Shown here: piece after piece, positions 1-36,139 of the stretch
Numbering within the stretch: position 1 is the first letter of the stretch
Layout: each line of letters starts with the position of its first letter
NCBI GenBank assembly: GCA_902793315.1
Contig: CADBCT010000003.1
Coordinates: 1 to 36,139, forward strand
Origin: an uncultured Erysipelotrichaceae bacterium
Lineage (GTDB): Bacteria > Bacillota_I > Bacilli_A > RF39 > UBA660
Length of the DNA stretch: 36,139 nt
Direction of reading: 5' to 3'
Program-made: the position numbers and the translations under genes
Notes under the pieces: generated by a model
The model's database searches: none
Told to the model about the DNA's origin: nothing
Seen by the model: the letters and a program-made list of their open reading frames with translations, nothing else

Positions 1-525
1 TTCTATTCCTTTTTCATTAAAGTAGTATTTCTTTCCACCTATTGTTTGAAGTCCTTTCACTACTTCTCCAGCAGAATTTTGGTACCAATATCCTTCACTG
101 GCATTTTGCCAACCGGTCTTTAGTGCTCCATTCATTCTTGAGAAGAAATATAACTTATTATTTAAAGCAATAAATCCGGTTTGCATTATTCCATTATCAT
201 TAAAATAGTACTTATTCTTATCGATTGTTTGTAATCCTTTTACTACTTCTCCGTTGCTATTTTGGTACCACTTTCCTTCCTTGGCATTCTGCCAGCCTTT
301 TTTTAATGCATAGTTAACTCTGGAAAAAAAGTATAGTTTATTATCAATTGTTTTAAAACCAGAAACTTTTTGGTTGTTTTCATAATAATAAGTATTATCA
401 TTTTCTGTAACCCAACCTACTTTGTCTTCAACAGTTTTTATTTCTGTAACCGCTTCTTCTGCATATACATTAGTAATTGAAAATAGCATAATTACATTTA
501 ATACAAAAATTACATATTTTTTCAC
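1..525 (-). CDS. Secreted cell-wall-binding repeat protein, 3' end outside the window
   Basis: The frame stays open for 175 codons from a GTG at 523-525 to the window edge, so the C-terminus is missing. The N-terminus (MKKYVIFVLNVIMLFSIT...VYAEE) is a signal peptide, so the product is exported. After a short spacer come aromatic cell-wall-binding repeats (GWQN, KWYQ, KYYFND, GIMQTGF, LYFFSR) of the choline/glucan-binding type, with a 61-residue period; GWQN starts at 297 and 114. The repeats closely resemble those of the gene just upstream (538-2244), so the two are tandem paralogues. The start lies 12 bases after that gene's stop, which suggests cotranscription. The missing end could carry another enzymatic domain. 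The wall ligand of the repeats cannot be read from sequence; no choline-incorporation gene is visible here. Confidence 0.85.
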   Translation of the reverse strand, partial: MKKYVIFVLNVIMLFSITNVYAEEAVTEIKTVEDKVGWVTENDNTYYYENNQKVSGFKTIDNKLYFFSRVNYALKKGWQNAKEGKWYQNSNGEVVKGLQTIDKNKYYFNDNGIMQTGFIALNNKLYFFSRMNGALKTGWQNASEGYWYQNSAGEVVKGLQTIGGKKYYFNEKGIE

Positions 526-532
526 CGATTAC

Positions 533-538
533 ACCTCC
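533..538 (-). promoter_or_regulatory. Ribosome binding site deciding a GTG start
   Basis: A GGAGGT on the minus strand lies 7 bases before the GTG at 523-525. It supports the GTG start of the repeat protein and overlaps the TAG stop of the preceding gene (538-540), which fits translational coupling. Confidence 0.75.
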
Positions 539-2244
539 TATTTTTCTAAAGCATATATTGCATATCCACCTGTTCTATCATCAGGATCTCTACTTTGTTC
601 ATCCCAAATCAAATTAATCTTATGCCATCTGTTATTTGCTGTATTTAATGGATCATACGCAAATGTCGTATCATTGCTTTCGTCATAATCAAATACTATT
701 ATAGCATGATTCCATCTTGGTGTAGCAAACGTTCCATTCTGCATTGCGGCATACACTATTTTACCTTCTTTTAAACTTTCTACTAATTTTTCTTTTGAAT
801 CTATTCCTGTATATTTTATTCCAAAATGATTTGATGCATATATTACACCTTTACCACTTGTACCTTTCATTCTCCTATTAAATTCCGAAGTGTTTTGATA
901 TAAATCATAGGCTACATCTACTGGTAAAATTTCTTTTTCTAAATATGATGTAAAAATCATAGCTAAACTAGTTGGTGAACATCCAGTTGAACCCATAGTA
1001 CTTAAACCATATTTTTTATTTGCCCACCTTTGATCTTTTTGACTATAATAAGTTGGTAAGTATTGTGTTTTTATATACTCACCTGTTTCTTCATTAATTA
1101 CAATTTTTTTATACTTAGTTCGTTTTGTGGTAGTTAATTTTTCGCATGTTGCATCATCAAAATAATATTTTTTGCCTTCTATTTCATGCATTCCACATAA
1201 TACAAATTTATCTTCAAAATAATACTCTTTTCCTTCTACTGTTTGCCAACCAGACGCTATTAAAACTTCACCGTTTTTATCTTGATACCAGCGCCCTTCT
1301 TCTTTTGTGTTTTGCCAACCCGTTTTCAATTTTCCATTTACTCTTGAAAAGAAATATACTTTTCCATTTATGGTAACAAAACCTGTTTGCATTATTCCAT
1401 TATTATTAAAATAATATTTATCCCCAGCAAGTTCTTGTAAGCCAGTTAATACTTCACCACTTGCATTTTGATACCATTTCCCCTCACTAGCATGTTGCCA
1501 ACCTGTCTTTAGCACTCCATTTACTCTTGAGAAAAAATACAATTTATTATTTATTGTTTTAAATCCACGTACTTCAATACCTTTGTCATCAAAATAATAC
1601 CTATTACCACTTATAGTTTGCCAACCTTTTACTACTTCTCCATTACTATTTTGATACCAATATCCTTCACTAGCATTTTGCCAGCCTTTTTTCAATGCTC
1701 CATTCACCCTTGAATAGAAATATAATTTATCATTTAATGTAATAAATCCTGTTTGCATTATTCCATTATTATTAAAATAATACTTTTCACCTGTGATTTC
1801 TTGTGAGCCAATCAATACTTCTCCGTCTGTCTTTTGATACCATTTTCCTTCTCCGGCATTTTGCCAACCTTTTTTCAATGCTCCATTTACTCTTGAAAAG
1901 AAGTATAGTTTATCATTTAAAGTAATAAATCCTGTTTGCATTATTCCTTTGTCATTAAAATAATATTTTTTTCCATTAATTGTTTGTAATCCTTTGACTA
2001 CTTCTCCATCTGCCTTTTGATACCATTTTCCTTCACTAGTATTTTGCCAACCTTTTTTTAAAGCATAGTTTACTCTAGAGAAAAAATATAGTTTTTTATC
2101 TATTTCTTTAAAACCTGATACTTTTTCACCATTTTCATAATAATACTTTTCACCATTTTCTGTTGACCATCCTTCTAAAGCCTGTATATTAGGCGCGAAA
2201 CAAAACATTAAGACTATTAACATAACAAGTATTTTTTTGTTCAC
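538..2244 (-). CDS. Secreted cell-wall-binding repeat protein with C39-like cysteine peptidase domain
   Basis: This 568-residue exported protein has a signal peptide (MNKKILVMLIVLMFCF...QALEG), then about five 61-residue wall-binding units (GWQN-KWYQ-GEV-KYYFND-GIMQTGF-LYFFSR), then a C-terminal peptidase_C39_2-like domain (about 395-568). The papain-fold residues are visible: Cys422 in GSTGCSPTSLAM, His513 in WNHAIIV and Asp531 in AYDPLN. The likely role is a surface cysteine peptidase or amidase held on the wall by the repeats; the substrate is unknown. The start is a GTG with AAGGAG 9 bases upstream. It comes before the paralogue at 1-525, probably in one transcript. The fifth repeat unit is degenerate (EVLIASGWQ insertion). 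A bacteriocin-processing role is unlikely because no ABC transporter domain is attached. Confidence 0.85.
   Translation of the reverse strand: MNKKILVMLIVLMFCFAPNIQALEGWSTENGEKYYYENGEKVSGFKEIDKKLYFFSRVNYALKKGWQNTSEGKWYQKADGEVVKGLQTINGKKYYFNDKGIMQTGFITLNDKLYFFSRVNGALKKGWQNAGEGKWYQKTDGEVLIGSQEITGEKYYFNNNGIMQTGFITLNDKLYFYSRVNGALKKGWQNASEGYWYQNSNGEVVKGWQTISGNRYYFDDKGIEVRGFKTINNKLYFFSRVNGVLKTGWQHASEGKWYQNASGEVLTGLQELAGDKYYFNNNGIMQTGFVTINGKVYFFSRVNGKLKTGWQNTKEEGRWYQDKNGEVLIASGWQTVEGKEYYFEDKFVLCGMHEIEGKKYYFDDATCEKLTTTKRTKYKKIVINEETGEYIKTQYLPTYYSQKDQRWANKKYGLSTMGSTGCSPTSLAMIFTSYLEKEILPVDVAYDLYQNTSEFNRRMKGTSGKGVIYASNHFGIKYTGIDSKEKLVESLKEGKIVYAAMQNGTFATPRWNHAIIVFDYDESNDTTFAYDPLNTANNRWHKINLIWDEQSRDPDDRTGGYAIYALEK
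1138..2052 (-). repeat. Tandem 183-bp coding repeat (wall-binding units)
   Basis: The GWQN codons recur at 2052, 1869, 1686, 1503 and 1320, exactly 183 bases (61 codons) apart. Four units are well conserved at DNA level and the last is degenerate. The same 183-base spacing (297 and 114) occurs in the adjacent paralogue, so units could recombine within or between the two genes. Confidence 0.85.
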
Positions 2245-2269
2245 TTTATCAAACTCCTTATTCTACTTA

Positions 2270-2275
2270 ATTATA
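2270..2275 (-). promoter_or_regulatory. Possible -10 box upstream of the C39 repeat protein
   Basis: TATAAT on the minus strand lies 25 bases before the GTG start of the peptidase gene. A second TATAAT is at 2290-2295. No convincing -35 box is seen at 16-18 bases, so this is tentative. The preceding terminator implies a promoter here. Confidence 0.35.
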
Positions 2276-2301
2276 ACAAATAACAATTAATTATAAAAGA
2301 T

Positions 2302-2331
2302 AAAAAGAGATTGATGTGTCAACCTCTTTTT
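2302..2331 (-). terminator. Intrinsic terminator of the glycosyltransferase operon
   Basis: An interrupted stem (AAAAAGAG and TTGA pairing with TCAA and CTCTTTTT, loop TGTG) is followed on the minus strand by a T-rich run. It overlaps the TGA stop of the GT2-GT4 gene (2319-2321) and marks the end of that operon. Confidence 0.7.
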
Positions 2332-4631
2332 CTAAATGGTCTAGTTATTATTCTTTTAACTATTTTTAATATAATAATTATTCCTGCGATTAACGCTTTA
2401 AAAAACTCTGTAAACACAGATACAACATCTTTGCTTGTTTTCTTGAATCTTCTTAAAAATTCTATTACTATTTTTCCTTCTTTTACAGCTCCAAAAACTT
2501 CTAGCTTTGCTCTTATTTTTCTATACAATTTTTGATGTCTACTTTTTTCAGCTGTTAAATAAAATCCTAGATTTCTTTCATAATAATCATTAGTATAATT
2601 AAAATATAGTTTACTAAAAGATTCACAGGCTAGTTCATATACGCTTGTATCTACTGGTTTATATGCCTCTATTTTATTGTTTTTTATAGCACCTTCAATA
2701 ATGCTTTCAATTTTTTTTGACATTATCTCTAATGAGAACCCTTTTTCTATTCGTGCACGACAGTTTTTCTTTATGGCACCTAAATTTTTTAATACTCTTA
2801 TAGTCTCTTCTACATATTCATTTATTTCTCTGTCAAAAACTTCAGGTGAGGCATCTTTATTGTAATGCACTACTCCTCCTACTTCTGAATCAATTAATTC
2901 TGTTTGTCCTCCTACGTCAGTTGAAACTACAGGAGTAGACATTGAAAGCGATTCATAAGATGTTAGAGCCAATCCTTCTAATGAAGAACAATTTATAGTC
3001 ATATCACTTATGGCATATATTTCATCTGTTTTACTTACCATTCCCAACAATTTAAAGTTATTGTCCACTTCCTGTTTTACATTGTTCATTAAAGGGCCAT
3101 CTCCAGCTATTACAAAGTATGTATTATGATCCTTTTCATGAATTCTTTTTGCTATTTCCACAAACATAGTCGGCCTTTTTTCTTCAGATAACCTAGCAAT
3201 AAAAGTAATTATTTTTTTATTTTTAGGAATATTATATTCTTCTTTCAATTTATTGGCATCATAATTATCTGGATTAAATTTTTCATGATCAGTTCCAATA
3301 TAAACAGTTTCTACTTTTTTCTTATTAAAGTCTTCTAATAGCTGTTTTCTAGTGAACCCATTACAACAATATGTTCCATATAAATAACTATCTACATCTC
3401 TAGTGCATCTTCCAAATCCTTTTCTTGGATCAGCAAGATCTACTGAATGAATATAATCAATAAATGGAATTTCAGGATGTTTTCCCTTTAAATACGGTAT
3501 CATATAATACCCATATTCAGTATTTGATACAAATACTAAATCTACTTTTCTTGATTCAATAATGTAATTTGCAAATACTTGATAATCTATTCTATCTAAG
3601 AATGAAGACATATCATATACTTCTGCATAATCTTCAAAATCCTGTCTAATAGGATTCTTATTTGGTGTTGTTAGTAAGATTATTGAACGATATTTATTTT
3701 TTGGTAATCTTTTTACTACTTCTAAATTAAAGAAATCTGCTCCACCAATCATCATCCAAGGGAAAATAAACAACACTGTTTTTCGTTTATCTTTTTTATA
3801 ATCCGGCACTATCAAATCATAATTTTTGCATGTCGCATATGTATCTCCGTAGCGAGGAAATTGAATCGGTGTTACTATATCATTTGGAATAGTACTAGCA
3901 GTTTCTTTTACATATTTCATAGCATTCTCTTTATTTTTATTCGCACGTGATAATTCACTTTCACCAAATTTACGATACCAGAATAATGGAGCGCTTACTC
4001 TTAATGGAGTTTTGCCTGCTCTAATCAGTTTTAACCAAAGATTCCAGTCTTCATACATAGCTTTTTCTTTAATACCAAAGCATCCTACTTCCAGTAAATC
4101 TTCTTTTTTTACTAATGATGTGATGTTAATTAAGTTTTCATCTTTTTCATGTTCAATTGTCAAGTATTTTTCCCAAAGAAACTCTTGTTCACCAAAATTT
4201 ACTAGTGTCGTATATGCAAATGATGCTTCAGGATGCGTTTCAAGTGTCCAATATAGACATTCTAACATTGTAGGATCAATCAAATCATCTGCATCTAAGA
4301 AAAAAACATATTTAGTATCTTTACTAGTATGAGCAATGCCATAATCTCTAGCAATTGCTGGTCCCCCATTTTCCTTTTTAAAATACTTTATTCTATCATC
4401 CAATTTGACAATTTTTTCTACTTTTTTATTAGACTCTTCATCTTTTGAACCATCGTTTACAATTATCCATTCAAAATATGGATATGTTTGATTCATGACA
4501 GAATTGAAAGTCTCTTCTATAGTTTTTCCTCCATTATAATATGGAGTAACTATGCTTATTGTTGGTTTACAGTCATTAATAATTTCTCCATATTTTTTTA
4601 TCTTTTGTCCTGGTATTTTTTTAAAATCCAT
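2319..4631 (-). CDS. Two-domain glycosyltransferase (GT2 + GT4)
   Basis: This 770-residue fusion joins two glycosyltransferases. Residues 24-140 are a GT-A family 2 domain (VTPYYNGG at 28-35, VNDGS near 60, metal-binding DADD at 113-116). Residues about 284-640 are a GT-B family 4 domain (MMIGGADFF near 295, ARLSEEKRP near 480, AGDGP near 510, and the nucleotide-sugar EX7E pair Glu552/Glu560). The C-terminus has an amphipathic, then hydrophobic, strongly basic stretch ending RPFRKRG, probably for membrane association. It likely adds two consecutive sugars to a lipid-linked glycan on the cytoplasmic face. Start: ATG with AAAGGAGT about 6 bases upstream; it overlaps the preceding GT4 gene by 34 bases, so the two are cotranscribed and probably coupled. 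Acceptor and sugars cannot be predicted. Confidence 0.9.
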   Translation of the reverse strand: MDFKKIPGQKIKKYGEIINDCKPTISIVTPYYNGGKTIEETFNSVMNQTYPYFEWIIVNDGSKDEESNKKVEKIVKLDDRIKYFKKENGGPAIARDYGIAHTSKDTKYVFFLDADDLIDPTMLECLYWTLETHPEASFAYTTLVNFGEQEFLWEKYLTIEHEKDENLINITSLVKKEDLLEVGCFGIKEKAMYEDWNLWLKLIRAGKTPLRVSAPLFWYRKFGESELSRANKNKENAMKYVKETASTIPNDIVTPIQFPRYGDTYATCKNYDLIVPDYKKDKRKTVLFIFPWMMIGGADFFNLEVVKRLPKNKYRSIILLTTPNKNPIRQDFEDYAEVYDMSSFLDRIDYQVFANYIIESRKVDLVFVSNTEYGYYMIPYLKGKHPEIPFIDYIHSVDLADPRKGFGRCTRDVDSYLYGTYCCNGFTRKQLLEDFNKKKVETVYIGTDHEKFNPDNYDANKLKEEYNIPKNKKIITFIARLSEEKRPTMFVEIAKRIHEKDHNTYFVIAGDGPLMNNVKQEVDNNFKLLGMVSKTDEIYAISDMTINCSSLEGLALTSYESLSMSTPVVSTDVGGQTELIDSEVGGVVHYNKDASPEVFDREINEYVEETIRVLKNLGAIKKNCRARIEKGFSLEIMSKKIESIIEGAIKNNKIEAYKPVDTSVYELACESFSKLYFNYTNDYYERNLGFYLTAEKSRHQKLYRKIRAKLEVFGAVKEGKIVIEFLRRFKKTSKDVVSVFTEFFKALIAGIIIILKIVKRIITRPFRKRG

Positions 4632-5911
4632 TTGTTACTCCTTTCACCTCTAACTATTTTGAATGCTCCAAGAGGTCTATTTACAAGTTTCCATCTTCTA
4701 CTGTTTACTATTTTTCGAAGTTCATCAGTTATATAAATATTTTCATCTTTAATAAGCTGATTTAGTTCAGTAAGTTTATCAACTTCTTTTGTTAAATTAC
4801 TTAAATCATTAAAATAATAATTCATATCAAATATATTTGGAAAGGGAGTAATATCTAAAAATACACTATTAGTAATTGATAATTCTTTCTTTACATACTG
4901 ATAATTTTTTTCTATTATTTCTTCGATTTGTTTTGTATTATACCTAAATAATTCTTCTTTGTCATCTCCTAAACTATAACCACCAAAGTTTTCTTCAATT
5001 GCATCTTTTAGTATTTTAGGTGTGATTAATACTGTATTTCGATTATAACCACAAATAATCGATGGTTTTTTTGAAGCTACAGCCTCTAACATACAACGAT
5101 CTACACCTAGCAATATATCGGCTTTTTTTATTTCTGGTTCCATATCAGATACAGCACCTTTAAAATAAATGTCATCATCTTTATATAATTCTTTTATTTC
5201 GTCGAATATTTCACCATCGCCCACTACTGTTAATTGCATTTTTTCATTATAGTTTTCTTTACACCAATGATAAAAATCTACGGCTGTATATATTGAATTT
5301 CTTTTTTGTTCTGAAATTCTTCCAAATAGTAATAACTTTTTATATTTCTTTGGTATCTTAGGTATTTTGATATCAGGAAACTTAGAAAAATCTAAGCTAT
5401 TTTTAATAGTTATATATTTAGATTCATCAATATTAAATATTTTTTTATGTTCTTCTTTTACTTTTTCAGTAATAGCTATTATTTTAGATGCATTAGCAAA
5501 ATAGATTGGGAATAATGATTTATAAATTGAAAAGTAATCCATAAACCAATTTAGTGTTCCAGGAACAATATTATGTAAATAAGCAACATAAGGAATTTGA
5601 TATTTAAAAGCACATGGCAAGATATATAATATACAAGGAAATTGATGAACATAAATAAAATCTATTTTATACTTCTTGATTATTTTTTCTACTTCTTTTA
5701 CTTTAGTAAAATCTATTTCATTTTTTAATTCAAAATCAAATTCTATTAGTTTTATTCCTTTTTTATTTTTTATTCTTTCTGATAGTAATCCTCCTTTACA
5801 CATAACGTAACATTTTATTCCTCGTTTACAGAACTCTTCTATTTGAGTGATTACAAATGTTTCAACCCCGCCTATTCCTAGTTTTTCTAAACATATTAAG
5901 GCTCTTTCCAT
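4598..5911 (-). CDS. Glycosyltransferase, GT4 family
   Basis: This is a 437-residue GT-B enzyme. The N-terminal Rossmann domain starts ICLEKLGIGGVETFV, the phosphate-binding region reads LFGRISEQKRN, and VVGDGEIFDEI is followed by the acidic nucleotide-sugar region (ADILLGVDRCMLEAVAS), where the usual first Glu of EX7E is replaced by a GVDR sequence. It should add a sugar to the polymer precursor in the cytoplasm. Residues 403-408 (NSRRWK) begin a basic tail that recurs in the upstream fusion gene. Start: ATG with AAAGGAG; it follows that gene by 10 bases and overlaps the next by 34, so it is the middle gene of a three-gene operon. Confidence 0.88.
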   Translation of the reverse strand: MERALICLEKLGIGGVETFVITQIEEFCKRGIKCYVMCKGGLLSERIKNKKGIKLIEFDFELKNEIDFTKVKEVEKIIKKYKIDFIYVHQFPCILYILPCAFKYQIPYVAYLHNIVPGTLNWFMDYFSIYKSLFPIYFANASKIIAITEKVKEEHKKIFNIDESKYITIKNSLDFSKFPDIKIPKIPKKYKKLLLFGRISEQKRNSIYTAVDFYHWCKENYNEKMQLTVVGDGEIFDEIKELYKDDDIYFKGAVSDMEPEIKKADILLGVDRCMLEAVASKKPSIICGYNRNTVLITPKILKDAIEENFGGYSLGDDKEELFRYNTKQIEEIIEKNYQYVKKELSITNSVFLDITPFPNIFDMNYYFNDLSNLTKEVDKLTELNQLIKDENIYITDELRKIVNSRRWKLVNRPLGAFKIVRGERSNKWILKKYQDKR

Positions 5912-5921
5912 AATTTCTCCT

Positions 5922-8321
5922 TTATTTAAGTGTTAATTTATTTTTTATATTTGCTAATTTATCTATAAATTTATATCTACGACTATTTTTTATTTGATCT
6001 AATTCATATTGAAGTGAATCTATTTTAGAATCTAAAATAGTTGTAGCTGCAACTTTTGGTTCATAATAATCATTTAATATATCCATACTATTATCTTCTA
6101 GCTCTTGGAAAATTGTAGTTCTTGCAGCTGGTCTTTCCATGGATTTAATAAATGCTTCATTATATTTAACAATTTGTTTATAGGTAGTATTTTCTATTAT
6201 CAATTCTTTTTTTATTTTATTAAATAGTTTTTCTCCTTGCTTTGTTTTTATCATTATTGCTGATGTTCCTAAATTATCAAAAAAATTATTATGTTCATAA
6301 TATACACCCCAATAATCTCCTAGAATAATATCTGCTTGATTATTATCTAAACATTTGGCAGGGCAATCATAACATGAATTTCTTAAGATAAGATTTTTTA
6401 GATATAAGCCCATCATTGAATCTTCTGTGAATTGGTAACATTTGTCAATTCTATCTGATTGATATTCGATACTTGATTTATCCCAACCATTTCTTTTAGA
6501 CTTATATAAAACTTTATTAACGTTTATAGCAAATTTCTTTTCTACCTCTTTTATTCTTTTTTCAAGTAATTTGGAATTCATTACTCCATGACAAATAACA
6601 CTTACAAGAATTAGATTCTTATTTTCTTCACCTATATATGATTTTACTCCTAATACTTGACATGGTGTCCCTGAGAATAGTACTGTTTTACCTGCTTTTA
6701 AGTCTTTTCTTATTAATGGTAAAATGTTACTTATATTACTTTCAGCATATTTAGAACCATGTATTCTCTTTAATTCTTTTGATGAAGTTATTCTTACATG
6801 ATTTACTTTAGTATCAACTAATTCTGCTCCATAAACTATACCTTTATCTTTTAATATAGCATTTGCTAAATGATAAAATATTCCTCCAGATGAAGATTTT
6901 TTTATAATATCTTTTTCTTTTGATTTTGCAGCATAGCAAATCAATTTCTCTTTATCATATTTTTCTTGATTTCTGTTTCTGGCTGGACAGATCTTTCTGC
7001 ATATATCACAATGAATACATTTACTTAAATCGATTTTAGGAACTTTGAATCCTTCTTCATTCTCAACCATGGTAATAGCATTCTTAGGACAAGCATTCAT
7101 ACATGCACCACAACCAGTACATTTCTTTATACTACATACTTCTTTTTGATCTATTTCTTTTAGTTTATCATTCATTTTAGTAAAGAGGTTTGCAGATTCT
7201 TCTTTCATACTTTTCATTTTTCCATCTAAGAATTTTTTTATTTCTTTTCTATTATTATAAATATAATTAAATTTTTCTATAAGTGTATCTTTAGTAATTT
7301 CTGTTGATGGTAAGACATAGTCTTTATAGCTACCAAAAATATCTTGAGCTATACCACGAGATTTAACACTATAGCCAATTACTAGAGTTGGAATAGAACT
7401 TGAATAAGCTGCTATTGAGGCATGTGTTCTGGCTGTTATTAACATATCACACTGAGAAATTATATATTTTAATTCTTCGCAATCATATTCTCCTTCTTGT
7501 AAAAACACTCTATCTTCTTCATTATAATCTTCAGCTAAACGTCTAAGTATTTTTAAATCACTAGCTTCATCTAGGGTTACATGAGGAAGTAAGGCTATAT
7601 TATATTTGGTTTTAGATAATATATAATCAATAAATTCAATAACTGAAGAGTATTGTTCTTCTGTTTTAATAGTTAAAGGACTTAAATTAATACCTAAAAT
7701 ATTGCCTTTCTGATACCATTTATCTAATTCTACTTCTTTTTTAGGAAGTGAAAATGCAGGATCTGGTATTAATAATATTTTATCTTCTTTAATATATCTT
7801 TTTATAGCATTATAACTTATACTTTCTCTAATCATTAATAAATCATATCTATCTAAATCATTTATTAACTCTTTATCTAATATTTCATCATATAAAGAAG
7901 CTCCCCAAAGAACAATTTTCTTGTTATTATCTTTAGCTTGTCTAGTAATTGTATAAATCCATTCATTTACACCATAGCAATAATTATCTCCACCCAAATG
8001 TAGAGCAATATCTGATTCTTTTAGAGCTTTTATTACATCTCTTTCATATAATGATTCATAATTATAATAGTCAAAAGGGATTGACTTAATATGTTCAAAC
8101 TCTTTCTTTTCATTCTCTGTAAATTCTTCTTCATTTTGTTTATGATGATCTAGAAACTTTTTTATTTTTCCTTTATACATATCTTTATCATGTTCATAGT
8201 CAAAAGTTGCAGCTTTTATTTCATATTCGTCTCCTATTTGATTTAATGTGGAATCCACTAAAGCTTCACACCCTCTATTTTGTAGTGATCCGATTCCATA
8301 AATTAACATTTTTTTCTTCAT
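5922..8321 (-). CDS. Polysaccharide pyruvyl transferase - ferredoxin - FrhB-like fusion
   Basis: This 799-residue protein has three parts. Residues 1-380 match the polysaccharide pyruvyl transferase family (GSLQNRGCEA, HLGGDNYCY near 108, ARTHASIAAYSSS near 297), which puts pyruvate ketals from phosphoenolpyruvate onto glycan sugars. Residues 396-450 hold two 4Fe-4S motifs (Cys401/404/407/411 and Cys435/438/441/445, each ending CP). Residues about 460-720 match the N- and C-domains of the coenzyme F420 hydrogenase/dehydrogenase beta-subunit family (SSSGGIFYHLA, FSGTPCQ, CYDCPAKC, ILGDYWG). A coiled C-terminus carries NSRRYK (779-784). The redox part probably modifies the glycan or its precursor using flavin and ferredoxin-like electron transfer, but its reaction is unknown. 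It is the first gene of an operon with its own extended -10 promoter. The two activities often occur as separate capsule-locus genes. Confidence 0.88.
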   Translation of the reverse strand: MKKKMLIYGIGSLQNRGCEALVDSTLNQIGDEYEIKAATFDYEHDKDMYKGKIKKFLDHHKQNEEEFTENEKKEFEHIKSIPFDYYNYESLYERDVIKALKESDIALHLGGDNYCYGVNEWIYTITRQAKDNNKKIVLWGASLYDEILDKELINDLDRYDLLMIRESISYNAIKRYIKEDKILLIPDPAFSLPKKEVELDKWYQKGNILGINLSPLTIKTEEQYSSVIEFIDYILSKTKYNIALLPHVTLDEASDLKILRRLAEDYNEEDRVFLQEGEYDCEELKYIISQCDMLITARTHASIAAYSSSIPTLVIGYSVKSRGIAQDIFGSYKDYVLPSTEITKDTLIEKFNYIYNNRKEIKKFLDGKMKSMKEESANLFTKMNDKLKEIDQKEVCSIKKCTGCGACMNACPKNAITMVENEEGFKVPKIDLSKCIHCDICRKICPARNRNQEKYDKEKLICYAAKSKEKDIIKKSSSGGIFYHLANAILKDKGIVYGAELVDTKVNHVRITSSKELKRIHGSKYAESNISNILPLIRKDLKAGKTVLFSGTPCQVLGVKSYIGEENKNLILVSVICHGVMNSKLLEKRIKEVEKKFAINVNKVLYKSKRNGWDKSSIEYQSDRIDKCYQFTEDSMMGLYLKNLILRNSCYDCPAKCLDNNQADIILGDYWGVYYEHNNFFDNLGTSAIMIKTKQGEKLFNKIKKELIIENTTYKQIVKYNEAFIKSMERPAARTTIFQELEDNSMDILNDYYEPKVAATTILDSKIDSLQYELDQIKNSRRYKFIDKLANIKNKLTLK

Positions 8322-8354
8322 ACTTTACCACCCTATCTTCTGATTGTTAATTCA

Positions 8355-8363
8355 ATTATATCA
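8355..8363 (-). promoter_or_regulatory. Extended -10 promoter of the pyruvyl-transferase/GT operon
   Basis: The minus strand reads TGATATAAT, a perfect TGnTATAAT extended -10, 33 bases before the ATG at 8321. The -35 region (about TTTATT) is weak, as is usual for extended -10 promoters. It follows the terminator at 8391-8416, so the three genes 8321-2319 form a separate unit. Confidence 0.65.
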
Positions 8364-8390
8364 AACATAGAAATATTAATAAAGTTTTAA

Positions 8391-8416
8391 AAAGAAAAAG
8401 AGTTATTATAACTCTT
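8391..8416 (-). terminator. Intrinsic terminator after the ABC permease
   Basis: A palindromic stem (AAGAGTTAT/ATAACTCTT) overlaps the TAA stop of the permease and is followed on the minus strand by TTTCTTT. It ends the main glycopolymer transcription unit. Confidence 0.75.
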
Positions 8417-9191
8417 CTACAAAACTCTTCTCTAATTTTTTAAAAATCAAATAATTTACTGCTAATAGAACAAAGCTTAATACTGTCCAAATGCCAAATA
8501 AACGAAAGTTTGGCATTTCATGATAAAATAACACTGCTCTATAAGCCTCAACCATTACAGCCATTGGATTAACAGCCATAGCCCATTGAAATTTTGCTGG
8601 TAACATTGATGACAAATAAACTATTGGAGTTGCATAAAAACCTAATGTTAAAGCCACACTTACAAAATGATCTACATCATGTACAAATACTGTAATTGCT
8701 GATAAAAGAAAATTAATTGCTAATGTTAAAACATATTGAACGATTATTATTATTGGCAATAATAATATATGCTTAGAAAATCCAACGCCACTAAATATTA
8801 TAAATACAAACATAATTAAACATGTAATTAAGAAATTTACTAATTGTGAAGTAGTTATTGAAATAGGAATTATTTCTCTAGGAAAGTATACTTTCTTCAA
8901 AATGTTACCATTAGCCACGACACAACCTGTACCAGTCTGCACAGCAGTAGTGAAAAAAGTCCAAGGAATTAAAGCAACAATCATGAATATTGTATAGTTT
9001 TCTACATTTACTCTTAAGATATAAGGAAATACAAAAGCATAAACAGCTAACATCAACAATGGATTTAAAAAAGTCCATAATACTCCTAACCAAGAACCTT
9101 TATATTTACCTCTTATTTCCTTCTTTATGTTGGTCTTCAGCAATTCTCTATAATCATATAAATCTTTAAATACCTTCATGTATATATTCAC
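8406..9191 (-). CDS. ABC-2 type polysaccharide exporter permease
   Basis: This 261-residue integral membrane protein has about six hydrophobic segments and belongs to the ABC-2 permease family that exports O-antigen, capsule or teichoic acid (Wzm/TagG type). The amphipathic N-terminus (YDYRELLKTNIKKEIRGKYKGSWLG split around residue 25), LNPLLMLAVYAFVF and the C-terminal AYRAVLF segment are typical. With the ATPase encoded at 9646-10389 it should export a lipid-linked glycan across the membrane. The start is probably the GTG at 9189-9191, with AAAGGA close upstream; an in-frame ATG four codons later (9177-9179) is possible but lies far from that site. It starts 9 bases after the GtrA gene stop. 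Confidence 0.92.
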   Translation of the reverse strand: MNIYMKVFKDLYDYRELLKTNIKKEIRGKYKGSWLGVLWTFLNPLLMLAVYAFVFPYILRVNVENYTIFMIVALIPWTFFTTAVQTGTGCVVANGNILKKVYFPREIIPISITTSQLVNFLITCLIMFVFIIFSGVGFSKHILLLPIIIIVQYVLTLAINFLLSAITVFVHDVDHFVSVALTLGFYATPIVYLSSMLPAKFQWAMAVNPMAVMVEAYRAVLFYHEMPNFRLFGIWTVLSFVLLAVNYLIFKKLEKSFVEEL

Positions 9192-9200
9192 TTATCCTTT

Positions 9201-9599
9201 CTATCTTTCTAGAAATAGTTTTCTTGTTACAAAATTAAATACCATTACAATTCCAGTAGCTATTATTTTTACAATCAAATAATGTATTTTGACAATATCA
9301 GTACCAAACCACATAATTAGTTCTGTTAATCCTAATCCGATAACACTAAATACAATAAATAATATAAAATTACGTTTACTATCATGCTTATCATTTACTT
9401 CAAAAACGAATTTTATACTTAATATATAATTAAATATGACAGATACTGTAAAACCAATTGCAGCTGATAATAGAACACTTAATCCAAATACTTCCTTACA
9501 CAATATTAAAACTAAATAATCTATTAAAAATGCAATAGTACCTACTACTCCAAATTTCAATATTTGTTTAAACAATTTATTATTACTAATCCTGCCCAC
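9201..9599 (-). CDS. GtrA family membrane protein
   Basis: This 132-residue protein has four hydrophobic helices and the GtrA pattern (LKFGVVGTIAFLIDYLVL at the N-terminus, VIFNYILSIKFVF in the middle, FNFVTRKLFLER at the end). Family members are proposed to flip or handle polyprenyl-phosphate-linked monosaccharides such as undecaprenyl-phosphate-glucose; Rv3789 in the mycobacterial decaprenyl-phospho-arabinose pathway belongs to this family. Here it sits in one operon with a UbiA-type lipid-phosphosugar synthase and a GT-C enzyme, which suggests it serves the lipid-linked sugar made by that pair. The start is GTG with GAAGGA about 9 bases upstream. It lies between the ABC ATPase and permease genes. 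The specific substrate is an inference. Confidence 0.88.
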   Translation of the reverse strand: MGRISNNKLFKQILKFGVVGTIAFLIDYLVLILCKEVFGLSVLLSAAIGFTVSVIFNYILSIKFVFEVNDKHDSKRNFILFIVFSVIGLGLTELIMWFGTDIVKIHYLIVKIIATGIVMVFNFVTRKLFLER

Positions 9600-9645
9600 T
9601 ATATTTTTTCCTTCACTTTTAATTAATTAAATGTCTTATTTCCAT

Positions 9646-10389
9646 TTAACCACATACTTTCAAATATTCTTCCAAAACATCGTTTACTTTTCCATCTCTT
9701 CTTATTTCGCCCTTATATAACCATACTGCTCTATCACAAAATCTTTTTACCTGATCCATACTATGAGTAACTATAACGATTGTTTTTCCTGAATTTTTTA
9801 ATTCTATTAATTTATTAAAACATTTATCTTGGAAATGTTGGTCACCTACAGCCAATATTTCATCAATTAAGAGGATTTCTGCTTGAACATTAATTGCTAC
9901 TGAAAAAGCTAACCTCATATACATACCAGAAGAATATGTTCTTACTGGATTGTCAATAAAATCCCCTAATTCAGAAAACTCAATTATCTCATCAATCTTC
10001 TTATCAATTTCAGCTCGAGTTAACCCAAATATAGAAGCATTAAAATAAATGTTTTCCCTTCCAGTGAAGTCTTCGTGAAAACCTGCTCCTAATTCCAAAA
10101 GTGAAGTTAGTTTTCCGTTGGTAGTAATAGTCCCTTTATTAGGATATATAATTTTTGTCATAAGCTTTAGCAAAGTTGATTTACCACTACCATTGGTACC
10201 TATTAAGGCTACGCTTTCTCCCTTTTTAATTTCTAAATTTATATTTTTAAGCACTTCTAATATATCATTTTTTCCTTTGTTCTTCTTTGAAAAAAACAAT
10301 ATTTTTTCCTTTAATGTATGTGCTTTATCATAATATAATTTAAAACTTTTAGATACATGTGACACTTTAATTGCTATATCTTTTTCCAC
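9646..10389 (-). CDS. ABC polysaccharide exporter ATPase
   Basis: This 247-residue ATPase of the Wzt/TagH/KpsT group has a Walker A (GTNGSGKST, 64-72), an ABC signature (SSGMYMRLA, 153-161), a Walker B (ILLIDE, 172-177) and an H-loop (VTHSMDQ). It powers export of a lipid-linked glycan with the permease at 8406-9191. The C-terminal carbohydrate-binding domain of long Wzt proteins is absent, so export is probably not gated by end-cap recognition; this resembles capsule or short teichoic-acid ATPases. The start is GTG with GAGG 7 bases upstream. It has its own strong promoter at 10429-10457 besides read-through from upstream. Confidence 0.93.
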   Translation of the reverse strand: MEKDIAIKVSHVSKSFKLYYDKAHTLKEKILFFSKKNKGKNDILEVLKNINLEIKKGESVALIGTNGSGKSTLLKLMTKIIYPNKGTITTNGKLTSLLELGAGFHEDFTGRENIYFNASIFGLTRAEIDKKIDEIIEFSELGDFIDNPVRTYSSGMYMRLAFSVAINVQAEILLIDEILAVGDQHFQDKCFNKLIELKNSGKTIVIVTHSMDQVKRFCDRAVWLYKGEIRRDGKVNDVLEEYLKVCG

Positions 10390-10428
10390 ATCAATACCTC
10401 ATTTCGTATATCGCTTGATAACATTATA

Positions 10429-10457
10429 ATTATAATAGATTAGTTCTTTTTTTTCAA
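10429..10457 (-). promoter_or_regulatory. Internal sigma-A-type promoter before the ABC exporter genes
   Basis: The minus strand has TTGAAA (10452-10457), a 17-base spacer and TATAAT (10429-10434), followed at once by a second TATAAT. It lies between the GT2 stop and the ATPase start. It would let the ATPase, GtrA and permease be made independently of the upstream genes. Confidence 0.7.
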
Positions 10458-10462
10458 CTAAT

Positions 10463-11419
10463 TCATTTAGCAAATTTTTTATTAACACATCTGCAATACA
10501 ATTTAGTTAAGGTTTTATTTTTTTCAATAGTTTTTTGAAATAAATTTCTATTCCTATAATACTTATTATTTTTATAATCTGGTATTTCTTTTGACATATA
10601 TTCAAATGCTTCATCTATGAATCTCATACCAACATTGATATCTTTTTGATTTCTTTGTTGAATTGTGTAATTAGTAATCATTCTGACAGTTAATTTATTT
10701 AATTCTTCTCTATATTCTTGACTTTTAATATCATTACGAATTATTTTAATAATTTCTAAAATGTCAAAACACTTTTCATCTCTGACTGTTGTTTCACTAT
10801 TATTGCGAATATAGTAATAGTTTAAACATTCATTTACTTTACCAATTTTATTGGCATTTTTCATAGCATTTACTACAAATGGTGCATCCTCATATTTCAA
10901 ATTTTCAATGAATTTAATATCATTATCAATCAACAAATCACGTTTATATAACTTATTCCATGGAGATAAATTAATCTTTGTTAATAACTCTGGTTTATCT
11001 TTTAAAGCAGTATCTTGAAAATCATATAATTTTTCTTCGGAAATTTTGCCGTTATCATATTCCTTATAAAAATCACATATAACCATATCGCAGTTGCTAC
11101 TTTTTGCTTTCTTTAGTAATTCTTCACAAGAATTTCTAGATAAAGAATCATCACTGTCAACAAACATGATATATTCTCCTGAAGATTTATCAATACCAAA
11201 ATTTCTTGTATATCCAATACCATGATTATCGTTTTTATAATACTTGATTCTTGGGTCCTTGTATTTCTTAATAATCTTTTCAGTATTATCAGTAGATCCA
11301 TCATTAATAAGAATTATTTCCAATTCCTGCTCAGTTTGATTAATAAGTGAATCAATACATTTATTTAAGTATTTTTCAGAATTATAAATTGGAACAATTA
11401 TACTAATTTTATTTTTCAT
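10463..11419 (-). CDS. Glycosyltransferase, GT2 family
   Basis: This 318-residue GT-A enzyme has the family 2 core at 4-120: IVPIYNSEKYL, NDGSTDNTEK near 39 and the metal-binding DSDD at 88-91. The C-terminal part (WNKLYKRDLL, LKYEDAPFV) is typical of capsule and wall-polymer GT2 enzymes. It should transfer one sugar to the lipid-linked precursor in the cytoplasm; donor and acceptor are unknown. The basic C-terminus (RCVNKKFAK) may contact the membrane. It starts 16 bases after the UbiA-family gene stop, so it is in the same transcript. Confidence 0.9.
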   Translation of the reverse strand: MKNKISIIVPIYNSEKYLNKCIDSLINQTEQELEIILINDGSTDNTEKIIKKYKDPRIKYYKNDNHGIGYTRNFGIDKSSGEYIMFVDSDDSLSRNSCEELLKKAKSSNCDMVICDFYKEYDNGKISEEKLYDFQDTALKDKPELLTKINLSPWNKLYKRDLLIDNDIKFIENLKYEDAPFVVNAMKNANKIGKVNECLNYYYIRNNSETTVRDEKCFDILEIIKIIRNDIKSQEYREELNKLTVRMITNYTIQQRNQKDINVGMRFIDEAFEYMSKEIPDYKNNKYYRNRNLFQKTIEKNKTLTKLYCRCVNKKFAK

Positions 11420-11435
11420 TTTTTCCCTCTATTTC

Positions 11436-12308
11436 TTAAATAATATAAAGTAACATAAACATTACTATTCCATATAACATAGCTGTTCCTATAAGCAGTT
11501 TATCCGATAAAATAACTTCAATTGGATCTCCATGAGAATTACCTTCAATATTTAAGCTATACAATTGAAGAATAACTATTAGTAATGGTATAGTCCAGAA
11601 TATATAATCATTTCCCACTCTATTAATTGTTGTACTATCTACACACCACAATGTATAGGACACAATTGCTAATCCTAGCATTACATACATATTTTTATCA
11701 AGGAATTCTTTATTATATAATGCTAATACTTTTCTAGACTTATTACCGTTTTTAATGATTTCGTTGCGCCTTTTTCCAAAGCCTAAATAAAAAGCTCCAA
11801 AGATAATCATTAAATATAGATATTTAGATACCTCAATATTAGTAACTACGCCTCCATACATTACTCTAAATACAAATCCAGATACTAATATCATAATATC
11901 TACAATAGGCACATTTTTTAATCCTTTACTATACATAGTATTCAATACTATATAAATTAATGGTATTATGAATACCCCAATACTTTTTTGATTCATATAT
12001 AGATATACCATTAAAAAAACTGTAATTGCTACTAGTATAATCAATACTACATAGGCTTGCTTCTTGGTAACTTTTCCACTTGCTAATGGTCGAAGCTTTT
12101 TTATTGGATGTAATTTGTCTTTTTCAATATCACTCATATCATTAATAATATAAATAACACTAGACGTACAACAAAATATGACGAAAGCTATAAATGCTAC
12201 CTTAGCTAATTCAAGATTAAAAAGATTAGCACTAAAAAATATTGGCAAAAATACTAATAAATTTTTAATCCAGTGCTTTACTCTAATCAATTTGATATAA
12301 TTTTTCAT
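11436..12308 (-). CDS. UbiA-family prenyltransferase, decaprenyl-phosphate phosphoribosyltransferase-like
   Basis: This 290-residue polytopic protein has about eight or nine hydrophobic helices and the UbiA signature NDMSDIEKD (Asn56, Asp57, Asp60, Asp64), followed by HPIKKLRPLASG. The N-terminal RVKHWIKNLLVFLPIFFS matches the subgroup of decaprenyl-phosphate phosphoribosyltransferase (Rv3806c type; RP.QW.KN in actinobacteria). That enzyme moves 5-phosphoribose from PRPP to polyprenyl phosphate, unlike quinone- or heme-pathway members. The immediate neighbour upstream is a HAD phosphatase/GT-C fusion whose TAA stop abuts this ATG, so the two are coupled. I infer a lipid-linked pentose phosphate as product, then dephosphorylation by the HAD domain. 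The RBS is GAGGTG. The substrate is inferred from subfamily resemblance only. Confidence 0.82.
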   Translation of the reverse strand: MKNYIKLIRVKHWIKNLLVFLPIFFSANLFNLELAKVAFIAFVIFCCTSSVIYIINDMSDIEKDKLHPIKKLRPLASGKVTKKQAYVVLIILVAITVFLMVYLYMNQKSIGVFIIPLIYIVLNTMYSKGLKNVPIVDIMILVSGFVFRVMYGGVVTNIEVSKYLYLMIIFGAFYLGFGKRRNEIIKNGNKSRKVLALYNKEFLDKNMYVMLGLAIVSYTLWCVDSTTINRVGNDYIFWTIPLLIVILQLYSLNIEGNSHGDPIEVILSDKLLIGTAMLYGIVMFMLLYII

Positions 12309-14570
12309 TTATTTTTTCACCTCAAGTCTCCAACTTAATTTGTATTCAAAATTGTCTTGATTATCAATTTCTACTTTAGTATAATTTATCCCCTTATCAT
12401 TTAATAAATATTGATAACCATACTCTTCATCAGCAAAATGTATCTTTAAATCTTCAATATATTTCATTTCTGCTAAATCTCTATTATTATTATGAGCTGA
12501 TATAATATTATCTTTTACCACCTTTAGAAAGAAACATAAATTTATAAATAATACTAATAAGCAAAGTACATCAAACATTATATGTAATTTCTTATATTTA
12601 ACATACTTTTTTAAATAAACACTTAATATAAACACCCCAACAATTAGGTAATAGAAATGAGGAACATATCTTGCCCACCAGCTTTCTCCTAATAATACCA
12701 TAGTTATTAAAGTAGTAATTATTGGTATTAGGACATATTTCATTTTATCTTTTTCATTCTTTATCAATATGATAAACATTGGGATAAATACAATTATTGA
12801 CAGAATAAATGATAATGCAAATAAGGGGCCAAATCCACCTATTCTAGTATCTGGAATATATAATTGTTTAACCTCTGAACTATATACTATAAATGGATAT
12901 TTAAGAGTTGGTCTATTTTGATAATACGTTGTGTTTTCTGTTTTAGAGAACATTGAATAATACCATTTTTCTAATTTACTCATTTTTGCAAAGTCTTTAG
13001 GTTGCATAGTAGTAACAATATCAACTTTATTCTTACCAATTAGTGGATATAGTGGATTTATATGATCAATTGTATTTTTAACATATGAATTAGATCCAAC
13101 AAGAAATATTGATATTACATATACTATCGTAAATAGAATTGTTAATCTTTTAAATACTTTTATATTTTTATATTTAAATAGCCAATAAAAATAAAAAGTT
13201 GCCGCAATTACCCCTGAACACATTAATCCAGTAAACTTCAAATTACAAAAAATTGTACTTATAGATATTATTGAAATCCATAGAGGCATATTAGCTTTTT
13301 CTTCTGGATCAACCATGAATAGTAATAATAACTGAATTAAGAAGCATATTCCCATAATACCATCTACATAAAATGTGAATATTTGTGTCAAAACAATTGG
13401 ATTTAATACTAGAAATATTGTAAAAACTATACTCCAATTTTTATCTAGTATTTTTCTTAAAACATTATAAGTAATAATAAGTAGCATAATACTTAAAATT
13501 ACTATCAACGCTTTCCCTGCTTCAATGCAACCAGTTAAATTATACATAACAGCAGCATAAATCCAAGAAGCTTTTGGATAGTGTTCTATCCAAATATCTA
13601 CTTTAGATTTTTTATTGATTGGAATTACCTTTGAATTATGCTTTTGAAAATCTCTAGCACTCTCATATAAAGGGTTCCACCCATTTTTTATGAAAGCGAT
13701 AGCTGTCTTATGGTAATCATTTCCATCAATTGATAAATCATATATTTTAGTATTTAAAAACGGTATGACTGTTACTATTAATAAAAATATTAGTGCTAAA
13801 ATAATACTTCTCTCTTTTTTTAAAATGTATATGATTGGAATAATTATAGCCACTATTCCAATTACTAGTAACATATTATTAATATTTAATATTTGAAACA
13901 CTGAATATAATACTAATATACATAAAAAATACATACATAGCATAAAAAACAAAGTCATTGATTTGTTTTTTAAATCAAAGTAATTTTTAGTTTTTTCTTT
14001 TCCATATGATTTAATGTCTATTTCTTCAATCTTGTTACCAGTTACTAAATATGCTTCTTTTGCATACTCAAACATTGCTCTGTCAGATTTGACTGAGTCA
14101 GAGTAAAAGGCTTTCATTTTCTTTTTAGAAACTTTTTCATATCTGCTTATTTTTTCATAATCGTGACAATTTTTAGACAAAAATTCACCAGTCTTTTTGT
14201 CTACCTTACTAGCGATTATCAAAACATTTAATTTTTTTTCTAATGGTTTTAACAAAAATTCTGGAGAAGCAGATATTATTACATCTGTTTTTTTCTTTTG
14301 ATTTAAATACCAAGGCTTAATTTTATTGTAATGAATATCCCAAAAATCTTCAATATAATCATCAATATTATTTATTCTCTTTAGAAAAGAAAAAATATAT
14401 TCTTTAAATTTAGTCTTATCAATTATTTTTAATATATATAGTATTAATCCAAATACTTGTATTGGAGCTTGTAGTAATACTTTCTTATTTCTTTTTAATG
14501 AATATTTAAAAAAATCTACCGAAGAATCTCCATCATAAATTGTTTCATCAAAATCGTATCCGTTAATCAT
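12309..14570 (-). CDS. HAD phosphatase - GT-C glycosyltransferase fusion
   Basis: This 753-residue protein joins two parts. Residues 1-195 are a HAD-IB type phosphatase: motif I DFDET (Asp6, Asp8), motif II Ser100 in IISAS, a Lys-rich motif III near 150 and motif IV SDSVKSD (Asp158, Asp163). Residues about 205-690 are a polytopic GT-C glycosyltransferase with an acidic first outer loop (IDGNDYH, Asp282/Asp285, the usual catalytic position), a large outer loop (about 500-565) and WARYVPHFYY near 640. A soluble tail (about 690-753) follows. GT-C enzymes use polyprenyl-phosphate sugars outside the membrane. The fusion suggests one protein that dephosphorylates a lipid-linked sugar phosphate inside and uses the lipid-sugar outside. 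It directly precedes the UbiA gene. RBS AAAGGAAG, ATG start. Confidence 0.82.
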   Translation of the reverse strand: MINGYDFDETIYDGDSSVDFFKYSLKRNKKVLLQAPIQVFGLILYILKIIDKTKFKEYIFSFLKRINNIDDYIEDFWDIHYNKIKPWYLNQKKKTDVIISASPEFLLKPLEKKLNVLIIASKVDKKTGEFLSKNCHDYEKISRYEKVSKKKMKAFYSDSVKSDRAMFEYAKEAYLVTGNKIEEIDIKSYGKEKTKNYFDLKNKSMTLFFMLCMYFLCILVLYSVFQILNINNMLLVIGIVAIIIPIIYILKKERSIILALIFLLIVTVIPFLNTKIYDLSIDGNDYHKTAIAFIKNGWNPLYESARDFQKHNSKVIPINKKSKVDIWIEHYPKASWIYAAVMYNLTGCIEAGKALIVILSIMLLIITYNVLRKILDKNWSIVFTIFLVLNPIVLTQIFTFYVDGIMGICFLIQLLLLFMVDPEEKANMPLWISIISISTIFCNLKFTGLMCSGVIAATFYFYWLFKYKNIKVFKRLTILFTIVYVISIFLVGSNSYVKNTIDHINPLYPLIGKNKVDIVTTMQPKDFAKMSKLEKWYYSMFSKTENTTYYQNRPTLKYPFIVYSSEVKQLYIPDTRIGGFGPLFALSFILSIIVFIPMFIILIKNEKDKMKYVLIPIITTLITMVLLGESWWARYVPHFYYLIVGVFILSVYLKKYVKYKKLHIMFDVLCLLVLFINLCFFLKVVKDNIISAHNNNRDLAEMKYIEDLKIHFADEEYGYQYLLNDKGINYTKVEIDNQDNFEYKLSWRLEVKK

Positions 14571-14592
14571 AATGCTTCCTTTCTCTGCTTAC

Positions 14593-15510
14593 TTATTTTA
14601 ATAATTTACTAGTTAATTTAGGACTAATTCTAAATAATACTTTTTTTATTTTTCTATTAGTAGTATCAGTTAATAAATTATCATAGACTTTGTTTTCTTT
14701 TAATAGCTTTTTATATTCTTTGTAATCTTTTCCTTTTACTTCACATATCTTTAAAATCAAACTATTTGCAATAAAACTTTTAAATATTTTACTATCTAAT
14801 TTGCTTTTATCTATCTCTTTGATTAGATATAGATAATGATTATAAAAATCATTTACTTTTTTCTTTGTCCATTCATAATCCGGCTTATTCATTATACTAC
14901 CTTGACGGCGATAATAATTATAGCCAATATAGTTAATTGAATTAACTTTGCCAGCCTTAATTATAATTAAGGGAGTTAATCCAAAGTCTTCATGAATCAT
15001 ATTTTTAGCAAAGCTAAATTTTTCTTTTTCATAATAAGCTCTTCTAATGGCATAACACCAAACACTTTCTACAAAATGAAATTTCGATATAATTTCAAAA
15101 GCTTCTATACCATTTTTATCTTTAAAAGTAGTTTCTTTATAATCAGTTATTTCATCTTGATCTGTAACAGTTCTGACTTGGAATCTTACTAAATCAGGTT
15201 TGTTTTCTAATGATTTTGTTATTTCTTTTAATAAATCTTTATCCCAATAATCATCACTATCTAAGAATAATAGATATTCCCCAGTAGCTTTCTTTTCACC
15301 AATATTTCTTGCTTCACTTACACTAACGTGTTTACTAGTAATAACCTCTACATCATACTCTTTGGCAATTTCAATACTCTTATCAGTACATCCATCATCG
15401 ACAACAATAACTTCAAAATCTTTCATTGTTTGTTTAAAGACACTATCTAGGCATCTACCAATATATTCTTCAACATTATAAACTGGGATTATTATACTAA
15501 ATTTAGGCAT
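14593..15510 (-). CDS. Glycosyltransferase, GT2 family
   Basis: This 305-residue enzyme has the GT-A family 2 core in its first 120 residues: IIPVYNVEEYIGRCLDS, VVDDGCTD (37-44) and the metal-binding DSDD at 84-87. MIHEDFGLTPL is the usual acidic acceptor-side motif. It should add a sugar to the growing lipid-linked glycan. It is the second gene of the main unit: 9 bases after the polymerase-GT4 fusion and 22 bases before the HAD-GT-C fusion. The RBS is AGAGGTG, 5 bases from the ATG. Confidence 0.9.
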   Translation of the reverse strand: MPKFSIIIPVYNVEEYIGRCLDSVFKQTMKDFEVIVVDDGCTDKSIEIAKEYDVEVITSKHVSVSEARNIGEKKATGEYLLFLDSDDYWDKDLLKEITKSLENKPDLVRFQVRTVTDQDEITDYKETTFKDKNGIEAFEIISKFHFVESVWCYAIRRAYYEKEKFSFAKNMIHEDFGLTPLIIIKAGKVNSINYIGYNYYRRQGSIMNKPDYEWTKKKVNDFYNHYLYLIKEIDKSKLDSKIFKSFIANSLILKICEVKGKDYKEYKKLLKENKVYDNLLTDTTNRKIKKVLFRISPKLTSKLLK

Positions 15511-15519
15511 ATTACACCT

Positions 15520-17826
15520 CTATCCATTAAATATTTTCTCTAATTGTTTCATTCTTTCTACTTGTCCAGCTTCTAAATCGATTTCTTGTTTAGTATGCTT
15601 TTCTTTTAATATATTCTTCACTTCTTTTACCATTGCTTCTTGTTCTTTACTAATAACATACCCATATTGATGAATATCTACTCTATCATCACTAGTTGGG
15701 AATGTAGTAATAATATCTTTATGAAGAGTGATTGCTTCCAAATATGTTACTGGAAATCCTTCATAATCAGATGTAAGAATTATATAATCAGCCTGTTTCA
15801 TATATGGGAATGGATTAGCTTTCTTTCCCATAAATTTTACTCTTTCTTCTAGTTTATTATCTTTAACTTCTTTCTCATATTTTTTACGATCTGGTCCATC
15901 ACCAATAATCCATAAATCAACATTCTCTATTTCTTTAACCAGATTAATTTGACGTGATATTTTTTTTGCATCATCATCTAACCTTCCAACAAACATAAAC
16001 AATGTATGATTCTTGTTCTTCTTTTCTTTAATATTTTCTTTACTTTGATTGATGATTTCTTTAGTATCTATAAAATTATTAAATACTTTGCACTTTTTCT
16101 TTAAAGCAGGATACTTTTCAATAAAGCCTTCTCTATTTTCATTAGATACAAAAATAATATTCCTATATTTACCTATTTCTCTACTATTAAAGAATTGGTA
16201 AAATTCAGTATCATTCTTATATATAGTACGATAATCATTATGAACATAAAAGGCTGTATTAGTAGAAGCCATTAAAGCTAGTTTTGAACTACTATAGCTA
16301 TATGTTGCATAGCAACAACTAAAATCATAATTATGATAATTAATAACTTTAAAAAATAATTTTCTACTTACATTAATCAATTTTCTTAATACAACTATTT
16401 TATTATTACTTACTTTGCATTCTCTAACTATAGCATTAGAATTTATCTTATCTAAGAAAACACCTTTTTTCTCCTCTAAAACTATTTCCACATCATATTT
16501 TTCAGTATCAATTCTATTAACTAAGTTTAATAAAGCCTTTTCTATTCCACCTAAATCCATACTAAAAGATGCGAATAATAGTCTTTTCTTTTTACGTTTA
16601 GGAAATTCTAAGATAAGAATGATTGCAATTAAACTAACTGCTGGTGCAGTTATAATATGACCAGTAAAGAATGATAAGAAAATTATTAATAATAAACTAA
16701 TAAATAACATATAACTATCAAAATTAAGAGTCTTTTCTTTTTTTAGTACTTTCCATAATACATAGATAGTTATTATAAAGAATAATAAAAATCCAATTAC
16801 TCCATGATTATAAAAAATATCAAAGTAATCCATCTCAATCATTTTAGTAGGTTTACCATTACTCTTTAAATAGCCAATTCCAAATAATTTTTGATAAGTA
16901 TTAGCTTTATGATATAAATTTGCTTTTCGGTCTAAGAAAGTTAATCTTTGACTAAAAATAAAATGATCTACTAATTCTTCATCTTCAAATACTTCACCTA
17001 CATTATCTAGTTTTAAATAATTTAAATGAGTTTCAATATTCTTATAAAAATTAGTTTTAGGAATTATTACAATTAAAGCACTTATTCCAATTAATAGAAT
17101 AATTACTGAAGTAATAATCTTTTTATATTGTTTTTTAATAAGATAATCTTTCCATAAATATAATATAATTGCTACTATAGTTATTCCTAAAGTTAATAAT
17201 GGAGTTTTAGTACCCATCATTAGAATTACTACTAAATACATTATCCCTAAAAGAAATTTAGGAATAATACTTTTAGAAGAGAACAGTATAATAAACATAA
17301 TTGGAGTTAAGATTGAAATAATTCCACTTATCTCATTAGCTGAATTATAAAAGCCTAGAGTACCAGCTTTAGTAATTTCATAAGTATCATAACCTATTCC
17401 TAAAAGAATTGGAACAAAGATACAAATTAAATATAAAAATAAAGTAGTAAATAGAGTCATTTTACTAATATTAATTTCATCTCTAATACTATATAAAGAT
17501 AAGAATAAGACCGGAAAATAGAAAACTTTAACTAATCCCTGAAATTCAGTAATTATCCCTACCCCATTTTTATACATAATAATTCCAACAATGTATAAAA
17601 TCCCATATAATCCAATAGCTAAATATGGCAATAATAGTTTCTTTTTATAAACAAAAATTGTTGCATAACAAATAAATAACAAGAATAAGACTCTTAAAAT
17701 AATTCCAATTGTAAAATGTATCTCAAACAAATGAAGACATAATCCAGTTAATAAATCAATAATTGGACTTAATAAAATAAATATTGCAATTATAAGGCTT
17801 ATATTCTTTTTAATAAAATTAGTCAT
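15520..17826 (-). CDS. O-antigen ligase/polymerase-like membrane domain fused to GT4
   Basis: This 768-residue protein has about ten to twelve hydrophobic helices in residues 8-408, in the pattern of Wzy/WaaL-type O-antigen polymerase-ligase proteins. They are broken by a large soluble loop (about 258-337) holding SQRLTFLDRK and the conserved-looking FYNHGVIGF (His341). Residues about 414-768 form a GT4 glycosyltransferase (SMDLGGIEKALLNL, FVGRLDDDAKK, IGDGPDRKKYE, YEGFPVTYLEA). One chain thus joins an outside-facing polymerase or ligase to a cytoplasmic glycosyltransferase. It opens the main operon behind the promoter at 17860-17888; RBS AGGATGGT. Whether the membrane half polymerises repeats or attaches a finished glycan to an acceptor cannot be told from sequence. 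Confidence 0.85.
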   Translation of the reverse strand: MTNFIKKNISLIIAIFILLSPIIDLLTGLCLHLFEIHFTIGIILRVLFLLFICYATIFVYKKKLLLPYLAIGLYGILYIVGIIMYKNGVGIITEFQGLVKVFYFPVLFLSLYSIRDEINISKMTLFTTLFLYLICIFVPILLGIGYDTYEITKAGTLGFYNSANEISGIISILTPIMFIILFSSKSIIPKFLLGIMYLVVILMMGTKTPLLTLGITIVAIILYLWKDYLIKKQYKKIITSVIILLIGISALIVIIPKTNFYKNIETHLNYLKLDNVGEVFEDEELVDHFIFSQRLTFLDRKANLYHKANTYQKLFGIGYLKSNGKPTKMIEMDYFDIFYNHGVIGFLLFFIITIYVLWKVLKKEKTLNFDSYMLFISLLLIIFLSFFTGHIITAPAVSLIAIILILEFPKRKKKRLLFASFSMDLGGIEKALLNLVNRIDTEKYDVEIVLEEKKGVFLDKINSNAIVRECKVSNNKIVVLRKLINVSRKLFFKVINYHNYDFSCCYATYSYSSSKLALMASTNTAFYVHNDYRTIYKNDTEFYQFFNSREIGKYRNIIFVSNENREGFIEKYPALKKKCKVFNNFIDTKEIINQSKENIKEKKNKNHTLFMFVGRLDDDAKKISRQINLVKEIENVDLWIIGDGPDRKKYEKEVKDNKLEERVKFMGKKANPFPYMKQADYIILTSDYEGFPVTYLEAITLHKDIITTFPTSDDRVDIHQYGYVISKEQEAMVKEVKNILKEKHTKQEIDLEAGQVERMKQLEKIFNG

Positions 17827-17859
17827 ATTACCATCCTATTCGAGTTCTTTTCTACAAAA

Positions 17860-17888
17860 ATTATAGCATACTTCCACCATTATTTCTA
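17860..17888 (-). promoter_or_regulatory. Promoter of the main glycopolymer operon
   Basis: The minus strand has TAGAAA (17883-17888), a 17-base spacer ending TGC, and TATAAT (17860-17865). The TGCTATAAT makes it an extended -10 promoter, 34 bases before the ATG at 17826. Confidence 0.7.
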
Positions 17889-17948
17889 TAATAGACATTT
17901 CTTTACAGACAGAACTGCCCTTCTATTTAACTTTTTTACTATTTATTA

Positions 17949-17954
17949 TATAAT
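17949..17954 (+). promoter_or_regulatory. Possible -10 box for the PASTA protein
   Basis: TATAAT on the plus strand lies 22 bases before the ATG at 17977, with GGAGG at 17966-17970. The -35 region is poor, and a start here would leave a very short leader. The alternative TTTACT-N17-TATAGT would place the start inside the ribosome site. Confidence 0.35.
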
Positions 17955-17976
17955 TATTATAGTATGGAGGTGTTTT

Positions 17977-19899
17977 ATGGCCAACAAAAAAACTACTAAA
18001 AAAACAACTACTAATAAAACAAAAAAAGAAGTTAAAGAACCTAAAAAGAAAGTTGTTTCAGAAAAAGAAACTAAAGTAAAGAAAGAAGAAAAAGTTGTTA
18101 AAGAAGAAATAAAAAAAGAACAACCTAAGCAAAAAAAGCATACTCTAGTTCATTGCTTCTTAATTATTTTACTTTTAGTTGCTCTTGCTTCTTTTGTAAT
18201 TACTGTTTTAGATAAAAATAATTCTATCTTTAATTTAATAAGTAATTTATTACTAACAGTATTTACTATTTTCTTTGTAACTATTAGTATTAGTTATAAT
18301 CGTAAAAGTAAAGGTACTATTTTATTAAGTGGATTATTATTATTTGGTTATTTCTTACTAAATATTTGTACTTATTCTACTACTGTTAATAAAATTACAA
18401 CCCCAGCTAAGAACTTTCAAGGTAGTAGTGTTACAGAAGTAATTAAATGGGCAAATAAAAATGATATTAAAGTAACTCAAGAATATGAATATAGTGATAT
18501 GATTCCTGAATATGAAGTAATTAGTCAAGTTCTAGAGAAAAAAGAAAATAAAATTACAGGTATTACTGTTGCGGTTAGTGAAGGACCTAATCCATATAAA
18601 GAAATAATTGTCCCTAGTATGATTACTTGGGATAGTGAACGAGTAATTAATTATGTTAAAGAAAATCATTTGAGTAATGTTATTGTAGATTTCATAAGTA
18701 GTGATAAAGCTAAAGATACTGTAATTGAGCAAAGTGCTAGTGGTAATTTAAAAAGAAATGATGAATTACGATTAGTATTCTCATTTGGTGAAGAATTAGG
18801 ATTCAGTGAAGTTAAATTAATTGACTTTACTAAGATGAGTAAATTTGAAGTAGAGTTCTTTATGAAACAGCACCAATTAAGATATGACTTTGATAATGCT
18901 TTTTCTAGCTCAATTAAACGTGGTTATGCAATGAAGCAAAGTATTAAAGCTGGTGAAACTGTTCATGTAGATGATGAAAGAATATTAATTACAATAAGCA
19001 AAGGTCCTAAAGTAAAAATACCGGATTTAAAAACTATGAGTTTAGAAGAAATTACTGAATGGGCAATAAAGAATAAAGTAAAATTAAACTTTAGTGATCA
19101 ATATGATGAAGCTGTTAAAGAAAATGATGTTATAGGATTTAATTATGAAAAAGGAGCCATCATTGAACAAGGAACTGTAATTAAAGTAATTCTTTCACGT
19201 GGAGCTTTAAAAATGCCTAAATTTAATTCATTAACTGATTTCTATAATTGGGCTAATAAGTATGGTATTAATTATGAAGAAAAGCATGAATTTAGTGATA
19301 CCGTTAAAGCTGGTGAAATAATTAAATTCTCTTATAAAACTGGTGATAAAATAAAAAATAATGATACAATAACCGTTATTATTAGTGATGGCGAAAAGCA
19401 ATCTGTTCCAAATGTAATTGGTCTTACTAAAAGTGAAGCTATTGCAAAACTAGAAAAAGCTGGATTAAATTATAGCTTTGTCTATGAAAATAGCAGTCGA
19501 AATAAAAACAAAGTAATTGATCAATCTATAAGTGCTGGTAGTGAAGTATCAGCAGGAACTACTATTACAATTACTATAAGTACTGGTGAAGAAGATACTT
19601 ATGTTGAAGAAAGAAAAAATACTAATAATAATCCTAGTAACAATAATAACAACAAGCCTAATCCTCCAGTAAATAATTGTTCTAATGTAACAGTGTATAT
19701 TTATGATGAACTTATTTCTAATGTACCAAGTACTACTTGCGCGAGAATTAAAAGTGCTTATCCAAGTTTAAAATTTAGTTGTAGTTATGTACAAGATGGT
19801 GGATTAGCTAATGGTTTATTGAAAAATGCTACTAGTATTGATGGAGCTACTAAGAGTACTTGTGATACTATTAACTTAGTTATTGTTAATAATAATTAA
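17977..19899 (+). CDS. Membrane-anchored PASTA-repeat protein without a kinase domain
   Basis: This 640-residue protein begins with a lysine-rich cytoplasmic stretch (1-54), then three hydrophobic helices (about 55-78, 84-106, 113-132), which puts the rest outside. Six PASTA-type repeats follow (about 143-203, 210-272, 278-344, 347-408, 412-472, 476-537). Only the last is canonical (VPNVIGLTKSEAIAKLEKAG); the others keep the alternating helix, Q-S, AG and V.VS.G pattern. An Asn-rich linker (549-567) leads to a C-terminal domain with four cysteines (568, 588, 602, 629). PASTA domains bind muropeptides or beta-lactams and normally sit on Ser/Thr kinases or PBPs; no kinase motif occurs here. A role as a peptidoglycan sensor or anchor is inferred. 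It is divergent from the glycopolymer operon. Confidence 0.82.
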   Translation: MANKKTTKKTTTNKTKKEVKEPKKKVVSEKETKVKKEEKVVKEEIKKEQPKQKKHTLVHCFLIILLLVALASFVITVLDKNNSIFNLISNLLLTVFTIFFVTISISYNRKSKGTILLSGLLLFGYFLLNICTYSTTVNKITTPAKNFQGSSVTEVIKWANKNDIKVTQEYEYSDMIPEYEVISQVLEKKENKITGITVAVSEGPNPYKEIIVPSMITWDSERVINYVKENHLSNVIVDFISSDKAKDTVIEQSASGNLKRNDELRLVFSFGEELGFSEVKLIDFTKMSKFEVEFFMKQHQLRYDFDNAFSSSIKRGYAMKQSIKAGETVHVDDERILITISKGPKVKIPDLKTMSLEEITEWAIKNKVKLNFSDQYDEAVKENDVIGFNYEKGAIIEQGTVIKVILSRGALKMPKFNSLTDFYNWANKYGINYEEKHEFSDTVKAGEIIKFSYKTGDKIKNNDTITVIISDGEKQSVPNVIGLTKSEAIAKLEKAGLNYSFVYENSSRNKNKVIDQSISAGSEVSAGTTITITISTGEEDTYVEERKNTNNNPSNNNNNKPNPPVNNCSNVTVYIYDELISNVPSTTCARIKSAYPSLKFSCSYVQDGGLANGLLKNATSIDGATKSTCDTINLVIVNNN

Positions 19900-20738
19900 A
19901 GCAAAGGTAATCCTTTGCTTTTTTTTATATTACTATTACCTTTTTCTAATTCCTTTAAACTCTTTTTAGGAGTTGGCAAATCTTCCGGCATTGTTCCTCC
20001 TTGTTTTTTAATAAAACCTCTAATATCCTTTCCCATCGTATAATGAATATCATTGGATTGTTGTTCTCCTCTAATCTTCTCTCTCTTTAACTTTTGTTCT
20101 GTCTGAACTATTCTGAACAAATTATCAACAAGCTCTTCACTTCCCATATTATCAAGAATTTCTTCTCGGTACCTTAACCCTTTTCGTTTAGCAATATCAT
20201 CAGCTGTTTCTCCATTATATAATCCTTTATAACCGGCATTATGAAATTTATCAAAATTCTTCACGCCAGCATCTTTAGCAGCTTTATTTAAAGAAAGATT
20301 TCCTTTTCTTGTTAGAAATCTCTGATAAATCCTTTTTTCATCTTCACTTAATGTATTATAATCTCTTTCCAGTAACTCTTGTTTTCTAGTTTGAATAGCA
20401 AAATAAGTTTGAGCCAAAGAGATACTTTTCTTTCTACTGTCTCCATTTTGTGCTATTAAATAGCATGCATATCTACTTAGCTTATAATCTGATATTTTCC
20501 GTTTTGTTTTGGATCCTATGTCAACCATTTTCTTAACTTCAAGAAAATGGTCTAAAACACTAATATTACTATTTTCACAAGAAATCATGGATTGTTTAAG
20601 TACCTTTTGAAAATTATCCCATTTTTTGTAACCAAGTAATGGCATTATCTCTCTTCCATACCAATATTCATTCCTCTCATCATCGATATGCTTAATGTCC
20701 TCAAAAATTTTTTCTGTGTATTCTCTCAATTCATTCAT
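19896..20738 (-). CDS. dinD: DNA damage-inducible protein D
   Basis: This 280-residue protein matches the DinD family over its whole length. The N-terminal BRO-N-like region has YWYGREIMPLLGYKKWDNF (26-44), KRKISDYKLSRYACYLIAQN near 80 and YFAIQTRKQELLER near 112, followed by the conserved C-terminal region with NAGYKGLYNG. E. coli DinD is SOS-induced and limits RecA-mediated strand exchange; the same role is inferred. The RBS AGGAGGT lies 5 bases before the ATG. A perfect palindrome (20752-20763) lies just upstream of it. The gene runs convergently into the PASTA gene: the stop codons overlap by 4 bases, and its last residues (KSKGLPLL) are encoded by the PASTA gene's terminator stem. Confidence 0.9.
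   Translation of the reverse strand: MNELREYTEKIFEDIKHIDDERNEYWYGREIMPLLGYKKWDNFQKVLKQSMISCENSNISVLDHFLEVKKMVDIGSKTKRKISDYKLSRYACYLIAQNGDSRKKSISLAQTYFAIQTRKQELLERDYNTLSEDEKRIYQRFLTRKGNLSLNKAAKDAGVKNFDKFHNAGYKGLYNGETADDIAKRKGLRYREEILDNMGSEELVDNLFRIVQTEQKLKREKIRGEQQSNDIHYTMGKDIRGFIKKQGGTMPEDLPTPKKSLKELEKGNSNIKKSKGLPLL
19900..19926 (+). terminator. Terminator of the PASTA gene, inside dinD
   Basis: The perfect stem AGCAAAGG/CCTTTGCT with loop TAAT is followed on the plus strand by seven further T. It begins right after the TAA of the PASTA gene and lies within the last codons of dinD. Confidence 0.88.
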
Positions 20739-20751
20739 TTTACACCTCCTA

Positions 20752-20763
20752 GTATATATATAC
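20752..20763. promoter_or_regulatory. Palindrome GTATATATATAC upstream of dinD, possible operator
   Basis: This 12-base perfect palindrome sits directly upstream of the dinD ribosome site and overlaps possible -10 hexamers (TATATA/TATACT on the minus strand). It could be a repressor site for damage control. It does not match the Bacillus LexA box (CGAAC-N4-GTTCG), so the assignment is weak. Confidence 0.3.
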
Positions 20764-20783
20764 GGAGAAATTTTTATTTTTTA

Positions 20784-20812
20784 TAAAAAAAAAGACAATT
20801 TCTTGTCTTTTT
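20784..20812 (-). terminator. Terminator of the M29 aminopeptidase gene
   Basis: The perfect stem AAAAAGACAA/TTGTCTTTTT (loop of four) is followed on the minus strand by a continuing T run. It starts at the aminopeptidase stop codon. Confidence 0.88.
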
Positions 20813-22040
20813 AATTAAATTCTTCTGAGAAATTACCATCTACAAATATTGGTACTTCTCTTCCATCTTCAGTAATACCTATAATACTCATATCTTTATT
20901 ACCTACCATAAAGTCTACATGAGAATCACATTTATTTAGATTATGTTCTTTAAATAATACTTCTTTTTCAATAGTTGGTCCATTCTCAATACATTCCGGG
21001 AATGAGTCTCCTAAAGCAATATGACAAGCAGCATTTTCATCAAATAATGTTTCTAAGAATACTTGATTGGTATTAGATATTGGTGAATCATATGGAACTA
21101 AAGCAACTTCTCCTAAAAGATCAGAATTCTCGCAAAGACTAATCATTTGCTTTAATGTTTCTTCTCCTTGTTCAGCATGAGCTTCTACTGCTTTACCCTC
21201 TTTAAATCTAATATTAAATTTATCTATTAAAACATCTTGATAAGATAATGGTTTAGATGAATAAACTATTCCATTAGCACTTCTACAATCAGGAGATGTA
21301 AATACTTCTTCAGTTGGGAAGTTTACTAAAACTTCTTTACCATTAGCTAATTTTTCATTACCGGAAGCCCAAATGTGGCCTTTTGGTAAATCTATTTTAA
21401 AATCTGTTCCATTAGAACTAGTATATTTTAGTGTTTTAAACTGATAGTCGGTCAATTTCTTTCCTCTACTCTTTAATTTACTTATCTTTTCATTCCAAAT
21501 GGCAACAGGATCTTCAGCTTTAATACTACAAATATCAAAAATTTTGTCCCATAACTCTTCTACTGGATTATTACTATCTGGGAATAATTCTTTAGCCCAC
21601 GCAGTTGTTGGAACTGCAGCAATACACCAAGCTAGTTCTGATTTATCTCTTCTAGCATCAAAACCTCTTCTAGTTTCCTGTGCATATTTAGTCATAGCAC
21701 TCATTTTTTTAGGATCTACATCTTTCATTAAACCTGGTGTTTCTGAAGCTAACATCAAGAAAGCTGCATCTTTCTTGGCATATTCATCCCACATTTTCTT
21801 ATTCCAAAAAGTTAATTTCTTTAACTCTTCTATTTCCAAATTCAATAATGCTTCATGTTTTAAATATGGATCAGAAGAATCAAAATAAATATCTTTTACA
21901 CCCATTTCAAAAGCAATTTTTGCCACTATTCTAACAAAGTCACTTCTTTCAATATTATAACTAACAAATAATGGTTGATTTTTATCTACTTTTAAACATG
22001 ATTCTAGTATTACTCTAGCGTATTTTTCTTGTAATGTCAT
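20811..22040 (-). CDS. M29-family metallo-aminopeptidase
   Basis: This 409-residue cytoplasmic enzyme matches the M29 family (aminopeptidase T/S/PepS type), which removes N-terminal residues from peptides using a two-metal centre. The expected ligands are present: Glu245 in PTEEVFTSP, Glu311 in GEVALVP, His340 in HIALG, and His374 and Asp376 in HVDFMVG. Length is normal. I chose the ATG at 22038-22040 because AGGAGGT lies 5 bases upstream. A longer in-frame start at 22079 would add 13 residues that lie across the promoter and the previous gene's terminator and have no ribosome site. It has its own terminator and appears to be a single-gene unit, a housekeeping peptide-recycling function. Confidence 0.93.
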   Translation of the reverse strand: MTLQEKYARVILESCLKVDKNQPLFVSYNIERSDFVRIVAKIAFEMGVKDIYFDSSDPYLKHEALLNLEIEELKKLTFWNKKMWDEYAKKDAAFLMLASETPGLMKDVDPKKMSAMTKYAQETRRGFDARRDKSELAWCIAAVPTTAWAKELFPDSNNPVEELWDKIFDICSIKAEDPVAIWNEKISKLKSRGKKLTDYQFKTLKYTSSNGTDFKIDLPKGHIWASGNEKLANGKEVLVNFPTEEVFTSPDCRSANGIVYSSKPLSYQDVLIDKFNIRFKEGKAVEAHAEQGEETLKQMISLCENSDLLGEVALVPYDSPISNTNQVFLETLFDENAACHIALGDSFPECIENGPTIEKEVLFKEHNLNKCDSHVDFMVGNKDMSIIGITEDGREVPIFVDGNFSEEFN

Positions 22041-22045
22041 ATTAT

Positions 22046-22064
22046 ACCTCCTACTATTATTATA
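22046..22064 (-). promoter_or_regulatory. RBS and -10 box fixing the aminopeptidase start
   Basis: AGGAGGT at 22046-22052 precedes the ATG at 22040 by 5 bases, and TATAAT lies at 22059-22064, preceded by TG. No good -35 is visible. Their position inside the 13-codon extension rules out the longer start. Confidence 0.6.
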
Positions 22065-22068
22065 CACC

Positions 22069-22093
22069 AAAAAAGGCAAATTACTTGCCTTTT
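22069..22093 (-). terminator. Terminator of the glucosaminidase-like gene
   Basis: The perfect stem AAAAGGCAA/TTGCCTTTT with a five-base loop runs into further T on the minus strand and overlaps the TAA stop of the wall hydrolase gene. Confidence 0.8.
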
Positions 22094-25000
22094 ATTTAAC
22101 ATTTAATTCAATACGATAGCGATTATCTTTATTAATACTAAATGTATATGTTTTACCATTAGTAACTAATTTAATATTAGATATATCTCTACCTAGAATT
22201 TCATTTAATTCACCATAATCTTCAATATTAGCCTTATTAGTAATATAAATAGCATAAGTACCTTTAGGAATATTAGAAATATCAATACTATTATCAAACC
22301 AAGCTCTTGTCTTATCTAAATTATCTCCTAAAGTTCCCCCTACTTTATATAAACCATTAGTTATACTTCCTAGATTATAACTATATTTTTTATAAGTAGA
22401 AATTTCTTCAAAAACAATATTTCTAGTTACAGAAGAATTTGCACTTAAATTCATACCATATGAATAAGATGTTCCTTTAAGATGTAACTTATTATTAATA
22501 AATTCTAAAGTACGATATTGATTATAACTATTATAAGTACTATTTGCAGTCTTATTAGCTATTCTTTCATTTCTAATTACTAATTCTATTGGTAAATCAG
22601 CATCTAAATAATTATTTCTAGTAGTAATATACTTACTATTCCTATAAGAAGCTACTTGAGGTTTTAAAACCTTATTACTAATAGTCGAATATGAATATGA
22701 ATCTGCACTTACTGAGAAAATATATAATTTATAATCTCCTTCAGGTATATTAGTAGTATTTATTTCACCTTTAAACCATGAATAAGTGTAATCCTTACCA
22801 TCACTAGCATATACTGGTCTAGTCATTTCATTTTTATTAGTAATTCTATTCATCTCTAATATATAAGTATTATCACTATTTAATGATTCAAAAGCTAATA
22901 GATAAACAATTCCTCTATCAAGAGTATTATTAACTCCTTTAATAGCATTATATCCTTTTATTTCTAGCTTACCATTTACTTCTTTTAAATAGTCAAAGTA
23001 GAATATAGATTCCCTTTCAGTAATACCTAAATCATCTAAATCAAAGTTATCTAAGTCTAAATTATCAATGTCAATAGTTACTCTTTCTATTACAGTTACT
23101 TTTATTTCTTTAGTAGTAGTTTTATTTCTACTATCAGTAACTGAATATACTACTTTATAAGTACCTGGAGTATTAACATTTACTGTATTAGTAGTAACTT
23201 TAAGTTTATTAGTAATATTACCATCTTCAGGATCAGTAGCAGTAACTCCTGCTTTTGGATCAAAGCTATCTCCTACATAAATAGTTTTATTTGAAGCATT
23301 TATTACTGGAGCACTATTTTCTTTAACTACTACACTAATTGTCTTAGTAACTGCATTATTATTACTATCAACAACTCTATAAGTAACTTTATATGTTCCA
23401 GCCACTTTATTATTAACTGTATTTTCAGTAACAGTTATTTTACTTGTAATATTACCATCTTCTTGATCAGTAGCAGTTACACCTGCTTTTGGATCAAAGC
23501 TATCTCCTACATAAATAGTTTTATCAGAAGCAGTTATTACTGGTTTAGTATTAGTTTGTACTGACTTAGATAAACTAATACTTACTCCAGGAGCACTAGC
23601 TAAAGTATATCCATAAACATTACTTGTTCCAGTTAAATTAACAGGTACTTTATACCAAGTATCAGAACCTACTTTTTTACTTTCTAATACAGGTACATAT
23701 GAATTAGTATATAATCCACTAATTAAAGTATCTTTAATGTCTTGAGTATTAGAATTAACCCAAGTATATTGATTACCTGAAACTGTAACACTTACTTTAC
23801 CATAACTATCATTAGTAAACTTAATAGAATCTGCACTTATCCATTCTTTTTGATCATACCAATAATCACTAGTTACTAGATAAGCTACTGGTACTCCATT
23901 TTTGAAAGCAGCTGCATAAACCATTACATAACGATCTTTTAGTAATGTTTTACCAGTTTTAGTACTCAAGATAGAATTATAATAATATGGTGTATTCTTA
24001 AGAGTAATAGCTACTTTAGGACTAAGTGTAGCATTAGCATCATATAAGTCATATGTATAAGTCTTATCTTGATAAGCATATACACTAGTAGGACTTATAT
24101 TACCCTTTTTACCAGTATTAATCTTTCTAACTTGTGATGCCTTTACATAAACATAAGCATTCCAATTATAATCACCTGATGTTTTTTCATTATAATTACC
24201 ATCTATATTTAAATCACTTACTACTTTATACCATTTTTCATTATTACTTGTTACTTCTCCAATAATAACTAAAGCATCTTCTTTTTCTGGATATGTATAT
24301 ATTTGTTTTGAAGAAGTATTTGGATCTTTATAAGCAATAGTTGGTCCATTTACTACACCTAATTGGTAATAGTTATAATCTTGCATGCCTAAAGCCTTAT
24401 CCAAAGCATAATAGTTAGAGGCCATTTTCTCTGACCAATATGTATCAGAAGCATACTTAACATTCATTCCAATCCATTTATCACCAAATTGTGGTCCAAA
24501 ATATCTCCAATCTCTTGGATGAGCATAACCATAAGTAATCCATTTAGAAGCATATCCTAAAATACTACTTGCAAAACTTGGATACCAATTAGCTGCCTGT
24601 GTTGGATTAGAATCTACTGCGTTAAGTCCAAAACCATTATTCTTATTAATAGCTAAATTACTAGTACCATTACCAGTTTCATTTCTGCTTAAACTAAGTG
24701 ATAGAATAGCATTTACTCCATATTTTTCTTGTGCATAATAGAAGAATGTTCCTGATCCATAAAGACGAGATGTTCCAGAAGCTGCACTATTACCATAAAC
24801 ATTTTTCTTATAACCTAAGTTATTTCTAATATATTCATCGATATTAGTACTTGAATAAGCTGTCTTTGTATGATTAGACAAATACATATAATAGTTATAA
24901 TATGGATTGTTTTTATTTACTGAGTTATTATAATTACCATTTTTGTAATCTTTAATTAAAGTAGTTAAATTAGTATAGAAATAATGTCCATCATAACTAT

Positions 25001-25643
25001 AATAAGTACCAGCATTTAACATACTAGGTTTAGGTCCAATAGTTCTACCACTTGATCCACTATATGTATTTTGAATCTTAGCAACATAATTATGTCTAAT
25101 ATCGCTAGCAGTAACTGTGTAAGAACTAGAAGATTTTACCCAAGTAATAGGTACTACTTCATAAGTAGATTGTCCAATCCAACCAGTAAAGTTACCAATT
25201 CTAACTTTAGCTGTCCAGATTCCACTACTGGAATATGCAGAATCCATTAGCACTCCATCTACTCCTCCATATAATGAACCAGTATCCATATATGTATATG
25301 AAGAACCAGTTAAATTACTATTTGTATAAAAGTATGTTAAAGTTTCAGGATTGACACTTAAATCAAGTAAAGCAACATTAGCATCAATAATCTTAGTAGA
25401 ACCAGCTACTTTTGTCATAATAGCTAAATCATTTGCTCCATTACTCTTCATAGCACTTTTAGCTTCACTATAATTGTTATAACAACCTACTTTAACTATT
25501 GTTCCATCAGAATGAAATCCTGCTACTTCAAATGTTCCACATAAACTTCTACTCTTATAATTATTAGAGTCAAAGGCATAAACATCTTTTACAGACACGA
25601 AAAACAATGTTAATAAACTAATTATCAACAAGCTCTTTTTCAT
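22092..25643 (-). CDS. Large secreted glucosaminidase-like cell wall hydrolase with Ig-like repeats
   Basis: This 1183-residue exported protein has a signal peptide (1-23), a region with two cysteines (35 and 54) and SPOR/SH3-like segments (about 30-165), and an N-acetylglucosaminidase-type domain (about 265-425). In that domain Glu322 in LSLSRNETGNG is the likely catalytic acid, with NNGFGLNAVD and the YASKWI region also typical. SH3-like stretches follow (about 430-690), then two near-identical Ig-like DUF5011-type repeats (700-775 and 779-853, both with IYVGDSFDPKAGVTATD). An Asp/Leu/Asn linker (855-873) leads to two related C-terminal modules (about 880-1020 and 1060-1183), possibly wall- or carbohydrate-binding. 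It likely cuts peptidoglycan glycan strands. RBS AAGGAGGT; divergent from the LCP gene across a regulatory region rich in TTTAC hexamers. Confidence 0.85.
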   Translation of the reverse strand: MKKSLLIISLLTLFFVSVKDVYAFDSNNYKSRSLCGTFEVAGFHSDGTIVKVGCYNNYSEAKSAMKSNGANDLAIMTKVAGSTKIIDANVALLDLSVNPETLTYFYTNSNLTGSSYTYMDTGSLYGGVDGVLMDSAYSSSGIWTAKVRIGNFTGWIGQSTYEVVPITWVKSSSSYTVTASDIRHNYVAKIQNTYSGSSGRTIGPKPSMLNAGTYYSYDGHYFYTNLTTLIKDYKNGNYNNSVNKNNPYYNYYMYLSNHTKTAYSSTNIDEYIRNNLGYKKNVYGNSAASGTSRLYGSGTFFYYAQEKYGVNAILSLSLSRNETGNGTSNLAINKNNGFGLNAVDSNPTQAANWYPSFASSILGYASKWITYGYAHPRDWRYFGPQFGDKWIGMNVKYASDTYWSEKMASNYYALDKALGMQDYNYYQLGVVNGPTIAYKDPNTSSKQIYTYPEKEDALVIIGEVTSNNEKWYKVVSDLNIDGNYNEKTSGDYNWNAYVYVKASQVRKINTGKKGNISPTSVYAYQDKTYTYDLYDANATLSPKVAITLKNTPYYYNSILSTKTGKTLLKDRYVMVYAAAFKNGVPVAYLVTSDYWYDQKEWISADSIKFTNDSYGKVSVTVSGNQYTWVNSNTQDIKDTLISGLYTNSYVPVLESKKVGSDTWYKVPVNLTGTSNVYGYTLASAPGVSISLSKSVQTNTKPVITASDKTIYVGDSFDPKAGVTATDQEDGNITSKITVTENTVNNKVAGTYKVTYRVVDSNNNAVTKTISVVVKENSAPVINASNKTIYVGDSFDPKAGVTATDPEDGNITNKLKVTTNTVNVNTPGTYKVVYSVTDSRNKTTTKEIKVTVIERVTIDIDNLDLDNFDLDDLGITERESIFYFDYLKEVNGKLEIKGYNAIKGVNNTLDRGIVYLLAFESLNSDNTYILEMNRITNKNEMTRPVYASDGKDYTYSWFKGEINTTNIPEGDYKLYIFSVSADSYSYSTISNKVLKPQVASYRNSKYITTRNNYLDADLPIELVIRNERIANKTANSTYNSYNQYRTLEFINNKLHLKGTSYSYGMNLSANSSVTRNIVFEEISTYKKYSYNLGSITNGLYKVGGTLGDNLDKTRAWFDNSIDISNIPKGTYAIYITNKANIEDYGELNEILGRDISNIKLVTNGKTYTFSINKDNRYRIELNVK

Positions 25644-25674
25644 AATATACCTCCTTCCCTATTCTCCTAACTAT

Positions 25675-25680
25675 ATTATA
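25675..25680 (-). promoter_or_regulatory. -10 box of the glucosaminidase-like gene
   Basis: TATAAT on the minus strand, preceded by TTG, lies 31 bases before the ATG at 25643. The -35 position falls inside a 16-base inverted repeat (25695-25710) and is a poor match, which suggests factor-dependent control. Confidence 0.5.
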
Positions 25681-25682
25681 CA

Positions 25683-25745
25683 AGTAAAGATATGTTTACT
25701 GTATAGTAAATGTCTAATTTTCTTTTTACTTTACAGTATTTTACA
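25683..25745. promoter_or_regulatory. Cluster of TTTACT/TTTACA hexamers between divergent wall genes
   Basis: Six hexamers of the form TTTACW or its complement lie at 25683-25688, 25695-25700, 25705-25710, 25725-25730, 25730-25735 and 25740-25745. Two form the perfect inverted repeat TTTACT-GTAT-AGTAAA; the last two form a direct repeat TTTACA-N4-TTTACA. This resembles binding sites of OmpR-type regulators such as PhoP or WalR, though the spacing is one base short of the WalR consensus. Confidence 0.45.
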
Positions 25746-25781
25746 ACTTATTCAGTCTTTTAAAATATCTTAGTTTGAAGC

Positions 25782-25810
25782 TTGATAAAAATCTATTTTT
25801 TAGATATAAT
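25782..25810 (+). promoter_or_regulatory. Sigma-A-type promoter of the LCP gene
   Basis: TTGATA (25782-25787), a 17-base spacer and TATAAT (25805-25810) form a near-consensus promoter. The start would be near 25817, giving a leader of about 28 bases with GGAGG at 25834-25838. Confidence 0.82.
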
Positions 25811-25844
25811 TTTATAGTACATAAATTTGTTTTGGAGGAATTAT

Positions 25845-27827
25845 ATGACTAGAGAGAGAAACAATAATAGTAAGACTATGAATATGATAGTAGTTTTCTT
25901 TCTAATTATTGCCCTAGCAACTTCTGCTTTCGCAATCTTTGAAATAGCACTACTTAGTTCAATAGAAAACTTAATTAGATATATAGTAATGGGAGTATTA
26001 GCTTTACTTGATTTATTCTTTATTTTAAAGACTAAGAAATATATTAAAGGCAGATATAATAAAAGAAGTAAAAGACCAAAAAAGAAATTATTTATTACTA
26101 TCTTATTTATCTATTCTATTATTTGTGGAACTATTGGAGGAATAATTTTCTTCATCTATGGACAAATAAGTGGAATAAATAAAGAGTATGTTACTTATAC
26201 TTCTGATTTATTAGTTATGAATGATAATAAAGCAGAAGATATTAAAGATGTTAAAGATATGACTATTGGTATTTTAAGTGATAAGAAAAGTCCTGAAGGA
26301 TATATTATTCCAAAAGAAATTATCGATGAAAATCATTTAGAAGATGAAAATGAAATAAAAAAGTATGATGATTATACAAGCATGTTAGTAGATATGTATG
26401 GTAATGAATTAGATGGTATGTTTGTTAGTGATCATTATGTATCGATGTTTTCTGGTATTACAGGATATGAAAATATATCAACCGATACTAAAGTAATTAT
26501 TAGTAAAGATAAAAAGATGAAGAAAGCAGCTACTTCAAAATTTGAAACTTCTTCATCTGGTAAAAATATAACTGAGCCATTCACAATTTTATTAATGGGA
26601 ATTGATTCTACTGATGATGTTCTTACTAAGAATGCTATTGCGAATGGAGATACATTGATACTAATAACATTCAATCCTAAAACATTGAATGCAACAATGC
26701 TATCTATTCCAAGAGATAGTTATGTTCCAATAGCTTGTTGGAGTGGTAATCCAGAAAATAAAATTACTCATGCAGCTGCCTATGGTAATGATTGTATGAT
26801 TAATACTATTCAAGAATATTTAGATGTTAATATTGATTATTATGCAAAGATTAATTTTAAAGGTTTAGTTAAACTTGTAAATGCTGTTGGCGGAGTTGAA
26901 GTAGATGTTCCTAAAGAACTATGTACTGATAACTCTAATCGTGAAGGAGTTGTTTGTATTAAAGAAGGTAGACAAACACTTGATGGAGAACAAGCATTAG
27001 TATTTGCAAGAAATAGAAAACAACTTGCTAATGGTACTTTTGGAAGAGAAGCACATCAACAAGAAATTATTATGGCTTTAATTAATAAAATGAAAACAAT
27101 AAAAGATGTTTCAACATTCATGGATATTTTAAATACAGTATCAAATAGTTTAGATACAAACTTAACTACTAAACAAATCTTATCATTCTATAATGTAGCA
27201 AAAGATATTGTTAAAAAAGGATTAAGTTCAGAAGATGCTAATTTAATTAATATTCAAAGATTATTCTTAGATGGTGATGGACAAATGATTTATGATGAAA
27301 GAGCTAGAATGGTTCTTTGGGATTATGTTCCAAATAAAGATAGTCGTAATGATATTGTTCATGCAATGAAAGAAAACTTAGAATTAGAAAATCATGAATC
27401 TATTACAGAATTCCACTTCTCTATTAATAAACCATATGAGGCAAAAATTATTGGAGAAGGTCCTTATAAAACTGGATATACTTATAAACTATTACCAAAC
27501 TTCGTTGGTTTAAGTGAAGCTCAAGCTAGATCACTAGCAGCTAGTTATGGAATATCTGTTAACTTTACTGGTGGAAATGGTTATGTAATAGCTCAAAGTC
27601 AACCATCCAATAAACGTCTTGATTTAATGGGTAGAAGTGTTACATTGACTTTAGGTGGTACTAAAAAAGAAGAAGTAAAAGAAGAATCTGAGGATGAAGA
27701 AAAAGATGATGATACTGAAGAAAAAGATGATTCAAAAAATGAAAATACTGATAATACTGAACCTACTAATAATTCAGGATCAACTGATACTCAACAACCA
27801 GAAACCCCAGAGCAACCAACTGAGTAA
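25845..27827 (+). CDS. LytR-CpsA-Psr (LCP) family protein with C-terminal PASTA domain
   Basis: This 660-residue protein has three N-terminal hydrophobic helices (about 12-32, 42-62, 82-106), an outer segment resembling a solute-binding fold (112-225), and an LCP domain (about 245-420) with LLMGIDS, SIPRDSY (Arg290, Asp291), KITHAAAYG, VGGVEVDVP and FARNR. One PASTA repeat (about 548-605, NFVGLSEAQARSLAASYGI) and an acidic Asp/Glu/Asn tail (606-660) follow. LCP enzymes transfer wall polymers from polyprenyl carriers to peptidoglycan, which fits the glycopolymer operons in this window. The start is ATG 25845-25847, 6 bases after GGAGG; a TTG six codons earlier lies before the ribosome site and is rejected. 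A PASTA domain on an LCP protein may target it to nascent peptidoglycan. Confidence 0.9.
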   Translation: MTRERNNNSKTMNMIVVFFLIIALATSAFAIFEIALLSSIENLIRYIVMGVLALLDLFFILKTKKYIKGRYNKRSKRPKKKLFITILFIYSIICGTIGGIIFFIYGQISGINKEYVTYTSDLLVMNDNKAEDIKDVKDMTIGILSDKKSPEGYIIPKEIIDENHLEDENEIKKYDDYTSMLVDMYGNELDGMFVSDHYVSMFSGITGYENISTDTKVIISKDKKMKKAATSKFETSSSGKNITEPFTILLMGIDSTDDVLTKNAIANGDTLILITFNPKTLNATMLSIPRDSYVPIACWSGNPENKITHAAAYGNDCMINTIQEYLDVNIDYYAKINFKGLVKLVNAVGGVEVDVPKELCTDNSNREGVVCIKEGRQTLDGEQALVFARNRKQLANGTFGREAHQQEIIMALINKMKTIKDVSTFMDILNTVSNSLDTNLTTKQILSFYNVAKDIVKKGLSSEDANLINIQRLFLDGDGQMIYDERARMVLWDYVPNKDSRNDIVHAMKENLELENHESITEFHFSINKPYEAKIIGEGPYKTGYTYKLLPNFVGLSEAQARSLAASYGISVNFTGGNGYVIAQSQPSNKRLDLMGRSVTLTLGGTKKEEVKEESEDEEKDDDTEEKDDSKNENTDNTEPTNNSGSTDTQQPETPEQPTE

Positions 27828-27828
27828 T

Positions 27829-27853
27829 AAGAGCAGTAATGCTCTTTTTCTTT
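27829..27853 (+). terminator. Terminator of the LCP gene
   Basis: The stem AAGAGCA/TGCTCTT with loop GTAA is followed by TTTCTTT on the plus strand, directly after the LCP stop codon. Confidence 0.85.
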
Positions 27854-27855
27854 GC

Positions 27856-27882
27856 AAAAAAAAGAACTACTATTGTAGTTCT
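27856..27882 (-). terminator. Terminator of the ltaS unit
   Basis: The stem AGAACTAC/GTAGTTCT with loop of four is followed by a T run on the minus strand. It contains the TAG stop of the 208-residue protein gene and lies back to back with the LCP terminator. Confidence 0.85.
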
Positions 27883-28496
27883 ACTAAACATAATTTTTTA
27901 CCATCATGAATAAATACTAATTTAGCTTCTTTCTGATAATCAGAGAATTTACTATCTGTATAAGACCAACTTACATTAACTACATAAGCCTTATCATCAG
28001 TCTTATCGCCTTTTTCATATTCAAAGCTATCTTGTTCAACTTTATCAATAGTTATTTCAGAAACAACCGGTAATGCCTGTTTACGATTACCATAAATATT
28101 ATTCTCTACATATTTATAATAAGTAGCTTGAGCATTTTGTAAAAAGTTCTCTAAAATACCACTATAAACAAAATCTACACCACCAATATCAGTCTTAGAT
28201 ACTTTATCCTTTAAAGAATAAAAATCATATATAAACATCTCTGAAATCTTTTTAGCATATGCTTCTTCATCTACTTCATCAGCTTCTAAAATTTCTTTTA
28301 ATTCTTCAAACATTTTTTTATACTTTGCTGGCTTATTATCCTTTAATTTATAACCATAGCCTTTAATTTCACTAAGTACTTTAGTTTCTTTTACTTCTTT
28401 TGTTCCAAAAGACTTAACTGCTAAAATTACTAGTACTACTAATAAGATTAATAATAGTATAATTAATATTTTCTTAGCCTTCTTTTTTAATTTCAT
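27870..28496 (-). CDS. Membrane-anchored protein of unknown function, coupled to ltaS
   Basis: I do not recognise this 208-residue protein. It has a basic N-terminus, one strong hydrophobic helix (about 9-28, LIILLLILLVVLVILAVK) and an outside domain of about 170 residues. That domain has a helical first half (KYKKMFEELKEILEADEVDEEAYAKKISEMF) and a beta-rich second half (YVVNVSWSY, KLVFIHDGKKLCLVEL) that recalls NTF2-like/DUF4878-type accessory domains, though this is not certain. Its ATG overlaps the stop of the LTA-synthase-like gene by 4 bases (ATGA), so the two are translationally coupled and probably work together at the membrane. It could be a regulator or partner of glycerol-phosphate polymer synthesis. 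Confidence 0.75.
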   Translation of the reverse strand: MKLKKKAKKILIILLLILLVVLVILAVKSFGTKEVKETKVLSEIKGYGYKLKDNKPAKYKKMFEELKEILEADEVDEEAYAKKISEMFIYDFYSLKDKVSKTDIGGVDFVYSGILENFLQNAQATYYKYVENNIYGNRKQALPVVSEITIDKVEQDSFEYEKGDKTDDKAYVVNVSWSYTDSKFSDYQKEAKLVFIHDGKKLCLVELQ

Positions 28497-30577
28497 TTAT
28501 TAATAGTCACCTCTTTTAACTCTTTATTCTTATCTTCGTTTAATAAATCAAAAACAATTATATTATTTGAAACATCAAGTAACTTATTAGTATACTCAAC
28601 ATTATTAGCAATCTCTTCTTCACTAATTGGTTCTTCAGTTAATGGTAAATAAGCAGCCTTTTGGCTATTATAATATACTTTATTAGTTACCCAATTACCA
28701 TTTGGGAAACAAACAATATTATTATCATTAATATTATAAATATCATGTCCAAAAGCATATTTGTTATAGAATCCAAACATATTTCCTAAAGTAGGAACTA
28801 CATCATACATTCCCATTACATTAGAATTAGTAAAGTTTAATTTAGACCCTTCCATATCTTTAGTCCATATAATGAACGGAACTCTTCTTCCAATTTCATA
28901 TTGATATGAATCATATTCCTTATATTCTGGATCTTCTTCATCTAGAGTAGTATCATTTTCTTTATCATAATTATATAGCCTATTATAGTTTTTTCTAGGC
29001 AATCTAGCATCATGATCTCCATATAAAATAAAAACCGTATTATCAAGTAAATGCTTTTGATCTAACTCTGTTAAAAATTCACCTAAAGCACTATCTGCAT
29101 AATGAATTGATTTGAAATAATTACCTAATTTAGTACCTTCCATATATGGATAAACTATTTCTTCGGTAGTTCCATCTTCATTAGTAATAGTTTCTTTAAT
29201 ATCAACTGGAAATTCACCATATTTATCTACTTCAGAGAATGGTGTATGATTAGTCAACATTATTAGTAATCCATACCATTTATCATGTTTCTCATTAATT
29301 TTTTCAATCTTTTCTGCTGATTGTCTAAAGAATTCTTTATCAGATAATCCTAGTCCAATAACATTTTCTTTATCTATCTCATAGTCTGTTTTACTATAGA
29401 ATCTTTGATATCCCATATTCTTATGCATTGTTCTTCTATTCCAAAAATCAGCATTATTAGCATGCATACTAAAAGTATAATATCCTTGCTCATTTAATAA
29501 AGTCGGAATACCAATATATTTTCTATTAGAATAAGAAACAAAAGCTGTTCCACTCTTAGTAGGCATTAGTGATGTATTATATGTTAATTCTGAATCACTA
29601 CTAGTACCTACACTAACTTGAGAATAAAAATTATTAAAATACATTCCAGTATGAGCTAGTTTGTTCAAATTAGGTGTTACTTCTTGATCATTAAATTTTA
29701 AATCAATAACATTAGTCATCATACTTTCAGCATGAATAACAATAACATTCTTTCCTTTAAAAATATCTGTATATTGATTAGTTTCTGCTTTATCTGGAAC
29801 CTCAGCAAAATAATCATTAAATTCTTTACTAGCTTTGTCATAACCAAACATAGCATTAACTTTAGGTTGTACAGAAGCCACTAAATCATTAGCTTGATAT
29901 ACATAAATACCAAATCTCATAACAATATACTCTTTGTTCCATTGTTTAAAGAATCTAGAAATATCTAATGATGATAACGTTAATAAGAAAATAACTAATA
30001 GAACTCCAGAAACAGAAAGAGTTTTAAAAGCTAGTTTTCTTCTTTCAGTTTTCAATTCAACCTTTTTATAATAATTTTTCTTTTTAAGCTTTAAGTGAAC
30101 TCCTATTAGTATTAACGGACTAATAATATAAACTAAATCTTTTAGTTGCAAAACATTTTCAACGACTGCATCACCAACATCACCAATATATTGTGTTAAT
30201 GATAGCATTGAAATTGATGCGAATGAGGTATAAAAAGTATAATAAACTGAATTAATCATACAAATAGCTGTTAAAAATATACAAAAGCCAAAATAATAGA
30301 TAAAACGATCTTTTGGTTTTATAAAATATCCAAAAGCCCCAATTGCTGTAACTACAATAGTATCAGCTAAAATTGCTTTCCAAGATAAATAATTTTCAAC
30401 TGAATGCATACATAAGAATCTTAAAATAGTAGAATTTAAAACTCCTGTAATTACAAAAGTAAGAAATAAAACATTATCACTAAAATACTTTCTTATTAAG
30501 TGATCTCTTTTAATAACTTTAATTCTATTTATAACATTCTTTTTCAATCGTTTAAATGCATTTTTAACTATTTTCAT
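28493..30577 (-). CDS. ltaS: LTA synthase family glycerolphosphotransferase
   Basis: This 694-residue protein has five hydrophobic N-terminal helices (within 36-205) and an outside sulfatase-fold domain (about 265-640). Residues matching the S. aureus LtaS active site are visible: Glu284 (IHAES), catalytic Thr325 (VGTSSDSE), His372 and Arg381 (MHANNADFWNRR), His444 (TNHTPF) and Asp521-His522 (YGDHDAR). Such enzymes polymerise glycerol phosphate from phosphatidylglycerol into lipoteichoic acid, or prime or modify such chains. The family also contains phosphoglycerol and phosphoethanolamine transferases, so polymerase activity is likely but not certain. It is first in a two-gene unit behind an extended -10 promoter. 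RBS CGAGG about 9 bases before the ATG. Confidence 0.9.
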   Translation of the reverse strand: MKIVKNAFKRLKKNVINRIKVIKRDHLIRKYFSDNVLFLTFVITGVLNSTILRFLCMHSVENYLSWKAILADTIVVTAIGAFGYFIKPKDRFIYYFGFCIFLTAICMINSVYYTFYTSFASISMLSLTQYIGDVGDAVVENVLQLKDLVYIISPLILIGVHLKLKKKNYYKKVELKTERRKLAFKTLSVSGVLLVIFLLTLSSLDISRFFKQWNKEYIVMRFGIYVYQANDLVASVQPKVNAMFGYDKASKEFNDYFAEVPDKAETNQYTDIFKGKNVIVIHAESMMTNVIDLKFNDQEVTPNLNKLAHTGMYFNNFYSQVSVGTSSDSELTYNTSLMPTKSGTAFVSYSNRKYIGIPTLLNEQGYYTFSMHANNADFWNRRTMHKNMGYQRFYSKTDYEIDKENVIGLGLSDKEFFRQSAEKIEKINEKHDKWYGLLIMLTNHTPFSEVDKYGEFPVDIKETITNEDGTTEEIVYPYMEGTKLGNYFKSIHYADSALGEFLTELDQKHLLDNTVFILYGDHDARLPRKNYNRLYNYDKENDTTLDEEDPEYKEYDSYQYEIGRRVPFIIWTKDMEGSKLNFTNSNVMGMYDVVPTLGNMFGFYNKYAFGHDIYNINDNNIVCFPNGNWVTNKVYYNSQKAAYLPLTEEPISEEEIANNVEYTNKLLDVSNNIIVFDLLNEDKNKELKEVTINK

Positions 30578-30597
30578 ATTTATAACCTCGCTAATTA

Positions 30598-30606
30598 ATT
30601 ATAGCA
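30598..30606 (-). promoter_or_regulatory. Extended -10 promoter of ltaS
   Basis: TGCTATAAT on the minus strand lies about 20 bases before the ATG at 30577, with a weak -35. The motif TATGCTATAATT is identical to that at the glycopolymer operon promoter (17860-17870). Confidence 0.6.
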
Positions 30607-30633
30607 TATTTTTAATATATAGTACATAGCTAC

Positions 30634-30663
30634 AAATAAAAAGTAACTAATAAATAGTTACTT
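30634..30663 (-). terminator. Terminator after the small secreted-protein gene
   Basis: The perfect stem AAGTAACTA/TAGTTACTT with a five-base loop is followed on the minus strand by TTTATTT. It lies 31 bases past the stop of the small gene at 30695. Confidence 0.8.
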
Positions 30664-30694
30664 ATAGATTTCTAAAAATAGAGGTCCAAATCAA

Positions 30695-30986
30695 CTATCC
30701 AACATTATTTTCATCACAGTAAGAAGAGCCGCCTTCACTAGAAATTGTGCAAGTCCAACTAAAATCATTCGCATAGACATTGCCCATCTTATCTGCATAG
30801 GATTCCAAGCCTGATACACTACAATGGACAAAAGAAGAATAATTAACACAATTACTAGTTCCAAAAGTACTATTTACTTGAGCAGTACCATTAATATTTA
30901 AGTCACTATTAATATAGGCATAGCCTAATCCTAAGCCTACTATTAGAATAACCAAAAAAAATTATGTTATCTTTATCTATTATCAT
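30695..30986 (-). pseudogene. Small secreted cysteine-containing protein, frameshifted at an 8-base T run
   Basis: An ATG at 30984-30986 has AGGAG 7 bases upstream and starts MIIDKDNIIF, but a run of eight T on the minus strand (30954-30961) throws translation into a frame that ends soon after. With seven T the reading would continue into VILIVGLGLGYAYINSDLN and run to 30695, giving about 97 residues. That product has a single hydrophobic helix, the short INGTAQV motif seen after the helix in many small exported proteins of AT-rich Bacillota, and four cysteines in pairs (NC...HC, TC...YC) that could form disulfides. The downstream frame has only a TTG start without a proper ribosome site. The gene may be broken, phase-variable, or misassembled. 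No function recognised. Confidence 0.65.
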
Positions 30987-31004
30987 ACCTATTCTCCTAT
31001 ATTC

Positions 31005-31010
31005 ATTATA
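31005..31010 (-). promoter_or_regulatory. -10 box of the frameshifted small gene
   Basis: TATAAT preceded by TG on the minus strand lies 18 bases before the ATG at 30986. The -35 is weak. Intact expression signals suggest the gene is or was recently active. Confidence 0.4.
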
Positions 31011-31050
31011 CATTTATAAATATACATTTAATAGGAACTAGATGTTTACA

Positions 31051-31080
31051 AAAAAACACCTAAGTCTTTAGACTAGATGT
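31051..31080 (-). terminator. Terminator of the YihY/GGDEF operon
   Basis: The stem ACATCTA-GTC pairs with GACTTAGGTGT (one G-U pair and one bulged base, loop TAAA) and is followed by a T run on the minus strand, 17 bases after the YihY gene stop. Confidence 0.75.
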
Positions 31081-31097
31081 TTTTTATAAAACTCTTA

Positions 31098-31946
31098 TTA
31101 TGATTCTTCTACTTTAGGTTTCTTCTCTTCTTTCTTCATTTCATTTTTATATTCACTAGCATTAATAACCATTCCAAAGACATAAATATAAGCTAATAAA
31201 TAAACCCACAATAGTAATACTAAAATATTTGAGATACTTCCATAGAAAACATCATATCTAGCAAATTTATCAATGTAAAAAGCAAATATTTCAGTAGCTA
31301 ATATCCAACCAATTGTTGTAAAAGCAGCTCCTATTTTAGTAGTCTGTGATGATATTTCTCCATCAGGAGCTATTACATACATTAACTTAATATTTATATA
31401 TAAAACAATTAATATAAATGGATATTTTAATATAATTAACATCTTCTGGAAGAAAGTAATTGTCTCTCCATTACCAGTAGATGCTCTAATTATTTCAAAT
31501 AATGTACTTCCAAAGATTGGAACTAATATTAAGAATAAGAATAAACCTACTAAGATAAAAATCATTAAAATAGCTTTCAATCTTCTAGAAATAACATCTC
31601 TAGGTTTTAATTTATATATTTCATTAGAAATATTAATCATTGAATATGTACCATTAGATGCTAGTAAGAAGGCTGAAAAATAAAAGACTATAATATTAAA
31701 ATTAATTCCATTCCCAGCAACTATTCCATCTAAAATACTAAGTACTCCTTCAGGAATAGTATCAGCTAATGACACTCTTATTGTATCCATTGAAATAGAA
31801 AGTGCAGCAGCTAAAGTTACTAATAAAGCAAGTAATGGAATAATAGTCATAACAAGATAAAAAGCAAGATGGCCTGGTAATATTCTCATTTCTGGTTTCA
31901 TCAGTAAATTGAATACTTTTATTATTAGCTCTCTTGCTTTTTTCAT
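31098..31946 (-). CDS. YihY/BrkB family integral membrane protein
   Basis: This 282-residue protein has six hydrophobic segments and the YihY/virulence factor BrkB family pattern: the N-terminal LPGHLAFYLVMTIIPLLALLV helix, SNGTYSMINISNEIYKLKPRD after the third helix, and LLLWVYLLAYIYVFGMVINA near the end. The family was once mislabelled ribonuclease BN; its transport or envelope function is unresolved. The charged C-terminus (KKEEKKPKVEES) is cytoplasmic. It is the last gene of a unit with the GGDEF sensor, 12 bases downstream of it; RBS AAGGTGAT. Cotranscription with a sensor suggests envelope-related regulation, as inference only. Confidence 0.9.
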   Translation of the reverse strand: MKKARELIIKVFNLLMKPEMRILPGHLAFYLVMTIIPLLALLVTLAAALSISMDTIRVSLADTIPEGVLSILDGIVAGNGINFNIIVFYFSAFLLASNGTYSMINISNEIYKLKPRDVISRRLKAILMIFILVGLFLFLILVPIFGSTLFEIIRASTGNGETITFFQKMLIILKYPFILIVLYINIKLMYVIAPDGEISSQTTKIGAAFTTIGWILATEIFAFYIDKFARYDVFYGSISNILVLLLWVYLLAYIYVFGMVINASEYKNEMKKEEKKPKVEES

Positions 31947-31958
31947 ACAATCACCTTT

Positions 31959-33998
31959 TTATTTATAATCTTCTTTATTTGTAATCATTTCCAATGTAGC
32001 TTCATTGATAGCATCATCTAGTGTTTTAATTTCATCAGTAATCATGCTAAATCCAACTGCTGCTCCAAATTCATGAGGAAGACTCTTCATTTCCTTAGTT
32101 AATTTCTTAGTATAAGTACTTATTTGTCTTTCACTATAACCAATTAAATAAATTAAGAATTCATTACCATCAGTTCTAATAATTTCACTGTTTTCTAATT
32201 GTGTATTTACTAAAATACTAGCAGCTTTAATTATTAACTGATCTCCTTCTTCATGACCATAATTATCATTTACGTATTTAACATTATTTAAGTCAACCAT
32301 AACAATTGATTGAGGGAATACTTCACAATCTTCCCATTCACGCATTTTAACATTCAAGTAATTTCTATTCTTCAATGAAGTTAACATATCAGTATACTTC
32401 TGTCTATCAGTTATTTTAACTTTTTTCTTTTGATTCTTCTTTTTAAAGAATAAATAAATTAAAGCTAAAACAATTAACGGAACAAAGATAAGTATTAATA
32501 CAATAGTATATACTTGCTGTAAGCTTGATTCTTCTAAGATAGAAGCTTTTAAGTTCTCTATTCCAGAATTACGATAATTATAATAAGAATTAGTATTAAT
32601 AATATAATTAAATAAATCATAGAACGCTTCATTATTACTCTTTACCATGAACTTATAATCATTCATCATAGTATCTGTATATAATAATTTTAATTTCTTA
32701 AACTTATTATTTTGATAATATGAGTAAATTTCTTTATCAACTATGATTAAACGACTACCAGCATCCTTAACTAATTTATCTATATTACTAAATTCTTTAA
32801 TATTAGCTCTAGAATTATTAGAAAAATAATTATATAGTGAATCACCATTTAACATAGCAACATTCTGATTCTTTAAACTTTCAAATGAATTAACTATATG
32901 ATTATCTTCTTGTCTTCCAAGCACTACATAATCTTCTATAAAAGTAGACACTGTAGGTAGATATTCATCATTACTATAATTATAATAGTCAAAATAAACA
33001 TCTATTTTACCCTTCTCTGCTGCTTTCTTTAATTCTTTTTTACTATTAAACTTCTTATATTTAAAATTAATATCAGCTAATCTTGCTACTCTATCAATAT
33101 ATTCTCCAGCTATACCAGCAACATGACCATTTACTTTTTGCTCATATGGAGGATTTTCTACATAACCATAAACATAATTTTTAGATATTAATTTAGCTTT
33201 AGTTTTAGCGCTTAGCTTATTTTTATCTAAATAATAATTAAGATATGCAGCATTATATTCTTCAATATAATTCAATTGTCTCCACTTATTATAATATTTA
33301 GTTACAATAGCATTTAATTCTTTTTCATCTTTACTTAAAGTTAAAACTATTTGTTTCTTCATTTCAGTAAAATAATAATTAATATGATATTTATCTTTTT
33401 GAATTGTATAATCTAAATACATTATATTTGGAACAATAATCATATTAATTTCCCCAGCATCTAAGCCCTTATATAAATCCTCAATACTATTATAAGTTTT
33501 ATATGATAAATTAGTTCCACTCTTTAAATAAAATCCTATTTCTTCAGAATCTTTTTCAAATACACCAAATTTAATATTTTTCATATCATCGATATGATTA
33601 ATTCTTCGATATTCTTTTCCTACTGCGACATAGTTATCATTGAATAAGAACAAGTCATTTTTAGTTAATTTTTCATCATTACTTAAAATTCTTATTTTAA
33701 ATGCTTCTCCTGTAGGTTCAGAAGATTTTAAATATGGAATTCTATTAAATGTAACTCCTATTTTCTTTTCAAAATCATCTAAAAAGTCAAAAATAACTCC
33801 TTCTCCATTAAGTCCATATAAAGGGTAGTCATTTACAACTTCAAAGTCATAAGCTTGATCTTTATTCTTCTCAACCCATCTCTTTTCATTAACAGTTAAT
33901 GTTGTTGTTTTATCTTCTTTATTATAGTAACGATAAACAAAGAAAAAAGCGACTGCAGCTATGACAATAGGGATAATTATTAATAATCTCTTTTTCAT
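31959..33998 (-). CDS. Membrane sensor with two solute-binding-like domains and a GGDEF domain
   Basis: This 679-residue protein has an N-terminal membrane helix (4-22), two tandem family-3-type solute-binding folds outside the cell (about 33-265 and 270-490; NPPYEQKVNGHVAGIAGEYID marks the second), a membrane helix (about 498-520) and a cytoplasmic GGDEF domain (about 530-679). In that domain the first metal Asp is present (Asp569 in MVDLNNVKYVND), as is NYGHEEGD, but the signature reads DGNEF (610-614) instead of GGDEF and no RxxD inhibitory site is seen. Activity as a diguanylate cyclase is therefore doubtful; it may only bind nucleotide. It senses a small ligand outside. It lies between an anchored protein gene and the YihY gene. 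RBS GAGGAG. Confidence 0.87.
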   Translation of the reverse strand: MKKRLLIIIPIVIAAVAFFFVYRYYNKEDKTTTLTVNEKRWVEKNKDQAYDFEVVNDYPLYGLNGEGVIFDFLDDFEKKIGVTFNRIPYLKSSEPTGEAFKIRILSNDEKLTKNDLFLFNDNYVAVGKEYRRINHIDDMKNIKFGVFEKDSEEIGFYLKSGTNLSYKTYNSIEDLYKGLDAGEINMIIVPNIMYLDYTIQKDKYHINYYFTEMKKQIVLTLSKDEKELNAIVTKYYNKWRQLNYIEEYNAAYLNYYLDKNKLSAKTKAKLISKNYVYGYVENPPYEQKVNGHVAGIAGEYIDRVARLADINFKYKKFNSKKELKKAAEKGKIDVYFDYYNYSNDEYLPTVSTFIEDYVVLGRQEDNHIVNSFESLKNQNVAMLNGDSLYNYFSNNSRANIKEFSNIDKLVKDAGSRLIIVDKEIYSYYQNNKFKKLKLLYTDTMMNDYKFMVKSNNEAFYDLFNYIINTNSYYNYRNSGIENLKASILEESSLQQVYTIVLILIFVPLIVLALIYLFFKKKNQKKKVKITDRQKYTDMLTSLKNRNYLNVKMREWEDCEVFPQSIVMVDLNNVKYVNDNYGHEEGDQLIIKAASILVNTQLENSEIIRTDGNEFLIYLIGYSERQISTYTKKLTKEMKSLPHEFGAAVGFSMITDEIKTLDDAINEATLEMITNKEDYK

Positions 33999-34013
33999 AT
34001 TAACTCCTCACTT

Positions 34014-34460
34014 TTATCTGTCTTTAGTCCATACATAAGCAGTCTTTCCATGATGCTTATAACCAATTATCGGAAATTGAGTAGTATTAGTATCACTAGA
34101 TATAATGGCTTGTATATCATAGAAAGATTTTTCTTTATCAGAAAATTCATCTAAAGCTTGATTTGCTAGATCTTTAGCAGTAGCTACATTAACATCTCCA
34201 GTTACTGTCATATCTATATAAATTATTTTACCAGCAACTCTAACTTCTACTTTTGATGTTTTTTCTTTTAATTTATCTTTAACTTTATTCTTTGTAGCAT
34301 CAGATATTTCTACTTTATCTCTTCCCTCTAAACGATCTCCATAAATTGCTTTTGCTTCGCTTGGAAAGAAAACATTCTTTAAAATTAAAAATCCAACAAA
34401 AACAAGAATAAATATTACTATTGCTATTACTAAGCTCATATGCTTCTTTATAAACTTCAT
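34014..34460 (-). CDS. Small membrane-anchored protein of unknown function
   Basis: I do not recognise this 148-residue protein. It has a basic start, one hydrophobic helix (about 9-29), then an outside domain of about 115 residues. That domain has alternating beta strands and a helix (KVEVRVAGKIIYIDMTVTG, then DVNVATAKDLANQALDEFSD) and a C-terminal strand-rich end (FPIIGYKHHGKTAYVWTKD). It follows a strong promoter and is first in a three-gene unit with the GGDEF sensor and the YihY protein, 15 bases before the sensor start. It may act with that sensor in the envelope. RBS AGGATGTGAT, ATG start. Confidence 0.8.
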   Translation of the reverse strand: MKFIKKHMSLVIAIVIFILVFVGFLILKNVFFPSEAKAIYGDRLEGRDKVEISDATKNKVKDKLKEKTSKVEVRVAGKIIYIDMTVTGDVNVATAKDLANQALDEFSDKEKSFYDIQAIISSDTNTTQFPIIGYKHHGKTAYVWTKDR

Positions 34461-34483
34461 ATTATCACATCCTAGTCTATTTT

Positions 34484-34512
34484 ATTATACACTATGTACT
34501 AATCATTTTCAA
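34484..34512 (-). promoter_or_regulatory. Sigma-A-type promoter of the sensor operon
   Basis: TTGAAA (34507-34512), a 17-base spacer and TATAAT (34484-34489, preceded by TG) on the minus strand lie between the gatB stop and the 148-residue protein gene. This separates the sensor unit from gatB; no clear terminator hairpin is seen after gatB. Confidence 0.78.
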
Positions 34513-34518
34513 TCTGAA

Positions 34519-35940
34519 TTAATTCAATTCTTCAGTTAAAATTTCCATTGCTACTCCCGGATTAACTTTTCCTCTAGTTTCCTTCATTACCTGTCCCATA
34601 AGGTATTTAATAGCTCTATCATGACCATTTTTATAGTCATTAACACTTTCAGGATTATCATTAATTATTCTTTTAATAACTTCTCTAATCTCTTTATCAT
34701 CAGTAATATTTTCAATACCTTTATCTTTCATAATCTCAGTAATATTCTTATTACTTTCTAAGACATCATCTAAAATATCTTTTAAATTCTTACTAGTTAG
34801 AGTCTTATCATCCATTAATTTAATTAATTCTAAAAATCTTTCCTTCGTAAGAGTAGTATCAGTAATAAGCTTTTCATGCTTATTTAAATAAGCTGAAATA
34901 TCACCTAATAATAAATTACTAGCTATTTGGAAATTAGTCTTTTCATTTAATAATTCATTGAAGTAATCACTAAGACTTCTATTTTGAACTAATTTAGTAG
35001 TATTAATATCTGATACTCCTAAGTTTTTATATACTTCTCTTCTTTCATCAGGTAACATTGGAATAGTTTTTTTAACATTATCAATCATTTCATCTGTAAT
35101 AATTACAAATGGAATATCTGGTTCTGGGAAATAACGATAGTCATTTCCTGTTTCTTTAACTCTCATTAGAACAGTATCATTTAATTTAGAATCAAATCTT
35201 CTCGTTTGTTCTTTGAAAGTCTTTCCTTCATCATATAATTTAGCTTGTCTTTCTATTTCTTTTTCAATACTTAATCCAACATTAGAAATAGAACCAATAT
35301 TCTTAATTTCTGCTTTAGCACCAAATGGATCAGATTCACTCTTTCTAATTGAAACATTAGCATCTGCTCTCATTGAACCTTCTTCCATCTTACAATCACT
35401 AACATCAGCATAAAATAATAATTCTTTTAGTTTTTCTAAGTATAATTTAGCTTCAGTACTAGTAGTCATACATGGTTTAGTAACTATCTCTATAAGAGGT
35501 ACTCCTGCTCTATTGAAGTCAAGAAGTGTTTTATCTTTTCTATGAGTACTCTTACATGTATCTTCTTCTATATGCATTTCTTCAATATAGATTTTTTTCT
35601 TTACTCCATTATCATCTATTTCTACATAGCCATCATACCCAATAGGTGTTCTATTTTGAGTAATTTGATAATTCTTTGGATTATCTGGATAGAAATAGTT
35701 TTTACGATCAAAAAACATTTGCTTTCTAATCTTACAATTAAGAATAGTAGCTGCTTTAATACCTAAATTAATTACTTCTTCATTTAATGTAGGTAATGTT
35801 CCTGGATAACCTAGGTCAATCTCATTAGTTAATGAATTAGCCATTTGGCCATATCCATTAATTGAAGGAGAAAATATTTTAGTATTAGTCTTTAATTCTA
35901 CGTGTACTTCAATACCAATAGTTGGAATATACTTACTCAT
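34519..35940 (-). CDS. gatB: Aspartyl/glutamyl-tRNA amidotransferase subunit B
   Basis: This 473-residue protein is a full-length GatB. The N-terminal catalytic region has IGIEVHVELKT, YPGTLPTLNE, RKNYFYPDNPKNYQI, GVPLIEIVT, MEEGSMRADANVS and ETGNDYRYFPEPDIP, and the C-terminal helical and YqeY-like tail ends NPGVAMEILTEELN. With GatA and GatC it converts Glu-tRNA(Gln) to Gln-tRNA(Gln), and Asp-tRNA(Asn) to Asn-tRNA(Asn), in organisms lacking the direct synthetases. Its ribosome site GGAGG lies inside the last codons of gatA, and its ATG follows that stop by one base, so the two are coupled. Confidence 0.98.
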   Translation of the reverse strand: MSKYIPTIGIEVHVELKTNTKIFSPSINGYGQMANSLTNEIDLGYPGTLPTLNEEVINLGIKAATILNCKIRKQMFFDRKNYFYPDNPKNYQITQNRTPIGYDGYVEIDDNGVKKKIYIEEMHIEEDTCKSTHRKDKTLLDFNRAGVPLIEIVTKPCMTTSTEAKLYLEKLKELLFYADVSDCKMEEGSMRADANVSIRKSESDPFGAKAEIKNIGSISNVGLSIEKEIERQAKLYDEGKTFKEQTRRFDSKLNDTVLMRVKETGNDYRYFPEPDIPFVIITDEMIDNVKKTIPMLPDERREVYKNLGVSDINTTKLVQNRSLSDYFNELLNEKTNFQIASNLLLGDISAYLNKHEKLITDTTLTKERFLELIKLMDDKTLTSKNLKDILDDVLESNKNITEIMKDKGIENITDDKEIREVIKRIINDNPESVNDYKNGHDRAIKYLMGQVMKETRGKVNPGVAMEILTEELN

Positions 35941-35941
35941 A

Positions 35942-36139
35942 TTATTTTCCTCCTTTCGGATTTAAATCTAAGTTTAATTTATCTTCAATGAAACTACCTA
36001 AACGGTACATTTCAGCTTCTTCAAACTTATTACCAATGATATGCATACCAATAGGCATATGATTCTTATCAAATCCTACTGGAATACCAAGTCCTGGAAG
36101 ACCTGCCATATTAACTGGAATAACTAAAACATCATCCAT
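35942..36139 (-). CDS. gatA: Glutamyl-tRNA amidotransferase subunit A, C-terminal end only
   Basis: Only the last 65 codons are inside the window; the gene continues past its right edge. The visible part has the typical GatA end: VLVIPVNMAGLPGLGIPVGF, MPIGMHIIG and the terminal helix with YRLGSFIEDKLNL. GatA is the amidase that releases ammonia from glutamine for transamidation. The methionine at the edge is internal, not the start. The final Gly-Gly-Lys codons form the gatB ribosome site. Confidence 0.95.
   Translation of the reverse strand: MDDVLVIPVNMAGLPGLGIPVGFDKNHMPIGMHIIGNKFEEAEMYRLGSFIEDKLNLDLNPKGGK

Follow-up and report, generated by a model that had tools for sequence, protein, structure and literature searches.

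A HAD-IB phosphatase joined to a GT-C glycosyltransferase in uncultured gut Bacillota, a predicted bifunctional protein of lipid-linked pentofuranose transfer

The window analysed here, a stretch of 36,139 nucleotides from an uncultured Erysipelotrichaceae bacterium, encodes in one open frame a HAD-IB phosphatase domain followed by a polytopic GT-C glycosyltransferase, and the gene lies beside one for a UbiA-type enzyme. We consider it probable that this fusion contributes two activities to a glycosylation pathway based on polyprenyl-phosphate-pentofuranose, in which the 5'-phosphatase is carried on the transferase instead of on UbiA. Such a protein would unite steps so far described as separate proteins, namely the trimming of the ribose lipid and the attachment of the sugar outside the cell. 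Pathways of this type and the joining of HAD to UbiA are already known; what is new is the HAD/GT-C domain arrangement, and literature searches largely confined to open papers turned up neither a HAD/GT-C nor a HAD/GtrA fusion. The value of the observation lies in repeated, partner-switching fusions that point to physical assembly, and in a compact, directly testable protein for trimming, flipping and transfer.

Domains, catalytic residues and junction of the fusion protein

The gene and the parts of its product are located as follows:
12309..14570 (-): HAD-IB phosphatase / GT-C glycosyltransferase fusion, 753 aa, one open frame without internal stops
14013..14570 (-): HAD-IB domain, residues 1-186 (Pfam HAD, fold matches, invariant catalytic residues)
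13965..14012 (-): linker, residues 187-202 (pLDDT below 50 at 191-198; alignment with the relative G040)
12312..13964 (-): GT-C domain, residues 203-753 (fold matches; 41 homologues aligned)
13710..13727 (-): DGNDYH, residues 282-287, first outer loop with the presumed catalytic Asp282 (invariant in 41/41)
12666..12671 (-): R634-Y635 (WARY), presumed contact to the donor phosphate/sugar (invariant in 41/41)

The first-pass annotation had described a HAD-IB domain with DFDET and SDSVKSD motifs ahead of a polytopic GT-C domain with an acidic outer loop (DGNDYH), and the single frame, the motifs, the structural model and the fold matches all bear this out. Pfam HAD matches residues 5-168 (E 1.7e-10, above the gathering threshold), with DFDET at 6-10, SASPEF at 100-105 and SDSVKSD at 157-163, and the domain is a relative of the HAD-IB subclass that scores under the NCBIfam curated cut-offs (TIGR01490, 42.7 bits against 98.3; TIGR01488, 26.2 against 45). 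The second half matched no Pfam family, and direct PDB sequence searches with the whole fusion and with the HAD profile gave zero matches. Structure prediction of both halves, suggested at the outset as a check, was more informative: the AlphaFold2 model, built on a 62-row alignment of relatives, has a mean pLDDT of 94.1 and a pTM of 0.80, the disordered segment 191-198 being the only one below 50. In structure comparisons residues 1-190 resemble HAD-IB phosphatases (3fvv, Z 17.5; several SerB, Z about 13), and residues 261-753 resemble GT-C enzymes, with matches spanning about 350-380 residues (ArnT 5ezm, Z 14.2 over 373 residues; Pmt4, Z 14.0; AftA, Z 12.6). As modelled, the second half has a polytopic GT-C fold with an acidic residue in its first outer loop.

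Both active sites are intact. The HAD residues D6, D8, T10, S100, K140, D158 and D163 are invariant in all 27 relatives aligned, as the original reading called for, and D282, G283, N284, Y286, H287, W632, A633, R634 and Y635 of the GT-C half are invariant in all 41. Within a clade that contains only fused proteins, the HAD part has a dN/dS of 0.06-0.17 and the GT-C part one of 0.15-0.20, and therefore both halves are maintained. A dead HAD is ruled out by the residue conservation together with these ratios. In the GT-C enzyme ORF12 of Citrobacter youngae, activity is lost in D31A, E34A, H106A and R349A, and little is left in Y35A and Y350A (Kelly et al. 2024, PMC11127046). Compared by motif, the DxxxY and RY patterns of the window GT-C are alike in kind to those of ORF12, a GT136 enzyme, with R634-Y635 as the motif counterpart of R349-Y350, whereas members of the window GT-C family vary at the E34 position, where they have Asp, Ser, Ala or Thr.

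The HAD/GT-C junction in the window is a true join. A goat-ileum MAG from a separate assembly (L130, JAFRCC010000031.1) has the same fused frame, with 99% identity over residues 7-753, and HAD-GT-C frames of 753-770 aa are present in more distant species; an assembly artefact or a chance frame is ruled out by these findings. No relative was found in the viral contigs searched. The nearest relative, G040, has 82% DNA identity to the window over both flanks, and its gene order begins with a fusion of HAD to another GT-C, GTC2 (695 aa); next comes an independent gene of 562 aa for the window-type GT-C, which has an ATG of its own, and UbiA follows. The window lacks GTC2, its HAD continues without a frame break into the GT-C, and AAA stands where G040 has that ATG. 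The tail of the window HAD is like the tails of standalone HADs and unlike that of G040, so that the join may have come about by loss of a stop codon, by deletion or by recombination. An internal start giving a separate GT-C was judged unlikely, since the G040-type start codon has been replaced and the next ATG, at residue 205, has no visible ribosome-binding site.

Neighbouring genes and the predicted pathway

The genes around the fusion that bear on its function are these:
11436..12308 (-): predicted UbiA-family polyprenyl-phosphate phosphoribosyltransferase, adjoining the fusion gene (homology to Rv3806c)
9201..9599 (-): GtrA-family protein, candidate flippase for a lipid-linked pentose (PF04138, E 9.7e-26)
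10463..11419 (-): GT2 glycosyltransferase of the same polysaccharide cluster (PF00535, E 1.8e-40)
14593..15510 (-): GT2 glycosyltransferase of the same polysaccharide cluster (PF00535, E 1.6e-33)
8406..10389 (-): ABC exporter for polysaccharide, with its permease at 8406-9191 and its ATPase at 9646-10389 (PF01061, PF00005, TagH/Wzt-like)

The adjoining UbiA-type enzyme had been taken as the source of a lipid-linked sugar phosphate, and its relationships agree with a phosphoribosyl-polyprenol type. Its profile matches the structure of Mycobacterium tuberculosis Rv3806c, a decaprenyl-phosphate phosphoribosyltransferase (8j8j, E 2.4e-46), its NF008978 score (E 6e-59) is 199.5 bits and thus slightly under the cut-off of 207, and the residues N56, D57, D60, D64, R180 and E183 (NDxxDxxxD and R..E) are invariant and spaced as in the C. 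youngae ORF15 residues tested in Kelly et al. 2024, PMC11127046. By Rv3806c homology and signature residues we class the gene at 11436-12308 as a UbiA of the decaprenyl-phosphate-phosphoribosyltransferase type. The window encodes together the three components of a three-component pentofuranose system, a UbiA synthase, a phosphatase and a GT-C. In most relatives GT-C, UbiA and HAD are separate adjacent genes, typically in that order, and this three-function neighbourhood is conserved in about 30 loci.

For C. youngae O1 the pathway and the role of the GT-C are established biochemically: UbiA makes polyprenyl-P-ribose-5-P from PRPP in the cytoplasm, HAD removes the 5'-phosphate, a flippase follows, and the GT-C then acts outside (Kelly et al. 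2024, PMC11127046). In the window, UbiA would move 5-phosphoribose from PRPP onto polyprenyl phosphate at the cytoplasmic face, and the N-terminal HAD, itself cytoplasmic, would strip the 5'-phosphate to leave polyprenyl-phospho-ribofuranose. A flippase, probably the GtrA protein of the cluster, would turn the lipid over, and the GT-C would add the pentofuranose outside the membrane to the polysaccharide that the neighbouring genes produce, with Asp282 as the base and Arg634/Tyr635 and loop residues holding the donor.

Helices 203-227, 234-252 and 256-275 of the model precede the Asp282 loop, and a basic KKER loop connects the last two of them, an arrangement that would place HAD in the cytoplasm and Asp282 outside. 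Given active sites on opposite membrane faces, the fusion would co-localise the two steps, with no direct handover of substrate from site to site. The first-pass proposal that one chain ties processing to use is upheld as to the fusion itself, and needs amending in that the two sites face opposite ways with a flipping step between them. Covalent joining would keep trimming beside the final transferase, and it may bring the synthase, the flippase and the transferase together in one place.

The GtrA gene at 9201-9599 sits between the exporter permease and ATPase genes. A plasmid of Lactococcus has, in order, genes for a polytopic hypothetical protein, a decaprenyl-phosphate phosphoribosyltransferase, a HAD-IB phosphatase (E 7e-70 against the profile of the window HAD), and GtrA. 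With GtrA adjoining UbiA and HAD on this plasmid and fused to the same HAD in relatives of the window, the GtrA protein is a candidate and probably the flippase.

The distribution of the genes links HAD to UbiA. Among 39 genomes of the genus HAD is present in 14 and UbiA in 14, and both are found in 13 (Fisher p 2e-8, uncorrected for relatedness); the HAD of the one HAD-only genome (G050) is near a contig end, and the UbiA gene of the one UbiA-only genome (G010) is split across two contigs. We also collected 79 loci by homology to the fusion, of which 31 have HAD, 30 of them together with UbiA, the exception being a split contig. Of the 79 loci, 42 have a member of the window GT-C family with neither UbiA nor HAD nearby, so that the whole GT-C family need not use pentofuranose donors. 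In the taxonomic family at large this HAD is found in 72 of 386 genomes; about 75 copies were counted, of which 12 belong to frames 688-1085 aa long and 15, with frames of 319-365 aa, have the length of a HAD-GtrA fusion, these sizes being counted by hand with the content checked for some only.

We regard it as improbable that HAD trims another lipid-linked or soluble phosphate, such as a PgpC-like lipid phosphate or a sugar phosphate before UbiA, the link to the GT-C then serving another purpose. The HAD-IB subclass does include SerB, histidinol-phosphatase and PgpC types, and the HAD family is also present in many genomes without UbiA, where standalone relatives occur; yet within the genus gains and losses of HAD coincide with those of UbiA, a 5'-phosphatase is required for the UbiA product and no other candidate for one was seen beside UbiA in the cluster, and the window genome (70% complete) has one HAD of this family. 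From this context, we predict a phosphoribosyl-phosphatase activity for a HAD whose sequence profile did not match the PRK08238-type HAD.

As for the sugar, no DprE1-type ALO domain (PF04030) was found in the window genome, at 70% completeness, or in 13 relatives, with a positive control in Corynebacterium glutamicum; the donor is therefore probably polyprenyl-phospho-ribofuranose, and ribofuranose is the likeliest sugar. It would be different if the donor were epimerised before use, so that arabinofuranose or xylofuranose was transferred. HAD-UbiA systems elsewhere lend this some plausibility, as the HAD-UbiA proteins on Rhizobium and Ruegeria plasmids adjoin GtrA and DprE1/DprE2-like genes and Citrobacter has ORF13-type epimerases, but in addition to the ALO result a scan of cluster proteins brought up no recognisable epimerase, and we hold transfer of an epimerised sugar to be unlikely.

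Recurrence of the fusion and exchange of partners

The fused state arose repeatedly, a point missed by the first-pass annotation, as was the joining of the same HAD to several GT-C types and to GtrA. A tree of 50 GT-C proteins requires at least four changes of the fused state, all forced by supported branches, and the four fused groups are the window with L130; L133, L134 and L136; L155; and L132, whose placement is unsure because of a long branch. The same HAD is fused to GTC2 in L131, L137, L143 and L159, to GTC3 in G001 and G368, and to GTC4 in G694 (1080 aa) and G468 (686 aa). The GTC2 model is weaker (pLDDT 78), and its polytopic half still resembles GT-C enzymes (ALG12, Z 14.2; AftA, Z 10.7). 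UbiA adjoins every HAD fusion to the window GT-C family that was found, in agreement with the linkage first supposed. Two outliers involve other partners: in G368 the HAD-GTC3 fusion and UbiA are on different contigs, and in G701 a divergent HAD protein of 788 aa is present while the 17 kb read contain no UbiA.

A neutral origin, in which two working enzymes of one operon were joined by the loss of a stop or start codon without functional advantage, is a serious contender, if not the reading we favour. Most relatives manage the same task with unfused genes, and HAD is joined to whichever gene adjoins it, be it one of several GT-C types or GtrA, which is what one would expect were the choice of partner of little consequence. 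Set against this are the number of recurrences with the window GT-C family alone, the nature of the common partners, all of them membrane proteins from one and the same pathway and of transferase or flippase type, and the persistence of the fused state over the diverged clade of L133, L134 and L136, with both halves under purifying selection.

Returning to the favoured reading, a fusion with a role in the pathway, we note that fusions of pathway enzymes indicate physical partnership, and that those of HAD link the predicted phosphoribosyl-lipid phosphatase to the donor-using transferase and, in relatives, to the presumed flippase. They support a putative membrane complex for lipid-linked pentofuranoses, an idea that in corynebacteria rests on two-hybrid data: in C. 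glutamicum such tests have UbiA binding the GT-Cs AftA, AftB and AftC, and the authors suggest a channelling-like complex. By analogy, the HAD fusions would be a covalent form of this UbiA/GT-C contact, and the HAD-GtrA fusions point to GtrA proteins as polyprenyl-phospho-ribose partners. More tentatively still, it can be speculated that HAD is a roaming scaffold module in these gut Bacillota, joined by turns to GtrA or to polytopic GT-C-like proteins of four families or more, while elsewhere a different HAD is carried on UbiA, and that synthase, phosphatase, flippase and transferase form one trans-membrane assembly that takes polyprenyl-phospho-pentofuranose from PRPP to glycan.

Several further architectures were observed. 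HAD-GtrA fusions, apparently unreported, are located at L165:7741-8706(-), L189:8413-9501(-), L193:9857-10822(+), L097:8748-9752(-) and L099:5104-6057(+); in the first three of these loci UbiA is nearby. HAD-GTC4 fusions lie beside UbiA at L236:4868 (-), of 1080 aa, and L240:6265 (-), of 686 aa, and the GTC4 of the 1080-aa form has an extra C-terminal soluble region. One genome has paired HAD-membrane-protein fusions (695 and 681 aa; L159:8558-12738 (+) and L242) adjoining UbiA. At L093:3463-5607 (+) a DUF6020 membrane protein is fused to GtrA (714 aa), adjoining UbiA, GTC3 and HAD genes.

Comparison with known pentofuranose systems

The three-component system of C. youngae O1/O2 consists of the PRP-UbiA ORF15, the MATE flippase ORF14 and the GT-C ORF12 of family GT136 (Kelly et al. 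2024, PMC11127046). Like the window, it encodes a UbiA phosphoribosyltransferase, a HAD phosphatase and a GT-C together, with similar signature residues in UbiA and GT-C. It differs in that its HAD is on UbiA, whereas the window HAD is on the GT-C and seems to come from a different HAD-IB subgroup, and in having a MATE protein where the window has GtrA and a Gram-positive-type ABC-transporter cluster; the likeness of the window GT-C to GT136 is one of motif. The mycobacterial DPA pathway (Rv3806c, Rv3807c, DprE1/E2, Rv3789, AftA/Emb) shares with the window a homologous UbiA, an AftA-like GT-C fold and a GtrA-type transporter. All its members are separate proteins, in contrast to the fused HAD/GT-C of the window, where DprE1 was not found, and the mycobacterial phosphatase Rv3807c is unrelated to HAD.

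In the PRK08238 (NF006088) HAD-UbiA proteins a HAD phosphatase is likewise covalently joined to an enzyme of its own pathway, in their case the synthase and in the window the GT-C. The first-pass remark that HAD domains are known attached to UbiA is correct for ORF15 and PRK08238, but the window HAD seems to belong to a different HAD-IB subgroup. Its profile found no match among the HAD domains of PRK08238-type HAD-UbiA proteins in an HMM search, and a profile-profile comparison with that HAD showed modest similarity (probability 90%, E 2e-6), as much as a shared superfamily would give. From these profiles, the window HAD therefore seems either to represent another HAD-IB subgroup that was taken up for the same task or to be a very remote relation of the HAD of HAD-UbiA proteins. 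The gPRT-PRP ribofuranosyltransferases also have a HAD fused to a transferase, and this HAD strips the 5'-phosphate of the transferred phosphoribose; gPRT is however cytoplasmic and uses PRPP directly, whereas the partner in the window is a polytopic GT-C that would use a lipid donor. The findings extend the three-component pentofuranose pathway to uncultured gut Bacillota.

Other multidomain proteins are encoded on the minus strand of the window. The gene at 15520-17826 (-) specifies a 768-aa protein with an O-antigen ligase/polymerase-like membrane domain and a GT4 glycosyltransferase, conserved across the genus, and the one at 5922-8321 (-) a 799-aa protein with polysaccharide pyruvyl transferase, 4Fe-4S ferredoxin and FrhB-type domains. 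A 770-aa protein at 2319-4631 (-) combines GT2 and GT4 glycosyltransferase domains, and the product of 538-2244 (-) has choline-binding repeats and a C39-like peptidase domain, which suggests phosphocholine-bearing surface polymers.
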